Source: a bacterium (GTDB lineage: Bacteria > Actinomycetota > Thermoleophilia > Solirubrobacterales > Solirubrobacteraceae). From it: 64,000 nt of DNA. The translations under genes were made by a program, and so were the position numbers. Positions 1 through 64,000 of the stretch are shown here, in pieces; position 1 is the stretch's first letter; each line of letters starts with the position of its first letter. Under the pieces are notes generated by a model. That model had not been told where the DNA came from, searched no databases, and was given only the letters and a program-made list of their open reading frames with translations. The stretch is taken from assembly GCA_021323635.1 (NCBI GenBank), contig JAJPKQ010000004.1, positions 186,001-250,000 of the forward strand, written 5' to 3'.

Positions 1-1
1 G

Positions 2-499
2 AACGCGCTCTGGAGCCTGGGCGCCCACGACGTCTCGGTGATCCTCGACCTGCTCGGCGAGGAGCCGCTGGAGTGCGTCGCCCACGGCGAGTCCTACGTT
101 CGCCCCGGGGTCGAGGATGTCGCCTTCTGCTATCTGCGCTTCCCCTCCGGCGCGGCGGCGCACCTGCACCTCTCCTGGCTTGCCCCGCACAAGGAGCGCC
201 GCCTGACCGTCGTCGGCTCCCAGCGCATGGCGACCTTCGACGACATGGCGCTGGAGGGCAAGCTGACGGTCTACGACAAGGGCTTTGACCAGGACGTGCG
301 CTCCTGGGGCGAATACGTCGCCCGCGCCGGCGGTCGCTACTCGCCGGCGCTGCCCGCCAGCGAGCCGCTGCGGCTGGAGTGCGAGCACTTCCTCTCGTGC
401 ATACGCTCGGGCGAGCAGCCGCGCTCAGACGGCGCCGCCGGGGTGGCGGTCGTACGCGTGCTCGAGGCCCTCGAGCGCTCGCTCGCGGCGCGGCGCTGA
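2..499 (+). CDS. Gfo/Idh/MocA-family oxidoreductase, C-terminal fragment (5' end outside window)
   Basis: Frame is open from base 2 (NALWSLGAHDVSVILDLLGEEP...); C-terminal sequence resembles MocA-type dehydrogenases (YDKGFD..., CEHFLSCIRSGEQPRSDG). Confidence 0.7.
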   Translation, partial: NALWSLGAHDVSVILDLLGEEPLECVAHGESYVRPGVEDVAFCYLRFPSGAAAHLHLSWLAPHKERRLTVVGSQRMATFDDMALEGKLTVYDKGFDQDVRSWGEYVARAGGRYSPALPASEPLRLECEHFLSCIRSGEQPRSDGAAGVAVVRVLEALERSLAARR

Positions 500-527
500 G
501 CGCTCGCGCCCCCGGCGCGGGCGCTAC

Positions 528-1820
528 CTACAGCCCACCGGCTGCGAAGGGATCCTCCGCCAGCACCGTTCCCTCGCCCTCCAGCTCGAAGGCGCCGTGC
601 AGTGCGCGCACCGCAAGCGGCACCTGCTCGCGCGCGATCACGCAGGAGATCTTGATCGGCGAGGTGGAGATCATCTCGATGTTGATGCCCTCGTCGCTGA
701 GCACGCGAAAGACCTGGGCCGCGACGCCCGGGTGGGTGCGCATCCCCGCCCCGACAATCGAGACCTTGCCCATCTCCTCGCGCGTGTGGCACTCCGCAAA
801 GAGCCTGCCGCTGAGGGGCTCCAGCGCCCGTGTCGCGGTCCGCAGATCTTCGTGGGGGACTGTGAAGGAGATCTCCGCGGCGCCGCCCCGTGACAGCGGG
901 ACGTTCTGGTCGATCATGTCCACGTTCACGTTCGCGTGCGCGAGCGCGTCAAAGATCTCCGCAGCAACACCCGGTCGGTGCTCGACGCCGGCAAGCGTAA
1001 CCATCGACTCGCTTGTCGAGTGGGTCACCGCTGTTACAAGTGGTCGCTCCTCCATCTGCTCGCTCACCTCCGCTTCGGAGGTCACCAGCGTACCGGGATC
1101 GTCGCTGAAGGAGGAGCGGCAATGGATGCGAACGCGATGGTTGCGCGCGTACTCGACCGAGCGCAGCTGCAGCACGCCGGCGCCTGAGGCGGACATCTCA
1201 AGCGTCTCCTCGAAGGAGAGCCACGGCAGCTTGCGCGCATTGGGGACGATGCGCGGGTCGGCGCTGTAGACGCCGGGCACGTCGGTGTAGATCTCGCACT
1301 CCTGCGCGCCGAGCGCTGCCGCAACAGCCACCGCGGTCGTGTCCGAGCCGCCGCGGCCGAGCGTCGTCACGTCGGCCGCGGTCGAGACTCCCTGGAAGCC
1401 GGCGACGAGGACGATCATCCCTTCTGCCAGCGCCGCCTGGATGCGATCTGCGCGCACCTCGATGATCCGCGCCTTGGTGTGGTAGGTGTCGGTGACGATC
1501 CCCGCCTGCGAGCCGGTGAAGGAGATCGCCTTCTGCCCAAGGTCGTGGATCGCCATCGCGCAGAGGGCGCAGGAGATGCGCTCGCCGGTGGAGAGGAGCA
1601 TGTCCATCTCGCGCGGGTCCGGGTCGGAGGAGACCTCATTGGCCATCGCGATCAGCTCATCGGTCGTCTTGCCGCGTGCGGAGAGCACACCGACGACCGC
1701 GTAGCCTTCGCGGCGCCGGGCGACGATGCGCGCGGCCGCCCGCTTGATGCGCTGAGCGTCCGCGACGGAGGTGCCGCCGAACTTCATCACCACCACAGCT
1801 GCGCTTGAGTCTTCAGCCAC
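528..1820 (-). CDS. lysC: Aspartate kinase with C-terminal ACT domains
   Basis: VMKFGGTSVAD N-terminus, GRGGSDTTAVAVAAALGA, C-terminal regulatory repeats. Confidence 0.95.
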   Translation of the reverse strand: MAEDSSAAVVVMKFGGTSVADAQRIKRAAARIVARRREGYAVVGVLSARGKTTDELIAMANEVSSDPDPREMDMLLSTGERISCALCAMAIHDLGQKAISFTGSQAGIVTDTYHTKARIIEVRADRIQAALAEGMIVLVAGFQGVSTAADVTTLGRGGSDTTAVAVAAALGAQECEIYTDVPGVYSADPRIVPNARKLPWLSFEETLEMSASGAGVLQLRSVEYARNHRVRIHCRSSFSDDPGTLVTSEAEVSEQMEERPLVTAVTHSTSESMVTLAGVEHRPGVAAEIFDALAHANVNVDMIDQNVPLSRGGAAEISFTVPHEDLRTATRALEPLSGRLFAECHTREEMGKVSIVGAGMRTHPGVAAQVFRVLSDEGINIEMISTSPIKISCVIAREQVPLAVRALHGAFELEGEGTVLAEDPFAAGGL

Positions 1821-1861
1821 GCGCGCAGGATAGACGGCGCGCGGCCGCCGCGCCGGAGCGC

Positions 1862-2491
1862 TCAGAGCGCACGGCGACCGGAGAGCGCCATCCCGACGGT
1901 GACCTCATCGGCGTACTCGAGGTCGGAGCCGACGGGCAGGCCGGAGGCGAGCCGGCTGACGGCAACCCCGGGCGCCGCCTGCTTGCACTCCGCCGCGATA
2001 TGCAGCGCTGTGGCCTCCCCGCTGGCGGTCGGGTTCGTCGCCAGGATGACCTCCCGCACTGGCACCTGCTCCTGCTCAGATGGCGCATCGCCGCGCACCC
2101 GCGCGATCAGCTCGGCGATCCGCAGCTCGCCCGGACCGATCGAATCGGCGGGCGAGAGCGCTCCGCCGAGCACGTGGTAGAGGCCGCTGTACTCGCGCGA
2201 GCGCTCGATCGAGATCACGTCGTTGGGCTCCTCGACGACGCAGATCTGCGATCGATCGCGCCGCACGTCGGCGCAGATCGCACAGCGCGGCGCATCTGCG
2301 AAGTTGAAGCAGACCTCGCAGAGCGCCAGGCGCTCCTTGACGTCGCGGATCGCCTGGGCGAGCGCGAGCGCGTCGCGCTCGCTTGCGCGCATGATGTGGA
2401 AGGCCAGCCGCTGGGCGGAGCGCTGACCGATCCCCGGCAGGCGCTGCAGCTCCTCAATCAGCCGCTCCAAGACTGGGGCGTAGGCGCTCAT
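1862..2491 (-). CDS. recR: Recombination mediator protein RecR
   Basis: LIEELQRLPGIGQRSAQRLAFHIM; zinc-finger CEVCFNFADAPRCAIC; TOPRIM region VVEEPNDV. Confidence 0.95.
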   Translation of the reverse strand: MSAYAPVLERLIEELQRLPGIGQRSAQRLAFHIMRASERDALALAQAIRDVKERLALCEVCFNFADAPRCAICADVRRDRSQICVVEEPNDVISIERSREYSGLYHVLGGALSPADSIGPGELRIAELIARVRGDAPSEQEQVPVREVILATNPTASGEATALHIAAECKQAAPGVAVSRLASGLPVGSDLEYADEVTVGMALSGRRAL

Positions 2492-2510
2492 CGCAGGCTC
2501 TCTGCCCTCT

Positions 2511-4163
2511 TCACCGGCTCTCCTCAGCAGGCAGCTCCTGGGCGTCGAGCTCGCTGATCAGGTGGGCGATCAGCGCCTCCTCGTCCTCCCCGCGCCCGCT
2601 CGCGGCACCATCGTCACGCAGCTCGTAGAGCACGCGGACGGGATGGCCGAGCAGCTCGCGCAGAAGCGCGGTGACGGTTGCGACGTGCTCGGGCGCCTCG
2701 GCCTTGCGCTTGGAGAACGCCGCGGAGCTCGGAAAGGCCAGGCAGACGAGATCGCCGTCGCCGGCGACCGGGCTTGCTTCCGCAAGCAGCGCGCCGAGCA
2801 GCGCGTTGCCCTCCCTGATCGCGGCAAGCGCCTCCGGCCAGATCGCCTGCAGGCGCTCAAGCTCGCCTGCGGGCGCAGGCGCCGCCGTGGTCGGCTCCTG
2901 CGCGCTCGTCTCGGCGTCGCCCGCGATGCCCTCCGCTTCTCCCGTCGCGGGCGGCGGAGCGCTCGCAGCCGGTGCCTGCGTGTCGACCGAAGCCCCCGCG
3001 TGGCGCTCGCGCTGTGCGCGCTCGGGCCCCGCGCGCAGATCGGCGCTGCGCACGAGCGCTAGCTCCAGGTGCGTGCGCAGGTCGGCGCCGGCGCGTGCAG
3101 CCGCGCGCGCGGCGGATAGGCGCTCGAGCAGCGCCGTGGCAAGGGTGGGCGGCACGCGACGGGCCTGATCGGCCAGGCGGGCGTCTCGCTCCGGCGTCAG
3201 CGAAAGCTCGGGCGGCACCGCTCCAAGCACTGCCACCAGCATCAGCTCACGCGCGCGCTCCTCGAGCTCCTGGGCCAGCGCTGAGGCATCGTTGCCGGCG
3301 CGAAGGGTCTCGGCGAGCGCGATCAGCGCCGCCCGCGCATCGCCCTGCGCAACCGCGTCGATGAGCGCTTCGATGCGCTCCTCCTCGACCGCGCCAAGCA
3401 CCGCGAGCACATCTGCAAGCTCGACCGATTGGCCGCTGTAGACGGCGATCTGCTCGAGCGTCCCGAGCGCGTCGCGAAAGCTCCCCGCCGCCGCGCGCGC
3501 AATTGCCGCAAGCGCCTCGAGCGGAACCTCGATGCCCTCGCGCTCCGCCGCGCGCCGCAGGACCGCGATGATCGCCTCGGCGCCCGGGCGACGGAAGTCG
3601 AAGCGGTGGCAGCGATCGACCACGGTCGCCGGGACCTTCCGCGCCTCGGTCGTCGCCAGCACGAACACGGTCCGCGGCGGCGGCTCCTCGAGCGTCTTCA
3701 AGAAGGCGTTCCAGGCTGCGCTTGTGAGCATGTGGGCCTCATCGAGGATGTAGACCTTGAAGGACCCCGCCGCGGGCGCAAAGGCCACCGACTCGCGCAG
3801 CTCGCGGATGTCCTCGACGGAGTTGTTGGAGGCCGCGTCCATCTCTACCACGTCAAGGGAGGTCCCCTGGGCGATGCCCAGACAGGCGCTGCAGCTCCCG
3901 CAGGGCTCGCTTGTCGGCCCCTGCGCGCAGTTCAGGCAGGCCGCAAGGATCTTCGCGGTGGAGGTCTTGCCGGTGCCCCGTGAGCCGACGAAGAGATAGG
4001 CGTGGTGGACGCGGCCGAGCCTCACCGCATTGGCGAGCGTGCGCGCGATCGGCTCCTGGCCGACGAGCTCGGCAAAGCTGCGCGGTCGATGGCGGCGGTA
4101 GAGCGAGCGGCCGTGCGCGGAGGGTTGCGCGGACTGCGCCTCGGTCGCCTGCGCCTCGTTCAT
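2511..4163 (-). CDS. dnaX: DNA polymerase III subunit gamma/tau
   Basis: LYRRHRPRSFAELVGQEPI, Walker A GSRGTGKTSTAK, zinc motif CLNC..CGSCSAC, DEAHML. Confidence 0.95.
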   Translation of the reverse strand: MNEAQATEAQSAQPSAHGRSLYRRHRPRSFAELVGQEPIARTLANAVRLGRVHHAYLFVGSRGTGKTSTAKILAACLNCAQGPTSEPCGSCSACLGIAQGTSLDVVEMDAASNNSVEDIRELRESVAFAPAAGSFKVYILDEAHMLTSAAWNAFLKTLEEPPPRTVFVLATTEARKVPATVVDRCHRFDFRRPGAEAIIAVLRRAAEREGIEVPLEALAAIARAAAGSFRDALGTLEQIAVYSGQSVELADVLAVLGAVEEERIEALIDAVAQGDARAALIALAETLRAGNDASALAQELEERARELMLVAVLGAVPPELSLTPERDARLADQARRVPPTLATALLERLSAARAAARAGADLRTHLELALVRSADLRAGPERAQRERHAGASVDTQAPAASAPPPATGEAEGIAGDAETSAQEPTTAAPAPAGELERLQAIWPEALAAIREGNALLGALLAEASPVAGDGDLVCLAFPSSAAFSKRKAEAPEHVATVTALLRELLGHPVRVLYELRDDGAASGRGEDEEALIAHLISELDAQELPAEESR

Positions 4164-4277
4164 GCTCTGCGCTCTGCCATACGCATCAGGGGCTCCTGAG
4201 TGTAGGCGCTGGGCGCGATCGCTGCGTGCGGATCGGGAGCGCAGCGGGATCGCGCGGGAGCTGCACTCAAACGCTGC

Positions 4278-5936
4278 TTGCTGATGCGGGGACGGAGGCG
4301 CTGCCTGCCCGGTACCTTCCCAGAGATGCAGGTGCCAGCCTCTGCCGACCTCACCGAGCGCCGCCCACAGGGGCCGGCGAGGCCAGCGCGCGCGCGAGGG
4401 GGGGCGGACGCCTCAACGCGCCCACCCGAGCTCCTGTTGCGCAAGCTCGCGCCGCTGCGCGCCCTGCTCACCGTCGGCGTCGGCGCGGCGCTCCTGCGCC
4501 TCATCGCCGGCGTCGGCTTCGCCAACTACGACACCCTCTACGCGCTGACCTGGGGGCGCCAGCTTGCGCACGGCCAGGACCCGGAGTATGCGATCCCGAT
4601 CGCACCTACCCCGCACCCGCTGATGGAGGCGCTGGGGGTGCTCACGGGCCCCTTCGGCCCCCACGTGGCGGAGCAGGCTGCGGTTTGGGTCGGGTACGTC
4701 GCACTTGCAGCCTGCGGCTACCTGATCTACCGCCTCGGCGCAGCTTGGCTCAACCGCCCGGCGGGCCTGATCGCGGCGGCGATCCTGCTCACGCGCACCC
4801 CGATCCTCTCCTACGGGGTGCGCGCCTACATCGACCTGCCCTTCTTGGCGCTGATGCTGGGCGCGCTCCTGGTCGAGAGCCGCAGGGCACGCGCCGGGAT
4901 GCCCGTGCTCGCGCTGCTTGAGCTTGCAGGCCTGCTCCGTCCCGAAGCGTGGGTCTTTGCGGGCGGCTACTGGCTGTACCTGGCCCTGTGGGGTCGCATC
5001 GAGGTCGATCTGCGCGCAGGGCGGCTGCGGATACGGCGGGGGGCGAGCCCTCGTCAGGCGGAGCGACAGAGGGCGCGCAGCTGGCCGGCGCTGCTTCGCC
5101 TGCTGGCGCTGGTGCTCGCTGCGCCGGTGGTCTGGGCGCTCTCCGACCTGCTTGTGACCGGGAACGCGATGTGGTCGCTGACCCACACGCAGCAGACCGC
5201 CGCCGCGCTCCAGCGGGCGACCGGCCTGCTCGACGTCCCCGAGTACGTGCCACGGCGAGTAGGCGAAATCCTGCGCCCGGCGGAGCTGGCCGGCGCGGCG
5301 CTCGGCGGGATCCTGGCGCTCGTCTACCTGCCACGGCGCTCGGCGCTCGGCGCGATCGCGGGCGTCAGTGCAGTGCTGGTGACGGCAGCCCTCGCCGGCT
5401 TCGGGCTTCCGATCGACAGCCGCTACGTCTTTCTGGAGGCCGCAATCCTCTGCGTGTTCTGTGCGGCGTGCCTCTGTGGCTGGGCGCTGTTGCCGGCCGG
5501 ACATCGGGCGCGCCGGTGGTGGGCGGCGATCGGCGCTGCAGTAGCGATTGCAATGATCGCATCGATCCCCGGACAGTACAGCGAAGCCCACACCCAGCTT
5601 GCAAACCTCTCCCGCCAGGAAGCGATCCAGAGCCAGCTGCTCGCCCTTGTGCGCCGCTCGACGATCGACCTGCGCTGCGGGCCGGTGGGCGTGCCGAACC
5701 ATGCGCCGATCCCGTTGCTTGCGCTCTACCTGGGAGCACGCCCGGGTAGGATCGTGAGCGCACAGATACGAACGATCAAGACCGGCACCTACATCGAAGC
5801 CGGCGCTGGGCGCGTCCGCCGAGAATACATCCTCGACCCACACGAACCCCACCCGCTCGTGCCGCACGTACCCGCCGGATTCTCCTACTACACGCGCGAC
5901 CGCGACTGGATCGTCTACCGGCGATGCGACAGCTGA
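4278..5936 (+). CDS. Polytopic membrane protein, possible GT-C/PMT-type glycosyltransferase
   Basis: Many hydrophobic helices; YDTLYALTWGRQLAHGQDPEY motif typical of GT39-like proteins; start not certain. Confidence 0.55.
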   Translation: MLMRGRRRCLPGTFPEMQVPASADLTERRPQGPARPARARGGADASTRPPELLLRKLAPLRALLTVGVGAALLRLIAGVGFANYDTLYALTWGRQLAHGQDPEYAIPIAPTPHPLMEALGVLTGPFGPHVAEQAAVWVGYVALAACGYLIYRLGAAWLNRPAGLIAAAILLTRTPILSYGVRAYIDLPFLALMLGALLVESRRARAGMPVLALLELAGLLRPEAWVFAGGYWLYLALWGRIEVDLRAGRLRIRRGASPRQAERQRARSWPALLRLLALVLAAPVVWALSDLLVTGNAMWSLTHTQQTAAALQRATGLLDVPEYVPRRVGEILRPAELAGAALGGILALVYLPRRSALGAIAGVSAVLVTAALAGFGLPIDSRYVFLEAAILCVFCAACLCGWALLPAGHRARRWWAAIGAAVAIAMIASIPGQYSEAHTQLANLSRQEAIQSQLLALVRRSTIDLRCGPVGVPNHAPIPLLALYLGARPGRIVSAQIRTIKTGTYIEAGAGRVRREYILDPHEPHPLVPHVPAGFSYYTRDRDWIVYRRCDS

Positions 5937-6634
5937 TCCCCGCGGCAGCCCCGCGCGCGCTCCTCGCAGCGCTCTCCCTGCCGATCGCGCTGGCAGGATG
6001 CAGCTCGCTGCGCGTGCCGAAGGCCGCAGCGGTGCATGAGCGGCGCATCGACCTGCAGCGTGCGGCTGATGCCCTGATCGCGCTCGAGCGCCCGCTCGCA
6101 GCTGAGATCGCCGCCTCCCGCAGCCTCTGGCCGCTGATCGACCACGGCCTCCTGCGCCGCCTGCACCGCAGCCGCCGCCCACGCGTTGAACTGCGCTCCG
6201 ACGCAACGCTCGCGCGCCGCCTCGATGCGGCCGAAGGCGCAGCCCGGCAGCTGCCGGCGCAGCTGCTCGCCGGCGCCGAAGAACTGACCGGGCCCGCCTC
6301 GGGCCTCGCCGGCCTCTACGCTCTGGCCAGCGGCCTGGCGACGCACTCGCTGGAAGCGCTCGCCGCCGCCGAGCGAGTGGGGCCAAGCGCCGGCGAGGCG
6401 ACCGCCAGCTACCTGCGCGGCAATGTGAACATGTACGTCGCCGACCTCTACGACGCCCACTTCGACCTCTCATACATCGGCAAGGCGCTGCGCGACGCCT
6501 ACCGCCGGATGGGGGGGCAGCGGACGTTTGGGGCGCGCCTGAGCGCCGCAGAGGTGGCACGCATCGCGCGCTTCTACTCGCCCGCTAACACGCGCCTGCG
6601 CCCCCACCCCTGGCAGAGCTTCGCCAGCGCCTGA
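5924..6634 (+). CDS. Putative lipoprotein of unknown function
   Basis: Lipobox-like LAGCSS after hydrophobic signal; overlaps preceding ORF by 13 bp. Confidence 0.55.
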   Translation: MRQLIPAAAPRALLAALSLPIALAGCSSLRVPKAAAVHERRIDLQRAADALIALERPLAAEIAASRSLWPLIDHGLLRRLHRSRRPRVELRSDATLARRLDAAEGAARQLPAQLLAGAEELTGPASGLAGLYALASGLATHSLEALAAAERVGPSAGEATASYLRGNVNMYVADLYDAHFDLSYIGKALRDAYRRMGGQRTFGARLSAAEVARIARFYSPANTRLRPHPWQSFASA

Positions 6635-6647
6635 GCGGGCGCCCGCT
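6634..6647. terminator. Possible hairpin terminator after the 4278-6634 gene pair
   Basis: Perfect 14-nt palindrome agcgggcgcccgct overlapping the stop codon; no U-tract. Confidence 0.3.
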
Positions 6648-6842
6648 TGTGCCGCAGCACCGCTCGGCACATCCGCAACAAAAGGTGTCCGGGCGGTGTT
6701 GTAGAAGTTGAAGGCCTAAACCTGCCCAGGCGTGCGGTCGATCTCCGTGGGGACTCGTGTGGTCCGCGGGTCGGAGAAGCGCCGCCTGTGTGCAGGTGGT
6801 GTCAAGAGAGCAACGGCAAGCAAACCCCAGATGGGAGGTCTC

Positions 6843-9800
6843 ATGAGCTCGGATAAGGCCATTGGCAGTCAGGCGACGGCGACCGGGCCGCGCACGGCGC
6901 TTGCGGCGCAGACGCGGGTCGGCGGCTTCGTTGCCGCAATCGCGCGCAGGAGCCTGGGCGCGCTCGCGCTCGCCGCACTGTGCTGCGCGGCGTCGCTTGC
7001 GGCAGCGCCCGCGGCACAGGCGATCGGCATCGAAACGCTCTTTGCGGGCAACTGCAAGGAAGGGACGGAAGCCACCTGCGGCCAGGAAGGCGGGAAGGTC
7101 AAGGACCCGTCGGTCGCGGAAGCTGAAGCGCACGGCTATCGGACCGCGGGCGGCTTCGTGCCGCTCGGCGTCACTGCCTTTCGCATGAAGTCCGAAAAGC
7201 TCAACATCCCGGGCGTGACCGAAGGTGAAATCGAAGTCCCTGAACACTTCCTCAACCCAATCACCTTCAAGGCCTCCGAAGGGGAAAGCGTGCGCTCGCT
7301 GCGCACCGATGTCGCCCCCGGCGTGGTGACAAGCGGCCAATCGGTGCCGCACTGCTCAATGGCGACATTCGGCGCGCTGGTGAAGGCTGAAGAAGGGCCC
7401 GAAAACCCGGCCGTCTACGCCCCCCCGGCATGCCCGCCGGACACCATAATCGGCTTCAACTCCGTTGAGACCGTCACCGCAAACGGATCCGGCAAGCTCG
7501 TCGATGCGCCGCTTATTGGGAAGGTCTACAACCTTGAACCGCTCAACGGCTGGGGCACCACCTACGGCGTGGCGATCTACACCGGCAAGGAAGTTGAAGT
7601 GGCGCCGAGCGTCAAGATCAAGCTCTACACGCACACGATCATCGAAGGCAACGTCGAATGGGCGACCAACTACCACGACTACTTTGAAATCCACAACATC
7701 CCGGTCGGCCTGATCGAATCGCGACTTGCCCTCTACGGCGATCATGAAGTCGTGAAGTTTGAAGAAGAAGTTGAACCATTCCTGATCGCCAAGCCAATCT
7801 TCGGCAACCTGACGACCTTCATCCGCAACCCGACCAGCTGCAACCCGCCGGGGCCCGCAACTGAAAACACGCTCAGTGCCGTGTCGGACATCGGGACGAC
7901 CGCGCAGCTCGCCTACGCCGACCCCGTCGGCACCAACGAATGCGAAAAGGAGTCCCCGTTCACGGAAGCGATGAGCTTCTCGCTTGAACCGCAGAGCGCC
8001 GCCTCCGACGCCGCCGACGGGATCACCACGACGCTCTCGGCGAAGCACCCGAGCGCGGAATCGGGCAAGGCCGACGTCTCGGACCTCAAGGAAGCCTCGA
8101 TCCTGCTTCCGCCCGGGATGTCGATGAACCCCTCCGCGGCGGCGGGCCTGGAAGCGTGCACGCCCAAGGAGATCGGCATCGGCACCCGCAACGCCGTCAC
8201 CTGCCCGCCCAGATCCCAGCTTGGCACGGTCAGCCTTGAAGTGCCGACGCTGCCCCCCGGGTCGCTTGCGGGCAACATCTACCTGGGCGCGCCGGAATCG
8301 GGGCCGATCACCGGGCCGCCATACACGATCTATCTTGATGCGGAGTCCTCACGCTACGGCGTCAAGGTCCGCCTCAAGGGCACGATCGCTCCCAACGAAG
8401 CGACCGGGCAGCTGCGAACGACGTTTGCGGAAAACCCCGAAGCGCCGTTCACAAGCATCACCCTGCGCTTCAACACCGGCCCGCTCGCGCCGCTCGCCAA
8501 CCCGCTCTCCTGTGGCGCAGCGAAGACGAGCGTGACGCTCGCGCCCTTCAGCGGCGTGCCCGCGACCTTCCTGCCGGAAGTCGCGCCCTTCACCGTCACG
8601 GGCTGCTCAGGGCCAAGCGCACCTTTCGCCGCGCCCGGTCTGGCCCAGGAAGCGCAGATCGACCCCGCCACCGCGGGCTCCTTCAACAACTTCACGTTGA
8701 ACCTCGCGCGTGCGGAAGGACAGCAGTACCTCTCGACGATCAAGACGGTGCTGCCGCCCGGCCTGGTCGGCGACATCCCCGACGTGACACCGTGCGCCGA
8801 AAGCGCGGCCAATGCGGGGACCTGCTCGAGCGAAAGCAAGATCGGCACCGTCTCGGTGCAGGCGGGCTCGGGCGCTGACCCCTACACCTTCACCGGCACG
8901 GTCTATCTGACCGAAAAGTACGGCGGGTCTCCCTACGGGCTCTCGATCGTCGTGCCCGCGAACGCCGGGCCATTTGCGCTCGGCAACGTGATCACGCGCG
9001 CAACGGTCGCGATCAACCCCTACACCGCCCAGGTGGAAGTGAGCGCAACCCTGCCGATGATCGTCAGGGGCATTCCGATCCGGCTGCGCTCGATGACCTT
9101 CCATGTCGATCGCCCGGGCTTCTACCGCAACCCCACAAGCTGCGCAGCGCTGCCGCTGACCAGCGCCCTGGGCGGCACCTCCACCCTGCCGGCCTCAGCG
9201 GGAGGGAGCGCCCAGCTTGTGAGCGACATCCAGGCGACCGGCTGCGCCGCGCTGCCCTTCAAGCCGCGCTTTGCAGCCTCGACACAGGCCAAGACCTCAC
9301 GTCTTGACGGCGCCTCGCTGAAGGTCACGATCGGCCAGGAAGGCGGCGGAGAAGCGAACATCGCCAAGGCGATCACCGTTCAGCCCTACCTGCTGCCCTC
9401 GCGACTGGCAACGCTGCAGAAGGCCTGCCCGGAAGCGCAGGGAGCGGCAAACATCATGGGCTGCCCCGCGACGTCCCTGGTCGGGCACGTCACCGCGGTA
9501 ACGCCTACCCTGCCCGGGAAGATGGAAGGCCCCGCCTACATCGTCTCCCAGGGCGGCCGCGCCTTCCCCAACCTCGACCTGGTGCTTGAAGGCGACGGGG
9601 TGCGCGTGATCCTGGTCGGCAACACCGACATCCACAAGGGGATCACGACCACCACCTTTGCCGCCAACCCGGACGTCCCGATCAAGAGCTTCACGCTCGA
9701 ACTGCCGCAGGGGCCGCACTCGCTGCTCTCCGCCAACGGCTCCTTCTGCAAGAAGCCCCTGATCATGCCGACGACCCTGATCGGGCAGAACGGCAAGGAA

Positions 9801-10118
9801 GTCAAGCAGAGCACCCAGATCGCGGTCTCGGGCTGCCTGCCGATCCTGCGCAGGCGCATCCTGCGCCGACGGATCCTTGCCCTCGCCGTCAGGGTGCCCC
9901 AGGCCGGGCAGCTGACCGTCGCCGGCAAGGACCTCAAGACGAAGACGCAGCTCGTGCGCAAGGCGAAGATCGTGACCGTGCGCGTGGCGCTGACGCGTGC
10001 AGGGATCGCGGCGATCCGCAATCACCACCGCACGCAGATCCGCGTGCGCGTGCACTTTGCCCCGCGGATCAAGCACGGCGCGGCCTTCACGTCGTTTGCG
10101 AAGGTCGTGATCGGGTAG
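6843..10118 (+). CDS. Giant exported repeat-domain protein, paralog 1
   Basis: GGGAGG RBS upstream of ATG at 6843; signal-like hydrophobic segment (SLGALALAALCCAASLAAAPAAQA); repeated LPPGL...C...CP..S.IGTV modules; long alignable paralog at 10395-13502. Confidence 0.85.
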   Translation: MSSDKAIGSQATATGPRTALAAQTRVGGFVAAIARRSLGALALAALCCAASLAAAPAAQAIGIETLFAGNCKEGTEATCGQEGGKVKDPSVAEAEAHGYRTAGGFVPLGVTAFRMKSEKLNIPGVTEGEIEVPEHFLNPITFKASEGESVRSLRTDVAPGVVTSGQSVPHCSMATFGALVKAEEGPENPAVYAPPACPPDTIIGFNSVETVTANGSGKLVDAPLIGKVYNLEPLNGWGTTYGVAIYTGKEVEVAPSVKIKLYTHTIIEGNVEWATNYHDYFEIHNIPVGLIESRLALYGDHEVVKFEEEVEPFLIAKPIFGNLTTFIRNPTSCNPPGPATENTLSAVSDIGTTAQLAYADPVGTNECEKESPFTEAMSFSLEPQSAASDAADGITTTLSAKHPSAESGKADVSDLKEASILLPPGMSMNPSAAAGLEACTPKEIGIGTRNAVTCPPRSQLGTVSLEVPTLPPGSLAGNIYLGAPESGPITGPPYTIYLDAESSRYGVKVRLKGTIAPNEATGQLRTTFAENPEAPFTSITLRFNTGPLAPLANPLSCGAAKTSVTLAPFSGVPATFLPEVAPFTVTGCSGPSAPFAAPGLAQEAQIDPATAGSFNNFTLNLARAEGQQYLSTIKTVLPPGLVGDIPDVTPCAESAANAGTCSSESKIGTVSVQAGSGADPYTFTGTVYLTEKYGGSPYGLSIVVPANAGPFALGNVITRATVAINPYTAQVEVSATLPMIVRGIPIRLRSMTFHVDRPGFYRNPTSCAALPLTSALGGTSTLPASAGGSAQLVSDIQATGCAALPFKPRFAASTQAKTSRLDGASLKVTIGQEGGGEANIAKAITVQPYLLPSRLATLQKACPEAQGAANIMGCPATSLVGHVTAVTPTLPGKMEGPAYIVSQGGRAFPNLDLVLEGDGVRVILVGNTDIHKGITTTTFAANPDVPIKSFTLELPQGPHSLLSANGSFCKKPLIMPTTLIGQNGKEVKQSTQIAVSGCLPILRRRILRRRILALAVRVPQAGQLTVAGKDLKTKTQLVRKAKIVTVRVALTRAGIAAIRNHHRTQIRVRVHFAPRIKHGAAFTSFAKVVIG

Positions 10119-10164
10119 CAGCAGAGTGGCCGGCGCCGAACGGGCGCAGGGCACAGTTCAAGCC

Positions 10165-10192
10165 AACGGGGCGGCCGATCGGCCGCCCCGTT
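10165..10192 (+). terminator. Intrinsic-type terminator hairpin after paralog 1
   Basis: Perfect 28-nt palindrome aacggggcggccga/tcggccgccccgtt followed by ttgttgctgg. Confidence 0.75.
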
Positions 10193-10394
10193 GTTGCTGG
10201 GGGCAGCTGCCGGTGGACGGGGCTCAGGAGGCGCTCAGCAGCGCTGGCGCACGGGCTCGGCCGGCCCGCAGTCTGAGCCGGATTCTGCGCAGGTCAAGTT
10301 TGAGCGCCGCTCTGACGACCACTGGAAGGAAGGCGCCTCAGGCGCACGCCACGCATAGCAGCAGCAGGCAATCGATCGACTTCGGGAGGTTCGA

Positions 10395-13300
10395 ATGACG
10401 TCACGAGCATCGACAGCGACGGGCAGCGGGCGCCGATCGACGCGCAGCCGAGATGAGCGCCGCTCAGCCCGTCTTTTGCCGCCAGCCGGTTCGCTTGCCG
10501 CGGCCGCGCTCGCCTGGGCGCTGACCGCGGCGCTCGTCGGCCCGGCGCCGGCCACAGCGGCCGAATTCGGCGTTGAAACCTTCGAAGCGGGCACCTGCAA
10601 CACGAGCAGCTGCAAGTACAGCAGCGTCGAAGCCAACCACGCCGAAGCCTACACCCAGGCCGACGGCCATCCGCCCTATGGGCTCACCGGCTTCAAGCTC
10701 AACCACACCGGAGAAAACTCCAATCAGGGGCCCATCGGCGCCCTCGACAAGGTTCGCGTGGACCTGCCGCCGGGGCTCTCCGTCAACCCGCTTGCGATCC
10801 CGCGCTGCCCGCTGAAGGCCTTTGAAGAAACGGTCGGCGAAGCGCCGAACTGCCCTGCAAGCACGATCTCGGGCATCGACAAGGTCACCGTTGCGCTGGA
10901 GGGCGGCTCGACTCCCTTGGACTTCGGGCCGGTCGAACTGAAGATCTACAACCTCGAACCCTCCCCCGGCCTGCCGCTCGAGCAGGGCATCTTCGACCCG
11001 ATCGGACCAGAACGCGACTACCTCAAGGGGCATGTCAGCTGGCACCAGGAAGCGGGCATCGGCGTCGGCACCGGCGACTTCCACGAGTTCTTTGAAATCG
11101 AAGGCCTCCCCAAGCAGGTCTTCAGCACCAAGGCTCCGATCCTGCAGATCGAACAGGTCTTCTACGGCAACAAGGAAGGCGGCTTCCTGCGCCTGCCCAG
11201 CGAATGCGCCGCCACAGCGACCTCGCACATCCGGATCGAATCCTACGAAGGCGCGGTCTCGGAAGCGTTCACACACACCCCGATCGGGGTCGAAGGGTGC
11301 GAACTGGTCCAGTTCCCGGCCTCATTCGCCTTCACGCCAACCGTCAGCGCCTCCGATCAGCCGACGGGCGCGCGCATCGAAACCGCGCTCGAACAGCACA
11401 GCTCGGCAACTGAAGTCGACGTCTCGGACCTCAAGGAAGCGCACGTGCTGCTTCCGGAAGGGCTCACCCTCGACCCCTCCGCAGCCGCCGGCCTTGAAGC
11501 GTGCACACCGGCAGAGATCGGGATCGCAGAAGACGGCGCCAGGTCGGCGGGCGCGGTCGCCTGCCCGGAAAAGTCGAAGCTGGGAACCGTCGCCCTTGAA
11601 ACTCCCGCGCTGCCCGCCGGCGCCCTGACCGGCAGCATCTATCTGGGCGGGCCCGAAACGGGCGCGATCACCGGGCCTCCCTACACCATCTACCTGACGG
11701 CCGAAAACATCGCCCAGTACGGCGTCGCCGTGCGGCTGAAGGGGACTGTCACACCCAACCCGCGAACCGGTCGCCTGGAAGCGACCTTTGCTGAAAACCC
11801 CGAGCTTCCCTTCAGCTCGCTGAAGCTCTACTTCAAGGAAGGCCCGCTTGCCCCGCTCGCAAACCCGCTTGCCTGCGGCGAAGCAAAGTCAAGCGCGACG
11901 CTTGCGCCCTTCACCGGCTTCCCGGCGACGTTCTCGCCTGAAGTAGCGCCGTTCACCGTCTCAGGCTGCCCGGGTGCCGGCGTCCCGTTTGCCGCGCCCG
12001 GTCTGGCCCAGGAAGCGCAGATCCTGCCGCAATCGGCGGGATCGTTCACCAGCAACTTCACGCTCAGCGTGAGCCGTGCCGAAGGCCAGCAGTACATGTC
12101 AACGGTGAAGACGGTCTTGCCGCCGGGACTGGTCGGCGACATCCCCGCTGTGGCGCTGTGTCCGGAAGCCGCCGCCAACTCCGGCGCCTGCCCGCCGGAG
12201 AGCAAGATCGGCGAAGTCTCGGTCCAGGCCGGCTCGGGCCCTTCGCCCTACACCTTCGACGGCTCGGTGTATCTGACCGAACGCTACGGCGGGGCGCCGT
12301 TCGGCCTCTCGATCGTCGTGCCGGCCGACGCCTGGCCCTTCACGCTCGGCAACGTCATCACGCGCGCAAGCGTCGCGGTCAACCCGCTCACCGCGCAGGT
12401 CGAAGTCAGCGCCAGCCTGCCGACGATCGTCGGCGGGATCCCGGTGCGCCTGCGCACGCTGCGCCTGCACATCGGACGTCAGGGCTTCCTGCGCAACCCC
12501 ACCAGCTGCGCGCCGCTGACCCTCGCCAGCGACCTCGGCGGTACGCCCACGCTGCCGCCGGTGGCAGGCGCCGCCGCCGCATTGGCAAGCGCCATACAGG
12601 CGACCGGCTGCGCTGAACTGCCCTTCAAGCCACGCTTCGCAGCCTCGACGCAGGCCAAGACCTCGCGCCTTGACGGCGCCTCGCTGAAGGTCATGATCGG
12701 CCAGGAAGGCGCCGGCGAAGCGAACATCGCCAAGGTGGTCGCCACCCAGCCCTACCTGCTGCCCTCGCGCCTGGCGACGCTGCAGAAGGCCTGCCCGGAA
12801 GCGCAGGGCAAGCTCAACATCATGGCCTGCCCCGAAAGCTCCCTCGTCGGCCATGTCAGCGCGGAAACGCCGACCCTGCCCGGCAGGCTGGAAGGCCCCG
12901 CATACATAGTCTCCCAAGGCGGGCAGGCCTTCCCGAACCTCGACCTGGTGCTTGAAGGCGACGGGGTGCGGGTGATGCTGATCGGCAGCACCGACATCCA
13001 CGACGGGATCACGACCACAACCTTTGCCGCAAACCCGGACGTCCCGATCAAGAGCTTCACGCTTGAACTGCCGCAGGGGCCGCACTCGCTGCTTGCCTCA
13101 AACGGCTCCTTCTGCAAGAAGCCTTTGGTCATGCCGACCGTCCTCGTCGGCCAGAACGGCGCCGAAGTGAAGCAGAGCACGAAAATCTCGGTCTCCGGCT
13201 GCCATCGCCCCTCCGCGCCGCGGCGCATCCTCCGTACGCGCATTGTGCGCCGGCGCTTCCTTGCCTTCACCGTGAGGGTCCCCGCGGCGGGGCGGCTGGT

Positions 13301-13502
13301 CATCAGCGGCCGGGACCTGAAGAAGATGGCGGTGCGCGTGCGCAAAGCGCGGATCGTGACCGTGCGCGTGGCGCTGACGCGTGCGGGGATCGCGGCGATC
13401 CGCCATCACCGTCGCACGCGGATCCGCGTGCGCGTGCACTTCGCCCCGCGCACCAAGCACGGGGCGACCTTCACGGCCTTTGCGAAGGTCGTGATCGGAT
13501 AG
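10395..13502 (+). CDS. Giant exported repeat-domain protein, paralog 2
   Basis: GGGAGG RBS; signal-like N-terminus (SLAAAALAWALTAALVGPAPATA); same modular architecture and near-identical C-terminus as the 6843-10118 product. Confidence 0.85.
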   Translation: MTSRASTATGSGRRSTRSRDERRSARLLPPAGSLAAAALAWALTAALVGPAPATAAEFGVETFEAGTCNTSSCKYSSVEANHAEAYTQADGHPPYGLTGFKLNHTGENSNQGPIGALDKVRVDLPPGLSVNPLAIPRCPLKAFEETVGEAPNCPASTISGIDKVTVALEGGSTPLDFGPVELKIYNLEPSPGLPLEQGIFDPIGPERDYLKGHVSWHQEAGIGVGTGDFHEFFEIEGLPKQVFSTKAPILQIEQVFYGNKEGGFLRLPSECAATATSHIRIESYEGAVSEAFTHTPIGVEGCELVQFPASFAFTPTVSASDQPTGARIETALEQHSSATEVDVSDLKEAHVLLPEGLTLDPSAAAGLEACTPAEIGIAEDGARSAGAVACPEKSKLGTVALETPALPAGALTGSIYLGGPETGAITGPPYTIYLTAENIAQYGVAVRLKGTVTPNPRTGRLEATFAENPELPFSSLKLYFKEGPLAPLANPLACGEAKSSATLAPFTGFPATFSPEVAPFTVSGCPGAGVPFAAPGLAQEAQILPQSAGSFTSNFTLSVSRAEGQQYMSTVKTVLPPGLVGDIPAVALCPEAAANSGACPPESKIGEVSVQAGSGPSPYTFDGSVYLTERYGGAPFGLSIVVPADAWPFTLGNVITRASVAVNPLTAQVEVSASLPTIVGGIPVRLRTLRLHIGRQGFLRNPTSCAPLTLASDLGGTPTLPPVAGAAAALASAIQATGCAELPFKPRFAASTQAKTSRLDGASLKVMIGQEGAGEANIAKVVATQPYLLPSRLATLQKACPEAQGKLNIMACPESSLVGHVSAETPTLPGRLEGPAYIVSQGGQAFPNLDLVLEGDGVRVMLIGSTDIHDGITTTTFAANPDVPIKSFTLELPQGPHSLLASNGSFCKKPLVMPTVLVGQNGAEVKQSTKISVSGCHRPSAPRRILRTRIVRRRFLAFTVRVPAAGRLVISGRDLKKMAVRVRKARIVTVRVALTRAGIAAIRHHRRTRIRVRVHFAPRTKHGATFTAFAKVVIG

Positions 13503-13550
13503 TGGCATGATCGCAGCGCCGAGCGGGCGCAGAGCGCAGACCAAGGCAGA

Positions 13551-13574
13551 CGGGGCGGCTGCTCGGCCGCCCCG
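13551..13574 (+). terminator. Terminator hairpin after paralog 2
   Basis: cggggcggc-tgctcg-gccgccccg stem-loop, nearly the same stem as the 10165 hairpin. Confidence 0.65.
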
Positions 13575-13607
13575 CTGCTTGGTGGCGAGCCAGCCGCAGC
13601 ACCCCGC

Positions 13608-14870
13608 TCAGGCGGGGGGCAGCAGCGCCGGCGCGCCGTGCTCGATGAGGCATCCCGGCAGCGCCACGCTGCCGTCCTCGCGCTGTCCGTTCTCGAGCAG
13701 CGCGATGATCGTGCGGCCCACCGCCACCGCGGTGCCGTTGAGCGTGTGCAGGGCGCGGGTGCGCCTCTCGTCCTTGGCCCGCGTCCTGATCTCCAGCCGC
13801 CGCGCCTGGAAGTCGGTCGTGTTCGAGCAGGAGGTCAGCTCGCGGTAGCGCTGTTGGGAGGGCAGCCAGACCTCGCAGTCGTACTTCTTGGCGGCGGAGG
13901 GGCCCAGCTCGCCCACGGCGATGTTCACGACGCGATAGGGAAGGCCCAGCTCGCCGAGGATCTCCTCCTCGAGCGCCAGCAGCAGCTCGTGCTCCTCCCC
14001 CGAGCGCTCCGGCGCGCAGAAGCTGAACATCTCCACCTTGTCGAACTGATGCACGCGAAAGATCCCGCGCGTGTCGCGCCCCGCCGCTCCGGCCTCACGG
14101 CGAAAGCAGCTCGAGAAGCCGGCGTAGCGGCGTGGCAGCGCCTCCTCCTCGAGGATCTCGCCGTCGTGCAGCGAGGCGAGCGCGACCTCGGAGGTGCCGG
14201 TCAGATAGAGGCCATCCTCAAGCGGGCCGTAGACCTGCTGCTCGGTGTCGGGCAGGAAGCCGGTCCCAAACAGCGCGCGCTCGCGCACCAGCACCGGCGG
14301 TATCACCGGCTCAAAGCCGCGTGCGGCCAGCTTGCCGAGCGCATAGCGCACGAGCGCCAGCTCGAGCAGCACCAGCTCGCCGCGCAGGTAGGCGAAGCGC
14401 GAGCCCGAGAGGCGGGCGCCGCGCTCCATGTCGATGCGCTCACCGGCGAGCTCGAGATGATCGCGGGCGGCAAAGGGGAAGCTTGCGGGCTCGCCGACCA
14501 CGCGCACGATCTCCTCCTCGGGCCCGGGGGCGGCGGCAGGGTCGGGCAGGTTGGGCAGGCGCAGCAGCAGCTCATCAAGCGCCGCGCGGGCCTGCTCGGC
14601 CTGCCTCTGCAATGCCTTGACCTGCTCGGAGAGCTCGCGCAGCTTGCTCTGCAGGGCGTCGACCTCCCGACCGGCACGCCTTGCCTCTGCCAACTGCTCT
14701 GAGGCTGCTCGCTGCATCGCCCGCTGGCTCTCAGCGCTGGCGGTCGCCGCGCGCCACTCGGCGTCGCGCGCGAGCACCAGGTCGAGCGTCGCGACTGCCT
14801 CCTCGCCGCGACGTGCAAGCGCCGCGCGGACCTCCTGCGGGCGCTCCCTGATCAGCCTGATGTCGAGCAC
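13608..14870 (-). CDS. serS: Serine--tRNA ligase
   Basis: GTG start; VLDIRLIRERPQEVRAALARRG, LTGTSEVALASLHDGEIL, FRREAGAAGRDTRGIFRVHQFDKVEMF, class II motifs. Confidence 0.95.
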   Translation of the reverse strand: MLDIRLIRERPQEVRAALARRGEEAVATLDLVLARDAEWRAATASAESQRAMQRAASEQLAEARRAGREVDALQSKLRELSEQVKALQRQAEQARAALDELLLRLPNLPDPAAAPGPEEEIVRVVGEPASFPFAARDHLELAGERIDMERGARLSGSRFAYLRGELVLLELALVRYALGKLAARGFEPVIPPVLVRERALFGTGFLPDTEQQVYGPLEDGLYLTGTSEVALASLHDGEILEEEALPRRYAGFSSCFRREAGAAGRDTRGIFRVHQFDKVEMFSFCAPERSGEEHELLLALEEEILGELGLPYRVVNIAVGELGPSAAKKYDCEVWLPSQQRYRELTSCSNTTDFQARRLEIRTRAKDERRTRALHTLNGTAVAVGRTIIALLENGQREDGSVALPGCLIEHGAPALLPPA

Positions 14871-14890
14871 GGAGCCCTCCGCGGGCCGCT

Positions 14891-15424
14891 CTACTTGCCC
14901 GCTTTGGCGCTCTTGGCGCCCGCCGGCGGCTTGGCCGGCGCCGCGGTGCCACCGCTTGTCGCGGCCGCTGCGGCGGCCGCGCCCGCGCTGGTCGCCGTGG
15001 TCGTCTTTTCGCCCGGCAGCGAGATTTCGACGCTTGGCACGTAAGGGATCTGGTCGCCGGCATAGTGGGCGAGGAAGCGCGCGACTTCTTCGGCTTCCTT
15101 GCCGACAACAACGTTCTGGGGCATGATCTGGCCGGAGAAGCCGCCGTTGCGGATCGCGTAGAGGACCGTCTGCACGGTCTCCTTGCGCAGGTTGAAGTTC
15201 GGTCCCTGATTGCGTAGACGGTCGGCAACGCTCGTCGGCGAGCCCTCCGTGCCCGCCACAGAGAGCGTGTGGCAGCCCGCACAACGTTCGTGGAAGAGCA
15301 CGGCGCCACGGTAGTAGGGGCTTGACTTGGGCACCGAGACGCCCTCGCTGCCGCACGCCGCAACCAGGCACGCGCATGCGCAGAGAGCCGCTATCCGCAC
15401 TGGCGTCTTTGCTCGCACGCTCAT
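14891..15424 (-). CDS. Class I cytochrome c lipoprotein
   Basis: Lipobox CLVAACGSEG; heme motif CAGCH; downstream Met (GQIMPQN) ligand candidate. Confidence 0.8.
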   Translation of the reverse strand: MSVRAKTPVRIAALCACACLVAACGSEGVSVPKSSPYYRGAVLFHERCAGCHTLSVAGTEGSPTSVADRLRNQGPNFNLRKETVQTVLYAIRNGGFSGQIMPQNVVVGKEAEEVARFLAHYAGDQIPYVPSVEISLPGEKTTTATSAGAAAAAAATSGGTAAPAKPPAGAKSAKAGK

Positions 15425-15449
15425 CAGCCGGGGAATATATAGGTCCGCG

Positions 15450-15899
15450 TCAGATCCCGTGCGCCGTCTGCGCCGCGCGCAGCGCCAACCCCACGATCAC
15501 AAGCGCCGAGAGCGCCATCACCCCCATCTCCCGGCGCAGGATCGCTGCGGCGATCGCGTACTGCTCGGGCTCCGGCAGGCCCGCCACATCCTGAGCGCTC
15601 TCAAAGCCGTGCTTGGCAAGGACAGTTGCAGCCGCGCTGAGGCGAAGCTGCTCCGCGATGAAGGCGACGGCGATCGGCAGCAGCGCGTAGAGGTAGAAGA
15701 GCTCTTCCTGCGGCCGGTGGCCGATCGCTGTCAGGGCACCGATCGCAACGGCGAACAGCACGCCTGCAAGCTGCGCTGCGCGCAGCAGCAGCCAGAAGCC
15801 GCGGCTGTCGCGTCCCTGCACGTAGCGCAGCGTCCCGAACGCCGCCGCGGCCCCATTGATCACCGCCAGCGCCACCGCCGCCCAGGCTGTGCCGCTCAC
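15450..15899 (-). CDS. Small polytopic membrane protein of unknown function
   Basis: 149 aa ORF with several hydrophobic helices. Confidence 0.5.
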   Translation of the reverse strand: MSGTAWAAVALAVINGAAAAFGTLRYVQGRDSRGFWLLLRAAQLAGVLFAVAIGALTAIGHRPQEELFYLYALLPIAVAFIAEQLRLSAAATVLAKHGFESAQDVAGLPEPEQYAIAAAILRREMGVMALSALVIVGLALRAAQTAHGI

Positions 15900-15964
15900 G
15901 GGCCCTCCAGCTGGCGCCGCGCCGTTGGCCGCAGCGTCGAAATGTTCGCATCATTTGCCACTAT

Positions 15965-15993
15965 GTAACAGGTGCGCACAAGCGTGATATAAA
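15965..15993 (+). promoter_or_regulatory. Candidate promoter for the nuo operon
   Basis: GTAACA - 17 nt - TATAAA just upstream of the GTG start of nuoA in a locally AT-richer stretch. Confidence 0.4.
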
Positions 15994-16000
15994 GACGGCA

Positions 16001-16357
16001 GTGCTTCGCAGCTACCTACCGGCGATCGTATTCCTCATTCTCGGTGGCGGCGTAGGCGCCGCCTTTGCGGTGCTCAATTCCTACATCGGCCCGCGCCGCG
16101 CCACACGCGCCAAGCAGGATCCCTACGAGTGCGGCCTGCCCTCGGAGATCAGGCGCGGGATGCGCTTCGGCATCTCCTTCTACCTGATCGCGATGCTCTT
16201 CCTGCTCTTTGACGTGGAGGTGATCTTCCTCTACCCGATCGCGGTCGAGCTGCGCGCATACGGGAGCTACGCGCTGATCGAGGCAGTCGTCTTCATCCTG
16301 CTGCTGCTCGCGGCCTTCATCTACGTCTGGCGGCGGGGGGCCCTGCAGTGGCGCTAG
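16001..16357 (+). CDS. nuoA: NADH-quinone oxidoreductase subunit A
   Basis: [37 protein letters not shown]. Confidence 0.95.
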
Positions 16358-17100
16358 GGCGGCGCAGGGGAGCCTCCGCAGCGCCTGCGCCCGCTGCCCT
16401 GCGCATCACGCGCTCCTCGGCGCGCCAGATGCTCCGCGGCGAGCAGATCGAAGGGCCGGTGCCCGGCGCCCACCCCGACGAAGAGGGCGTGCAGCCGGCC
16501 TATCTGCAGAGCGGCAGGCCCACGAGCAGCGATGGCGAGGCGCTCGAGCGCTACGTGCAAGAGCGCGTTCTGACCACGACGCTTGAGAAGGCCGTCTCCT
16601 GGGCGCGCGGCAACTCCTTCTTTCCCGCGACCTTCGGCCTGGCCTGCTGCGCGATCGAGATGATGTCGATCGTGGCCGCGCGGCTGGACGTCGCGCGCTT
16701 CGGCTTCGAGGCCTTCCGCGCCTCCCCACGGCAGGCCGACCTGATCATTCTCTCCGGCCGCGTCTCCACCAAGATGGCGCCGGTGATCCGCCGCATCTAC
16801 GACCAGATGCTCGAGCCCAAGTGGGCGATCTCGATGGGCGCCTGCTGCTCCTCGATGGGGGTCTTCAACAACTACGCGCTCGTCCCCGCCGACCACTTCC
16901 TGCCGATCGACGTCCACGTTCCCGGCTGCCCGCCGCGTCCGGAGGCGCTGATGCACGGCATCCTCAAGCTGCGCGAGATGGTCCAGGAGCACCCGCAGCG
17001 CGGCTGGCGCGAGCGCTACGGCGCGCTTGGCACCGAGGAGCTGCTGCCCGGCGCAGAGCGCGCGGGCGCGGCGGTCGAGGTCTTCCGGGAGGAGGCCTGA
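16348..17100 (+). CDS. nuoB: NADH-quinone oxidoreductase subunit B
   Basis: [39 protein letters not shown]. Confidence 0.95.
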
Positions 17101-17103
17101 GCG

Positions 17104-17622
17104 ATGATCGACGCCCCTGCGCTCGAGGCGCTCGCCGATCAGCTGCGCGGTGAGCCGGAGATCGGCGAGCAGGGCATAGCGGGCACCGAGCACTTCCGCG
17201 CCCAGGCGGCGCTGCACATCGCCCCCGAGCGCATCGGCGCGGTGCTGAGCGCTTTGCGCGAGCGCGGCTTCCGCTTCCTGGCCAGCGTGCACGGCGTCGA
17301 CTACCTGCCAGAGGAGCCCCGCCTGGGCGTCCATTACCAGCTGCTGGACATGAGCGCGCGAGAGCGCATCGCGGTCAAGCTGCGGGTCCCCTCAGAGCGT
17401 CCGGAGGTGCCCTCGGTGACGCCCGCCTGGCCGACCGCCAACCACCAGGAGCGCGAGGTCTACGACATGTTCGGGGTGATCTTCGTCGGACACCCCGACC
17501 TGCGCCGCATCCTGATGCCTGACCACTACGAGGGCCATCCGCAGCGCCGCGACTTTCCGATCGGCGGCGAACCGGTGCTCTTCACCTACAACGAAAGCCC
17601 GCAGCTGGGCGCGCCGGAGTGA
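17104..17622 (+). CDS. nuoC: NADH-quinone oxidoreductase subunit C
   Basis: VTPAWPTANHQEREVYDMFGVIFVGHPDLRRILMPD. Confidence 0.95.
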   Translation: MIDAPALEALADQLRGEPEIGEQGIAGTEHFRAQAALHIAPERIGAVLSALRERGFRFLASVHGVDYLPEEPRLGVHYQLLDMSARERIAVKLRVPSERPEVPSVTPAWPTANHQEREVYDMFGVIFVGHPDLRRILMPDHYEGHPQRRDFPIGGEPVLFTYNESPQLGAPE

Positions 17623-18874
17623 TGAGCAGCCTGCAGGGACGCACGCTCGCGCAGGGCGTGACGCTTGCACCGCTCTCCGAGGATGTCGAGGAGTGGGGCG
17701 GCGCGCGCGAGCACGACGAGCTCTTCGAGCTGAACTTCGGCCCGCACCACCCCGCCACGCACGGCGTCCTGCGCCTGATTGTGACCCTTCAGGGAGAGGT
17801 CGTGGTGGAGGTCAAGCCGATCATCGGCTACGTCCACACGGGCATCGAGAAGACGGCCGAGGACAAGTCCTACTGGAAGGTGATCCCGGTGCTCGAGCGC
17901 ATGGACTACCTCTCCTACTACTTCAACGCGATGGCCTTCTGCTCCGCGACCGAGCGCCTGCTCGAGCTCGAGGTGCCCGAGCGTGCCCAGTACCTGCGGG
18001 TGATCCACCTCGAGCTGAACCGCATCATGTCGCACCTGGTATGGCTTGGCACGAGCGCGCTGGACCTCGGGGCGATCTCGATCTTCTGGTACTGCTTTCG
18101 CGAGCGCGAGGCGATCCTCGACCTCTTCGAGATGTCCTCCGGCCAGCGCATGCACACGCGCTACTTCCAGGTCGGCGGGGTGATCGAGGACATCCCGCGC
18201 GGCTTTGAGCGCAAGCTGCGCCAGTTCCTGAAGGTCATGCCCGCCCGCGCCGACCAGTACGCGGACATCCTCAACGCCAACGAGATCGTGCTGCAGCGCC
18301 TGCGCGGCACCTGCCCGCTGTCTGCCGAGCGGCTGCTCGCGCTCGGCGTGAGCGGACCGCTGCTGCGCGCCGCGGGCGTGCCGTGGGATCTGCGCAAGGC
18401 GACGCCCTACTCCTCCTACGAGCGCTTCGACTTCAAGATCCCGGTTGGCACCGCCGGCGACAACTACGACCGCTACGCGGTACGCCACGCGGAGATCTAC
18501 GAGTCGGTGAAGATCATCGAGCAGGCGTTAGACGGCCTGCCTGAGGGGCCGCACATCACCCCCGACCGCAAGGTCTCGCTGCCGCCCCGCCACGAGCTTG
18601 CAACCTCGATGGAGGCGCTGATCCACCACTTCAAGCTCGTCACCGAGGGCTTCCGCGTGCCCGCGGGGGAGGCCTATGTGCCGATCGAGTCCCCGCGCGG
18701 AGAGCTGGCCTGCTTCGTGCGCTCCGACGGCTCCTCGAAGCCCGCGCGCGTGCACATGCGCGATCCCTCCTTCGTCAACCTGCAGGCGCTCTCGGAGATG
18801 GTCCGCGGCTCCTACATCGCCGACATGATCGCCACCGTCGCGATGCTCGATCCGGTGCTCGGAGGGATCGACCG

Positions 18875-18878
<4 letters not shown>
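17619..18878 (+). CDS. nuoD: NADH-quinone oxidoreductase subunit D
   Basis: NFGPHHPATHGVLR..., YVHTGIEKTAEDK, C-terminal [35 protein letters not shown]. Confidence 0.97.
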
Positions 18879-20790
<1,912 letters not shown>

Positions 20791-20791
<1 letters not shown>

Positions 20792-23295
20792 TGGGACGCC
20801 CGCAGCAGAAGCTGATCAGCTTCACGATCGACGGGCGCCAGGTGCAGGCGCCGGAGAACATGATGCTTGCCGACGCCGCCAAGCTGGGCGATGTGGAGAT
20901 CCCGGTCTTCTGCTACGAGCCCAAGCTCGGGCAGCCCGTCGGCGCCTGCCGCATGTGCCTGGTTGAGATCGAGGGCATTCCGAAGCTTCAGACCGGCTGC
21001 TCCACCCCGGTCAAGGACGGGATGGTCGTCCACACGCGCAGCGAGCGGGTGCAGGCCGCCCAGCACGGGGTGGTCGAGTTCCTGCTCCTCAACCACCCGC
21101 TGGACTGCCCCGTCTGCGACAAGGGCGGCGAGTGCCCGCTGCAGGACATCACCTTCGGCTGGGGAGGCGGGGTCGCCCGCACACGCGAGCTCAAGCGCCA
21201 CTTCAAGAAGCCGGTCGAGCTCTCGCCGCTGATCGCGATCGACCGCGAGCGGTGCATCCTCTGCTACCGCTGCGCGCGCTTCTCCCAGGAGGTCTCAGAA
21301 GACCACCAGCTCGTGCTCGCCGAGCGCGGCTCGCACTCCTTCATCAGCACCTTCGACAGCCACCCCTACATCTCGCACTTCTCGGGAAACATCATCGAGC
21401 TCTGCCCGGTCGGCGCCCTGACCTCGATCCCCTACCGCTTTCGCGCCCGTCCCTGGGACATCGAGGGCGCCGGAACGGTGTGCACGCTCTGCCCCGCACA
21501 GTGCAATGTGACGCTCACGGTGCGCAACGAGCGGGTGCTGCGCGTGCTGGCGCGCGAGAACCCCGCAGTCGACGACGGCTGGCTCTGCGACAAGGGACGC
21601 TTCGGCTACCAGTCCTTCCACGTCGACCAGCGCATCACCCAGCCCCTGATCCGCGACGGCGGCGCCCTGCGCGCGGTCCCCTGGGAGATCGCGCTGGAGC
21701 GCGCGGCGGGTCTGCTTGAGCGGGCACGCGGGCAGGCCTGCGCGCTCGCGGGCGGCAGCGCAAGCAATGAGGAGGGGTACCTGCTGGCGCGGCTGATGCG
21801 CGAGGCTCTCGCCAGCGAGGCGATCGACACCCTCGCAGCGGTGCCGCCGCGCGCCGCCCACATGCTCGCCCGCCCGCAGCTGCAGGCCGCCGTCGCCGAC
21901 ATCGAGCACGCCGACACCGTGCTCGTGCTCGGCTGCGAGCTGCGCGAGGAGGCGCCGATCATCGAGCTGCGCGTCCGCAAGGGGGTGCGCAGAAACGGCG
22001 TCAGGCTGCTCGTCGCCACGCCGCAGCGCTCCGCGCTCGACGCGGTCGCAGGGCTGGCGGTGCGCTGCGCGCAGGGCGGGGAGGGCGAGCTCGCGATCGC
22101 CCTTGCCGGCGCTCTGCAGGGCGCCGAGGCGCAGGAGGGCGCGCATGCGGGCGCCGCCGAGCGGGCGGGCGTCACGCCGGCGGATCTGCGCGCGCTTGCG
22201 CAGGCGCTGCGCAGCGGCGGCAAGGATGTGGTTGTGATCTACGGCCAGCGCCTGCTGCGCACCGCGGCGGCGGCGCAGGCGCTGCTTGACATCGCCCGCG
22301 AGCTGAAGCTCGAGGCCGACCGCCAGGAGCGCGAGGAGGGGCGCACCTGCGGCCTGCTCGGCATCCCCGACGGCGTCTCCAACGCGCGCGGGCTGCTCGA
22401 GTCAGGCCTTGCCCCCGGCTACGACCCCGGCTACAGGCCCCGTCAGCTCCCCGATCCCGATGCGGCGCCGGACGCGCACGCGATGGCAGCTGGGCTTGCC
22501 GGCGGCAAGCTGCGGCTCCTCTATCTGCTCGGCGCCGACCCGCTGCGCTGCGGCCTGCCCGAGGATGCCTGGCAAGCGGCGCTTGACAGCGGAGCCGCCG
22601 TGATCGCGCACGCGGACTTCATCACCGAGACGATCAGGGAGCACGCTCAGGTTGTCTTCCCGGCCGAGTCCTACGCGGAGAAGGAGGGCACCGTCGTGCA
22701 TCCGGACGGGCGCCTGCAGCGCCTGCGCCCGGCGATCGAGCGCCAGGGCGAGGTGCGCGCGGGCTGGTGGGTGATCGCCGAGCTTGCGCGCCGCCTGGAC
22801 CTCGACTTCGGGCTGCTCGGCTCCGAGCGCTCACCCGGCGCGCGCGCGCTTGAAGCCGCGGGCATCATCGCCGAGGGCCTCTCGGCCACGCGCGCCTCCG
22901 AGCTGCTGCTCGCAAGCGTGGCGATCTACGCGGGCATCGACCTGGAGCAGATCGGCGGCAAGGGGCGCCGCTGGCAGCAGAGCGCGGGCGCCGGCGCCCT
23001 GCCCGAGCCCCCCAGCGCGCCGGAGCGCGAGCGAGCGGCGGGGACGCCAGAGCCGCTCAACGCCTACCGCCCGCTCTTCGACGCCCCTGAGGCGGAGTAC
23101 TCGCCGGCGCTGCGCTTCCTCTACCGCCGCGCCTCAGGGCGCCAGCCGGCGCCGCTGCGCAGCGAGCAGGCGCCGGGCGCGCCGGCCGAGCGCGCCGGTG
23201 AGAGCAACGGCGAGCTGGGCGCGCGCAGCGAGCTTGTCGCCGGCCTCGTGATCAGGCATGTCGCGGGAGCGGGCGAAGGGCGGGAGCAGCGATGA
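20791..23295 (+). CDS. nuoG: NADH-quinone oxidoreductase subunit G
   Basis: CYEPKLGQPVGACRMCLVE, CPVCDKGGECPLQD, CILCYRCARF. Confidence 0.93.
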
Positions 23296-24320
23296 TGCTT
23301 GCTCCGGCGCTCGTCGGCTACGCCGAACCTTGGTGGATCCAGATCATCAAGTCGATCGTGATCTTCGCCGTCGGCCTCCAGCTCGTCCCGGTGGTGCTGA
23401 TCGTCGAGCGCAAGCTGCTCGGTCGCTTCCAGGGTCGCTACGGCCCCAACCGCGTCGGCCCCTACGGCCTCCTGCAGCCGCTCGCGGACATCATCAAGCT
23501 GCTCACCAAGGAGCAGTTTCGCCCTCGCACCGCGGTCGGCTTCCTGTTCGCGCTTGCGCCGACGCTCTCGATCCTGACCGCGGTGGCAGCCTTCGCGCTG
23601 ATCCCCTTCGGCGATGTCCAGCACATCTTCGGCACGCGCGTGGGCCTCTACGGCGTCGACCTCTCGATCGGCCCGCTCTACCTCTTCTCCTTCTCCGCGA
23701 TCGCCTTCTACGGCATCATGCTAGGCGGCTGGTCCTCGGGCTCCAAGTACTCCTTCCTGGGCGCGATGCGCGCGGCCGCCCAGCTGATCTCCTACGAGGT
23801 CTCCCAGGGTCTTGCGCTGCTGGGCGTGATCATCTCCGCGCAGACGCTCTCGCTGACGGGCATCGTCCACGCGCAGGGGGGCATGTGGTACTTCATCCCG
23901 CAGGCCGTCGGCTTCCTCATCTTCCTGACCGCGAGCTTCGCGGAGACCAACCGCACGCCCTTTGACGTCACCGAGGCGGACGCCGAGCTGGTCGCCGGCT
24001 ACAACACCGAGTACGGCGGCGGGCGCTTCGCCTCCTACTACTTCGCCGAGTACCTGAACGTGCTGGTCGTCTCCGGGATCGTCACGACCGTCTTCTTCGG
24101 CGGCTGGCTGATGCCCTTCGGCATCCACCCACCCGGCTGGGTGGACCCGATCGTCGTGCTCGTGAAGATGGCGATCATCACCTTCCTCTTCATCTGGGTT
24201 CGCGCGACGCTGCCGCGGCTGCGCTACGACCAGATCATGAGCCTGGGCTGGAAGGTGCTGCTGCCGCTGGCAAGCGCCAACGCGCTCCTAACCGCGATCG
24301 TCGTGGTGGTGACCCACTGA
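23292..24320 (+). CDS. nuoH: NADH-quinone oxidoreductase subunit H
   Basis: [62 protein letters not shown]. Confidence 0.97.
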
Positions 24321-24877
24321 TGGCCGAGGCCCAGCTGCCGGTCTCGGTCTGGTCGCCGGGCGAGGACGTCGTCGAGGTCAGGCGAGCGCCGGCTCCCGGT
24401 GCCGCGCGCTCCTTCACGCGCGCCTTCCTGGAGACCCTGCGCGGGCTGAAGACGACCTTCGCACGGGTGATCGAGGGCCCGGTGACCATTCAGTATCCCG
24501 AGGAGAAGGTGCCCGTCTACCCCCGCTTCCGCGGGCGCCACCGGCTGCATCGCTTCGAGGAGAGCGGCCTGGAGAAGTGCGTGGGCTGCTCGCTGTGCGC
24601 GGCGGCCTGCCCCGCCGACTGCATCCGGGTGGTCGCGGCGGAGAACACCCCCGAGCATCGCGTCTCTGCCGGTGAGCGCTACGCAGCGGTCTACGAGATC
24701 AACCTCTCGCGCTGCATCTTCTGCGGCTACTGCGAGGTCGCCTGCCCGTTCGATGCGATCACGATGGGACACGACTACGAGCTCTCCGACTACGACCGCT
24801 CCGATCTGATCTTCACCAAGGAGATGCTGCTGGCAGAGCCGCTCGAGCGCACGCCGCTGCGCCGCGAGGACGAGTAG
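24320..24877 (+). CDS. nuoI: NADH-quinone oxidoreductase subunit I
   Basis: Two 4Fe-4S motifs [15 protein letters not shown] and [15 protein letters not shown]. Confidence 0.95.
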
Positions 24878-24893
24878 GTAAGGATTTGCGCGG

Positions 24894-25529
24894 GTGAGCT
24901 ACGTCATCTTCTTTCTTGCTGCAATCATCGCGATCGCCGGCGCGCTCGGGGTGGTCATGCTGCGCGACCCCTTCTTCTCCGTGCTCTCGCTCGTCTGCCA
25001 CCTGATCGCGCTTGCGCTGCTGTTCCTGCTGCTGCGCGCCGAACTGATCGCGGCTGTCCAGGTCGTCGTCTACGCCGGGGCGGTGATGGTGCTCTACGTC
25101 TTTGTCGTCGCCTACATCGGCGACGGCTCCGAACGCCTTGCCGACCGCCTGCGCCGAGGCACCGTCGCGCAGCCGCTGCTGCGCACCGGCGCTCTGCTCG
25201 CCGGCTCCGCGCTGCTCGCGGAGCTTTTGATCGCGCTCACCGGCTCGGGGCTGAAGGCCGTTGAAAGCGCGGGCGCCCCCTACCACAAGGGACCGCGCGC
25301 CTTCGGCACGCCGGCCTTCATCGGCAAGCTGCTGCTGACGCGCTTCTTGCTTGCCTTCGAGATCGCCTCCTTCCTGCTGCTGGTCGCCGCGGTCGGCGCT
25401 GTCGTGCTTGCCGGGCGGCGAGGCAGGGAGGATGAGGAAGCGCCGCCGCAGGGTGCGGGCGCACCGGCGCTGCAGGGCGCCGCGGGCGGGCCGCCCGCGG
25501 GCGGTGAGCTGGTGGAGGCGGCGCGTTGA
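24894..25529 (+). CDS. nuoJ: NADH-quinone oxidoreductase subunit J
   Basis: Position; VMLRDPFFSVLSLVCHLIALALLFLLLRAELIAAVQVVVYAGAVMVLYVFVV. Confidence 0.93.
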   Translation: MSYVIFFLAAIIAIAGALGVVMLRDPFFSVLSLVCHLIALALLFLLLRAELIAAVQVVVYAGAVMVLYVFVVAYIGDGSERLADRLRRGTVAQPLLRTGALLAGSALLAELLIALTGSGLKAVESAGAPYHKGPRAFGTPAFIGKLLLTRFLLAFEIASFLLLVAAVGAVVLAGRRGREDEEAPPQGAGAPALQGAAGGPPAGGELVEAAR

Positions 25530-25563
25530 GCGGGCAGCAGGCTGACGCCGGGAGGGAGCGCGG

Positions 25564-25863
25564 GTGAGCATCGAATGGTTCCTGCCGATCTCCGCGATCG
25601 TCTTCGCGATCGGCCTGGCCGGCGTCATCGCCAAGCGCAACCCGCTCGTGGTGCTGCTCTGCCTGGAGCTGATGCTCAACGGCGCAAACCTTGCGCTGGT
25701 GGCGTTCTCGCGCATGTGGGGCTCCGGCGACGGCCAGATCTTCGCGCTCGTGGTGATGGCGATCGCAGCCTGCGAGGTTGCGATCGGGCTGGGGCTGATC
25801 GTCGCGATCTACCGCCGCGAGCTGCCCGTTGACGTCGACGAGCTCGGGGAGCTGCAGGGATGA
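25564..25863 (+). CDS. nuoK: NADH-quinone oxidoreductase subunit K
   Basis: GVIAKRNPLVVLLCLELMLNGANLALVAFSR. Confidence 0.95.
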   Translation: MSIEWFLPISAIVFAIGLAGVIAKRNPLVVLLCLELMLNGANLALVAFSRMWGSGDGQIFALVVMAIAACEVAIGLGLIVAIYRRELPVDVDELGELQG

Positions 25864-27869
25864 GCGCGACGACGTTCGGCTGGCTGGCGCTGCTCTTCCC
25901 GCTGGCCGGATGCCTCACGACCGCGCTGCTCTTCCGCCGCCTGCCGGGCCGCAGCGCCGGCGTGATCGCGACAGCGGCGATCTTCCTCGCCTTCCTGGCC
26001 TCGATCGGCGCGCTGGTGGCGATCCTGGGGCGCTCTGGCTCCCAGCGCGAGCTGGTCTCAAGCCTGTGGAACTACGCGGTCACGGCGGGGGTGAACGTGC
26101 GCATGTCGATCCTGATCGACCCGCTCTCGATCTTCATGATGCTTGTCGTCAGCGGCGTATCGACCCTCATCCACCTCTACTCGATCCCCTACATGGACTC
26201 CGACCGGGGCTTTGCGCGCTACTTCTCCTACCTGAACTTCTTCGTCTTCTCGATGCTGCTGCTCGTTGCGGCGGGCAACTTCATCCTGCTGATCGTCGGC
26301 TGGGCGTTCGTTGGCGCCGCCTCCTACTTCCTGATCTCCTTCTGGTACCGGCGGCGCACCGCGACGCAGGCCGGGATCAAGGCGTTCGTGATCAACGTCT
26401 TCGGAGACGTCGGGCTGGTGCTCGGCACCTTCTTCATCTTCCGCCACACGGGCACGATGGAACTGCTCGGCAGCTTCCACGTCGCGCCGCACGTCTTCGC
26501 GAAGGGCTCCGCGGACGTGACCGCCGGCTGCATCCTGCTGCTGATCGGCGCCTTTGCCAAGTCCGCGCAGATCCCGCTGCACACCTGGCTGCCGGACGCG
26601 ATGGAGGGACCGACGCCGGTCTCGGCGCTGATCCACGCCGCGACGATGGTCACCGCGGGCGTCTACCTGATCGCACGCATGCACACCCTCTTTGAACTGG
26701 CGCCCGCCGCGCAGGACGTCGGCGCCATCGTCGGCGCGCTTACGCTGTTTGTGGCAGGGACGATCGGGCTGGTGCAGACGGACATCAAGCGCGTGATCGC
26801 CTACTCGACGATGTCCCAGATCGGCTACATGATCATGGGCGTCTCGGTCGGCGCCTATGCTGCCGGGCTCTTCCACCTGATGACGCATGCGTTCTTCAAG
26901 GCGCTGCTGTTCATGGCCGCAGGCTCGATCATCGGCGCGATGGCGGGCGAGCAGTCGCTGGAGAAGATGGGCGGCTTCCGCCGGGCGCTGCCGTTCACCT
27001 ACGGCTGCTTCCTGATCGGCGGGCTTGCGCTCTCCGGCGTGCCGCCCTTCTCGGGCTTCTTCTCCAAGGACGAGATCCTGCTGGTGACCGCCGAACGCGG
27101 CGACTGGCACTGGGCGCTTTACGTGATCGGCTACATCGGGGCGCTGCTGACCGCCCTCTACACCTTCCGGATGATCTTCCGCGCCTTCCACGGCAAGCCC
27201 GTGGCCGAGGCGCGCGAGCTTGAATCCGGCCATCTCCACCACGCCGATGTGCCACGCAACCCGGCAACCGGCGAGCAGGAGGACACCGACGTCGGCTTCC
27301 CTGGCCCGGCCCACGCGATCGCCGAGCGCTCCGGCGCGATGAGGGTCGCAATGGGGCTGCTCGCGCTCGGCGCGATCGGCGCCGGCCTGCTGCAGATACC
27401 GCGCACCGATTTCGTGATCGACGACTTCCTTGCGCCGAGCTTCGCCGGCTCGAAGCTCTACACGATCCACGAACACACAAGCACGCTTGCCGCGGGCCTG
27501 GTGATCGGCACGCTGCTGTCGCTGTCGGGAATCGCCCTCGCCTACTACATCTGGGTGCGCAGGCCGACGCTCCCAGCGATTGCCAGGGAGCGCGCAGGCG
27601 CCCTTTACACCCTGCTGCACCGCAAGTGGTACTTCGACGAGGCGATCGAGGCGCTGATCGTCCGCCCGGCCGCGATCGCCGGCTCCTTCGCGAGGCAGAG
27701 CTTCGAGCGCGTCGTGATCGAAGGGGCGATCGTGGGCGGCGCGCAGACGCTGGCAGGCGCCTCCTCGGCGCTGGTGCGCGCCCTGCAGAGCGGCCTCCTG
27801 CGCGCCTACGCGACGATGCTCGCGCTGGGCGCCGCCGCGGTGACCCTCTACTTTCTGCTGAGGGCCTGA
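25860..27869 (+). CDS. nuoL: NADH-quinone oxidoreductase subunit L
   Basis: LHTWLPDAMEGPTPVSALIHAATMVTAGVYLIARM. Confidence 0.97.
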   Translation: MSATTFGWLALLFPLAGCLTTALLFRRLPGRSAGVIATAAIFLAFLASIGALVAILGRSGSQRELVSSLWNYAVTAGVNVRMSILIDPLSIFMMLVVSGVSTLIHLYSIPYMDSDRGFARYFSYLNFFVFSMLLLVAAGNFILLIVGWAFVGAASYFLISFWYRRRTATQAGIKAFVINVFGDVGLVLGTFFIFRHTGTMELLGSFHVAPHVFAKGSADVTAGCILLLIGAFAKSAQIPLHTWLPDAMEGPTPVSALIHAATMVTAGVYLIARMHTLFELAPAAQDVGAIVGALTLFVAGTIGLVQTDIKRVIAYSTMSQIGYMIMGVSVGAYAAGLFHLMTHAFFKALLFMAAGSIIGAMAGEQSLEKMGGFRRALPFTYGCFLIGGLALSGVPPFSGFFSKDEILLVTAERGDWHWALYVIGYIGALLTALYTFRMIFRAFHGKPVAEARELESGHLHHADVPRNPATGEQEDTDVGFPGPAHAIAERSGAMRVAMGLLALGAIGAGLLQIPRTDFVIDDFLAPSFAGSKLYTIHEHTSTLAAGLVIGTLLSLSGIALAYYIWVRRPTLPAIARERAGALYTLLHRKWYFDEAIEALIVRPAAIAGSFARQSFERVVIEGAIVGGAQTLAGASSALVRALQSGLLRAYATMLALGAAAVTLYFLLRA

Positions 27870-27879
27870 GGAGCAGCCG

Positions 27880-29487
27880 ATGCCGCCGCTCTCGATCGTC
27901 ATCTGGCTGCCGGCGCTCGCCGGCCTGCTGGGCGCGCTGGCGCCGGGCTCCCGCGAGCGCAACACCTCAAGCGGCGCGATCGCGCTGGCGGGCGCGCTGG
28001 CGACCTTTGGGCTCTCGATCTGGCTGATCGCCGGCTATGACCCGCACACGAGCCTCTCGGACGTCACCGACACGGTCTGGATCGGCGCGCTCGGGATCCA
28101 TTACAAGCTTGGCGTCGACGGGCTCAACGTCTTCCTGGTCGCGCTCACGACGCTTCTCTTTGCAGCGACGATGCTGGCCAGCAACATCCGCCTGGCGCGC
28201 GAAGGGATCGCCCGTGCGCGCAGCTACTTCTTCTTCCTTGCGCTTGGCGAGTCGGCGGTGCTGGGCGCCTTCCTCGCTCAGGATCTGGCGCTGTTCGTGG
28301 CCTTCTTCGATCTGATGCTGATCCCCTTCTACTTCCTGATCGGGATGTTCGGCACCCGCCAGCGCGTGCGGGCGACGCTGAAGCTCGTGATCTACACGCT
28401 GGTGGGATCGCTGCTGATGCTCGCGGGCGCGGTCGCAACAGGCGTCCTGGCCTCCCAGCAGCACGGCACGCCGATCACCTTTGCTCTCTCCTCGCTTGAG
28501 CACCTGCGCCTGGCACGGGGCTCGCAGGAGTGGATCTTCCTGTTCTTCGCCGCGGCCTTCCTCGTGAAGATGCCGCTCTTCCCGCTGCAGGGCTGGATGC
28601 CCGACGGCTACCGCGCGATGCCCACCGAGGTCGTGATGGTCTTCTCGGGCGTGCTCTCCAAGGTCGGCGCCTACGGGTTCCTCGCGATCGTCCTGCCGCT
28701 GTTCCCGCAGGCCGCTGTCCACTTCCAGATGCTGATGCTGCTGCTGGCGCTGATCTCGATCCTCTACGGCTCGGCGCTTGCCTTCACGCAGACCGATGCG
28801 CGACTGATCGCCGGGTACTCCTCGGTCGCGCAGATGGGCTTCATCACGCTGGGGATATTCGCGCTCGACCCGCAGGGGGCGCAGGGGGCGCTGCTGGGGA
28901 TGATCAACCACGGCCTCGTGGTCGCACCGATCTTCTTCATCATCGCGCTGCTGGCCAGGCGCGCGGGCGGCTCGGAGGACATCCGCGACATGGGCGGGAT
29001 CGCCTTCCGCGCCCCGGTGCTTGCAACCCTCTTCCTGGTGGTTGCGCTGGCGACGCTCGCGATGCCGGGCTCGGCGAACTTCGTAGGCGAGCTGCTGATC
29101 CTGCTTGGCGCCTTCAAGGCGAAGCTGCCGATCGCGATCATCGCCTTTGCCGGGGTCGTGATGGCAGCGGTCTACGCGCTGCGCCTCTTCATCACCGCGA
29201 TGCACAACCGCGTAGGCGAGAAGGTCAGCTCCTTCGAGCTCTCCCGGGCGGAGGGATCGGTGCTGGCGCCGTTGGTTGCTGTGATCCTCTTCTTTGCCTT
29301 CTACCCGCAGCTTGCGCTCTCGCGCTCGGAAGGCTCGGTGGACGCGGCGCTCGCCCCCGCGCGAGCGGCGCTGCGCGAACCATCCGCTCCGCCGCCGGTC
29401 GCAGCCACACCGCAAGCGCCTGCCTCAAGCGGCGGGCAGGAAGCGCAAGGCGCAGAAGAAGCCGCCGAAGGGAGCGGCGCCCGATGA
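27880..29487 (+). CDS. nuoM: NADH-quinone oxidoreductase subunit M
   Basis: VKMPLFPLQGWMPDGYRAMPTEVVMVFSGVLSKVGAYGF. Confidence 0.95.
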   Translation: MPPLSIVIWLPALAGLLGALAPGSRERNTSSGAIALAGALATFGLSIWLIAGYDPHTSLSDVTDTVWIGALGIHYKLGVDGLNVFLVALTTLLFAATMLASNIRLAREGIARARSYFFFLALGESAVLGAFLAQDLALFVAFFDLMLIPFYFLIGMFGTRQRVRATLKLVIYTLVGSLLMLAGAVATGVLASQQHGTPITFALSSLEHLRLARGSQEWIFLFFAAAFLVKMPLFPLQGWMPDGYRAMPTEVVMVFSGVLSKVGAYGFLAIVLPLFPQAAVHFQMLMLLLALISILYGSALAFTQTDARLIAGYSSVAQMGFITLGIFALDPQGAQGALLGMINHGLVVAPIFFIIALLARRAGGSEDIRDMGGIAFRAPVLATLFLVVALATLAMPGSANFVGELLILLGAFKAKLPIAIIAFAGVVMAAVYALRLFITAMHNRVGEKVSSFELSRAEGSVLAPLVAVILFFAFYPQLALSRSEGSVDAALAPARAALREPSAPPPVAATPQAPASSGGQEAQGAEEAAEGSGAR

Positions 29488-31082
29488 GCGCAGCGCTGCT
29501 TGGCGCCCTCAGCGGCCCGCACATCGAATTCGCCGGGCTCTCGCCGCTGATAGCGCTGCTCGGCGGGGCGGTGGTGGTGCTGCTGGCAGGGGTGCTGCCG
29601 CCCTTTGAAGCGCCGCGTGCCAGGCTGCTCCCGGCAGCGCTCGCTCTGGGCACGATCGCTATCGCGCTCGGCCTCACGATCTGGCAGTGGCATGCGCAGC
29701 GATCGCTGGCGGGGAGCGCGCTGAGGATCGACGGCCTGGCGGTCGTCGCGGATGTGGTCCTGCTGGTGGGCGCGATCGGCGCGGTGCTGCTTGCCGCACG
29801 CTCGCACGCCGGCCGCTCACGCTCAGGCGCTGAGCTCTATGCGCTCCTGCTCTCCTCGCTTGCGGGCATGTTCGTGCTGATCGGGGCCCAGAGCACGGTG
29901 ATCCTGTTCCTGGGCTTCGAGCTGCTCTCGATCCCGCTCTACGTGCTCTGCGCGATCGAGCGCGAGCGCGAGCGCTCGCTCGAGGCGGGGCTGAAGTATC
30001 TGATCATCGGCTCGATCGGGGGCGCGACGCTCCTCTACGGCCTTGCGCTGATCTACGGCATCAGCGGGCAGACATCCTTTGCCGGCATCGCCCAAGCGAT
30101 CGCCGCGCGCGAACTTGCCACCAACGCGATGCTGCTGGGCGGCGTGGCGCTGGTCATGGTCGGCTTTGCATTCAAGGCCTCGGTCGCGCCCTTCCACCAG
30201 TGGACGCCCGACGTCTACGAGGGCGCCCCGACGCCGATCACGGCGTTCATGGCGGTCGCCACCAAGGTCGCCGCGCTGGGCGCCCTGCTGCGTCTCTTCG
30301 ATGTGGCGCTGATCGGCGCCCAGCCGACCTGGGGCCCCGGGCTGGCGGCGCTGGCAGCGGTGACGATCATCGTCGGCAACGTCGGTGCGCTCGGCCAGGC
30401 CTCGATGAAGCGCCTGCTTGCGTGGTCGGCGGTGGGTCAGGCCGGCTACATGCTGGCGGGGGTCGTCGTCTCGACGCGCCTCGGGGTGCGCGCGACGCTG
30501 CTCTACCTGGCCGCATACCTGTTCATGAACCTCGCAGCCTTTGCGGTCGTGATCGCCCGTGAGCGCGAAAGCGATCTGGGCGACTCGCTGAGGGGGCTGC
30601 GCGGGCTGGCGGCGTCAAGACCGCTGCTGGCCTGGCCGATGACGCTTGCGATGCTGGGCCTGGCGGGCATTCCCGCAACGGTCGGCTTCGTCGGCAAGTT
30701 CTACCTGATCGACGCTGCGGCGGCAAACGGCTACACCTGGCTTGGCGTTGTCATCGTGATTGGCTCGATGATCTCGCTCGGCTACTACCTGCCGGTGGTC
30801 GCTGCGATGTGGATGCGATCGGAGCGCAGCGATGAAGGCGCCGATGAGGCCCCCTCTCTCAGGGTGCCGCGACCGGGCGGCGCGAGCGCCGCTGATGGCC
30901 CGCTGCCCACGATCGCGGGGGCCCAGGAAACCGCGGAGCCTCAGCCGGCGGGAGCAGCGACCCATCCGGAGGTGGCGCTGGTCGCGCTGCTTGCAGGCGC
31001 GGCGACGCTCTTCTTCGGCATCGTCCCCGGCCCGCTCTTTGACCTGGTCTCCGGCGCCGGGCGCGGGCTGGGGCTGCTGTAG
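29484..31082 (+). CDS. nuoN: NADH-quinone oxidoreductase subunit N
   Basis: ATGA overlap with nuoM; FKASVAPFHQWTPDVYEGAPTPITAFMAVATKVAALGALLRLF; the ORF track's 28530 start is upstream read-through. Confidence 0.95.
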   Translation: MSAALLGALSGPHIEFAGLSPLIALLGGAVVVLLAGVLPPFEAPRARLLPAALALGTIAIALGLTIWQWHAQRSLAGSALRIDGLAVVADVVLLVGAIGAVLLAARSHAGRSRSGAELYALLLSSLAGMFVLIGAQSTVILFLGFELLSIPLYVLCAIERERERSLEAGLKYLIIGSIGGATLLYGLALIYGISGQTSFAGIAQAIAARELATNAMLLGGVALVMVGFAFKASVAPFHQWTPDVYEGAPTPITAFMAVATKVAALGALLRLFDVALIGAQPTWGPGLAALAAVTIIVGNVGALGQASMKRLLAWSAVGQAGYMLAGVVVSTRLGVRATLLYLAAYLFMNLAAFAVVIARERESDLGDSLRGLRGLAASRPLLAWPMTLAMLGLAGIPATVGFVGKFYLIDAAAANGYTWLGVVIVIGSMISLGYYLPVVAAMWMRSERSDEGADEAPSLRVPRPGGASAADGPLPTIAGAQETAEPQPAGAATHPEVALVALLAGAATLFFGIVPGPLFDLVSGAGRGLGLL

Positions 31083-31115
31083 CGGGCGGCCGACTGCCGC
31101 GCAGCGGCCTGCTCC

Positions 31116-32822
31116 TCAGCGCACGCCGGCCGGCGCGGCCGGCGGCTTCTCCGCGAGCCTGCGCGAGGCTGCGAGCGGGTCCCAGCCCGGCCCGCCGGCC
31201 TTCAGCCGAGTCGGATCGCCATACACGCGTCCCTCCGCAATCTCCGCGCGCAGATTGCGCCCGAGCACTGCGCCGGCGCACGCCACGCCGCCAAGCATCA
31301 CGCCGACAACGCCATGCGCGTAGAAGGTGCTTGCGCCGACGAGGAAGAGGCCGGCGATCGCCGTCCGCGAGCGCGGCCGGCGCAGCCCCCACTGATCCGG
31401 CGAGTGCTCGAGCCCGTATGAGGTGCCTCCCGACGCCAGCGTGTAGCGCTCGAGCGTGATCGGCGTAGCCGCCTCCTGCCAGACGATGTGCTCGCGAATG
31501 TCCGGTAACAGCTCGGCGGCGCCGTCGATCAGCCGCTCGGCGACATCCGCCTTGAGCGCGCGATAGCCAGCCTTGCGGCTGTAGCGCTCGCCCGCGGCAG
31601 GGCCATCCTCAACCTGCCAGAAGCCATGGCTTGCCGGCGCCATCGCCATTATCTCGAGGCTCGAGCATCCCCGCGGGGCAAGCGCTGCGGTGTGCGGGTC
31701 CTTGACCGAGGCTGAGGTCAGATAGACGGGCGAGCGCTCCGGGAAGCGGCCCGCGTAGCAGTCGGCGTAGGGCTGCTCCACATCCCAGCTCGGGAAGATC
31801 AGGTAGTTGCTGTTCGCAAAGCGCTCGCGCAGGTCCACGTCAAGCCCCAGGTAGACGCAGAAGAGCGGCAAGGCCATGCGCATGCTGCGCAAGCGCCTGA
31901 GCGTCCGCCGGCTCAGATGCTCTGGCCCGACAAGCTCCAGACAGGTGCGCTTGAGGTCGGCGTTCGAGACCACGACCGGCGCGCGCAAGGTCTCCCCTCC
32001 GAGCAGGCGCACGCCGCTTGCCCGCCCGCCCTCGATCAAGATCTGCTCCACACGCGCGTGCGTGCGCACGCGGCCACCGTGTGAGCGCACGACATCGAGC
32101 AGGTGGGCTGCGATCACCTGGCCACCGCCGCGCGGGTAGTAGCCGCCGCTGCGCAGGTAGTGGTCCATCATCACCGCGTGCATGAGGACCGACGCCCGCG
32201 AGGGCGGCGCGCCGTAGGTGCCCGACTCGCCCGCCAGCACAGCCTGCGCCTGCTCGCTCAGCGCGCAGGCTCCGAACAGATCAGCGACGGTGCGCCTGCT
32301 CCAGCGCACCAGCGCCGGGGTGCGAAGGGGCGCCGTGAGCAGGTCGAGCGCTCCACGCGGCACACCAGCGGCCATCGCCTGCTCGGCGATCTTGCGCAGC
32401 AGCCCCACGCACCGGCGCAGAGCGCGCTGCTGCTCGGGAAAGACGTCGATGAGGTCCTGCAGGTAGCGATCCCAGCCGGCGCGAACGCGAAATGTCAGCT
32501 CCGGGAAGATCAGCGTGTCAAACCCCTCGCGCTCCATCGGCAGGAACTCGATCTTCTGATCAAGCCCCACGCCGCGAAGGATTGTCGGGATCACGCCGCC
32601 CGGGCCACAGTCGCCCAGATAGTGCACGCCGACATCGAACTCGAACTGGCGCCTGCGACGGAAGACGTGCGAGCAGCCGCCGACCACGTCGTACTGCTCG
32701 AGCACGAGCGTGCGCATGCCGTTGGCGGCGAGGTACGCCGCGGTTGTGAGGCCACCGAGCCCGGAGCCTACGACGATCACATCCCAACGCTGCGCTTGAG
32801 ATCGCTCTGCATCAGCCATCAT
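31116..32822 (-). CDS. FAD-dependent oxidoreductase of the phytoene desaturase / CrtISO / retinol saturase superfamily
   Basis: DVIVVGSGLGGLTTAAYLAANGMRTLVLEQYDVVGGCSHVFRRRRQFEFDVGVHYLG; start chosen at MMADAER after likely UTR. Confidence 0.85.
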   Translation of the reverse strand: MMADAERSQAQRWDVIVVGSGLGGLTTAAYLAANGMRTLVLEQYDVVGGCSHVFRRRRQFEFDVGVHYLGDCGPGGVIPTILRGVGLDQKIEFLPMEREGFDTLIFPELTFRVRAGWDRYLQDLIDVFPEQQRALRRCVGLLRKIAEQAMAAGVPRGALDLLTAPLRTPALVRWSRRTVADLFGACALSEQAQAVLAGESGTYGAPPSRASVLMHAVMMDHYLRSGGYYPRGGGQVIAAHLLDVVRSHGGRVRTHARVEQILIEGGRASGVRLLGGETLRAPVVVSNADLKRTCLELVGPEHLSRRTLRRLRSMRMALPLFCVYLGLDVDLRERFANSNYLIFPSWDVEQPYADCYAGRFPERSPVYLTSASVKDPHTAALAPRGCSSLEIMAMAPASHGFWQVEDGPAAGERYSRKAGYRALKADVAERLIDGAAELLPDIREHIVWQEAATPITLERYTLASGGTSYGLEHSPDQWGLRRPRSRTAIAGLFLVGASTFYAHGVVGVMLGGVACAGAVLGRNLRAEIAEGRVYGDPTRLKAGGPGWDPLAASRRLAEKPPAAPAGVR

Positions 32823-32848
32823 GTGCCTCCTCTGTCCGCCAAGGTGAT

Positions 32849-32882
32849 AGTACGAATCGAATGATCTGTATTGAATCATACT
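32849..32882. promoter_or_regulatory. Candidate PadR operator in the divergent intergenic region
   Basis: Imperfect inverted repeat agtacgaatc-N14-gaatcatact (8 of 10 positions match) in an AT-rich island between divergent genes. Confidence 0.45.
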
Positions 32883-32891
32883 CTCAACACG

Positions 32892-33464
32892 ATGTCAACT
32901 GAGCCGCGCGCGCGCCTCTCAGGCACCTCGTACGCCGTGCTCGGCTTGATCGGCTACCTGGAGCCATGCACCCCCTACGACCTCAAGCGCTTCCTCGAGC
33001 AGTCCGTCGAGAACTTCTGGCAGGTGCCGCACACGACCTTCTATGCCGAGCCCGCGCGCCTGGCCGGGGCCGGCTACCTGACCGTGACGCAGGAGCCGCG
33101 CGGGCGCCGACGCAAGCTCTACGCGCTGACCGACGCAGGGCGCGAGGCACTGCGCGCGTGGGTCGCCGACGCGCCCGTCGCGCCGCCGCAGGTGCGTGAC
33201 GAGATGCTGCTCAAGATCTTCTTCGGCGCCGACCCCAGGCCGCTGCTGGAAGAGCGCGCCGACTGGCATCGCCGCAAGCTTGCGGAGCTGGAGGGCTACC
33301 TGGAGAAGGCCCGTGAGGAGGCTGCCGGCGGCGGGATCGAGCGCTCGCTGATCTTCGGCACCTCCTTTCACCGCATGATGGTCGAGCTGACCAGCGGTCT
33401 CTCTGGGCGGCAGCCTGCCAGCGCAGAGGAGGCGTCAAGGCAGACGCCCCACGACGACTGCTGA
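32892..33464 (+). CDS. PadR-family transcriptional regulator
   Basis: SYAVLGLIGYLEPCTPYDLKRFLEQSVENFWQVPHTTFYAEPARLAGAGYLTVTQEPRGRRRKLYALTDAGREAL; start uncertain. Confidence 0.88.
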   Translation: MSTEPRARLSGTSYAVLGLIGYLEPCTPYDLKRFLEQSVENFWQVPHTTFYAEPARLAGAGYLTVTQEPRGRRRKLYALTDAGREALRAWVADAPVAPPQVRDEMLLKIFFGADPRPLLEERADWHRRKLAELEGYLEKAREEAAGGGIERSLIFGTSFHRMMVELTSGLSGRQPASAEEASRQTPHDDC

Positions 33465-33479
33465 GCGCAACTGTCGCGG

Positions 33480-35306
33480 CTACCCGCCCGCCGCGAGCGC
33501 CGCCGCCTCGGCGTCTGCCAGCTGGCGCTCGATCAGCGAGAGCCCCGCCGACCAGAAGCCCGGGTCGGAGAGGTCGACGCCGACGATCGCCGCAAGCTCC
33601 TCGGGCGGGCGCGAGCCGCCGGCGGCAAGCAGCTCCAGGTAGCGCGGCACGAGCTCCTCCCCGCGCTCCTCGTAGCGCTCGTAGATCGCCAGCGCGAGCA
33701 GCTGGCCGAAGGCGTAGGCGTAAACGTAGCCGGGGGTCTCGATGAAGTGGGGGATGTAGGACCACCAGCTGCCATAGCCCTCGGTGAGCGTGACCGAGTC
33801 GCCCAGCATCTCCGCCTGGCTCTCGCGCCAGAGCTCCGCGAAGCGATCGACGGAGATCTCGCCACGCTCCCTGCGCTCGCAGTGGACGAGCTCCTCGAAG
33901 CGGCTCATCGCGACCTGGCGGAAGACCGTCGCGATCCTGTCCTCGAGGTTTTCGGCCAGCAGCGCAAGGCGCGAGGCGGGGTCGTGGTCTTCGCGCAGCA
34001 GGCGCCCGAAGACGATCGTCTCGCCGAACACCGAGGCGGTCTCCGAGAGCGTGAGCGGGGTGTGCTGGTGAAAGATGCCCTGCGGCGCAGCAAGCGCGTA
34101 GTGAAGCGCGTGGCCGAGCTCGTGGGCGAGCGTGAGGACATCGCGGCGGCGGTGGGTGTAGTTGAGCAGCACATATGGCGCCACGCTCGGCACCGCCGCC
34201 GCCGCGAACGCCCCGCCGCGCTTGCCCTGCCGCACCGGCACATCGATGTGGCGCGCGGCGAACAGCTCCGCGGCGATCCTGCCGAGCTCGGGCGCGAAGG
34301 CGCTGTAGCTCTCGAGCACGAGCTCCTTGGCCTGCTCGAACTCGATGCGCTGCTCGTCCTCGCCGAGCGCCGCCATGCGGTCGTAGTCGTGCAGGGTCTC
34401 CACGCCCAGCAGCCTCGCCTTCAGGCGATACCAGCGCTGCGGGATGTCGTAGCGTGAGCGCACCGCGGCCAGCAGCGCTGCCACGGCCTCGTCGCTGACT
34501 TCGTTGGCGAGGTTTCGCGCCGAGAGCCAGCTGGGGTAGCGCCGCAGGCGATCCTCGACGGCCTTGTCGAGCAGGAGCGTGTTGAAGATGAACGCCCGCG
34601 TGCGCAGTCCCGGAGCAAGCGCTGCGCTCACCGCCGCAGCGGTCTGGCGACGGACCTCAGGCAGCGGCGAGTGCAGCTCGGCAAGCGCACGGTCGAGCGC
34701 GACGCGCTCCTGCTCTGCCCCTCGCGGCAGCGGGACCTCGATCGCCGAGACCAGCTCTTCGAAGAGCCTCCCCCACGCGCTTGCGCCGCTGAGCTCCTTC
34801 TCGGCGATGATGCGCTCCTCGGCTTCGCTCAGCAGGTGGTCGCGGTAGCGGCGCAGCGAGCGCAGATGGTGGGCACAGAAGTCAAGCTCCTCGCCGCCCG
34901 CAAGCAGCTCGGAGACCCGCTCCTCCGGCAGCGCCGCCCACTCCAGCTCGAAGAACAGCAGCTCGGTCTGCAGGGCGGTCTGCTGCTCCTGGGCCCTTGC
35001 GAGCAGCGCGCCGCGGGCCGGGTCGGAGGTGTCTGCGGAGAAGTCGAGCACCGCGTAGGCGCCGGCGCCCCCGGCTAGCTCGAGCACCTCCGCAAGCGCG
35101 CGCATCGCCTCGAGCAGCTCGTCGCGGTCAAGCTCGGCCACCCTGCCCCGATAGCGCTGCGCAAAGGCACGCGCGCCCGCCAGCGCCTCCTGTAGAGCGC
35201 TCTCTGCGCCCTCGGCCCCACGACCGTCGACGAGCTCGCCGAGCTCCCACCGCAGCGCATCGAGCTCATCGCCACCCTGCTGCGCTGTCGGCTCCACGCT
35301 CGCCAT
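33480..35306 (-). CDS. M3-family oligoendopeptidase F-like metallopeptidase
   Basis: Zinc motif HELGHALHY; LTLSETASVFGETIVF; GYGSWWSYIPHFIETPGYVYAYAFGQLLAL. Confidence 0.9.
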   Translation of the reverse strand: MASVEPTAQQGGDELDALRWELGELVDGRGAEGAESALQEALAGARAFAQRYRGRVAELDRDELLEAMRALAEVLELAGGAGAYAVLDFSADTSDPARGALLARAQEQQTALQTELLFFELEWAALPEERVSELLAGGEELDFCAHHLRSLRRYRDHLLSEAEERIIAEKELSGASAWGRLFEELVSAIEVPLPRGAEQERVALDRALAELHSPLPEVRRQTAAAVSAALAPGLRTRAFIFNTLLLDKAVEDRLRRYPSWLSARNLANEVSDEAVAALLAAVRSRYDIPQRWYRLKARLLGVETLHDYDRMAALGEDEQRIEFEQAKELVLESYSAFAPELGRIAAELFAARHIDVPVRQGKRGGAFAAAAVPSVAPYVLLNYTHRRRDVLTLAHELGHALHYALAAPQGIFHQHTPLTLSETASVFGETIVFGRLLREDHDPASRLALLAENLEDRIATVFRQVAMSRFEELVHCERRERGEISVDRFAELWRESQAEMLGDSVTLTEGYGSWWSYIPHFIETPGYVYAYAFGQLLALAIYERYEERGEELVPRYLELLAAGGSRPPEELAAIVGVDLSDPGFWSAGLSLIERQLADAEAAALAAGG

Positions 35307-35335
35307 CCGCCCGGCACGGTAGCATCGCCCGCCCG

Positions 35336-36133
35336 GTGCATGAGACTACCCCGACCGTCCACCTGCTCGCAAGCCCGCGCATCGAGCTCTCCGGCGTGCG
35401 CGCCTACCTGGAGGAGGTCGGCGGCAGCTCCTGGCTTGACCTGCGCGAAGCCGAGCGCCGCGAGGCGCAGGGGGGCGCAAGCGACGGCGAACTGCTGATC
35501 GAGCTAGCCGGCCGCGCCTGCTACCGCTCCTGGGAGCCGGGGCTGAACCCGAACGTCACCCGCATTCGCACCGACCGCAAGGCCTACTTCGCCAACATCC
35601 TCGCCTCCGGTCACGGCAGCGTGCTCGAGCATGCCAGCTACACCTTTGCGCTGCACAACGTCTCGCGTGTGGCAACGCACGAGATCGTCCGCCATCGCGC
35701 CGGGTCGGCCTTCAGCCAGGAGTCGCTGCGCTATGTCCGCCTGAGCGACATCGGCTTCCGCGTCGCTCCCGCGCTCGCGCCGCTGCGCGAGCGCGTGCTG
35801 GCGATCGTCGAGCAGCTCGAGGAGCTCCAGCGCCAGGGCGCCGCCGAGCTTGGCATCGACCAGGAGGGGGTGCCCTTCCACGTCAAGAAGGAGGTCACCT
35901 CCGCGCTGCGCCGTCTGGCGCCGATCGGCCTCTCGACGGACATCATCTGGAGCGCAAACTTGCGGACCCTGCGCCACGTGATCGAGATGCGCACCGACCC
36001 CGCGGCGGAGGAGGAGCTGCGATTGATCTTCGACCAGGTCGCGCGCATCGCCAGCGCGCAGGCACCGGAGCTCTTCGCAGACTTCACCCGCGGCGATGAC
36101 GGCGCCTGGCGCCCCGCCAATCACAAGGTCTGA
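35336..36133 (+). CDS. thyX: FAD-dependent thymidylate synthase (ThyX family)
   Basis: GTG start; FANILASGHGSVLEHASYTFALHNVSRVATHEIVRHRAGSAFSQESLRYV. Confidence 0.88.
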   Translation: MHETTPTVHLLASPRIELSGVRAYLEEVGGSSWLDLREAERREAQGGASDGELLIELAGRACYRSWEPGLNPNVTRIRTDRKAYFANILASGHGSVLEHASYTFALHNVSRVATHEIVRHRAGSAFSQESLRYVRLSDIGFRVAPALAPLRERVLAIVEQLEELQRQGAAELGIDQEGVPFHVKKEVTSALRRLAPIGLSTDIIWSANLRTLRHVIEMRTDPAAEEELRLIFDQVARIASAQAPELFADFTRGDDGAWRPANHKV

Positions 36134-36230
36134 GGGCGGGGGTCACGGCGCGCGGAGTCCGTCCGTCGCGGGGGCTATCTTCGTTGCCCATGAGCGCCTC
36201 GCAACCGTCGGCGCCGGTGGACTGAAGGCG

Positions 36231-37049
36231 ATGCTCGGGTCGATCATCAACCTCAACCAGCCTGCGCACTACCTGCACTGGCACTTCATCGATCTCTCGC
36301 CCGCGAACCTGACGGTCGTGATCGTGATGCTTGTGGTGTTCGCGCTTGCGATCCTGCTGCCCTTCCCCGGCGCAAGGAGCGCCGAGCGCCTGCCCGCGGT
36401 GCGGGCGAGCGCTCCGCAGGGCGCCCCGGCCCCAGGCACGGCCCCGGGGAGCTGGACCGGCCGCCTGCGCGAGCTCGCGCTGCGCTCGCTGCCGCCGGAG
36501 CGCCTGCTGCCCGACAGCCAGCCCGCCTATGTCGCCTCGTGGATCTACGTCTTCGGCGTGCTGACGTTAAGCGCGCTTGCGGTCGTGGTCGCAAGCGGGG
36601 TTGTGCTGGCGCTGAAGGGCCCCGCGTGGTGGCATGAGACAGGGATCGGGCACTTCTTCAACAGCGTCCATCTCTGGGCCGTAGAGCTGTTCTTCTTCGT
36701 CATGGTCGTGCACCTGTGGGGGAAGTTCTTCATGGCGGCATGGCGCGGCGGGCGGGCACGAACCTGGATGTCCGGTGTCGTGATCTTCCTGGTGGCGATC
36801 GGCACCGCGTTCACCGGCTACCTCTCTCAGCAGAACTTCGACTCGCAGTGGATCTCCACCCAGGCGAAGGACGCCATGAACTCGATGGGGATCGGCGCCT
36901 TCTTCAACGTCACCAACTTCGGCCAGATGTACTCCTACCACGTGATCCTGCTGCCGGCTGCGGTGCTTGCGATCGTCGTGGCCCACATCCTGCTCGTCCG
37001 CCGCCACGGGGTGGTGCCGCCGCTGCCCGGACGCGGGAGCGCTCGATGA
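36231..37049 (+). CDS. Cytochrome b (b6-like, N-terminal heme-binding domain) with extra N-terminal TM segment
   Basis: HLWAVELFFFVMVVH (H-x13-H) and HVILLPAAVLAIVVAH (H-x14-H) heme ligand spacing; TAFTGYLSQQNFDSQW. Confidence 0.8.
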   Translation: MLGSIINLNQPAHYLHWHFIDLSPANLTVVIVMLVVFALAILLPFPGARSAERLPAVRASAPQGAPAPGTAPGSWTGRLRELALRSLPPERLLPDSQPAYVASWIYVFGVLTLSALAVVVASGVVLALKGPAWWHETGIGHFFNSVHLWAVELFFFVMVVHLWGKFFMAAWRGGRARTWMSGVVIFLVAIGTAFTGYLSQQNFDSQWISTQAKDAMNSMGIGAFFNVTNFGQMYSYHVILLPAAVLAIVVAHILLVRRHGVVPPLPGRGSAR

Positions 37050-38044
37050 GGATGCTGCGGGCGCGTGAGCTCGATCGGGCGGCGCGCTCCTGGCAGGGGC
37101 CCTACCGACCCTACGACATCGTCAAGGAGGGCGTGATCGCGCTTGGCGCGGTGACGGTGATCGTGGTGATCGCCGCCATCCTCTTCTCATCGCCCGACGT
37201 GCGGCCGAGCACGATCGCGCAGTGGGCATCGCAAATGCCGCTCAACTTCGTGCAGACGGCAACCGAAGAGCTCGACTACACAAGCCACCTTGCAAAATAC
37301 GGCCCGCCTTATGACCACGGCAAGAGCTCCGTTCAGCACATCGCCTTCATCCATCTTCAGGAATGGCTGGGGATCAGCCATCCCATCGACACCGCAGAGG
37401 CCTACGTCATCGAACCGCTGCGGCGAATCCCGGCAGACCCGGCGCTCACGGCCGCGCTTTCGCAATACCTGCGCGCACCGGGCGCGACGCGAAAGCGCTG
37501 GGCGCTCGCCTACGCCGCAGCGCTGGGCCAGGCGCGCGAAGCGCCGGCGGCCGAAGGCGCGCACGCGCTGATCGTCCCCCAGGGCCCCTATGGGCCGATC
37601 GCGACGATGATGGCGTCGCTGCTCGCCGATGCCAAGAGCGGCGGCCTGGATGGCGCGCTGCTGACCTCGGGCGACTTCTACCAGACCGACTACACCAAGC
37701 CGCTGCTGTTCCTTGCGGACGGCGGGCTGCTTGAAGCGCGCGCGGGCCACGAACATCTGCTGGGCACGCAGTGGGGGATGATGAACGAGACCGGCAGCTA
37801 TCCGGGCCAGGTCTGGCTCTGGCTCTACACCTTCTGGTATCAGATCGAACCGTTCAAGTCCTCGTCGAACGCGGACGCCTATGCGATGGGGATCATGCTG
37901 CTCCTCTCGCTCGCCCTGCTGCTGATCCCGTTCATCCCGGGCCTGCGCGACATCCCGCGGGCGCTGCCCCTCTACAGGCTGATCTGGCGAGCGCACTACC
38001 GCAGCCAGGAGCAGCAGCCCGCCGGCCTTCAGCCTCGATCCTGA
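37046..38044 (+). CDS. Membrane-anchored partner protein with predicted extracytoplasmic domain and C-terminal helix
   Basis: ATG at 37046 overlaps cytochrome b stop; N-terminal TM, long soluble stretch, C-terminal MGIMLLLSLALLLIPFIPGLRDIPR. Confidence 0.7.
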   Translation: MRMLRARELDRAARSWQGPYRPYDIVKEGVIALGAVTVIVVIAAILFSSPDVRPSTIAQWASQMPLNFVQTATEELDYTSHLAKYGPPYDHGKSSVQHIAFIHLQEWLGISHPIDTAEAYVIEPLRRIPADPALTAALSQYLRAPGATRKRWALAYAAALGQAREAPAAEGAHALIVPQGPYGPIATMMASLLADAKSGGLDGALLTSGDFYQTDYTKPLLFLADGGLLEARAGHEHLLGTQWGMMNETGSYPGQVWLWLYTFWYQIEPFKSSSNADAYAMGIMLLLSLALLLIPFIPGLRDIPRALPLYRLIWRAHYRSQEQQPAGLQPRS

Positions 38045-38069
38045 GGCTCCTGCGGGCACGCGTGCAAGC

Positions 38070-40358
38070 GTGGCTAGGCTGCGTGCAGTGAGACCGATCC
38101 GCCCCGGCGCCAGAGCGCATCGCCACCACCACCTCCTCCTCGTAGCGGCGATCGCACCCCTGCTGATGAGCCTGCTGGCAGCGCCCGATGCGCTTGCGGT
38201 CGTGACCGAAACAAGCCTTCAGGTAACCTCGCCGAGCGGTACCTACCTGCTGGCCGACGAAGTCACAGGCGCCGACACGATCGCTCTTGCGGGCAGCTCC
38301 AACGGCAGCGCGGGCGAACGGCTGGACATCAACTGCTACTGGGGCAGCTCAAGCGCGGCGCTCGCGCGGGGCGTTGAAATCCAGAGCGGCGGCGCCTTTG
38401 CCTACAGCGGCCCGTTCACAGCGATCGCAGGGCACTCGTGCGTTCTGCGCGCCGTCCCGGAAGGCGAATCCACCGACCACCCGCCCGGCACGCCGACACG
38501 CTTCAATGGCCCGCTGCTTGCGCTTGACCTGCGCTACTCGGAAACGATCACGAAGGGGCCGAACGTCGGCAGGCTGGCAAGCCACTACATCTTCGCCGCC
38601 CAGACAGAAGGCGGCTTCGCGTACGGATCGCTCGGCAACTGCGCGCTGATGCTCTCAGAGCTCTATGTCCCGATCACCTTCGCCGAAGCGCCACTTGACT
38701 CCTGCGATGGGTTCCTGTGGTGGGAGAACGGTCAGGAAAAGGCCGGCTTTGCCAAGCCCACGCGCTCGGAGCTGCAGGTGGACGGGCGCAACGCCTACCT
38801 GCCCGGAAACGTGATCGACCTCTTTGCGCGCTCAGAAGACCTGCCGGGCTTTCCCGCCGAGAGCTACAAGCTCTCCGTCAACCCCGAAGATGGCGACCTC
38901 ACCCTCGAAGAAGCCGATGAAGTCGTCGCCTGCTCCCCCGCAAGCTCCTTCCCGCCGACCACCGAAGGCTGCACGAGCCTGCTGCCGACGGGGGTGCGCG
39001 CCTATCTGCGCGTCGAACAGAGCGGCGGCGGCAGGCAGTCCCGTCTGACCCAGTACTTCGAATCGACCGACGGCAAGGCCCATGAAGTGGACCTGCTCGA
39101 GGACAACCAGTTCGTCGCGCCGACCCAGGCCGGCGAGCTGTACCTGCCCTGGGCTTCGAGCGGCTTCTCAAGCTACGGGACGCCGGGCCAGAGCCTGCCG
39201 GCGCCGCCCGCCGGCCCCGGCTCGCTCTATCTGCGCGCCGCGCCGAGCGAAGGGCCGCTCGGCGCGATCACCTTTGCGGCCGCACCCGAAGGCGAGACGG
39301 TGGTCGGAGCCACGAACGGGCCCTCCGGGGTGGCGTGGCTGGACCTGCACTACCACCTGCTGGTTCCCGCCGCCGGATACGTCGCGCTCTCCTTCACCTA
39401 CTCCAACGCCTTCTCGATCGCCGAAGCGCAGCGCATGGCGCAAGCCGCCCAGGCCGCCTACCTGCCGCAGGTCGCGATCGCCGCCCCCCTCGCGGGCTCC
39501 GACACCGGCAGCGAGACGGTGACCGTCGCGGGGAGCGCAGCCGATGCGCTGGGGATCGCGAGCGTGTCGGTGAACGGCCAGCGGGTCGCGCTCTCTGGCG
39601 GCTCCTGGAGCACGACGCTCAGGCTCGCGCCTGGGCCAAACACGATCGACGCGATCGCAACCAACATCTTCGGCAACAGCTCGAGCGCACAGACGACGAT
39701 CACCTACACCCCGCCGCCCCCGCCGGGGCTGGCGCTGAGCGCCCCTGCCCACCCCACGCGCGACGGCATCGCGGTGACCCTCTCCTGCAATGAGCCAGCG
39801 CGCGTGAGCTGTCACGGCAGCGAGCGGATCTCAGCGCGCGTGCTGCTCCGCGGCAATCGCGCGATCGCGGCCGGATCGCAATCCGCCCGCCGCCACCTGA
39901 GCGCAGGCGGGCGCGCTCGCAAGCGGATCCGAGCGCAGACGCGAGGGCTTGGCGCCGTGCGCTTCACGATCAGTGGCGGCAGATCGCGCACCATCGTCGC
40001 GCCGCTGAGCAGCTACGGCAGGCGGCTGCTTCGGGGCCTGCATCAGATCGTCGTCACCGACCTCGTCACGAGCACGGACGCAGCCGGCAAGGGGGCGGCG
40101 GCGCTGACCAGCGCCACCCTCCGCCTGAGGGCGCTTGACATGCGCAGGGTCAAGCGCGCGATCACCCGGGCGCTGCGGCGCCGAGGTGCCCTGCGCGCGG
40201 CAGTTCGCTGCCCACGCTTTGCGATCGCCGCAGCGGGCGCGAGCTTCCGCTGCCGCGTGCTTGGGCGCGCCAAACGCCACCACCGCGGCCGCCGCGTGCC
40301 GATGCAGGTTGCCGTGCGCGAGCTGGGCGAAGACGGCGCATTCTCGCTGGTGCTCTAG
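38070..40358 (+). CDS. Exported multidomain protein with Ig-like/bacterial Big-type domain and a DUF4333-like C-terminus
   Basis: Signal-like LLLVAAIAPLLMSLLAAPDALA; VTVAGSAADALGIASVSVNGQRV...PNTIDAIATNIFGNSS; C-terminal VRCPRFAIAAAGASFRCRV. Confidence 0.65.
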   Translation: MARLRAVRPIRPGARAHRHHHLLLVAAIAPLLMSLLAAPDALAVVTETSLQVTSPSGTYLLADEVTGADTIALAGSSNGSAGERLDINCYWGSSSAALARGVEIQSGGAFAYSGPFTAIAGHSCVLRAVPEGESTDHPPGTPTRFNGPLLALDLRYSETITKGPNVGRLASHYIFAAQTEGGFAYGSLGNCALMLSELYVPITFAEAPLDSCDGFLWWENGQEKAGFAKPTRSELQVDGRNAYLPGNVIDLFARSEDLPGFPAESYKLSVNPEDGDLTLEEADEVVACSPASSFPPTTEGCTSLLPTGVRAYLRVEQSGGGRQSRLTQYFESTDGKAHEVDLLEDNQFVAPTQAGELYLPWASSGFSSYGTPGQSLPAPPAGPGSLYLRAAPSEGPLGAITFAAAPEGETVVGATNGPSGVAWLDLHYHLLVPAAGYVALSFTYSNAFSIAEAQRMAQAAQAAYLPQVAIAAPLAGSDTGSETVTVAGSAADALGIASVSVNGQRVALSGGSWSTTLRLAPGPNTIDAIATNIFGNSSSAQTTITYTPPPPPGLALSAPAHPTRDGIAVTLSCNEPARVSCHGSERISARVLLRGNRAIAAGSQSARRHLSAGGRARKRIRAQTRGLGAVRFTISGGRSRTIVAPLSSYGRRLLRGLHQIVVTDLVTSTDAAGKGAAALTSATLRLRALDMRRVKRAITRALRRRGALRAAVRCPRFAIAAAGASFRCRVLGRAKRHHRGRRVPMQVAVRELGEDGAFSLVL

Positions 40359-40362
40359 CGGG

Positions 40363-42381
<2,019 letters not shown>

Positions 42382-42384
42382 GCC

Positions 42385-43251
42385 TCACCCCTTGGCCTTT
42401 GCGGCGGCCTCTGCCTTCCTGGTGGCTGCTCCGCGCTCCGGCGCCGGCCAGGGAATCGCCTCGCCCTTGGCCCACGCCGGCGGGTCACCGCCGGGAAGCC
42501 GATTCAAGAGCAGGAAGCCGAGCGCCACCATGAACGCGCCCGGAACGATCTGCAGCGTGAAGGCGCCTGTGAACAGCGGCAGCAGGATGATCGCGGCGAT
42601 GACGCCCAAGGTGCGCAGCCAGCGCGGCAGCAGTCCCGCGCGCGTGGCCCGCAGCAGCGCCATGATCATGCCGACGACGAGCACTACCGGCAGCAGCAGA
42701 GCGAGGTAGCCGACGATCTGATTGGCCGCGCCGGTCGTGACCGCGCGTTCTACCGCAGCCTGCGTGAAGTTGTGGCCGGTGGCGAATTCGTGCGTGCGGA
42801 TCGCCCGCACGATCTGCGCGAGGATCATCACAAAGGCGCCGAGGAAGCCGCCGATCATGACCGTGATGCGCACCGCCGGCGAGGGCTCTGGCACGCGGAG
42901 GCGGACGGCTTCAAGCAGAAACAGCAGCCCGACCGTGAGCAGCGCGATGGCGATCGCCTCGAGCGCCGAGCCTGCGATCAGGCCCAGCGCATGGTGCGAG
43001 ATGTACCTGATCTCGGGCGTCTGCGGCGAGACGGCGACGGACGCCTTGCCTTCAAGCGCGGGCGCAAGCCCCTGGATGATCCCGACCGTGGGCAGGCCCG
43101 ACAGCGACTGGTAGATGACGATCGCTCCCAGCAGGTAGAGCACCCCCGCGGCGCTGACGGGCACGCCCAGACGCGCGCGGCGCTCGGCCTCGCCCTCCAG
43201 CAGCTCCCGGGGCCCCGAGCTCCGCTCGGTCTCATTGCCTGACCGTGCCAT
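42385..43251 (-). CDS. Polytopic membrane protein of unknown function
   Basis: 288-aa ORF with several hydrophobic helices. Confidence 0.5.
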   Translation of the reverse strand: MARSGNETERSSGPRELLEGEAERRARLGVPVSAAGVLYLLGAIVIYQSLSGLPTVGIIQGLAPALEGKASVAVSPQTPEIRYISHHALGLIAGSALEAIAIALLTVGLLFLLEAVRLRVPEPSPAVRITVMIGGFLGAFVMILAQIVRAIRTHEFATGHNFTQAAVERAVTTGAANQIVGYLALLLPVVLVVGMIMALLRATRAGLLPRWLRTLGVIAAIILLPLFTGAFTLQIVPGAFMVALGFLLLNRLPGGDPPAWAKGEAIPWPAPERGAATRKAEAAAKAKG

Positions 43252-43289
43252 CAGCGCGCAGTCTATGCGCCCGCCGCTACGATGGCGTC

Positions 43290-43562
43290 ATGGAGCAAGG
43301 TGGCCTTGGTGATCTCTTCGGCGACCCCGAGGAGCTGCAGCGGCGGCTGGCGGAGCTTGCGGAGCAGTTTCAGGGCCAGCAGCGCCTGGCCTGGGCCGAC
43401 AACGCGATCAAGCTGGCGGTCGACATGACCGTTGCGGCGATCGGTCGCATCAACGTCCAGGGCAACGCGGAGGCGCAGGCCGAGCAGATCCGCACCGTGA
43501 TCGCGCGGACCTTCCCTGAGGCGGTCGCGCTCGTCCGCGAGGCGCGCGAAGGGCTCCAGTAG
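43290..43562 (+). CDS. Small protein of unknown function
   Basis: ATG at 43290 in the 43245 ORF; amphipathic helical composition. Confidence 0.4.
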   Translation: MEQGGLGDLFGDPEELQRRLAELAEQFQGQQRLAWADNAIKLAVDMTVAAIGRINVQGNAEAQAEQIRTVIARTFPEAVALVREAREGLQ

Positions 43563-43563
43563 C

Positions 43564-43749
43564 CTAGAAGCTCTCGCCCTCTTCAAGGTCTTCGTAGTCG
43601 TCGAAGTCGACCTCTTCCTCGTCGGTGCCGAGGAGCTCGTCGTCTTCCTCCTCCCAATCGTCCGCGTCAAGTTCGCGCTCAGGTTCCTCAAGCCGGGTGC
43701 TCATCTGATCGAGACTCCTTCTTGTTGACTTGGTGTTGGGCTTGGCCAC
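43564..43749 (-). CDS. Small highly acidic protein of unknown function
   Basis: 61 aa ending DADDWEEEDDELLGTDEEEVDFDDYEDLEEGESF. Confidence 0.4.
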   Translation of the reverse strand: MAKPNTKSTRRSLDQMSTRLEEPERELDADDWEEEDDELLGTDEEEVDFDDYEDLEEGESF

Positions 43750-43770
43750 CTGCCAAGGGTCGGCCCGATC

Positions 43771-44259
43771 CTAGGCCGAGGCTCCGGCGGCTTCGGCCGA
43801 TGATAACCGCAGCACGCGCAGCACCTCTTCGTCATGCGTCGCGGGCGAGACCTTCGGGATCACGTGCATCACGACGCCATCGCCATCAACGATGAAGGTC
43901 GCCCGCTGGATGCCGAAGTACTCCCTCCCGTACATCGACTTCTTGACCCACACGCCATAGCGCTCGGCGACCGCGTGGTCCTCGTCGGAGAGCAGCGTGA
44001 AGCCCAGGCCGTACTTCTGGTCGAAGCGCTCCAGGCGCGCGACCGGGTCGGGCGAGATGCCGAGCACCCGCACACCCAGGCGCTCGTAGTCGCCGGCGTG
44101 GTCGCGCAGCGAGCAGGCCTGCTTGGTGCAGCCGGGCGTGTCGGCCTTGGGGTAGAAGTAGACCACGACAGGGCTGCCCCGCAGCTCCGAGAGGCGCACG
44201 AGCTGCCCATGCTGGTCGGGTAGCGCGAAGTCCGGAGCCTGCTCGCCCTGCTCGATCAT
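43771..44259 (-). CDS. bcp: Peroxiredoxin of the BCP/PrxQ type
   Basis: MIEQGEQAPDFALPDQHGQ..VVVYFYPKADTPGCTKQACSLRD; internal start chosen. Confidence 0.92.
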   Translation of the reverse strand: MIEQGEQAPDFALPDQHGQLVRLSELRGSPVVVYFYPKADTPGCTKQACSLRDHAGDYERLGVRVLGISPDPVARLERFDQKYGLGFTLLSDEDHAVAERYGVWVKKSMYGREYFGIQRATFIVDGDGVVMHVIPKVSPATHDEEVLRVLRLSSAEAAGASA

Positions 44260-44296
44260 GCGCCGATGGTAGCGCTCGGCGCCAGCGGGCGCTTGA

Positions 44297-44362
44297 AGCG
44301 GCTTGCAAGTACTTGCAAGTACTTGCAAGCAAGACTTGAAAGGCCGCCTTCAGCCGACTGGC
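44297..44362. repeat. Direct repeat copy 1 with three CTTGCAAG iterons (10-bp period)
   Basis: agcggcttgcaagtacttgcaagtacttgcaagcaagacttgaaaggccgccttcagccgactggc; matches 45899-45954. Confidence 0.85.
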
Positions 44363-44397
44363 GCCGCGCGGTCGACCGCGCTCAGAGCATCGGGCTG

Positions 44398-45780
44398 CTA
44401 CCTCAATCTCCAATATGCGCGCGGATCGCGAGCTGACTTGCCCACCCATGCAACCCCGCCTGCGTCGAGCAGGGCCCTCAGCTCGCGCTGCGCAGTCGGG
44501 CGCGAAATCTGCAGCGCCTCGGCGATCTCGCCTGTGCTGAGACGACTCTGCTCGCGGAGCAAGGCCATGATCGACCGCCCGCGCGCTGAAAGCGAGGCAT
44601 CGAGCGCACGGTCGACCGGGTCAGTCAGGAGGCTCAGCTGCGCGCCGCTCGAGGCCTGTCGATAGATCGGGTCGCTCAGGCCGGCTGCGCGCATCTCCTC
44701 GAACATCCTGCGGATACCCTCGCCCAGCTCCTGTCCGAAGCTCAGGTCCGCGCATACGCGAGCGATGCGTGGATTGCGAGCAAAGCGCGTCACGTGCGCG
44801 GGATCGCTCAGATCGACCAACCCCAGGAAGCGCCCCGGGCTCCAGATCTCGATTCGGTCATCGAAGACCTCGACGCGCACGTGATCGCCGGCAATGCTGT
44901 AGGAGCGGTGCACCACGGCGTTCACCAAGCCCTCCAGCCATGCGTCTTCGGGGATCAGCGCGATCGGTCCAAACTTTGCCGCGCCGCGCCGAAGCGCGCG
45001 CCGGAACGGCTGAAGCTCGCTCACCCGCGCCTGCGCGGCGAACAGCTGCCTCGGTATCGGGCCTTCAAAGCGCTCGTCGCCGATCAGCTGCTGGCGGACG
45101 CCAGCGCCGCGCTCTCGCCCGCGGTAGCGCAGCACACGCACGTACGCCTCGGGCAGCTCGAGCTGCGGATATTGCGCGAAAAGGAGGGCGCCCGCGATCG
45201 TCAGTCGATCGTCCACCGCAAGGCCGCGCGCTACAAGCAGGCGGTGGAGATCCGGGGCACCGACAGCGGACCGGTAGCTCTCGGCCAGCTCGACGTCCAG
45301 GCTCTCGAGCGTGAGATCTCGGCACAGACGGGCCTCGTAGCTGGCTTGACGCTTGTCGAAGATCAGCTCCTGCCGCTGCGCAAAGGAAAGCCGACGATTC
45401 TCATCACCGACGCGCAGAAACATCTCGTCGCGCTTGTTCGCATGGACTTCATCGGTCGGCTCCACCTCGATCACCAGCAGATGGTCAGGCTGTGCGCGCT
45501 CGTTGACACATTCGACCAGCCGCGAGCGCGCTCGCACCGGCGGCTCGCAGTAGTCGCTGCTCGCCTGCAGCTGCGCGTTGCGAAGCTCAGGCCAGCGATC
45601 GGTCCCCTCGACCCTCCCGGCGCGCAGACCTACGATCACAATCCCGCCGTCGGCATTCGCCAATCCGATGAGGCAGTCCGCCAGATCTTTGGCTTGGACC
45701 TTCGCCGACTTGCGCTCGAACCACTGGTCCTCAGGCAGCGAGGCGAGCAGCTCGCCGCGCTGTCCGGGAGCTGCGTTCAA
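44398..45780 (-). CDS. AlbA_2 (Schlafen-type) ATP-binding regulator with C-terminal winged helix-turn-helix
   Basis: E-x-K AlbA_2-like start (WFERKSAKVQAKDLADCLIGLANADGGIVIVGLRAG), HATPase-like EDAWLEGLVNAVVHRSYSIAGDHVRVEVFDDRIEIWSPGRF, C-terminal LSTGEIAEALQISRPTAQRELRALLDAGG. Confidence 0.85.
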   Translation of the reverse strand: MNAAPGQRGELLASLPEDQWFERKSAKVQAKDLADCLIGLANADGGIVIVGLRAGRVEGTDRWPELRNAQLQASSDYCEPPVRARSRLVECVNERAQPDHLLVIEVEPTDEVHANKRDEMFLRVGDENRRLSFAQRQELIFDKRQASYEARLCRDLTLESLDVELAESYRSAVGAPDLHRLLVARGLAVDDRLTIAGALLFAQYPQLELPEAYVRVLRYRGRERGAGVRQQLIGDERFEGPIPRQLFAAQARVSELQPFRRALRRGAAKFGPIALIPEDAWLEGLVNAVVHRSYSIAGDHVRVEVFDDRIEIWSPGRFLGLVDLSDPAHVTRFARNPRIARVCADLSFGQELGEGIRRMFEEMRAAGLSDPIYRQASSGAQLSLLTDPVDRALDASLSARGRSIMALLREQSRLSTGEIAEALQISRPTAQRELRALLDAGGVAWVGKSARDPRAYWRLR

Positions 45781-45819
45781 CGCCGACTCGACCTGTACCG
45801 CTGCCTTCGCCTCTGCGCT

Positions 45820-45842
45820 CTACTTGAAATAATTGCAAGTAG
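45820..45842. promoter_or_regulatory. Inverted repeat upstream of the AlbA_2 regulator gene
   Basis: CTACTTG-N9-CAAGTAG perfect 7-bp arms about 40 bp upstream of the ATG; same core as the flanking iterons. Confidence 0.55.
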
Positions 45843-45898
45843 ACTTCAGCATTCGACCGTGCCTAGGTGCGTGAGCGACGGGCGCTCGCGCGATGACG

Positions 45899-45954
45899 AG
45901 CGGCTTGCAAGCACTTGCAAGCAAGACTTGAAAGCCCCCTTCAGCCGGCCTGGC
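45899..45954. repeat. Direct repeat copy 2 with two CTTGCAAG iterons
   Basis: agcggcttgcaagcacttgcaagcaagacttgaaagcccccttcagccggcctggc; one 10-bp unit shorter than copy 1. Confidence 0.85.
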
Positions 45955-45975
45955 CGCTGCCACGTCGCTGCCCGC

Positions 45976-47400
45976 TCAGGTCGCGGGCATCGGGAAGCCT
46001 TCGTAGCGGACGCCGCCAGGGCCGATCCAGCGCAGCTTCCAGAAGAGCCCGCGCACGCGCGAGCGCAGGACGAAGTAGCCGAGCGAGCCTGTGCGCACGT
46101 GCGCAAGCAGGGTGTAGGGGCCGCCACGGCGGCGCTCGATCAGCAGCTCGGCGGAGGTAGCCCCGTGCGCCGGGCGGATGTGACCCCAGATGTAGTAGCC
46201 GTTGCGTTCTGCGCGCACCACGAGCGGCAGCGGGAAGGAGTAGTAGAGGGGCATGGGCGCACCCCGCGCCGACTCCAGGCCGGTCTGAAAGCCGATCCAG
46301 CCCGGCGGATGGTGGCGCGGCACGGCGTCGTCGCGCAGCTCGTACTGCGAGAAGGCATCGACGTGAGGGTTTTCCCAGGCCAGATGTTCGGAGACCGCGT
46401 CCTGCACGGCCTGCTCGAAGGGCGAGACGCCAAGCGAGTTCGGCCTCTGGTTGATCCCAAACTCGGTCAGGTAGATGCCGATGCCTGCTCTGATCGCGCC
46501 GGCGCGCGCGGCGAGGCTGAGCGCGCGCACGAGCCGGCCGAGGGTTCCGATCGTGACTTCTTCGGGGCTTTGCGGCACATAGTTGGGGCCGCGCGAGTTC
46601 GTGTAGGCGTGATGCGCATAGCCGTAGGCGGGCAGGGTGCCGCAGCGCCCGACGCGCCGATAGGCGCCGTTGAGGCAGAGCGCCCCGCGCAGGAAGGTGA
46701 GCGGCGCCATCTGATGCACAGTGCCTTCACGGGGCACGTCCACCGATGAGCTCCCGAAGGGCGCGGTTTCGCCCATCAGCACCCTCGGGCTGCCGATGCC
46801 AGCCGCGCGCAGGCCGCTGTAGCCGGCCAGGAACAGGCCACGGTAGATCGCCGGGGAGGCCGGAGAGCCGTTTGCGTTCCACTGCGGCTGCAGCCAGCCG
46901 AGCTGGTTGGGCTCGTTCCAGATCGCCCACAGCGAGACGTAGGGGGCGAAGCGGCGGCCGACTGCGGTCATGAACTGGCGAAATGCCGCGTCGTTGGGGC
47001 GGGTGAGATGGTCGCGATGGTTGCCGCTCGCCCATCTCGGCACTGGCCCGGTGACGGTCAGGAGCACCTGCCAGTGCAGGCGCTGCGCTTCTTCAAGCTC
47101 GCCCGGCAGCGCACCCCAGTTGTAGCTGTCCGGATCGGCGGCGGCAAAGCGCGGCGCCCGCGGGCTGCTCGGGCGCGGCGCGACCTGATCCCAGATCAGG
47201 ATCAGCCGCAGCGCATCGACGCCCAGATGGCGCATCTGCGCGACCGTCTGAGGGCGTGTGCGGGGATTTTCAAACTGGGCGCCAGGCTCGAAGTAGACGG
47301 TCTGCGTCCGCGAGGCCGCCGCGCTGCCTGCGAGCGCCATCGAGAGCACGCACGCCAGCGAGACGCTCGTGGGGGCAAGTGCTGCGCGCAGCCTTCCCAT
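45976..47400 (-). CDS. Exported glycoside hydrolase-like protein (clan GH-A type), paralog A
   Basis: Signal-like N-terminus; WAIWNEPNQLGW (acid/base) and GIYLTEFGIN (nucleophile) motifs; beta-rich C-terminus. Confidence 0.75.
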   Translation of the reverse strand: MGRLRAALAPTSVSLACVLSMALAGSAAASRTQTVYFEPGAQFENPRTRPQTVAQMRHLGVDALRLILIWDQVAPRPSSPRAPRFAAADPDSYNWGALPGELEEAQRLHWQVLLTVTGPVPRWASGNHRDHLTRPNDAAFRQFMTAVGRRFAPYVSLWAIWNEPNQLGWLQPQWNANGSPASPAIYRGLFLAGYSGLRAAGIGSPRVLMGETAPFGSSSVDVPREGTVHQMAPLTFLRGALCLNGAYRRVGRCGTLPAYGYAHHAYTNSRGPNYVPQSPEEVTIGTLGRLVRALSLAARAGAIRAGIGIYLTEFGINQRPNSLGVSPFEQAVQDAVSEHLAWENPHVDAFSQYELRDDAVPRHHPPGWIGFQTGLESARGAPMPLYYSFPLPLVVRAERNGYYIWGHIRPAHGATSAELLIERRRGGPYTLLAHVRTGSLGYFVLRSRVRGLFWKLRWIGPGGVRYEGFPMPAT

Positions 47401-48830
47401 CAGCGCGAGAGCGCGATCGGCGGTCCTTCGTAGACTGGGCCTTCAGGGCTCACCCAGCGCAGCTTCCAGGCGACGCCGTGCACGCGTGAGCGCAGCTGGA
47501 AGTAGCCAGCCGCGTCGGTGTGCACCGCCGCAAGCTTGACGAAGCGACGTCTGGGGGCACGCTCGAGGAGGATCTCCGCGCTCGTCGCCCCCTGCGCGGG
47601 CCGAACCAGCCCCCAGAGAGCGAAGGCGCCGCGCGACCTTCTCACGACCAGCGCCAGCGGGAAGCCGTAGTAGAGCGGCTTCGGCCTGCCCGCGGCAGTC
47701 TCCAGCCCGGTCTGGAAGCCGGTCCAGTCGCGCGGATGGTGGCGCGGGATGACATCATCGCGCAGCTCGTACTGCCCGAAGGAGGCAACGCGGGGATTGC
47801 CCCAGGCGATCATCTCCGAGAGCGCGTCGAACTGCGCCTGCTTGGCAGGGCTGACGCCAAGCGGGTTTGGCCTGGTGTTGATGCCGAACTCGGTCAGGTA
47901 GATGGGCATGCCGGCCCTGATCGCGCCCGCGCGGGCGGCGAGGTTGAGCGCCCGGACGAGCCGCCCAAGTGTCCCGATCGTCACCTGATCGCGGTTGGGC
48001 GGGACGTAGGAGGGGCCCGAGGCGTTGGGGTAGGCGTGGTGGCCGTAGCCGTAAGCGGGCAGGCGCGGGCAGTGCCCGATCGGGCGGTAGCGGCTGCTCA
48101 GGCACAGGGTACCCCGCAGGAAGGTCAGCGGCGCCATCTGGTGCACGGTCCCTTCGCGGCGCGCGTTGACTGTCGAGTTTCCAAACGGCGCGGTTTCTCC
48201 CATCAGCATCTTGGGGCTGCTGATGCCCGCCGCGCGCAGGCCGCTGTAGCCGGCCATGAAGAGGCCGCGGTAGATCGCCGGGGAGGCCGGAGTGCCGTTT
48301 GCGCTCCACTGCGGCTGCAGCCAGCCGAGCTGGTTGGGCTCGTTCCAGATCGCCCACAGCGCGACGTAAGGGCCGAGCTCCTTGCCGGCGGCGGTCATGA
48401 ATTCACGGAAGTCCATGTCGCTGGGACGCGTCAGGTGATCACGGTGCGTGGAGCTCGCCCACTTTGGGACCGGCGATGTGACCGTGAGCAGCACCGGCCA
48501 GTGCAGGCGCTTGGCTTCTTCAAGCGCGGGCAGATACGCGCTCCAGTCGTAGCTTGCGGGGTCGGTGCCCGCGAAGCGCGGCTTGCGGGCGCTGTTTGGC
48601 TGGGGCGCGACCGCGTCCCAATAGAGCATGATGCGAAGCGCCCGCACGCCGAGGTGCTTGAGCGTCACGAAGGTCTGCGCGCGCTCGGCGGGATCGGTCA
48701 GCTGCTGGGTTGCGTCAAAGAAGGTGATCTGGGAGTGCGAGGCAAGCGCCGGCGGAGCGCCCGCGAGCGTGCCCGCCAGCAGCGCAGCGGCCGCACTCAG
48801 TGTCAACAGCGCTCTGCGTGAGTGGATCAT
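47400..48830 (-). CDS. Exported glycoside hydrolase-like protein (clan GH-A type), paralog B
   Basis: Start MIHSRRALLTLSAAAALLAG at 48830; WAIWNEPNQLGWLQPQW and PIYLTEFGIN; colinear with paralog A; the 932-aa ORF is read-through. Confidence 0.75.
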   Translation of the reverse strand: MIHSRRALLTLSAAAALLAGTLAGAPPALASHSQITFFDATQQLTDPAERAQTFVTLKHLGVRALRIMLYWDAVAPQPNSARKPRFAGTDPASYDWSAYLPALEEAKRLHWPVLLTVTSPVPKWASSTHRDHLTRPSDMDFREFMTAAGKELGPYVALWAIWNEPNQLGWLQPQWSANGTPASPAIYRGLFMAGYSGLRAAGISSPKMLMGETAPFGNSTVNARREGTVHQMAPLTFLRGTLCLSSRYRPIGHCPRLPAYGYGHHAYPNASGPSYVPPNRDQVTIGTLGRLVRALNLAARAGAIRAGMPIYLTEFGINTRPNPLGVSPAKQAQFDALSEMIAWGNPRVASFGQYELRDDVIPRHHPRDWTGFQTGLETAAGRPKPLYYGFPLALVVRRSRGAFALWGLVRPAQGATSAEILLERAPRRRFVKLAAVHTDAAGYFQLRSRVHGVAWKLRWVSPEGPVYEGPPIALSR

Positions 48831-49025
48831 CAAAACCTCGATTCGTCTGTTGGCGCCCGCCACCTGCCGGCAGCGCCGCAGTTTTGCCTGCATCAAGCTC
48901 TGACTCGAGCGCCAGGGCGGGGCGCCCTGCCCCTCCGGCCGCGCTCGGGAACCTCGACACCTTAGCGGCGCAAAGGTTGCGGTGTGCCACCTCGCGCCCG
49001 CGCGGGAGCCGCTAGCGTTTGCTCC

Positions 49026-50132
49026 ATGAGCTCCCAGCTTGCCGCGCCGGACGACATCGTCGCACGCCATGAGGACGTGGCGCCGGGCGCCCGCGCGCCG
49101 CTGATCGTCACCGAGCCGCTTGCGGCATTCCTCGACCGGGCGGGGCTTGGCGAAGGAGAGATCCAGGCGCGGCCGATCGGCGAAGGGCATTCGAATGTCA
49201 CCTACCTGATCGAGCGGGAGGGCAGCCCGCCGTTGGTCCTGCGCCGTCCGCCGCGTCCACCGATCCCGCCAAGCGCGCACGACGTCCTGCGCGAAGCCCG
49301 CCTGCTGCAGGCGCTCTCTGGCGCCGTTGCGCGCGTGCCGCGCGTGCTTGCCGTCTGCGCCGAGGAGGATGTGATCGGCGCCCCCTTCTACGTCATGGAG
49401 CTGATCCCCGGCTGCGTGATCGTGGCGAGCGTGCCGAGAGCGCTCGACCTCCCCGCGCAGCGCCGGCGCATCGGCGAGGAGATGATCGACGCGCTTGCCG
49501 AGATCCATGGAGTGGACTGGCGCGCGGTCGGGCTTGAGGGGTTCGGCAAGCCCAGCGGCTACCTCGAGCGGCAGCTCAAGCGCTTCAGCTCGCTGTGGGA
49601 GATCAATCGCACGCGGGAGATCCCCGCCGTCGAGCTGGTCGGCCGCTGGCTGGCGGAGCACCTGCCCAGCTCCCCGCCCGCGACGATCGTGCACGGCGAC
49701 TACCGGCTGGGCAACGTCATCTTCGACCCCGATCCGCCGGCCCGGCTGCGTGCCGTGCTCGACTGGGAGATGGCGACGATCGGTGACCCGCTCGCAGATC
49801 TGGGCTATCTGTGCATGATGTGGTCGCAGCGCGGAGACCCCGAAGGTGGGCTGCGCAAGCATCTGGCGATGGTCACCCGCGCCGAGGGCTTCCCGACGCG
49901 TGCAGAGCTGATCGCCCGCTACGAGCAGAAGACCGGGCGCTCGATGCACGATCTGCGCTGGTACGTCACGCTGGCGCTGTGGAAGTCGGTGGTCTTCATG
50001 GAGGGCAACTACAAGCGCGCGTTGGCCGGGGCGACAGACGACCCCTATCTGAAGGCATTCGGCGAGGGCGTCGTGGAGCTCGCCGAGCAGGCGCGCGCGG
50101 TCGCCTTCGGCGAGGTTGACTTCGGTGGCTAG
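49026..50132 (+). CDS. Aminoglycoside phosphotransferase / choline kinase-like family protein
   Basis: GHSNVTYLIE, VHGDYRLGNVIFD, AVLDWEMATIGDPLADLGYL. Confidence 0.9.
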   Translation: MSSQLAAPDDIVARHEDVAPGARAPLIVTEPLAAFLDRAGLGEGEIQARPIGEGHSNVTYLIEREGSPPLVLRRPPRPPIPPSAHDVLREARLLQALSGAVARVPRVLAVCAEEDVIGAPFYVMELIPGCVIVASVPRALDLPAQRRRIGEEMIDALAEIHGVDWRAVGLEGFGKPSGYLERQLKRFSSLWEINRTREIPAVELVGRWLAEHLPSSPPATIVHGDYRLGNVIFDPDPPARLRAVLDWEMATIGDPLADLGYLCMMWSQRGDPEGGLRKHLAMVTRAEGFPTRAELIARYEQKTGRSMHDLRWYVTLALWKSVVFMEGNYKRALAGATDDPYLKAFGEGVVELAEQARAVAFGEVDFGG

Positions 50133-50778
50133 CGGCGCCGACAACGGCGCCCCGCGCGAAGGGCTGCTGATCGACTGGGGCGGCGTGCTGACAAGCAACC
50201 TCTTTGCCTCCTTCCATGCCTACTGCGTGCGCGCGAGCATCGACTTCGAGGAGCTCGGCCGGCGCTTCCTCACCGACCAGGACTTTCGGCGGCTGCTTGT
50301 CGACCTGGAGACGGGTCGAATCGACGAGAGCGCCTTCGAGCCCGGTCTGGCGGCGCTGCTGCAGGTGCCCTCCGAGGGGCTGATTGACGGTCTGATGGCG
50401 GCGGTGAGGCCAGATCAGGCGATGATCGACGCTGTCCGCGCCGCACGCGCCCAGGGCGTGCGCACGGCGCTCGTATCCAACTCCTGGGGTGTTCACCGCT
50501 ATCCGCGCGAGCTCTTTGCAGAGATCTTCGACGGCCTTGTGATCTCGGGCGAGGTCGGCATCCGCAAGCCTGCGCCGGAGATGTACAGGCTCGGCGCAGA
50601 GCGCGCCGGGGTGGCGCCGGAGCACTGCGTATACGTGGACGACCTGCCCCACAACCTCGATCCCGCAGCCGCGCTCGGGATGGCGACCATCCACCACACC
50701 GACGCAGCTCAGACGATCCCGCAGCTCGAGCGCCTGCTGGGCGTGCGCCTGAACGGCGCAGATGCGCCAAGCACCTGA
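50125..50778 (+). CDS. HAD-superfamily hydrolase
   Basis: LLIDWGGVLTS, TALVSNSWG, CVYVDDLPHNLDPAAALGM. Confidence 0.88.
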   Translation: MASGADNGAPREGLLIDWGGVLTSNLFASFHAYCVRASIDFEELGRRFLTDQDFRRLLVDLETGRIDESAFEPGLAALLQVPSEGLIDGLMAAVRPDQAMIDAVRAARAQGVRTALVSNSWGVHRYPRELFAEIFDGLVISGEVGIRKPAPEMYRLGAERAGVAPEHCVYVDDLPHNLDPAAALGMATIHHTDAAQTIPQLERLLGVRLNGADAPST

Positions 50779-50824
50779 GGCGCAGGCCCGAGCCCGCTGT
50801 GGGGCGAGCAGGCGGCGCAGCCCT

Positions 50825-52468
<1,644 letters not shown>

Positions 52469-52520
52469 GCTGGACCCTCCCTTGCGCTGCTGGTGGACGT
52501 TGACGCCTCGATGATAGACG

Positions 52521-54014
52521 CTAAGCGCCATCCTGCACATGAGCCGGCTCGAGCGCGCCAGCGCCACGATCGCCGTCGCCGCCCGCGGTCCCCTCGCGCA
52601 GCGGAGCAGCCGCCAGCACCGCCCGCGCGAGCGCAAGCCCCTCGATTGCTGCAATCACGTCGCTCGCCGCAGTCGCGGGCACGCTGAGCAGAGAGAAGCG
52701 CTCGAGCACAAGCACATCGGCGACCGCCTCGCCGTCAAGCCCGCAGGCCGCGCAGATCGCTGCCACCAACGCCGCCTCGTCGAAGCCGTGGTGGCGCCCG
52801 CCGCGCACTATCAGCCGCGCCTTCGGCTCGCCGGAGGGATGGCGCAGATGCGGCTTCTCGTGCCGCCGCGGGCGCGGGCGCAGCGTCGCGCGCGGCGCGT
52901 GGGCGCCGCTCGACCAGTCGGCGATCTCCATGCCGATGTGCCGTTCGATCGCGGCCAGGTCGCGACCCTGGCGAGGCTCGACGAAGGTGATGGCGCGACC
53001 GCTGCGCCCGATGCGCCCGGTCCTGCCGATGCGGTGCACGTAGATGTCCGGAGCGACCGGAACGTCGTAGTTGATCACATGCGTGACCGTGGAGATGTCA
53101 AGGCCGCGGGCGGCGACGTCGGTGGCCACCAGCAGCGGCAGCCGCCCGCTCTTGAAGGCGAGCATCACGCCGTCGCGCGACCCCTGGGTCATGTCGCCGT
53201 GCAGCGCGCGCACGTCGAGCCCCTGCGCGCGCAGCGTCTTGAAGAGCGCCTCGCAGCGCAGCTTCGTCCGCACGAAGACGATCGCCTGGCTTGGGCGCTC
53301 TGCGCGCAGCACCTCGACTAAGCGGCGTTCCTTCTCGCCCGCTGAGGCGGTCAGCTTGAACTGCTCAACGGTGTCGATCGTGAGCGTCGGCGCCTGCACG
53401 CGGACCGTCACCGGGTCGTAGAGATAGCGCTCGGCAAGGCGGCGGATCTCATCGGGGAGCGTCGCGGAGAAGAGCGCGCTCTGGCGGCCGTTGGGCGTTG
53501 CGCGCAAAATCCGCTCGACATCTTCCAGGAAGCCGAGGTCGAGCATCTCGTCTGCCTCGTCCAAGACGACGAAGCGCGCGTCGTGCAGCACCAGCGCGCC
53601 GCGGCCGATGAGGTCGAGGACGCGTCCGACCGTGCCGACGACCACCTGGGCGCCGGCGTGCAGCTGCGCTTCCTGGCCGCGGATCGGCGCGCCGCCGAAC
53701 AGCGCCACCACGCTGACCCCCTTGCCCTTGCCGTAGGCGCGCAGCGCCTGCGTGACCTGGATGCACAGCTCGCGCGTGGGCGTCAGGACGAGCGCCTGGA
53801 CCTCGGCGACGTCGGCATCTATGTATTCGATGATCGGCAGGCCGAAGGCCGCGGTCTTGCCGGTCCCGGTCTGCGCCTGCCCGATCACGTCCCTGCCGCC
53901 GAGCAGCGGCGGAATCGCCTCTTCCTGGATCGGCGTCGGCGTCTCGTAGCCCAGCTCAGAGAGCGCCGCAAGCGTCTGCTCGCGCAGGCCAAGCTCTGCA
54001 AAGGTCTTGCTCAT
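52521..54014 (-). CDS. DEAD-box RNA helicase with DbpA-like C-terminal RNA-binding domain
   Basis: AQTGTGKTAAFGLP, DEADEMLD, FSATLP, HRIGRTGRIGRSG; C-terminal VADVLVLERFSLLSVPA. Confidence 0.93.
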   Translation of the reverse strand: MSKTFAELGLREQTLAALSELGYETPTPIQEEAIPPLLGGRDVIGQAQTGTGKTAAFGLPIIEYIDADVAEVQALVLTPTRELCIQVTQALRAYGKGKGVSVVALFGGAPIRGQEAQLHAGAQVVVGTVGRVLDLIGRGALVLHDARFVVLDEADEMLDLGFLEDVERILRATPNGRQSALFSATLPDEIRRLAERYLYDPVTVRVQAPTLTIDTVEQFKLTASAGEKERRLVEVLRAERPSQAIVFVRTKLRCEALFKTLRAQGLDVRALHGDMTQGSRDGVMLAFKSGRLPLLVATDVAARGLDISTVTHVINYDVPVAPDIYVHRIGRTGRIGRSGRAITFVEPRQGRDLAAIERHIGMEIADWSSGAHAPRATLRPRPRRHEKPHLRHPSGEPKARLIVRGGRHHGFDEAALVAAICAACGLDGEAVADVLVLERFSLLSVPATAASDVIAAIEGLALARAVLAAAPLREGTAGGDGDRGAGALEPAHVQDGA

Positions 54015-54085
54015 CCCTACGAGCATACGGGCTCAGCTGCCTGCGGCTCGACGGCGAGTGCGCCGCTGCGGGTATCTTCCCTGCC

Positions 54086-55066
54086 ATGCCAATCACGGTG
54101 GTCGGCTCAGTCGCCTTCGACGCGGTGCGCACTCCCTTCGCCTCCAGCGAGCGGATGCTCGGCGGCGCGGCGGTGCACTTCGCGCTTGCCGCCTCCTTCT
54201 TTGACAGGGTCGCGGTCGTGGGCTGCGTGGGCGATGACTTCGGCGATCGCGAGCTCGAGCTGCTGCGCAGCCGCGGAGTGGACGTCGGCGACATTGAGCG
54301 CGTGAGCGGCGGGGAGACCTTCTTCTGGCGCGGCGAGTACGGCTTTGACCTCTCCAGCCGCACCACCATCGAGACCCGGCTGGGCGTCTTCGCCGACTTC
54401 CAGCCGCGCCTCTCGGAGCGCACGCGCGCGGCCGACGTGCTGTTCCTGGCCAACATCCAGCCCGGCCTGCAGCGCGCCGTCCGCGCCCAGCTGCCCGCCG
54501 CGCGCTTTGTCGCGCTGGACTCGATGAACCTCTGGATCGGGACCGCTCAGGAGGAGCTGCGCGCGGCGATCGCGGAGGTCGACTGCGTGATCCTCAACGA
54601 CTCGGAGCTGCGCGAACTGACCCGTCGCCCGAGCCTGCCCGCAGCAGCCCAGGAGGTCCTCGCGCTCGGCCCGCGAGCGGTCGTCGCCAAGCAGGGCGAG
54701 TACGGCGCGGCTCTGTTCACGGAGGAGGGCTTCTTCTCGCTGCCCGCCTACCCGCTGGAGAGCGTCGTCGATCCCACCGGCGCCGGCGACACCTTCGCGG
54801 GCGGGTTCATCGGCTACCTCGCCGCGCACCCTGCGCAGGAGATCGACGAGGCGCAGCTGCGCGCGGCGCTTGCCTGCGGAACCGCGCTCGCCTCCTTCAA
54901 CGTCGAGCGGCTCGGCACCGAGCGCGTGCAGTGCCTGCGCGGCGAGGAGATCGCCGAGCGCATCGCCGCGCTGCAGCGCTTCACCAGCTTCAGCGTCGCC
55001 TCGCTGCCGCTGCGCGCCAGCCGCCGACAGCAGGCGGGCGGCGTCGGCGTGGCCGCAGGCGGCTGA
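54086..55066 (+). CDS. PfkB/ribokinase-family sugar kinase
   Basis: GGAAVHFALAASFFDRVAVVGCVGDDFG; VDPTGAGDTFAGGFIGYLA. Confidence 0.9.
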   Translation: MPITVVGSVAFDAVRTPFASSERMLGGAAVHFALAASFFDRVAVVGCVGDDFGDRELELLRSRGVDVGDIERVSGGETFFWRGEYGFDLSSRTTIETRLGVFADFQPRLSERTRAADVLFLANIQPGLQRAVRAQLPAARFVALDSMNLWIGTAQEELRAAIAEVDCVILNDSELRELTRRPSLPAAAQEVLALGPRAVVAKQGEYGAALFTEEGFFSLPAYPLESVVDPTGAGDTFAGGFIGYLAAHPAQEIDEAQLRAALACGTALASFNVERLGTERVQCLRGEEIAERIAALQRFTSFSVASLPLRASRRQQAGGVGVAAGG

Positions 55067-55115
55067 GCTCCCAGCGCCACGCGAGGTGTGCGGCGGAGAT
55101 GAGAGGATCGGCTAA

Positions 55116-55763
55116 ATGAGCAGGCCCAGACCGACCGCCGTGCTCTCCGATCGCACGATCGTTGCGCTCGTGCAGTCCGGCCAGGTGCGCATCGAGCCCT
55201 TCGACCCCGCCCTCGTCCAGCCGGCAAGCGTGGACCTCCGCCTCGGCGACACCTTCCGGGTCTTCCACAACCACAAGATCACCGCGATCGACCTGCGCGC
55301 GCCGCTGCCGGAGATGACAGAGCAGATCCGCATCGGGCCGGAGGAGCCCTTTGTGATCCACCCTGGCGAGTTCTGCCTGGGCAGGACGCTCGAGCGCGTC
55401 GAGCTGCCCGCCGACATCGTCGCGCGCATCGAGGGCAAGTCGAGCCTCGGTCGCCTGGGGCTGATCGTGCACGCCACCGCGGGCTTCTGCGACCCGGGCT
55501 GGCGGGGAACGCTCACGCTGGAGCTCAACAACCTCACCCGCGTTCCGATCCGCCTCTACGCAGGACTGCCGATCGCCCAGCTCTCCTTCATGGCGCTCGA
55601 CGCCCCCGCGCAGCGCCCCTACGGCCACGCCGAGCTGGGCAGCCACTACCAGGACCAGCAGGAGGCGACCGAGAGCCGCTACGGCGCGCCGCCCACGGCG
55701 GGCGCCGACGCGGGGGGCTCGTCGCCGCGGCAGGCAGGCGCCGGCGCTGCGCCGCGAAGCTGA
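55116..55763 (+). CDS. dcd: dCTP deaminase
   Basis: QPASVDLRLGDTFRVF, GEFCLGRTLERVELP, IEGKSSLGRLGLIVHATAGFCDPGWRGTLTLEL. Confidence 0.93.
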   Translation: MSRPRPTAVLSDRTIVALVQSGQVRIEPFDPALVQPASVDLRLGDTFRVFHNHKITAIDLRAPLPEMTEQIRIGPEEPFVIHPGEFCLGRTLERVELPADIVARIEGKSSLGRLGLIVHATAGFCDPGWRGTLTLELNNLTRVPIRLYAGLPIAQLSFMALDAPAQRPYGHAELGSHYQDQQEATESRYGAPPTAGADAGGSSPRQAGAGAAPRS

Positions 55764-55854
55764 AGGTCCGCCGGCGCGCCTGTCGCATAATCAAGCTATA
55801 AGGGTCGCCGGGCCGATAATCGTGGCCGGGTGGGATCGCGAATAGAAAGGAGCA

Positions 55855-57201
55855 GTGGCGATGACAACGATCGCAGCGCAGCCGCACAGCGGCGAGGCCG
55901 TTGACGCGGGTCGTCGGGAGACGCTCACGGTCATCGACAATCGCACCGGCAAGAGCTATGAGCTGCCGATCAGCGAAGGGACGATCCGCGGTCTCGACCT
56001 GCGCCAGATCAAGCGCGAGGAGGAGGACTTCGGGCTGATGGCCTACGACCCAGGCTACGCAAACGTCGCAGCGTGCAAGTCCGCGATCACCTATCTGGAC
56101 GGAGACCGGGGCATCCTCCAGTACCGGGGCTATCCGATCGAGCAGCTTGCCGAGCGCTCGACCTTTCTGGAGGTTGCCTATCTGCTGATCCACGGCGAGC
56201 TGCCCGGGCGAGCTGAGCTGGAGGCCTGGTCGCACGAGGTCACGATCCACACCTTCGTGCATGAGAACGTGAAGGGGTTCATGCAGGGCTTCCGCCACGA
56301 CGCGCACCCGATGGGCATGCTGCTCGGCGCGGTGGGCGCCCTCTCGACCTTCTACCCGGACGCCAAGGCGATCGACGATCCGGAGGTCCGCTATCTGCAG
56401 ACGATCCGCCTGATCGCGAAGATGCCCACGCTTGCGGCCTTCGCCTTCCGCCACTCACGCGGCCAGCCCTACGTCTACCCCGACAACGAGCTCTCCTACC
56501 CGGGCAACTTCCTCTCGATGATGTACAAGATGAGCGAGCTGCGCTACGAGCCCGACCCACGTCTGGAACGGGCCCTGGACGTGCTCTTCATCCTCCATGC
56601 CGACCACGAGCAGAACTGCTCAACCAGCGCGGTGCGCGGCGTGGGCTCCTCGCGCGTGGATCCCTACTCGGCGATCGCAGGCGGCATCGCGGCGCTCTAC
56701 GGCCCCCTGCACGGCGGCGCCAACGAGGCCGTGCTGCGGATGCTCGCGCGCATCGAGCGCAAGGAGAACATCCCCGACTTCCTCAAGGGCGTGGAGGAGG
56801 GCAAGGAGCGCCTGATGGGATTCGGGCATCGCGTCTACAGGAACTACGACCCGCGCGCCAAGATCATCAAGCGCGCGGCTGAAGACGTCTTCGAGGTCAC
56901 GGGCGCGCGCAACCCCCGGCTCGACATCGCGCTCGAGCTCGAGCGCATCGCGCTGGAGGACGAGTACTTCATCTCGCGCAAGCTCTACCCGAACGTGGAC
57001 TTCTACTCGGGGCTGATCTACGAGTCGCTCGGCCTGCCGGTGGAGATGTTCCCGGTGATGTTCGCGATCGGCCGCACCGCGGGCTGGGTCGCCAACTGGC
57101 TCGAGCAGGTCGGCGACCACGAGCAGCGCATCGCCCGCCCGCGCCAGATCTACACGGGCGCGCGCGACCGCGACTACGTCCCGATCGAGGAGCGGCCGTA
57201 G
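55855..57201 (+). CDS. gltA: Citrate synthase
   Basis: ITYLDGDRGILQYRGYPIEQLAE, HADHEQNCSTSAVRGVGSS, GPLHGGANEAVLRML, MGFGHRVYRNYDPRAKI. Confidence 0.96.
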   Translation: MAMTTIAAQPHSGEAVDAGRRETLTVIDNRTGKSYELPISEGTIRGLDLRQIKREEEDFGLMAYDPGYANVAACKSAITYLDGDRGILQYRGYPIEQLAERSTFLEVAYLLIHGELPGRAELEAWSHEVTIHTFVHENVKGFMQGFRHDAHPMGMLLGAVGALSTFYPDAKAIDDPEVRYLQTIRLIAKMPTLAAFAFRHSRGQPYVYPDNELSYPGNFLSMMYKMSELRYEPDPRLERALDVLFILHADHEQNCSTSAVRGVGSSRVDPYSAIAGGIAALYGPLHGGANEAVLRMLARIERKENIPDFLKGVEEGKERLMGFGHRVYRNYDPRAKIIKRAAEDVFEVTGARNPRLDIALELERIALEDEYFISRKLYPNVDFYSGLIYESLGLPVEMFPVMFAIGRTAGWVANWLEQVGDHEQRIARPRQIYTGARDRDYVPIEERP

Positions 57202-57215
57202 GGTGCGCCGCAGAC

Positions 57216-57244
57216 GGCGCCAGCGGCCTGCTGTCGCTGGCGCC
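57216..57244. terminator. Bidirectional hairpin terminator between gltA and dodecin
   Basis: Perfect 10-bp arms ggcgccagcg-N9-cgctggcgcc between convergent genes. Confidence 0.6.
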
Positions 57245-57270
57245 CACCCCAGCGGGTACGGTGCGCGCGA

Positions 57271-57471
57271 CTACTCGAGCACGAAGCTGATCTTGAGCGT
57301 GGTGCGGTACTCGACGATCTGGGCACCCTCGACCTTGACGGTCTGCTGAGCGACCCACGCGCCCTTGATGCCGCGCAGGGTCTGGCTGGCCTTGGCGATC
57401 CCCTGGCGGATCGCGTCCTCGAAGCTCTCACTGGAGGATGAGGTGATCTCGGTGACCTTTGCTACTGCCAT
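57271..57471 (-). CDS. Dodecin family protein
   Basis: MAVAKVTEITSSSSESFEDAIRQGIAKASQTLRGIKGAWVAQQTVKVEGAQIVEYRTTLKISFVLE. Confidence 0.93.
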   Translation of the reverse strand: MAVAKVTEITSSSSESFEDAIRQGIAKASQTLRGIKGAWVAQQTVKVEGAQIVEYRTTLKISFVLE

Positions 57472-57565
57472 GGCTCCTCGCTTTCGCTCGTGTTTGGAAG
57501 CCTGAATTCTCGGCGCACAGGAGCGCGCCGCCATCGGCGCGAGGCACGGTGTGCAATCGGGTCTA

Positions 57566-58351
57566 CTACGGATGAGAGATCCCTCGCCGCGGGCTACTGT
57601 CGCCGATCCCCACGCCGAGCGCATCAAGCGCCCACAGCGCGCGCGCCCGATCGCCGGGGAGCGGATCGGCCAGACGCAGGCGCACGCCGTTCTCGGCCAG
57701 CCAGCGGCGCTCGGCCCGCCAGCCAGGGCGCACCGACTCAACCAGCGCCCAGAAGCGCGGGGAGTGGTCGTGGACTGCCAGGTGGCAGACCTCGTGATGG
57801 ACGACATATTCGAGAATCCGCTCGGGGGCCAGCAGCAGCCGCCAGTTGAAGCTCATCGCCCCCTCGCGCGAGCAGGAGGCCCAGCGCGAGCGCTGGGAGC
57901 GGATCGAGAGCCCGGTATAGGAGAGGCCGAGGCGGGCGCACGCGCGCTCCAGCCGCGGCGCGATCTCCGCCCGCGCCGCACGCCGGTAGCAGCGCTCGAC
58001 CGCCGCGCGCGCGCCCTCGGCGGGCACCAGCAGCAGCGCGCGGTCGCGGTCGATCCTGGCAACACGCCGCCCCTCCTGCGCGACGATCTCCAGACGTCGA
58101 TCCAGCAAGGGCAGCGTTCCATCGGCGCCGGGCAGCTGAGCGCTGAGGCGTCTGGCCGCCGCGACGCGCGGCGCGATCCAGTGCGCGAGCTCCGCCACCG
58201 CCTGGGCCCCCGCGCGCGCGGGGGCGCGGCTGGGGAGCGTCACGACCACCTCGCCATCTGGGAGCACGCGAACGCTCACCCGCCGCGCCCGGGCGGAGCG
58301 CCTGATCGTGTAGCTGCCGATCGCCGCGCGCAGCTGCCTTGCCTGGCCCAT
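57566..58351 (-). CDS. YgjP/DUF45-type zinc metallopeptidase
   Basis: RWASCSREGAMSFNWRLLLAPERILEYVVHHEVCHLAVHDHSPRFW. Confidence 0.88.
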   Translation of the reverse strand: MGQARQLRAAIGSYTIRRSARARRVSVRVLPDGEVVVTLPSRAPARAGAQAVAELAHWIAPRVAAARRLSAQLPGADGTLPLLDRRLEIVAQEGRRVARIDRDRALLLVPAEGARAAVERCYRRAARAEIAPRLERACARLGLSYTGLSIRSQRSRWASCSREGAMSFNWRLLLAPERILEYVVHHEVCHLAVHDHSPRFWALVESVRPGWRAERRWLAENGVRLRLADPLPGDRARALWALDALGVGIGDSSPRRGISHP

Positions 58352-58361
58352 CGGCCGTAGG

Positions 58362-59345
58362 CTACGCCAGCGCGCGGTCGCCGATCCGCGCCTGCCCGCA
58401 GCCGCCCTCGCTCAGGCCTCCGGCGGGCGTCTGCCCCCCGGCAGCGCCTGCCTGCTCCCAGGGGCGTGCGAGCTTCAGCGCGCTCAGGATCGCGCGCGTG
58501 GCGGGAGAGCGGTTGAGCGTGTAGAAGTGGATCCCCGGCGCGCCTGCGGCAAGCAGCTGTGCGCACTGCAGCGTGGCGTATGCGACGCCGAAGTCAAGCA
58601 CGGCCTCGGGCTGCTCGGCGCGCGCCTGCAGCTCGCGGTGAAGCTCCTCGGGTATGCGCGCGCCGCAGAGCGCGGCCATGCGCTCGATCTGACCCACCTG
58701 GGTGATCGGCATCACGCCCGGGATGATCGGCACGGTGATGCCCGCAGCGCGGGCGCGCGCCAGAAAGTCGAAGTAGGCCGCGTTGTCGAAGAAGAGCTGG
58801 GTGATCAGAAACTCCGCGCCGGCCGCCACCTTCTCGGCCAGGTGCGCGATGTCCGCCTCTGCGCTCTCCGCGTCGATGTGGGTCTCTGGAAAGCAGGCCG
58901 CACCGACCGCGAAGGCGTACTCCGAGCGCGCCAGCGCAACCAGCTCGCTGGCGTGCTCAAGGCCGCCTGGGACGGGCACAAAGCGCCCCTGCCCGCCCGG
59001 CGGGTCACCGCGCAGGGCAAGCACGTTCTCGATCCCTGTGCGCGCCATTTCCTCCAGCACGGCGCGCAGCTCCTCGACGGTCGCTCCCACGCAGGTCAGA
59101 TGCGCCATCGCCTCCAGGCCGTGCTCGCGCTTGATCTGGCTGACGATCGCAAGCGTGCGCTCGCGCGTGCTGCCGCCCGCTCCATACGTGACCGAGACGA
59201 AGGCCGGCGCCAACGGCACGAGCGCCGCGAGCGCCTCCCTCAGATTCTGCTCGCCGGCCTCGGTCTTGGGGGGAAAGAACTCGAAGGAGAAGGCCGGCGG
59301 GCCGCCCGACCGCGCACGCTCTGCGAGCAGCTCGCTGATCCGCAT
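58362..59345 (-). CDS. metF: 5,10-methylenetetrahydrofolate reductase
   Basis: FSFEFFPPKTEAGEQNLREAL, VTYGAGGSTRERTLAIV, ALRGDPP, FLITQLFFDNAAYFDFL. Confidence 0.94.
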   Translation of the reverse strand: MRISELLAERARSGGPPAFSFEFFPPKTEAGEQNLREALAALVPLAPAFVSVTYGAGGSTRERTLAIVSQIKREHGLEAMAHLTCVGATVEELRAVLEEMARTGIENVLALRGDPPGGQGRFVPVPGGLEHASELVALARSEYAFAVGAACFPETHIDAESAEADIAHLAEKVAAGAEFLITQLFFDNAAYFDFLARARAAGITVPIIPGVMPITQVGQIERMAALCGARIPEELHRELQARAEQPEAVLDFGVAYATLQCAQLLAAGAPGIHFYTLNRSPATRAILSALKLARPWEQAGAAGGQTPAGGLSEGGCGQARIGDRALA

Positions 59346-59371
59346 CGTCTCAAGAGACTAACACGACCGTG

Positions 59372-60442
59372 TCAAGGTTCGGCGAGCGGACCGCCGCCTG
59401 CCCGCGCCCGCCAGCGATCCGGGTCGCTGCCGACCTGCTCGATGGCGCCGAGCTGCTGCAGGTGGGCCAGATAGCAGAGGACCTTCGAGAGCAGCCAGTG
59501 GGCGTTCAGCTCCGAGAGCCCCTGCCCGTAGATGCGAGGGACGATCTCATACGCGGAGAGCGCCTCGTCGGCGATCGCCGCCTGCAGCGCTGCCAGCCGC
59601 TCGTGCACCAGCTCCCGCGAGGCGCGAATGTGGGCGCCGACATCGCTGAAGGTGCGCCCGTGGCCGGCCAGGCACAGGCGCGCATCGAGCGCCTGCACGC
59701 GGTCGAGCGAGGAGAGGTATTCGCCCACGGGGTCCGGCGTGTAGCCGTAGTCGAAGTAGAGCGAGACGCGCCCCAGCACGTGGTCGCCGGAGATCAACAG
59801 CCGATGCTCAGGCTGATGCAGACAGACATGCGAGGGCGCATGGCCCGGCGTCTCATAGGTGACGAAGGCGCCGAGGTCGGTCTCGATCTCCGTTCCCTCA
59901 CGCAGCGGCCGATCCGGCTCGGGAACGGGGAACACGTCGAAGCGCTCGGCGCGGCGCTGCTCCGCATAGCGGCGCAGCGCCGACTCGGGCACGCCGCTCT
60001 GGCGGGCGACCTCCAGCTGGCGGTCGAGCAGCGCCTGGGGGTCGGCGAGCATGCGCCGCAGATGCTCGTGTCTCTCGTGCATCAGCATCTCGCACCCGGT
60101 CGCTTCGATGATCGCCCCGGCCGCGCCGCAGTGATCGAGATGCGCGTGGGTGCAGACGATCAGGCGCACTTCCGAGAGCGCGAGGCCGCACATCGCAAGC
60201 GCCCGCTCAAGCTCGGCAAGCGAGCGCTCCGCGTACATCCCCGTGTCGAACAGGATCAGCCCGCCGGCGCCGCGCACCGCCCAGGCGTTGCAGTGTGGCA
60301 CGCCCGGGAAGGGCAGGGGCAGCCGCAGCCGGTAGACGCCCGGCTGCACCCGTTCGCCGCGGCCGCGCTCAGCGCGTGCGCGCATCCGGTTGGCGGCGGG
60401 CTCGTGCGCCCGGCCGCGTGCGCTCTGCTGCTTGCTGCTCAC
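59372..60442 (-). CDS. MBL-fold metallo-hydrolase
   Basis: HxHxDH motif THAHLDHCGAAG; LLISGDHVLGRVS. Confidence 0.88.
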   Translation of the reverse strand: MSSKQQSARGRAHEPAANRMRARAERGRGERVQPGVYRLRLPLPFPGVPHCNAWAVRGAGGLILFDTGMYAERSLAELERALAMCGLALSEVRLIVCTHAHLDHCGAAGAIIEATGCEMLMHERHEHLRRMLADPQALLDRQLEVARQSGVPESALRRYAEQRRAERFDVFPVPEPDRPLREGTEIETDLGAFVTYETPGHAPSHVCLHQPEHRLLISGDHVLGRVSLYFDYGYTPDPVGEYLSSLDRVQALDARLCLAGHGRTFSDVGAHIRASRELVHERLAALQAAIADEALSAYEIVPRIYGQGLSELNAHWLLSKVLCYLAHLQQLGAIEQVGSDPDRWRARAGGGPLAEP

Positions 60443-60498
60443 GGTCGCTGAGCGTAGCGCCTCCGCGGACCACTGCAGCGCCCGCTACCTTCTGTGCG

Positions 60499-61908
60499 AT
60501 GCGCCGCACGAAGATAGTCGCAACGATCGGCCCCGCCTCGCGCGACCCCCAGGTGCTGCGCCGGATGATCGAGGCGGGCATGGATGTGGCCCGTATCAAC
60601 TACTCGCACGGCACGCTCTCCGACCATGAACAGACCGCTCAGCGCATCCGCGACGCCGCCGGCGCGGTCGGACACCCGGTGGCGATCCTGCAGGACCTGC
60701 CGGGCCCCAAGCTCCGCATCGGGCCGCTCGCCGAGGACGTGCTCGAGCTCAAGGCCGGCGACCGCATCACCTTCGCCTGCGGCGACCACGACTTTGCGGG
60801 CAGCGCTGCCCGCATGTCGATCTCCTGGGGCGGGCTGGTCGACGACCTGGAGGAGGGCTCCGTCTTCTACATGGCCGACGGGGCGGTGCGCCTGCGCGTC
60901 ACGGCGGTGCGCGCGACCGCCGGGGAGATCGACGCGGAGGTCGAGGTGGGAGGCTCTGTGGCCTCGCGCAGCGGCGTCAACATCCCCGGCCCGATCGACA
61001 CGCTCCCCGCCGTCCCCGAGGAGGATCTGGCAAAGCTTCGCCACGGCGAATCGATCGGCGTGGACATGGTCGCCCTCTCCTTCGTCAATCGGCCCGAGGA
61101 CGTCGAGCTCGTGCGTCGCCACACGCGCCTGCCGCTGATCGCCAAGATGGAGCGCCCGGAAGCGGTCGCGCGCGCTGAGGAGATCCTGCGCGTCGCCGAC
61201 TGCGTGATGGTCGCGCGCGGCGACCTCGGCATCGAGCTGCCGATCGAGCGCGTTCCGATCGTCCAAAAGCAGCTCCTGCGCCTGGCCGGCGAGCGCGCGC
61301 GCCCCTCGATCACCGCTACCCAGATGCTTGACTCGATGGTCACCTCCTCGCGCCCCACGCGCGCGGAGGTCGCCGATGTCGCCAATGCGATCCTGGACGG
61401 CACCGACGCGGTGATGCTCTCGCAGGAGACCGCGATCGGCGCCTACCCGGTCGAGGCGGTCGCGATGATGGCGGCGGTCGCCGAGCAGACCGAGCAGATC
61501 GCAAGCTATGAGCACTGGAACCAGCATCGCGTTCGACGCACCACCCGCGACCCCGCCTACACGGTCGCCCATTCCGCCTGCGTGGCGGCGCGCGAGCTGG
61601 GGCTGGCGGCGATCGTGGTGCCGACGCTCTCCGGGCGCTCAGCGCGCCTGGTCTCCGCACATCGCCCGACCGTCCCGATCTATGCGCTCTCACCCGGGCG
61701 CGAGACGGTGCGCCGCTGCATGCTGATGTGGGGCGTCCAGCCGGCGCCGATGCGCCGCCACGAGACCACCGAGGGCCTGATCGCGGAGGCCGCCAGGCGG
61801 GTGCTTGAGCTGGGCTGGTGCGAGCGCGGCCAGCGCGTCGGGATCACCGCCGGCCTTCCCTCCGGCCGCCCGGGCACCACCAGCCTGCTGCAGATCCAGG
61901 TGCTCTAG
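60499..61908 (+). CDS. pyk: Pyruvate kinase
   Basis: RRTKIVATIGPASRDPQVLRRMIEAGMDVARINYSHG; MVARGDLGIELP; TATQMLDSMVTSSRPTRAEVADVANAILDGTDAVMLSQETAIG. Confidence 0.97.
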   Translation: MRRTKIVATIGPASRDPQVLRRMIEAGMDVARINYSHGTLSDHEQTAQRIRDAAGAVGHPVAILQDLPGPKLRIGPLAEDVLELKAGDRITFACGDHDFAGSAARMSISWGGLVDDLEEGSVFYMADGAVRLRVTAVRATAGEIDAEVEVGGSVASRSGVNIPGPIDTLPAVPEEDLAKLRHGESIGVDMVALSFVNRPEDVELVRRHTRLPLIAKMERPEAVARAEEILRVADCVMVARGDLGIELPIERVPIVQKQLLRLAGERARPSITATQMLDSMVTSSRPTRAEVADVANAILDGTDAVMLSQETAIGAYPVEAVAMMAAVAEQTEQIASYEHWNQHRVRRTTRDPAYTVAHSACVAARELGLAAIVVPTLSGRSARLVSAHRPTVPIYALSPGRETVRRCMLMWGVQPAPMRRHETTEGLIAEAARRVLELGWCERGQRVGITAGLPSGRPGTTSLLQIQVL

Positions 61909-61940
61909 CTGCCGCGCGGGCGCTGCCCCGCAGCCGCCGC

Positions 61941-63383
61941 TCAGGCGCCGCTGCCGCGCAGCTCAAAGGCCTGAGCGCCAAAGTGCAGAGCCTCCAGCCG
62001 CCCCAGCTCGGTTACCGGGGGCTCGCCATAGATCCACTCGCGGGCAATCCGATGCCAGTTGGCGCGCGGGCGCAGCTGGGCGAGCACCGCCAGCGTCAGC
62101 ATCTCCATCCGCCTGCCGAAGATGTGCTCAGGGCGCATCGTCTGGTGGCGCATCTCTCCGAAGTAGCTCGAGCGCGGGTCGGCGCTCTCGATCATCACTT
62201 CGGTCGCCACCGCAGGCGTCAGCTGCACCTCTTCGTCGGCGACCGTGTACCACCAGGTGCCGTTGGCGATGAACTCCAGCAGACGCCCCGGGTCGACCTG
62301 GTCTGGCTCGGGCAGAAAGCCGCCCTTGGCAAGCAGCGCGTGCAGCGCCTTGGCGTCGCGCTCGATCACCGCGCGCTGAGCGGCCAGCTCGAGCTCGATC
62401 GCCGCGGCATCGATGCGCTTGAAGAGCCCGAAGTCAAGGAAGGCGAGGCGCTCGACTGCGCGATCGCCCCCGCCTGCGCCGCTCTCATCGAGCAGCATGA
62501 AGTTGCCCGGGTGCGGATCGCCTGAGAACTGGTGCAGTCGGTACATGCAGCCCAGATAGAAGCGGAAGATCATCTCGCCGATGCGGTCGCGCTCGGCCTG
62601 GGGCAGATCCTTCAGCTCCTCGAAGCGCCGCCCGCGCACAAGCTCGGTCACAAGCACGCGCTCGCGCGAGAGGCTCGTGACCACGGCGGGGATGTAGACG
62701 AACGGATGACCCGCGAAGATGCGCCCGAGCGCGCGCTGGTTCTGGGCCTCCAGCTCATAGTCGAGCTCCTCGCTGATGCGGCTGCGCACCTCTGCGGCAA
62801 GCGCGCGCGCATCGAGTCGGGGGGTGAGCGCCTTCAGCAGGCGCATGATCACCTCGAGGTTCTGGAGGTCCGCACGCACCGCCGCCGCGACGCCCGGGTA
62901 CTGGACCTTGACGGCCACCTCACGCCCGTCGGAGCGCAGCTGCGCGCGATATACCTGGCCGATCGACGCCGCCGCGATCGGCTCCTCGTCGAGCTCCGCG
63001 AAGATCGCGCTCAGCGGCTCCTCAAGCTCCTCCTCGATTACACGGCGCATCTGTCGGAAGGGAACCGTGGGGGCGGCGTCGCGCAGCTTGGCGAGCTCGC
63101 GCTGGAACTCCTCGCGGTACTCCTCGGGCACCAGCCCGACGTCGAGGAACGACATCACCTGCCCGATCTTCATCGCCGCCCCCTTCATGCGCCCGAGCGC
63201 TGCGACGATCTGCCTGGCGGTCTCGATCTGGCGGCGTGCGAGCGCCGCCTCAGCGGCCTCCTCGCTGCGCGCTACGTTTGCCGCACGCGTCCCCAGCTGC
63301 TTGACCGCCTCGCCCGCGGCAAGGCGGCCGACGGTCGCAGTGCGGCGCACACGGGAGGTGGGTATCTTCTCGCCGCGCGCCAC
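61941..63383 (-). CDS. ABC1/AarF/UbiB-family atypical kinase
   Basis: GAAMKIGQVMSFLD; PIAAASIGQVYRAQL..EVAVKVQYPGV; HQFSGDPHPGNFMLLD. Confidence 0.93.
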   Translation of the reverse strand: MARGEKIPTSRVRRTATVGRLAAGEAVKQLGTRAANVARSEEAAEAALARRQIETARQIVAALGRMKGAAMKIGQVMSFLDVGLVPEEYREEFQRELAKLRDAAPTVPFRQMRRVIEEELEEPLSAIFAELDEEPIAAASIGQVYRAQLRSDGREVAVKVQYPGVAAAVRADLQNLEVIMRLLKALTPRLDARALAAEVRSRISEELDYELEAQNQRALGRIFAGHPFVYIPAVVTSLSRERVLVTELVRGRRFEELKDLPQAERDRIGEMIFRFYLGCMYRLHQFSGDPHPGNFMLLDESGAGGGDRAVERLAFLDFGLFKRIDAAAIELELAAQRAVIERDAKALHALLAKGGFLPEPDQVDPGRLLEFIANGTWWYTVADEEVQLTPAVATEVMIESADPRSSYFGEMRHQTMRPEHIFGRRMEMLTLAVLAQLRPRANWHRIAREWIYGEPPVTELGRLEALHFGAQAFELRGSGA

Positions 63384-63392
63384 ACCTGGATT

Positions 63393-64000
63393 CTAGGCGT
63401 GCCGGGCGCCCGGGCGCGCCTGATGAGCCTCCACCTGCGAGCCGGGCAGGATGTCGTCGGCGCCATCCTCCCAGCGCACCCACGCCTTGTGGCCCCCGTC
63501 GTAGTCGTCCGCGAGCAGGATCAGCGTCGCCGAGCGCCCAAGCGCCCTGCAGGGTCGCGGCTGCTCCTCCTCGAGCCCCCGCCAGGCGCGGATGAAGGGG
63601 TTGCGATCCCACTCTTGCGCGACGGTCGTGGCATCGGCGTGGCCGGGATAGATGACGGTCTGCGGGTCGAGCCCCATCAGCACCTCCATGATCGAGCGCT
63701 TGAGCTCTGCAAAGGTCGTGTGGCCGGGTGCGTGCACGCCGCCGACCGAGCCGCGGAAGAGCGTGTCGCCCGTGAACAGCGCCGCGGGCCCGCCCGCGTC
63801 GGTGTCGCGCACCAGAAAGGAGAGCATGCCCGCGGTGTGGCCGGGCGTGGGCAGGGCCTCAACCGCGAGCGCCCCCACCTGAAGCGCGGCGCCGGGCTCG
63901 AGCACGCCGCTGACCGGCACGCCCGCATCGAGCATCCCGCGCTCCTTCTCGCCGATCAGCACGGAGAGCTGCGGCCAGCGCTCGAGCAGGGCGCCGACCT
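63393..64000 (-). CDS. MBL-fold (glyoxalase II-like) hydrolase, 5' end outside window
   Basis: LPTPGHTAGMLSFLV, LFTGDTLFRGSVG, VIYPGHADATTV; frame remains open to the window edge. Confidence 0.85.
   Translation of the reverse strand, partial: VGALLERWPQLSVLIGEKERGMLDAGVPVSGVLEPGAALQVGALAVEALPTPGHTAGMLSFLVRDTDAGGPAALFTGDTLFRGSVGGVHAPGHTTFAELKRSIMEVLMGLDPQTVIYPGHADATTVAQEWDRNPFIRAWRGLEEEQPRPCRALGRSATLILLADDYDGGHKAWVRWEDGADDILPGSQVEAHQARPGARHA

What the first reader, a model, noticed from the sequence alone, without database searches (positions are those of the whole stretch)
44297..45954. AlbA_2/Schlafen-type regulator gene bounded by near-identical direct repeats: candidate mobile or self-regulated cassette
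Seen directly: 44297-44362 and 45899-45954 share agcggcttgcaag...acttgcaagcaagacttgaaag...ccttcagccg..ctggc in the same orientation. They lie immediately either side of a single gene, 44398-45780(-). Codon usage inside the gene looks less GC3-extreme than in its neighbours. Known: AlbA_2 (Schlafen) domains fused to HATPase-like and winged-helix regions occur in regulators and in some mobile or defence-associated genes. Inference: recombination between the repeats would excise the gene cleanly, leaving one repeat between the peroxiredoxin and glycosidase genes. No transposase or integrase is in the window, so any mobilisation would need to be in trans or homologous.
Basis: partly seen in the sequence, partly recalled or inferred. 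Interest (0 to 1): 0.7.

Follow-up and report, generated by a model that had tools for sequence, protein, structure and literature searches.

The report
Self-regulated single-gene Schlafen mobile cassette

Summary
The repeats are real and occur nowhere else in this genome. They are two copies of an array of ~10-bp half-sites (CTTGCAAG, CTTGAAAG). The same half-site forms a 23-bp palindrome at 45820-45842, on the gene's promoter, unique in the genome. Across 56 homologous loci, 43 carry this palindrome just upstream of the gene, against none of 280 control windows. The start codon usually follows within about 4 nt, so transcripts should be leaderless. Half-sites lie after the stop codon in 27 of 43, and their sequence covaries with each gene's own operator and with the recognition helix of the protein's C-terminal winged helix (top of 354 columns). 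The gene is therefore very probably an autorepressor with flanking binding arrays. The protein is Schlafen AlbA_2 + GHKL ATPase + winged helix, a predicted anti-phage RNase type. Mobility is supported: patchy spread, lysogeny regions of temperate phages, and flanking direct repeats in 15 of 55 loci against 1 of 96 controls, including tRNA 3'-end duplications and no integrase. A one-repeat empty site was not seen; relatives have an Fpg-like gene there. How it moves and what it targets remain open.

The parts
44398..45780 (-). Schlafen-type protein gene, 460 aa: AlbA_2 (residues 17-131), HATPase_c_4/GHKL (298-379), C-terminal winged HTH (~391-459, recognition helix 427-439)
   Evidence: Pfam; AlphaFold model pLDDT 86; Foldseek 3lmm E 1e-22 and Schlafen N-domains E ~1e-4. 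The start codon used by orthologs is AAG here; TTG at 45780 is the first possible start
45820..45842 (-). 23-bp palindromic operator CTACTTGCAATTATTTCAAGTAG over the promoter
   Evidence: Equivalent palindrome in 43 of 56 loci vs 0 of 280 control windows; only match in own genome at up to 3 mismatches
44297..44362 (-). Downstream copy of the direct repeat; contains three CTTGCAAG half-sites at 10-bp spacing (44302-44329) plus CTTGAAAG (44335-44342)
   Evidence: downstream half-sites in 27 of 43 loci, covarying with the operator
45899..45954 (-). Upstream copy of the direct repeat: two CTTGCAAG half-sites (45904-45921) plus CTTGAAAG (45927-45934)
43771..44256 (-). Flanking gene: PrxQ/Bcp-type peroxiredoxin (context, not part of the cassette)
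45976..47400 (-). Flanking gene: putative secreted glycosidase-like protein (context); between it and bcp, relatives carry an Fpg/Nei-like gene instead of the cassette
   Evidence: the 474-aa protein itself has no Pfam hit

Best explanation
This is a self-contained, horizontally moving, single-gene cassette. The gene encodes a bacterial Schlafen protein (AlbA_2 nuclease-fold domain, GHKL ATPase domain, C-terminal winged helix). The winged helix binds a ~10-bp half-site. Two inverted half-sites form a palindrome over the -10 of its own promoter, so the protein represses its own transcription. Further half-sites, mostly head to tail one helical turn apart, form arrays just after the stop codon and/or upstream of the operator; the protein probably fills them cooperatively, either strengthening repression by looping or titrating the repressor. 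The window's direct repeats are two copies of that array. Conserved architecture, matching specificity and spread of the unit are shown by comparison; actual binding, repression and the role of the arrays are inferred. By domain content and published predictions the protein is probably an anti-phage effector held off by autorepression; this last step is inference (about 50%).
For: Operator in 43/56 loci vs 0/280 controls. Operator-to-start gap median 4 nt; the right half-site TAnAGT fits the -10 of a leaderless gene. Own half-site within 150 bp after the stop in 27/43 loci vs 9/166 distal controls; own pairing beats all 10,000 re-pairings between loci. Half-sites upstream or downstream in 34/43; commonest same-strand spacings 11 and 10 bp (37 of 64). 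Recognition-helix residue Q431 ranks first of 354 variable columns for covariation with half-site positions 6-7, with T429 and E433 ranked 11 and 13; these lie in helix 427-439 of the model. Operator unique in own genome, so no regulon is evident. Unit moves: different neighbours, patchy distribution, in phages Nymphadora and Squirty, flanking direct repeats in 15/55 vs 1/96 controls, tRNA within 250 bp in 4/56 vs 3/309. Distant Streptococcus and Fusobacterium homologs keep arrays after the stop, e.g. 15.6 and 20 perfect 10-bp copies. Schlafen-HATPase-wHTH proteins are described as BREX-linked RNases in at least 1017 taxa (PMC12839542).
Against: No binding or expression data. Loci are related by descent, so permutation and covariation values are not strict probabilities. 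13 of 56 loci lack a recognised operator, including all Firmicutes/Fusobacterium ones, and 9 of 43 lack any detected extra half-site. In the window the orthologous start codon is AAG, so this copy may be translated poorly or only from TTG 45780. The third acidic residue of the Schlafen active site is not clearly conserved.
Confidence: 0.72

Rival explanations
1. Integrase-less, cis/trans-mobilised element (CIME-like): the gene sits between att-like direct repeats and is moved by integrases of other elements; the arrays are only regulatory. (Compatible with the regulatory part of the best explanation; it is a rival only about how the unit moves.)
For: Host-derived direct repeats: L035 (tRNA-Sec 3' end, 61 bp), L048 (tRNA-Arg 3' half, 46 bp identical), L080 (38 bp resembling a tRNA 3' end), L079, L084, L085; spans of 1.6-1.9 kb hold only this gene. 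L048 has a second stacked unit carrying a Fic gene bounded by another degenerate copy of the same tRNA-Arg fragment, as in accretion (PMC5704250).
Against: Only about 6 of 55 loci; window repeats are not host-derived; no donor integrase seen in the fetched stretches; targets differ widely.
Confidence: 0.4
2. The protein itself helps mobilise the cassette: arrays at both ends are the recombination or transposition sites it binds, as a transposase binds its ends.
For: Arrays at both ends in the window, L070, L072 and Corynebacterium (75-109 bp, 91-100% identical); L076 keeps an apparent tandem-copy remnant.
Against: No transposase, integrase or relaxase domain; most loci have arrays on one side only; repeats are direct; no consistent target duplication.
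Confidence: 0.08
3. Ordinary immobile autoregulator; the direct repeat is a local duplication with no role beyond regulation.
For: Autorepressor anatomy is the strongest signal; no one-repeat empty sites.
Against: Patchy distribution, phage copies, different neighbours, excess of flanking repeats and nearby tRNAs.
Confidence: 0.2
4. Iteron-type replication or partition locus (helical-turn direct repeats plus autoregulated DNA-binding protein).
For: Iteron-like arrays next to an autoregulated gene; 10-bp perfect arrays in the S. respiraculi plasmid/phage and S. dysgalactiae.
Against: Almost all copies lie on contigs that look chromosomal; no Rep domain; domain set is Schlafen + GHKL + wHTH; the phage copies have their own repressor and integrase.
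Confidence: 0.05

Closest known systems
Bacterial Schlafen proteins with C-terminal histidine-kinase-like ATPase and wHTH (COG2865 type; BREX-linked, PMC12839542; preprint 10.1101/2025.07.24.666596 cited there, not readable here)
   Same: Same domain order AlbA_2 - HATPase - wHTH; same annotation (ATP-binding protein, RecG-like helicase, transcriptional regulator); PADLOC pAgo-model hit E 4e-30
   Different: Here a stand-alone gene with its own operator and arrays and no BREX or pAgo neighbours seen; RNase activity untested
CIME / accreted islands at tRNA genes (PMC5704250)
   Same: Direct att-like repeats from tRNA 3' ends, no integrase or transfer genes, stacking with another unit (L048)
   Different: Single-gene size 1.6-1.9 kb; origin by decay of an ICE/IME not shown; window copy has own-array repeats instead
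Iteron plasmid Rep autoregulation (general knowledge)
   Same: Inverted half-sites in the promoter and direct half-site arrays nearby, read by the gene's own winged helix
   Different: Not a Rep protein; mostly chromosomal; no evidence of replication
Prophage-encoded defence genes of actinophages (e.g. PMC6426596, seen as a title and abstract)
   Same: Nymphadora gp38 and Squirty gp31 lie in the lysogeny region with a separate repressor and cro
   Different: Defence not tested for these genes

Membership tests
Bacterial Schlafen (AlbA_2-HATPase-wHTH) | SLFN_AlbA_2 domain | tested here: met
   PF04326 E 8.6e-12 above cutoff; Foldseek SLFN13/11/5/14 N-domains E ~1e-4
Bacterial Schlafen (AlbA_2-HATPase-wHTH) | HATPase domain with GHKL motifs | tested here: met
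   PF13749 E 2.5e-19; E283/N287 98-100% conserved
Bacterial Schlafen (AlbA_2-HATPase-wHTH) | C-terminal winged HTH | tested here: met
   HTH_5 E 3e-6; model 391-459
Bacterial Schlafen (AlbA_2-HATPase-wHTH) | Schlafen nuclease active-site acids and RNase activity | tested here: inconclusive
   E17 98%, E/D22 100%, K24 98% conserved, third acid (D61) only 36%; activity not testable here
CIME | attL/attR direct repeats at an integration target | tested here: inconclusive
   Met in L035, L048 and probably L080; not met in the window, where repeats are the gene's own array
CIME | no integrase or transfer genes inside | tested here: met
   Only this gene between the repeats
CIME | mobilisation by another element's integrase | not testable with these tools
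   Needs strains and excision assays
Insertion sequence / transposon | transposase domain | tested here: not met
   No such domain among Pfam hits
Insertion sequence / transposon | terminal inverted repeats and short target duplication | tested here: not met
   Flanking repeats are direct, 38-145 bp; a 5-bp CTAGG duplication at L074 vs L167 is doubtful
REP-like dispersed intergenic repeat | many copies in the genome | tested here: not met
   Only this locus
Iteron plasmid replicon | Rep initiator domain | tested here: not met
   No Rep domain among Pfam hits

The most novel reading that the evidence does not exclude
The Schlafen protein and its flanking arrays form a new kind of minimal mobile element: a one-gene unit whose own DNA-binding protein both silences it and, by bridging the two ends, takes part in its excision or integration at tRNA and other sites without a dedicated integrase.
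Probability: 0.08. Interest if true: 0.9.

Novelty: new variant of a known kind. Interest (0 to 1): 0.64.

Why it matters
Bacterial Schlafens are being recognised as defence proteins, but how a lone effector gene is kept off and moved is not known. Here the question becomes testable: operator and arrays are predictable from sequence, candidate specificity-determining residues can be named, and the unit is small enough to study whole. The flanking arrays, present from Actinomycetota to Streptococcus and Fusobacterium, point to an old cis-partner of this protein that annotation does not record. The tRNA-flanked 1.8-kb copies suggest that single defence-type genes can move as minimal integrase-free cassettes.

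Tried and rejected
REP-like repeat: rejected. Immunity repressor of a phage: rejected, since both phages have a separate repressor and cro beside the integrase. Structured RNA: no Rfam hit; operator and upstream repeat do not fold better than shuffles, the downstream array only moderately (z -2.6), as palindromic half-sites would. Wider regulon: none in own genome. Plasmid origin: the plasmid hits listed for the window protein are at most ~33% identical. Clean insertion at the bcp site: not supported, since relatives have an Fpg/Nei-like gene there that the own genome lacks in orthologous form. One-repeat scar in Corynebacterium: 0 of 15. Upstream operator matching the array in Streptococcus/Fusobacterium: not found. 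Literature searches for a described flanking-array Schlafen gene found none; most subscription papers and all bioRxiv preprints are outside the library.

Full report
1. Observation. Their shared core is a short array of CTTGCAAG, 10 bp apart, followed by CTTGAAAG. In the window the octamer occurs only there; the double motif occurs nowhere else in the assembly or, exactly, in 200 relatives. The gene between is 44398-45780(-), with GC3 0.79 against 0.86-0.91 in its neighbours. Its protein has AlbA_2, HATPase_c_4 and a C-terminal winged HTH. The AlphaFold model (mean pLDDT 86) matches 3LMM of C. diphtheriae (E 1e-22) and human Schlafen N-domains (E ~1e-4).

2. The missed site. Orthologs at 58-68% identity show, in gene orientation, a 23-bp palindrome just before the start and related half-sites just after the stop, with different neighbouring genes. 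In the window the palindrome is 45820-45842. Both change together between loci: CTTG-type in the window and L006, CTCTAAAG-type in L007, CTGnAAAG-type in L008.

3. Statistics. 57 further loci, mostly from Actinomycetota, were fetched, plus one viral contig, phages and plasmids. Scoring CTACT-13-AGTAG plus palindromicity, 43 of 56 loci reach 14 or more of 20 within 110 bp upstream, and 0 of 280 control windows do. In 42 of 43 the start codon follows within 14 nt, median 4; the right arm reads TAnAGT in most loci, which fits a -10 element six bases before a leaderless start (the promoter reading is inference). Own half-sites (8 of 10 or better) lie within 150 bp after the stop in 27 of 43 against 9 of 166 distal windows, and true pairing beats every one of 10,000 re-pairings. 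Adding the upstream side, 34 of 43 have extra half-sites against 5 of 84 control windows; same-strand spacing peaks at 11 and 10 bp. Loci are related, so these are not strict probabilities.

4. Who reads the site. Of 354 variable protein columns, the one that covaries best with half-site positions 6-7 is Q431; T429 and E433 are 11th and 13th. All three lie in the winged-helix recognition helix 427-439. QRE/RRE goes with CTACTTG, VLRH/VLQH with CTACTCT, VRRA/VRRS with CTACTCG, ATR/AST with CTACTG. This is the strongest indication that the protein itself binds operator and arrays. The operator is unique in the genome at up to 3 mismatches, so self-regulation is the only target found.

5. Arrays beyond Actinomycetota. 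Homologs at ~30-35% identity carry arrays directly after the stop: 15.6 perfect 10-bp copies in the S. respiraculi plasmid/phage, 20 perfect copies in S. dysgalactiae, shorter ones in viral contigs L092 and L094 and in Fusobacterium L096. A 25%-identity homolog in the window's own genus has about six copies (L027). A matching upstream operator was not found in these.

6. Mobility. In the genus, only two of 23 other genomes have a good ortholog, and in G023 it lies on a different contig from bcp. Orthologs sit in Gordonia phage Nymphadora gp38 and Mycobacterium phage Squirty gp31, on the tail/lysis side of the integrase, beside a separate repressor. Flanking direct repeats of 40 bits or more occur in 15 of 55 loci against 1 of 96 shifted intervals. 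Two classes exist. Own-array repeats: window, L070, L072, L074-L078 (75-109 bp, 91-100% in Corynebacterium). Host-derived repeats: L035 at tRNA-Sec, L048 at tRNA-Arg, L080 at a tRNA-like 3' end (no Rfam tRNA hit there), and L079, L084, L085 elsewhere; the 1.6-1.9 kb between them contains only this gene. In L048 a second unit with a Fic gene lies between another, degenerate copy of the tRNA-Arg fragment and the cassette, like accretion of cis-mobilizable elements (PMC5704250). In L076 the upstream repeat includes the gene's 3' end, preceded by a 50-bp piece of the gene's 5' part, which reads as the remnant of a tandem copy.

7. Empty sites. Relatives of the window genome keep bcp and the glycosidase gene close together; in the three with the tightest spacing that were read (L145-L147) an Fpg/Nei-like gene lies between them. 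The window genome has no orthologous copy of it. So the cassette occupies the place of another gene rather than a clean insertion point. At one Corynebacterium site, a gene-less locus runs from the response-regulator stop straight to the convergent neighbour (L167 against L074), and none of 15 gene-less loci carries a half-site scar. Recombination leaving one repeat is therefore possible but not observed.

8. Function. Schlafen-HATPase-wHTH proteins are reported linked to BREX in at least 1017 taxa and described as RNases that may act in abortive infection (PMC12839542). Here E17, E/D22 and K24 are nearly invariant but the third acid is not. The phage lysogeny location fits a defence role. This is inference, about 50% likely.

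9. Caveat for the window copy. The orthologous start codon reads AAG; the first usable start is TTG at 45780. The frame is intact, but expression may be weakened.

10. Verdict. The repeats are very probably self-binding arrays of an autoregulated, mobile single-gene Schlafen cassette. The protein kind is known; the cis architecture, its covariation and the one-gene mobile form are, as far as the held literature shows, not described.

Noticed in passing
L090:5417-5572; L091:5417-5616: Perfect 10-bp tandem arrays (15.6 and 20 copies) directly after the Schlafen-like gene in two Streptococcus plasmid/phage records; copy number may vary between strains.
   Followed up: partly
L048:2445-6000: Two stacked units at tRNA-Arg, one with a Fic gene and one with the Schlafen gene, separated by tRNA 3' fragments.
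   Followed up: partly
L076:4811-4955: Remnant of an upstream tandem copy: 50 bp of the gene's 5' part joined to its 3' end plus the repeat.
   Followed up: partly
L027:2588-2648: A 25%-identity homolog in the same genus has a CACTCTGCCA array right after its stop, suggesting arrays are general in this superfamily.
   Followed up: no
45976-48900: Two adjacent 65%-identical glycosidase-like genes in tandem; the first has no Pfam hit.
   Followed up: no
43563-43704 (-): Short, very acidic ORF (runs of Glu/Asp) next to the peroxiredoxin gene.
   Followed up: no
L050:3776-4852 and 6521-7604: About 1.1 kb of neighbouring sequence duplicated (82-94%) on both sides of the Schlafen gene.
   Followed up: no
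L098, L099 (Streptococcus satellite phages): Distant relatives of the gene sit between repressor and integrase in satellite phages.
   Followed up: no
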